NCBI GenBank assembly: GCA_934502905.1
Contig: CAKSVK010000179.1
Coordinates: 1-7,026, forward strand
Length of the DNA: 7,026 nucleotides
Source of the DNA: an uncultured Chitinophagaceae bacterium
GTDB lineage: Bacteria; Bacteroidota; Bacteroidia; Chitinophagales; Chitinophagaceae
Reading direction: 5' to 3'
Of the stretch, positions 1 to 7,026 are shown in pieces. Position numbers and translations under genes: made by a program. Each line of letters starts with the position of its first letter. Positions within the stretch are counted from its first letter, which is position 1. The notes under the pieces were generated by a model. The model was not told the origin of the DNA. It worked only from the letters and a program-made list of their open reading frames with translations, and did no database searches.

Positions 1-1
1 A

Positions 2-268
2 GAGCTGGGCCTGCACTACACCGTAAACCAGATAGGCTCCATGTACAGCCTGTTTTTTACCCCGGAAAAGGTGACCAACTACCAGACAGCCAAAACGACT
101 GACACCGCTACCTTCGGAAAATACTTTCACGGTATGCTGCAACGGGGCGTCTACCTGGCTCCGTCCCAGTTTGAGTCGCTGTTTCTTTCTTCGAAGATCG
201 ACCGGAAGCTGGCCAATAAGATTCTGCGGGCCAGTCACGACACCCTGGCATCACTGGCAGAAGGCTGA
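2..268 (+). CDS. hemL: Glutamate-1-semialdehyde 2,1-aminomutase, C-terminal end (partial)
   Basis: This is the last 88 residues of a protein whose reading frame is open from the left edge of the window, so the start lies outside. The segment VTNYQTAKTTDTATFGKYF followed by HGMLQRGVYLAPSQFESLFL is the typical C-terminal region of HemL. In this family the enzyme is a PLP-dependent cytosolic aminomutase that converts glutamate-1-semialdehyde to 5-aminolevulinate in the C5 pathway of tetrapyrrole synthesis. The PLP lysine and most of the fold are not in view. The gene ends in TGA at 266-268, inside the 3' end of the convergent glycosyltransferase gene (34-bp overlap). Base composition is GC-rich like the rest of the left part, which fits core genome. 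The family call is confident; whether the full gene is intact cannot be judged. Confidence 0.9.
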   Translation, partial: ELGLHYTVNQIGSMYSLFFTPEKVTNYQTAKTTDTATFGKYFHGMLQRGVYLAPSQFESLFLSSKIDRKLANKILRASHDTLASLAEG

Positions 269-1269
269 GAAAAAAACAAACGGGGGAAAACCCGCTCCGG
301 GTCCTTCCCCCTTACCCGTACCCACCAGAACGACTTCAGGAAGCCCGAGCCGTAGCCCGTAAACTGGGTCATCACGGCCCGAAGCGACATCAGCCCGATC
401 TTTATACTCTTATTCTGCACCGAGCTCACCAGGAAGCAGAGCAGGAAATAGCCCAGGTAAAGCAGGAAAAAGTAAGGAAAGCCCGGTAAAAGGGCAACGC
501 AGGCCACTACTCCGCCCACCAGGAAAGCCGCCGGGAAAAAATAGGTAATTTTAGCATATTCAGGGTGCCAGCGATCCAGTACAGGCCGCACTTTCCCGAA
601 TTTATTCACCTGGGTGTAAAACTTCTCCCAGTCGATCCGCCGTTTATGGTAAACCGATACATTTTTAAATAAACGTGTCTCAAACCCCAGCTTCCACAGG
701 CGTATGGTCAGGTCAGGGTCTTCACCGGGGTGGATTCTTCCAAACCCGCCGGAGGCTTTAAATGCCCTTTCAGAAATACCCATATTAAAGCTCCTGGGCT
801 GAAATTTCCCCAGCTTCTCCGAGGCTCCCCGCACACCGCCGGTGGTCAGTACAGAGGTCATGGCAAAATTGATGGCCTTCTGCACATCAGTAAAGCTGTC
901 GAGCGCGGTATCCGTGCCGCCAAAGCAGTCGGCATAATCGGCCTTTAAGGATTTGTCCACCTCCGTCATATACTCCGGCGGAAGGATACAGTCGGAATCC
1001 AGGATCAGGAAATAGTTTCCCCGCGCCATCCGCATCCCGTAATTCCGGGAGTCGCCCGGCCCTGAATTCTCCTTATAGAAATAGCTTATGTTCAACTGGC
1101 CGGCAAACTGTTTCACCACCGCTTCGCTGGTTTCGGTAGAGCCGTCTTCCACGATCACCACCTCAAAGTCGCGAAAGGTCTGGGTTGCCAAACTTTCCAG
1201 CAGGTCCTGCACCTAATTCGGCCGGTTAAAAACAGGCACCACCACTGAATATTTCAATAAATCATTCAT
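235..1269 (-). pseudogene. Family 2 glycosyltransferase with C-terminal membrane segments, interrupted by an in-frame TAG at codon 19
   Basis: The natural start appears to be ATG at 1267-1269: it gives MNDLLKYSVVVPVFNRPN, the first beta strand of a GT-A fold, and then meets TAG at 1213-1215. The frame continues at once with VQDLLESLATQTF, DFEVVIVEDGS, the DxD-type metal/nucleotide-sugar motif in LDSDCILP, and the acceptor-side motif GEDPDLTIRLW. Two hydrophobic segments follow (about residues 225-245 and 247-265, counted from the GTG at 1210-1212), so the product would be membrane-anchored and would move a sugar from a nucleotide donor to an unknown acceptor. Relatives commonly carry Glu where the TAG lies, so a single GAG to TAG change would explain it. 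Restart at the GTG would give 325 residues lacking the first nucleotide-binding strand, so function is probably lost. Sequencing error or amber suppression remain possible. The 3' end overlaps hemL by 34 bp. Confidence 0.8.
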
Positions 1270-1275
1270 GAAACG

Positions 1276-1283
1276 CAAAGATA
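1276..1283 (-). promoter_or_regulatory. Possible -7 box of the glycosyltransferase gene
   Basis: The minus strand reads TATCTTTG, an exact match to the Bacteroidota -7 consensus TAnnTTTG, six bases before the ATG at 1267-1269. A convincing TTG element about 19 bases upstream is not seen. If used, the transcript would be nearly leaderless. It supports the upstream ATG, rather than the GTG after the TAG, as the original start. Confidence 0.4.
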
Positions 1284-1347
1284 GAAGACTCTCCGTGCAT
1301 CCTGCTTTCCACGGATAAAATTTTATTTTATATTTTTAGACACAGCA

Positions 1348-1379
1348 TTTGGAAGTTTATCAAAAGGCATCTACTTTTG
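1348..1379 (+). promoter_or_regulatory. Promoter of tRNA-Glu
   Basis: TTTG at 1348-1351 and TACTTTTG at 1372-1379 are separated by 20 bases, very close to the TTTG-N19-TAnnTTTG pattern of the primary sigma factor in Bacteroidota. The expected transcription start is a few bases after 1380, about 65-70 bases before the tRNA. No other gene lies between, so this most likely drives tRNA-Glu. Confidence 0.65.
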
Positions 1380-1451
1380 CACCACGATTTCCGAAAGGGA
1401 GTTTGTACATAAGTGAAAAGTAACGCTATTTTTCGATTTATGGGACCAGCC

Positions 1452-1523
1452 GGCCCTATCGTCTAGCGGTTAGGACACGTCCCTTTCACGGATGAAACCG
1501 GGGTTCGATTCCCCGTAGGGTCA
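1452..1523 (+). tRNA. tRNA-Glu (anticodon TTC)
   Basis: All parts of the cloverleaf can be folded. The acceptor stem GGCCCTA (1452-1458) pairs with TAGGGTC (1516-1522) with one G-T wobble. The D arm follows from 1461, and the anticodon stem CGTCC/GGATG encloses the loop CTTTCAC with anticodon TTC at 1485-1487. The T arm has the GGTTCGATT type loop. The discriminator base is A1523. CCA is not encoded, so it would be added by tRNA nucleotidyltransferase, as is common in this phylum. The gene marks the edge between GC-rich core DNA and the AT-rich defence genes, and tRNA genes are frequent integration sites. Confidence 0.96.
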
Positions 1524-1525
1524 CA

Positions 1526-1559
1526 AGGGCCCCGCAGTGATGCGGGGCCCTCTTGTTTT
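1526..1559 (+). terminator. Intrinsic terminator of tRNA-Glu
   Basis: AGGGCCCCGCA (1526-1536) and TGCGGGGCCCT (1541-1551) form a perfect 11-bp stem closed by the GNRA-type loop GTGA, followed by CTTGTTTT. It starts three bases after the tRNA end and should also shield the downstream defence operon from tRNA read-through. Confidence 0.9.
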
Positions 1560-1642
1560 ATCCAGAGCCACAGAAACTTAAATCATCTGGTTCTGAAAAA
1601 GGACATATTAATATAATTCTAGGAGCAAATATAAAAGTTATT

Positions 1643-1681
1643 TTTTGCGAAAGTTATCATAAAATGATACCTTTCGCAAAA
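1643..1681. promoter_or_regulatory. 18-bp inverted repeat across the abiEi start codon, probable AbiEi operator
   Basis: The left arm TTTTGCGAAAGTTATCAT (1643-1660) and right arm ATGATACCTTTCGCAAAA (1664-1681) are complementary at 17 of 18 positions (mismatch T1654/C1670), with AAA between them. The right arm begins exactly with the ATG of abiEi and covers its first six codons. AbiEi proteins of type IV toxin-antitoxin systems are known to bind inverted repeats in their own promoter and repress the operon, so this is the natural candidate. In RNA the same sequence would form a hairpin with the AUG in its 3' arm, so translational control is also possible. A near match to the -7 box (TATTTTTTG at 1639-1647, one base too long) overlaps the left arm. 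Confidence 0.7.
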
Positions 1682-2500
1682 TTTTACTCTTTGAAAAGTC
1701 AATTATCAATAAACGATTGGGTAGAACACCTTGCAGCAAAGGGGAGGCATTCTTTTAGCCTTAAAGAGGTAAGGGATGTTTTCCGTGATGATACGGAAGC
1801 AGCCATTAAACTGAAATTGACAAGGCTTGCAGGTAAAGGGAAAATCATCTCCATCCATAAAGGATATTACCTTATCATTACCCCTCAATATATTTCGAGG
1901 GGCATCTTACCTCCTTCCATGTTCATTGATGGGCTGATGAAATTTTTGGAAAGGCCGTACTATGTCGGCTTATTGAATGCTGCCTCGTTTCATGGGGCGG
2001 CACATCAGCAGCCACAGGAATATTTTGTATTTAGCGATTTCCCGGTGTTGCGTCCAACCCGCAAAAAGGGCATCAAAATAAATTATATTAGTAAAAAGGA
2101 GGTTCCCGCTCTGTTTCTTGAAAAAAAGAAAACGGAAACCGGCTATATCCATATATCCAACCCTGCTTTAACAGCAATGGATCTGGTACAATTTGATAAA
2201 CGGATTGGTGGACTTAATAGAGCCGCAACTGTTTTGAATGAACTGGCAGAAGCTATAAAGCCAGAACAAATAACTGTACATCTTTTGAAAGAAGTCCCTG
2301 TTACAGCTATTCAGCGGTTGGGATTTTTATTGGATGTAATATTAAAACAAGATATAGGTAAACATCTCTACGAAGTGAGCAAAAAGGCAGGACTGGAATT
2401 TTTCCGGATTCCGTTAAAGACTTCTGCACCAAGGGTTGGTTTTTTGTCAGACGAGCGATGGAAAATAATTGTGAACTCAGAAATTGAAATAGACGAATGA
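1664..2500 (+). CDS. abiEi: AbiEi-type antitoxin and transcriptional repressor of a type IV toxin-antitoxin system
   Basis: The 278-residue protein has the AbiEi layout. A winged-helix N-terminal part (about residues 15-75) has FSLKEVRDVF, then KLTRLAGKGKIISIHKGYYLI. The C-terminal antitoxin domain carries the family signature YYVGLLNAASFHGAAHQQPQ (99-118), ISNPALTAMDLVQF (164-177) and IQRLGFLLD. In studied AbiE systems this protein neutralises AbiEii without a stable complex and represses the operon by binding inverted repeats. The frame is open upstream to a TTG at 1553, but that lies in the tRNA terminator. ATG 1664 gives the usual family length and sits at the edge of the large palindrome, so it is preferred. 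The stop overlaps the abiEii start (ATGA, 2497-2500), which indicates coupled translation. The gene is far more AT-rich than the DNA left of the tRNA. Confidence 0.88.
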   Translation: MIPFAKFYSLKSQLSINDWVEHLAAKGRHSFSLKEVRDVFRDDTEAAIKLKLTRLAGKGKIISIHKGYYLIITPQYISRGILPPSMFIDGLMKFLERPYYVGLLNAASFHGAAHQQPQEYFVFSDFPVLRPTRKKGIKINYISKKEVPALFLEKKKTETGYIHISNPALTAMDLVQFDKRIGGLNRAATVLNELAEAIKPEQITVHLLKEVPVTAIQRLGFLLDVILKQDIGKHLYEVSKKAGLEFFRIPLKTSAPRVGFLSDERWKIIVNSEIEIDE

Positions 2501-3285
2501 TACCACAGAGCGATATAATAGCATGGAGCAATACCGCTTCATGGCAAACCAATGAACAGGTTGAACAGGATTTGGTGATTTGCCGGACATTGGTAGAAAT
2601 TTTCAATGATGACTACCTGGCAGGGCATCTGGCCTTCCGGGGCGGCACGGCGTTACACAAGTTATACCTTCAACCCCAACCCCGGTATTCCGAAGACATA
2701 GACCTTGTGCAGATGCAAGCCGAACCTATCGGTCAGGTACTGGACAGACTTAGGGATGTATTAGGATTCTTGGGTAAGGCAAGGGTGGAAGTTGGTGATA
2801 TGATGGCAACCATGAAATTTCGCTTTGAATCCGAAATTGCTCCGGTCGTACCGATGCGTTTGAAAATAGAGATAAACTGCCGTGAACATTTTGCGGAATT
2901 GGGATGGGAACAAAAGAATTTCAGTGTACAGTCTAATTGGTTTGAAGGTAAATGTTCTTTGACCACCTACAAGGTAGAGGAACTGCTTGGGACAAAAATC
3001 CGGGCTTTATATCAAAGGCGTAAAGGGCGTGACCTATATGATTTATATCAGGCATTTACGAAAGCTAAGCTGGATGTTGAAGCAATGCTTCATTGTTATC
3101 GCCGGTATATGGATTTCAGTGTCGGTAACGTGCCTTCACAAAGAGAATTTATACAAAACACAGAACTGAAATTACAGGACAAGTATTTCGTGGGCGATAT
3201 TGTTGGGTTAATACGTCCTGATGAAATATATGACCACGAAACAGCATATGAGTTGGTAAAAAAGGAATTGTTTGATAAAATGTAA
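2497..3285 (+). CDS. abiEii: AbiEii-type nucleotidyltransferase toxin of a type IV toxin-antitoxin system
   Basis: This 262-residue protein belongs to the DNA polymerase beta-like nucleotidyltransferases of the AbiEii family. Visible motifs are GGTALHK (49-55), the metal-binding pair in SEDIDL (D67, D69), a possible third acidic residue in KIEIN (E125), and the family-specific motif from K167 to D182, TKIRALYQRRKGRDLYDL (166-183). AbiEii proteins are cytoplasmic toxins that stop growth, in abortive phage defence or plasmid and island maintenance. Related nucleotidyltransferase toxins modify tRNA 3' ends, but the substrate here cannot be told from sequence. All catalytic motifs look intact. 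The start ATG overlaps the abiEi stop, so toxin synthesis is coupled to that of the antitoxin. The next gene follows after 27 bp without a terminator. Confidence 0.9.
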   Translation: MIPQSDIIAWSNTASWQTNEQVEQDLVICRTLVEIFNDDYLAGHLAFRGGTALHKLYLQPQPRYSEDIDLVQMQAEPIGQVLDRLRDVLGFLGKARVEVGDMMATMKFRFESEIAPVVPMRLKIEINCREHFAELGWEQKNFSVQSNWFEGKCSLTTYKVEELLGTKIRALYQRRKGRDLYDLYQAFTKAKLDVEAMLHCYRRYMDFSVGNVPSQREFIQNTELKLQDKYFVGDIVGLIRPDEIYDHETAYELVKKELFDKM

Positions 3286-3312
3286 AATTGACGTGCTCCA
3301 AAAAATGATATT

Positions 3313-4620
3313 ATGAAAATCGAATTCCAGATAGAGGGTTACTGGTGGCTGCCAGAAAATCCAGATAACAGAATTGCCGGTATCTTCTATTACAAACCAA
3401 ATGAAGATTCTGATTTAAAACTATTCGGGGATTTTGACTCTAATCAGGACTTTATATCAAAGCATTTTGTTTCGGAAACAGAACCACCCCTCATTATTCT
3501 CGGTGAGGATGAAAATGCCAATAAAATAACATTAACGATATTAGGCTATGGGAACAAAAATTACAATTTTTTAAGCTCATTCCCACTAATACACTATATA
3601 ATTCGCTATTGTATTAAAGGTATTCACCTTGCTTCCAAAGATGCCAATATTTTCAATGAGATCAAAGTCGAATTAGAATCGCTAACCTCTTGGATGAACT
3701 TCTATCCTGTTAGGCTTTCTATTCCTATCAAAGACAATAAACCAACACGGGGCTTTGCACTATCGTATTCACAAACTGAAGAAAATCTATCGTTTATTAT
3801 CAATGATGGTTTTGAATTGTCAGTAAATGCTCTTGCTACTTGTACCGATATTCATAAAGAAGAAATAGTAGTCCGGCAAAAACATATAGTTTCGATAAAA
3901 AGTACAGAAGCAAGTAATTTCCTCACATTGCTTGATAAAAGCTATCGGTTGCAGTCGTTTCTCAATATGGCAACATTCAACCACAATGATTTCCTGGCAT
4001 TGCGGCTTTATAGCGATCAGCATTTTCAGGAGTTGGAAGATAAGAAGAGATTTCCTACTACTATTGAGTTGTTTTTTAAACAAATGAGTAAAGGGAGGAT
4101 AGATCGTAAATCACCAAAGATCAGAGAATACCTTTTTACTTATAGTGATGTTAAAGACATATTCCCAGAGCTTATAAAAAAATGGTTCACTTTCGATAAG
4201 AAAATGATGCCCATTCTCCGCCATCTTATTGACAGTATCGAACAGAAAACTGATTTTAAAAGTATTGATTTTCTGATAGTCGTTCAGGCTTTGGAGGGAT
4301 ATCATCATCGTTTTTTTGATCAGGAACCAGAAAAGGAGAAGAACTTGAAAAGTCGCTTAAGAAATGTAAAGAATTTTTTTTCGAAAGACATATTAATTAT
4401 CAGAGAAATTGACACAGATTATACTGCAAATTCGAGAAACTATTACTCCCATTTTTATAATAAATCAGCAGATATTCAAATAGCGGAAGGTGCCGATTTG
4501 TACCATTTAACTAACAAGCTACGTTATTTGCTAATTTGCTGTTTCTTACATGAATTGGGATTAGAGAAAGTAAAAATTAACAATATTTTACAAACGTATA
4601 CTGAAAGACTACTGTTGTGA
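3313..4620 (+). CDS. apeA: ApeA-like HEPN-domain phage-defence protein
   Basis: The 435-residue protein begins with IEFQIEGYWWLPENPDNRIA, typical of the ApeA N-terminal domain (GYWWLP, then a predicted beta-rich region up to about residue 200). The C-terminal part (about 310-430) is predicted helical and fits the ApeA-like HEPN domain: QALEGYHHRFF (325-335) and RNYYSH (375-380), which supplies the R-x4-H dyad R375/H380 of HEPN ribonucleases. ApeA is known as a single-gene anti-phage protein; HEPN proteins of this kind usually cleave RNA and cause abortive infection. The molecular trigger and RNA target cannot be read from the sequence. No signal peptide or membrane segment is apparent. It starts 27 bp after abiEii on the same strand, so it probably shares the AbiEi-controlled transcript. 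Family recognition is from memory of motifs, without a profile search. Confidence 0.8.
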   Translation: MKIEFQIEGYWWLPENPDNRIAGIFYYKPNEDSDLKLFGDFDSNQDFISKHFVSETEPPLIILGEDENANKITLTILGYGNKNYNFLSSFPLIHYIIRYCIKGIHLASKDANIFNEIKVELESLTSWMNFYPVRLSIPIKDNKPTRGFALSYSQTEENLSFIINDGFELSVNALATCTDIHKEEIVVRQKHIVSIKSTEASNFLTLLDKSYRLQSFLNMATFNHNDFLALRLYSDQHFQELEDKKRFPTTIELFFKQMSKGRIDRKSPKIREYLFTYSDVKDIFPELIKKWFTFDKKMMPILRHLIDSIEQKTDFKSIDFLIVVQALEGYHHRFFDQEPEKEKNLKSRLRNVKNFFSKDILIIREIDTDYTANSRNYYSHFYNKSADIQIAEGADLYHLTNKLRYLLICCFLHELGLEKVKINNILQTYTERLLL

Positions 4621-4651
4621 CAATTTAATTATGAAACATAATGTTTGCCTA

Positions 4652-4827
4652 GGGTCTACTGAAAAAGTCACGTATTCAGGCAGCGCATTTTAGGCTATTC
4701 GGGAGGTTCTTCATCCTGTTTTCATCTTTTACAACGACTGTCTGTGCGTAAACTATAACCAATAGGGGGCCTTGCCCCGCCAACTTGACAAGGTTCAGCA
4801 CCAAAATGATGCAGGCAACCCATGATT
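4652..4827 (-). pseudogene. Possible C-terminal transposase remnant with an IS-like end
   Basis: On the minus strand the frame ending in TGA at 4676-4678 reads VACIILVLNLVKLAG and continues for about 30 more residues. The piece NLVKLAG resembles the last helix (NLxRL) of IS1182-like transposases. About seven bases beyond the stop lies GGGTCTACTGAAAAAGTC (4652-4669, plus strand), which resembles the terminal inverted repeats of such elements. The frame runs into the IS21 terminal repeats to the right, where the older element would have been cut. The piece is too short to identify firmly and may be plain non-coding DNA. Together with 4828-4911 it fills the space between apeA and istB; no other gene is seen there. 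Confidence 0.3.
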
Positions 4828-4833
4828 TGCGTA

Positions 4834-4878
4834 TTCCGGCCAAAGGGGGCCACTGATTCCGGAGCAAAGGGGGCCAGT
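4834..4878. repeat. Tandem terminal repeats of the IS21 element
   Basis: Two copies of TTCCGG(C/AG)CAAAGGGGGCCA lie at 4834-4852 and 4857-4876, one 23-bp period apart. IS21-family ends typically carry several such repeated transposase-binding sites. A weaker relative, AATAGGGGGCC, occurs at 4761-4771 and may be chance or a third, diverged site. Confidence 0.75.
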
Positions 4879-4902
4879 TAGTGGAGAGGATTTCTTATGT
4901 TT

Positions 4903-4932
4903 CAAAGGTATTTAAAGGGTTTGATTTTTCAA
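4903..4932 (-). promoter_or_regulatory. Outward-facing promoter at the IS21 end
   Basis: On the minus strand TTG (4930-4932), exactly 19 bases, and TACCTTTG (4903-4910) match the Bacteroidota consensus TTG-N19-TAnnTTTG without deviation. The TTG lies inside the last codons of istB, the -7 box just after its stop. Transcription would leave the element leftward through the terminal repeats and run antisense to apeA. Confidence 0.5.
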
Positions 4933-5646
4933 TGTTTTTCTCAAAGATTCTCCGGTTAATTCTATTCTGTGCGCCTGATGTATTATTCTGTCCAGAATGG
5001 CATCCGCGATAGTAGATTCGTTGATGTAATTATGCCAGTCTGCTACGGGTAACTGAGCGGTGATAATAGTGGAGTATCTTCCCTGACGATCTTCTATAAT
5101 TTGCAACAGGGCCAGCCTGGCGGCCATATCCAGAGGCGCTATTCCCCAGTCATCCAGGATCAGCAGGTGCCTGTTTTCGATTTTCTCTAACTCCTTTCTG
5201 AAGCTGCCATCTATTCTGTCGGATTTGAGTTTCTGGAGTAGTTTAGGCAGGGAATGGTAAGCTACTTTTTTACCAAGTGTACACACATGATGGCCTATAG
5301 CAGAAGCCAGATAACTCTTTCCACAACCAGTGGCACCGGTAATAATAATGTTTTCAGCCCTGTCAATAAAGGAGCCGTCCAGGTAATAATTGAGCTGCTG
5401 TTTGCTCAGATTCCGGTCGGTAGAACAGATGATCTGCTGGATGCTTGCCTGATAGCGGAACCGCGCATTTTTGATCGACAGTGTAGTTTTCCGGTGGCTT
5501 CTATACAGGTCTTCGGCCTGGATTAACTGGGCCAGCAGGAGGTCCTGATCCGGTCTTTGGTGAGGGCTCATAGCCAGGTAGGCTTCCAGATGTGCTGCCA
5601 TTCCGTAGAGCTTGAGTTTTCTGAGTGTTTGTAAGTTACTGTTCAT
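4912..5646 (-). CDS. istB: IS21-family helper ATPase IstB
   Basis: This complete 244-residue AAA+ ATPase assists the IstA transposase of IS21 elements, in which it forms oligomers on target DNA and selects the insertion site. Visible are the N-terminal helical part (LKLYGMAAHLEAYLAM), Walker A GATGCGKS (104-111), Walker B LLILDD (161-166), the sensor region STIITAQLPVADWHNYI, and the C-terminal family motif TIADAILDRIIHQAHRIEL (212-230). The length is usual for IstB. It starts 15 bp after the istA stop, as in the normal istAB operon. It looks intact, but its partner istA is interrupted here, so it would act only if a complete copy exists elsewhere in the genome. Confidence 0.95.
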   Translation of the reverse strand: MNSNLQTLRKLKLYGMAAHLEAYLAMSPHQRPDQDLLLAQLIQAEDLYRSHRKTTLSIKNARFRYQASIQQIICSTDRNLSKQQLNYYLDGSFIDRAENIIITGATGCGKSYLASAIGHHVCTLGKKVAYHSLPKLLQKLKSDRIDGSFRKELEKIENRHLLILDDWGIAPLDMAARLALLQIIEDRQGRYSTIITAQLPVADWHNYINESTIADAILDRIIHQAHRIELTGESLRKTLKNQTL

Positions 5647-5661
5647 TACATTTAGATGGTT

Positions 5662-6061
5662 TTATTGATAATAATTGGCTCCCCGTTGATTGACATGTAC
5701 TACAGGGGCGACTTCTGCAGCACCTTCCTGAAGCGATTCCAGGTCAGTATATTGAAGTAGGTACTCGATCTGTCTGAGACTGGCGTAATCATATTTCATT
5801 CCGATTTCACAGGCCAGCTCCAGCTTCTTTTCTCCATATTTTTTGACATAAGACAGCAGGCCTCTACAGCGTTTAAATCCTGCTTCGGGATGTTTCCCCT
5901 GCGAGAGAAGTTGCTCTATGAAGCCTGCAGTATGAGTTCCGATTTTATGGCCTTCTTTTAAAAAGTATTCTTCTGACCAGTTCCGGTAATAGGCGTGACG
6001 AGGGTGAAGATGACTGGCGTTAGTGGAATATTTTCCAATACCGGCCATCCGCTGATGAATA
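5662..6061 (-). pseudogene. istA: IS21-family transposase IstA, C-terminal fragment cut by IS66
   Basis: About 132 C-terminal residues remain of a protein usually near 500. IHQRMAGIGKYSTNASHLHP, then AYYRNWSEEYFL, GKHPEAGFKRCRGLLSYVKK and the terminal VAPVVHVNQRGANYYQ match the C-terminal region of IstA. The integrase-type catalytic core and the DNA-binding N-terminus are absent from the window. Recognisable IstA sequence begins at the codon at 6058-6060, one base short of the IS66 end sequence that starts at 6062. The frame stays open into IS66 DNA up to 6165, but that extension is the shadow of the IS66 gene. The missing 5' part is expected beyond the right edge of the window. Confidence 0.85.
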
Positions 6062-7026
6062 GTAAGCAATCGCTGACCCCCCTGTTGATTACTATTTTTT
6101 TTGTGCAATAGTTTTGTATCTGTGTGGGAGCAGGTCGGAGAATTTACCTTCGTAGTTTGGGTCATTTAGTTTTCTGAGAGTATCTATTAGCCATTCCTGT
6201 GGATTAACCTGGTGTTTTTTGCATGTGGCAAACAGGGAATAAATCATCGCGGCATTCTGGGCGGTGTCATGGGTTCCGGCGAAAAGATAATTTTTGCGGC
6301 CCAATGCCACTGGCCGGATGGCATTTTCGATCAGGTTGTTGTCGAGTTGGAGGTCTCCATGAAGCGTATAGAACTTCATGTTATCCATCAGGGGCAATGC
6401 ATAGGCTATGGCCTTGCCGATAGGACTGGAAGGCAGTACCCGGGGATATTGCAGAACCATCCATTCTTTCAACTCGGTCAGGATGGGAGAGGCCTCGGTC
6501 ATACGCTTCTCCACGATCTGGCTCTCGGTCAGCGGTGGTTGTGCCTCCCGGATCTGCCTCTCAATTTGATACAGCTTCCCGATGGTTTCGACGGCCCATG
6601 TCGCTCTTTGCTGATCATATTTAACCGCCTCGTCAAACTTACGCCGGATATGAGCCATGCAGTAGTAGTGCTGTATGGCTTTATTTTTGGTAAACAGGCT
6701 TTGATAAACTTCGTAAGCATCGGTCTGTATTACGCCGCTGTAATCTTTGAGTATTGCTGCCGGACCCGAGCGGTCTCTTCCTGTTCTATAATCAAAGAAT
6801 ACCAACCCATCGGCCACAGCATGGTAAGTCCACAGGTAGCCCCGGTGCGAAGAACCGTTTTTACTTCCTTCCAATACCTGTAAGCGGGTTTCATCTACCT
6901 GTAAATACAGGTTGGCCAATGTTTCCCGTTTGAGTGCATTGTAAACGGGTAGCAGCGACTTACAGGCAGAATTGGTATTGTCGGTCAGTGTGGAAGGAGG
7001 GATTTTTATCCCTATACGCTCAAAGA
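6062..7026 (-). mobile_element. IS66-family element, right end inserted in istA (left end off window)
   Basis: The element boundary is placed at GTAAGC (6062-6067), because IS66-family ends begin with GTAA, it lies 30 bases past the transposase stop, and IstA homology resumes immediately outside it. The likely end sequence is GTAAGCAATCGCTGACCCCC (6062-6081). IS66 elements create 8-bp target duplications, so GATGAATA (6054-6061) should recur at the other end, outside this window. IS66 accessory genes (tnpA, tnpB) would also lie beyond position 7026. Confidence 0.65.
6092..7026 (-). CDS. tnpC: IS66-family transposase (TnpC), partial at the N-terminus
   Basis: The reading frame is open to the right edge, giving 310 residues of the catalytic and C-terminal parts. 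The TTG at 6917-6919 is not a real start, because family-typical sequence (FERIGIKIPPSTLTDNTNSA) continues upstream. The DDE triad of the IS66 transposase domain is visible: D44 in QVDET, D102 in VIQTDAY and E233 in NNLIENAIRPVALGRKNYLF (counted from the window edge). YYCMAHIRRKFDEA and the C-terminal segment YSLFATCKKHQVNPQEWL, then DLLPHRYK, also match the family. The enzyme cuts and joins the element ends during transposition, together with TnpA and TnpB in many members. The visible part shows no frameshift or lost catalytic residue. The stop is 30 bases inside the presumed element end. Confidence 0.95.
   Translation of the reverse strand, partial: FERIGIKIPPSTLTDNTNSACKSLLPVYNALKRETLANLYLQVDETRLQVLEGSKNGSSHRGYLWTYHAVADGLVFFDYRTGRDRSGPAAILKDYSGVIQTDAYEVYQSLFTKNKAIQHYYCMAHIRRKFDEAVKYDQQRATWAVETIGKLYQIERQIREAQPPLTESQIVEKRMTEASPILTELKEWMVLQYPRVLPSSPIGKAIAYALPLMDNMKFYTLHGDLQLDNNLIENAIRPVALGRKNYLFAGTHDTAQNAAMIYSLFATCKKHQVNPQEWLIDTLRKLNDPNYEGKFSDLLPHRYKTIAQKK

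Follow-up and report, generated by a model that had tools for sequence, protein, structure and literature searches.

The AbiE system of S. agalactiae is the closest described relative of the first two genes considered here; excerpts of PMC3985639 and PMC7319586 show the same gene order, the same 4-nt overlap and the same C-terminal domain of AbiEi, with AbiEii residues G49/G50 and D67/D69 at identical numbers. Its operon is also preceded by inverted repeats with a 3-nt centre (PMC3985639, in part), as is ours. However, the present sequence is distant (the NCBIfam AbiEi model scores 17.9 bits, whereas its cut-off is 150), its dyad extends almost to the likely start codon, and an ApeA-like gene lies behind the operon. 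In Serratia, transcripts of the chromosomal abiE antitoxin increased when the AbiEii toxin was expressed (PMC7725324, in part). As a type IV system, AbiE is defined by an antitoxin that reverses the arrest caused by its toxin and does so with no contact between AbiEi and AbiEii.

The third gene resembles those of ApeA-NTD1 proteins with a HEPN domain (Anantharaman et al. 2013, PMC3710099, in part), with which its product shares a mostly beta N-terminal domain of ~300 aa and the fusion of this domain to a HEPN domain with an R-x4-H motif. It differs from them in that its best PADLOC match is the candidate family PDC-S58. Experimental work on ApeA was reportedly done by Gao et al. in 2020, and the title of a preprint names deoxydinucleotides as activators of ApeA. 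Table 1 of PMC3710099 (in part) contains ApeA-type genes embedded in restriction-modification operons of epsilonproteobacteria; there too, an ApeA-like gene sits tightly within another defence locus, but the partner here is AbiE, which was seen in 0 of 52 other ApeA-like loci. WYL-type regulators of defence islands such as BrxR (PMC9122601, in part) are likewise DNA-binding autorepressors that head defence genes. In contrast to these regulators, AbiEi acts as an antitoxin and is paired with a toxin gene of its own, and the loci examined show no conservation of its link to the third gene.

We consider it likely that the locus combines an AbiE type IV toxin-antitoxin operon, which is complete, with an ApeA-like HEPN gene that lies directly behind it and is separate from it, and that this is an accidental pairing of two mobile defence modules and not a three-part machine.

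Architecture of the cassette

The window, a 7,026-nt stretch of DNA from an uncultured Chitinophagaceae bacterium, contains abiEi, abiEii and the ApeA-like gene tightly spaced on one strand (Table 1). The three gene identities given by an earlier sequence-only reading were borne out by Pfam matches that all exceed the Pfam cut-offs (AbiEi_1, AbiEii, ApeA_NTD1 and HEPN_Apea). The same holds for the junctions it described: the abiEii start overlaps the abiEi stop codon (2498–2500) by ATGA, the ApeA-like gene follows on the same strand after 27 bp, and no terminator-like site was detected in this gap.

Table 1. Positions of the features of the cassette and its left flank in the window
Feature	Position	Strand	Basis
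tRNA-Glu(ttc), left of cassette	1452–1524	+	flanking context
Terminator-like hairpin, 11 pairs, left of cassette by tRNA-Glu(ttc)	1526–1551		
Predicted AbiEi operator dyad	1638–1686		pair count against shuffles; recurrence in relatives; S. agalactiae layout
abiEi, antitoxin and predicted repressor	1691 (likely start)–2500	+	PF09407 AbiEi_1, PADLOC AbiEi; relatives' starts
abiEii, predicted nucleotidyltransferase toxin, 262 aa	2497–3285	+	PF08843, PADLOC AbiEii, motif residues
abiEii/ApeA-like spacer, 27 nt	3286–3312		no terminator-like site, no AbiEi-type dyad
ApeA-like gene, 435 aa, intact	3313–4620 (cassette end)	+	PF18862 and PF18739; PADLOC PDC-S58
HEPN motif RNYYSH (R375, H380), predicted RNase active site	4435–4452	+	alignment of 40 sequences

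AbiEi matched PF09407 with an E-value of 2.8e-26 and the PADLOC AbiEi model with 3.4e-93. For the winged-helix DNA-binding domain of the AbiEi N-terminus, an AbiEi_4 match (residues 28–78 of the translated stretch) reached 14.2 bits, which is below the cut-off of 25, and full-length PADLOC AbiEi models matched. Position 1643 was rejected as the start of abiEi, since there is no start codon there. In-frame candidates are ATG 1664 (278 aa) and TTG 1691 (269 aa), and the latter is likelier because the relatives P0218 and P0231 have their Met start at this alignment column and because the peptide MIPFAK preceding it corresponds to a translated operator half-site.

AbiEii matched PF08843 (E 1.6e-33) and PADLOC AbiEii (E 2.4e-110). 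It contains motifs I and II, hG[G/S]x15DhD (as defined in the part of PMC3985639 that describes them), and G49, G50, D67 and D69 are invariant among 15 aligned sequences.

In the ApeA-like protein, PF18862 ApeA_NTD1 (E 2.3e-41) is followed by PF18739 HEPN_Apea (E 1.2e-16), and the best PADLOC match is PDC-S58 (E 2.2e-59). The protein is composed of a beta-rich N-terminal part (~1–255) and a helical C-terminal HEPN domain (~277–434); the AlphaFold2 model (mean pLDDT 85.7, pTM 0.84) has a beta-then-helical layout that agrees with the Pfam domains. Within the RNYYSH motif (375–380), R375, Y377, S379 and H380 are invariant in 40 aligned sequences; the motif conforms to R-x4-6-H and is the predicted RNase active site.

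Operator dyad and transcription of the HEPN gene

The dyad at the front of abiEi spans 49 bp and comprises a 23-bp inverted repeat with a 3-nt centre, in which 19 of 23 positions pair, a value equalled by none of 200 shuffles; another repeat search returned 28-nt arms, also with a 3-nt centre. Its core, TTTGCGAAAG, lies at 1644–1653 and, on the other strand, at 1671–1680. Dyads with at least 15 pairs were present at the AbiEi start in 18 of 30 nonredundant regions from relatives, compared with 0/25, 0/28 and 5/32 for three control placements; the mean score was 14.8–15.6 for odd centres and 12.1–12.6 for even ones. The layout matches the published AbiEi operator architecture. The probable AbiEi operator of the sequence-only reading is present as a dyad, and its role as an operator is predicted. 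By analogy with S. agalactiae AbiEi, the protein would bind this dyad and repress its own promoter; if AbiEi fell or were titrated, AbiEii would be freed and, as its family suggests, would arrest growth through nucleotide transfer.

The earlier reading also proposed a true three-gene composite, in which AbiEi represses all three genes, so that losing it would set free the nucleotidyltransferase AbiEii as well as the HEPN RNase. The overlap, the short gap free of terminator-like sites and the common strand are operon-like, and a good AbiEi-type dyad heads the operon. The Serratia result (PMC7725324, in part) is a further point in its favour, since a gene behind abiE could rise together with the antitoxin transcripts. 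The HEPN gene, however, is not preceded by an AbiEi-type dyad: the best candidate had 11 of 23 pairs, which 184 of 200 shuffles reached. AbiEi control of this gene is thus possible only via read-through.

Given a 27-nt gap with no terminator-like site, the HEPN gene is probably transcribed at least partly through read-through from the abiE promoter. Weak terminator-like patterns lie within abiEii at 2985–3005 and 3078–3092, and four such patterns were observed in 1300–4920, with 2.7 expected. Alternatively, the ApeA-like gene could be fully independent, with a separate promoter located within the 3' end of abiEii. A sigma-70-like site with TG before the second hexamer is indeed located at 3253–3281, 31 nt upstream of the start codon of the HEPN gene, but such sites occur in the region at chance frequency (14 against 10.6 expected, sd 3.2). 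Promoters of Bacteroidota have the consensus TTTG at -33 and TAnnTTTG at -7, and no site of this type was found at 3150–3313. We regard full independence as possible, though with the odds against it. If read-through does occur, relief of AbiEi repression could raise the level of the HEPN protein as a by-product of its position; this arrangement had no counterpart among the loci examined.

Base composition differs between the genes, which also argues against the composite. GC3 is 0.371 in abiEi and 0.431 in abiEii but 0.331 in the ApeA-like gene, and the two genes that lie at the window's left edge have values of 0.663 and 0.705. Among the matches listed with an organism name, those nearest to AbiE were from Hydrotalea, Chitinophagaceae and one Verrucomicrobia MAG, and those nearest to the HEPN protein were from Sinomicrobium and Chryseobacterium. 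Together, these data hint that abiE and the ApeA-like gene have separate sources.

Neighbours of AbiE and ApeA-like genes in other loci

No AbiEi or AbiEii was detected in 31 ApeA-like loci, in another 15 loci with PF18862 (13 exceed the cut-off; L120 and L123 are below it) or in 6 of 7 ApeA-like plasmid records, which together make up the 52 loci mentioned above. Some of these are ended early by contig ends: L014 and L027 retain hardly any upstream sequence, and several of L111–L125 are on short contigs. Conversely, an ApeA-like gene was found beside AbiE in 0 of 38 distinct AbiE loci (30 + 1 + 4 + 3). It was absent from the 30 loci of relatives with flanks of up to 1.5 kb, from more extended flanks around 19 of them and around one second copy, from 4 viral loci (in one, the sequence stops 200 nt past abiEii) and from 3 AbiE plasmid records out of 70 with AbiEii. 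In the same 30 loci AbiEi adjoined AbiEii in every case, a few with fragmentary genes. In a sample of 395 genomes, PF18862 occurred in 16 (14 over the cut-off) and PF08843 in 234.

Because the AbiE profiles used in the locus search were built from relatives at least 52% identical to the window, a Pfam scan of neighbours was added. It covered 107 of the 148 listed ORFs, leaving out 37 long ones (more than ~465 aa) and 4 of L012, and the AbiEii domain was found in none of these 107 proteins near ApeA-like genes. With 25 of 97 families listed, the scan decides on AbiEii, whose single member is the control, and not on AbiEi. Two neighbours contained the AAA domain PF13304, which refers to AbiEii in its description but was not counted as AbiEii. 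L012 is a near-copy of L010.

The composite was not supported by these data: the trio did not co-occur in the 52 and 38 loci, while the AbiEi-AbiEii pair held in all 30. The neighbour check on AbiE loci had been set beforehand as the one that could refute it, and AbiE and an ApeA-like gene were not together in the loci examined. We consider the composite highly improbable. The 52-locus count leaves out most of the closest HEPN relatives (89–64% identical, mostly on metagenome contigs; the close relatives P0001–P0007 span 89–54% identity), among which there may be a small clade that keeps the trio. As AbiE and ApeA-like genes were never found adjacent in the related loci examined, ordinary neighbouring of two defence modules is the most likely explanation.

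The neighbours of both modules vary from locus to locus. Certain ApeA-like genes, for example that of L015, sit tightly within restriction operons. Downstream of AbiE, 23 regions (20 and 3 viral) were readable with simple ORF calling, and a same-strand ORF of at least 80 aa followed within 60 bp in 7 of them. Four of the seven belonged to defence systems: a UG5-nitrilase DRT (defence reverse transcriptase; L064), Gabija (L066), type I restriction-modification (L069) and TOTE (L078). On a Rhizobium plasmid (L143), AbiE is followed 161 nt away by a Gabija-like pair. The position behind AbiE may therefore exceed accident, and AbiE could serve as a self-repressing front module for varied defence effectors, with the ApeA-like gene as one such passenger, which AbiE addiction would retain and AbiEi would co-regulate mildly. 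However, the sample is small, the remaining 16 regions have no close same-strand ORF, and defence islands alone predict defence neighbours. In the PADLOC next-ORF comparison, which leaves out 4 further AbiE regions, the next gene was also a defence gene in 2 of 12 other regions (both on the opposite strand), giving a one-sided Fisher value, calculated by hand, of about 0.09. This explanation appears unlikely.

Implications for AbiE and ApeA-like proteins

In the favoured arrangement of two independent modules, the ApeA-like protein would act alone. On sensing an infection signal, the beta-rich N-terminal part would activate the HEPN RNase, and the resulting RNA cleavage would stop the infected cell.

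A bolder form of the front-module idea, to which we give somewhat less credence still, is that AbiE is portable and combines an antitoxin-controlled promoter with a locus-guarding toxin. Interchangeable effectors (an ApeA-like HEPN RNase, Gabija, UG5 reverse transcriptase, TOTE or type I restriction) would be plugged in behind it and be inducible when a phage upsets AbiEi. If true, the front-module idea would explain how unrelated defence effectors come to be controlled through toxin-antitoxin autoregulation.

The locus contributes an AbiE operon of the Bacteroidota type, in which the operator dyad is clear, together with an intact representative of an ApeA-like branch that has only candidate status in PADLOC (PDC-S58). 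As it also illustrates, close spacing of genes is by itself a poor argument for a composite defence system.

Cassette genes

The ORFs of the window and their Pfam and PADLOC matches confirm the three genes proposed by the sequence-only reading, in their identities, order and common strand (see table). The start codon of abiEii (ATG 2497) falls within the stop codon of abiEi, forming an ATGA overlap, and a gap of 27 nt separates abiEii from the third ORF. Pfam matches above cut-off were AbiEi_1, AbiEii and, for the third protein, ApeA_NTD1 together with HEPN_Apea. In PADLOC, the first two proteins matched AbiEi and AbiEii, and the third matched the candidate family PDC-S58 and, more weakly, Cas13-ApeA models; an NCBIfam scan of the cassette proteins yielded zero matches above a cut-off.

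Linkage of AbiE and ApeA-like genes in other loci

The neighbor survey shows no conserved AbiE-ApeA unit in the loci examined. The AbiEii of the window, used as the query, had matches at E 0.001 in 70 genomes of a 395-genome sample, and 30 of the 70 reached E 1e-20; the sample was taken from the phylum of G007, a Mucilaginibacter. In the 30 best AbiE loci, AbiEi adjoined AbiEii in every case (some as fragments), and an ApeA-like gene was present in none (0/30). None was found in the wider flanks of 19 of these loci, at a second AbiE copy in one genome (G172), in four viral AbiE loci (one of which stops 200 nt past abiEii) or in the 3 AbiE plasmid records examined of 70. The AbiE side thus comprised 38 distinct loci, all without an ApeA-like gene, and the ApeA-like loci examined were likewise without AbiE, so the trio was not kept together in the loci examined. 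What doubt remains concerns the few closest relatives of the HEPN protein, most of which lie on metagenome contigs outside the survey.

From the opposite side, a profile scan gave 31 ApeA-like loci (29 genomic and 2 viral), and AbiEi or AbiEii was found in 0/31 by tblastn and 0/31 by profiles (120 relatives each). Within the 395 genomes, the ApeA-like profile matched 10, PF18862 matched 16 (14 above cut-off) and PF08843 matched 234, with 13 of the 16 PF18862 genomes also containing PF08843. No AbiE profile match lay near the PF18862 genes in 15 fetched regions or in the already known Mucilaginibacter locus L007, and AbiE was absent from the 6 plasmid records examined of 7 with an ApeA-like match. 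To reach distant AbiEii families, a Pfam scan took in 107 ORFs that neighbor the ApeA-like genes of 45 of these loci, and PF08843 matched the control alone. Because the ApeA-like family is rare, no adjacency is expected by chance.

Both partners have other neighbors. A same-strand ORF lay at most 60 bp behind AbiE in 7 of 23 readable regions, and four of the seven (L064, L066, L069 and L078) belong to defense systems, each a different one. Of the 12 other next ORFs scanned, 2 are defense genes, namely HEC-01B in L071 and JetD in L076, and each lies on the opposite strand; the PADLOC scan left out L077, L081, L083 and L132, where the next ORF is <100 aa. The comparison of 4/7 with 2/12 (one-sided Fisher ∼0.09, calculated by hand) is only suggestive of more frequent defense functions among close same-strand genes. 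The L067 methyltransferase matched PADLOC mad2 weakly (41 bits) and was left out of the count. On a Rhizobium sophoriradicis plasmid (L143:3177-8807), the genes behind AbiE are annotated as an ATPase (GajA-like in PADLOC) and a helicase, and an IS481-type element interrupts the ATPase gene.

Features of the window and close same-strand ORFs behind AbiE in other loci
Source	Feature	Coordinates	Strand or placement	Remark
Window	abiEi	1691-2500	+	from the likelier start
Window	abiEii	2497-3285	+	
Window	third ORF	3313-4620	+	435 aa
Window	IstB	4912-5646	-	insertion sequence
Window	IstA-like fragment, C-terminal	5662-6165	-	similar to annotated IS21 IstA of plasmids
Window	IS66 transposase	6092-7024	-	insertion sequence
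L064	UG5-nitrilase reverse transcriptase pair	5171-10002 (with AbiE)	same strand as AbiE, <=60 bp	
L066	Gabija	5171-10306 (with AbiE)	same strand as AbiE, <=60 bp	
L067	methyltransferase, then glycosyltransferase		same strand as AbiE, <=60 bp	
L069	type I restriction-modification	5070-10624 (with AbiE)	same strand as AbiE, <=60 bp	
L073	short ORF ahead of MatE		same strand as AbiE, <=60 bp	
L078	TOTE	2814-6888 (with AbiE)	same strand as AbiE, <=60 bp	
L129	Y-family polymerase		same strand as AbiE, <=60 bp	

In L015, the ApeA-like gene is located tightly within a type I restriction-modification operon, between the specificity gene and the restriction-subunit gene, and Bacteroidales loci L016-L025 resemble it in their tight layouts. 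Eco57I-like, type ISP and HsdR genes lie immediately upstream in L003, L011 and L028, respectively, and Methylase_S accounted for 8 of the 107 neighbor ORFs. Other scanned neighbors were a TonB receptor (L007), NOV_C (L114) and DUF1501 (L119), and those in L001 and L009 had no family. ApeA-like relatives in Chryseobacterium cucumeris (L001:8001-9280) and Mucilaginibacter polytrichastri (L007:8001-9305) are broken by a frame break or stop.

Operator and start of abiEi

Positions 1638-1686 form a 23-3-23 inverted repeat with 19/23 pairs, equalled by 0/200 first-order shuffles. AbiEi of Streptococcus agalactiae is a repressor of its own operon and binds a pair of 23-bp inverted repeats that lie 3 bp apart (PMC3985639, PMC7319586). 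Among 30 nonredundant AbiEi-start regions of relatives (out of 35, from L034-L063, L083 and L129-L132), 18 had at least 15 of 23 pairs in a dyad of ∼49 bp with an odd-length centre, and 12 had fewer; control placements reached this level at 0/25 AbiEii starts, 0/28 positions inside abiEi and 5/32 further upstream. The dyad axis is common to the relatives, because odd-length centres outscore even ones (mean score 14.8-15.6 versus 12.1-12.6), and in strong dyads the letters vary from locus to locus while the symmetry is kept. This supports 1638-1686 as the predicted AbiEi operator. The probable operator of the sequence-only reading is present as a dyad at the abiEi start. Before the HEPN gene, the best AbiEi-type repeat has 11/23 pairs, a chance level (184/200 shuffles as good).

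Position 1643, previously taken as the cassette start, is not an abiEi start; the in-frame codons are ATG 1664 and TTG 1691. TTG 1691 is the likelier, because the relatives P0218 and P0231 begin with Met at its column and the peptide MIPFAK, encoded ahead of it, is a translation of an operator half-site. The reading frame stays open through the operator DNA that precedes the likely start (window 1613-1691), so a spurious extension at the N-terminus is probable for some AbiEi proteins in databases; MIPFAK is present in P0213, P0215 and others.

Transcription and origin of the cassette

As had been noted, no terminator-like site lies in the gap between abiEii and the ApeA-like gene. One sigma-70-like site, at 3253-3281, does not rise above chance, and no Bacteroidota-type promoter was detected at 3150-3313, before the HEPN gene. 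Judging from the sequence, the HEPN gene is likely transcribed by read-through from the predicted abiE promoter. The Bacteroidota promoter consensus is TTTG, 20 nt, TACTTTTG; 1348-1379, before the tRNA-Glu gene, matches it exactly, as did a site in 46/200 shuffles. In Serratia, expressing the toxin raised the chromosomal antitoxin transcript (PMC7725324), and by analogy a rise of the third-gene transcript upon toxin action is conceivable.

The ApeA-like gene has a GC3 of 0.331, and abiEi and abiEii have 0.371 and 0.431, against 0.705 and 0.663 for the two left-edge genes; by composition, AbiE and the ApeA-like gene look foreign to this chromosome. Among the relatives listed with an organism name, the nearest are from Hydrotalea, Chitinophagaceae and one Verrucomicrobia MAG for AbiE, and from Sinomicrobium oceani (64% identical) and Chryseobacterium cucumeris (60%) for the HEPN protein. 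The two may have arrived separately. The cassette is flanked by tRNA-Glu and a strong terminator-like hairpin on one side and by insertion sequences on the other, where the IS66 appears to be inserted into an IS21 element. The repeat CAAAGGGGGCCA has copies at 4841 and 4865. The glycosyltransferase ORF (235-1270, minus strand) has a late start and is apparently parted from its N-terminal end by a stop in the same frame shortly before that start.

No description of an AbiE-ApeA operon was found among the titles and abstract openings listed, from literature that excludes most subscription journals; one paper contains AbiE, ApeA and HEPN together, with AbiE solely in a reference title. Joint function of AbiE and the ApeA-like gene in a composite system is not supported, given that the loci examined hold no conserved unit. 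The cassette is best read as a complete AbiE operon followed by an independent gene for an ApeA-like predicted RNase.
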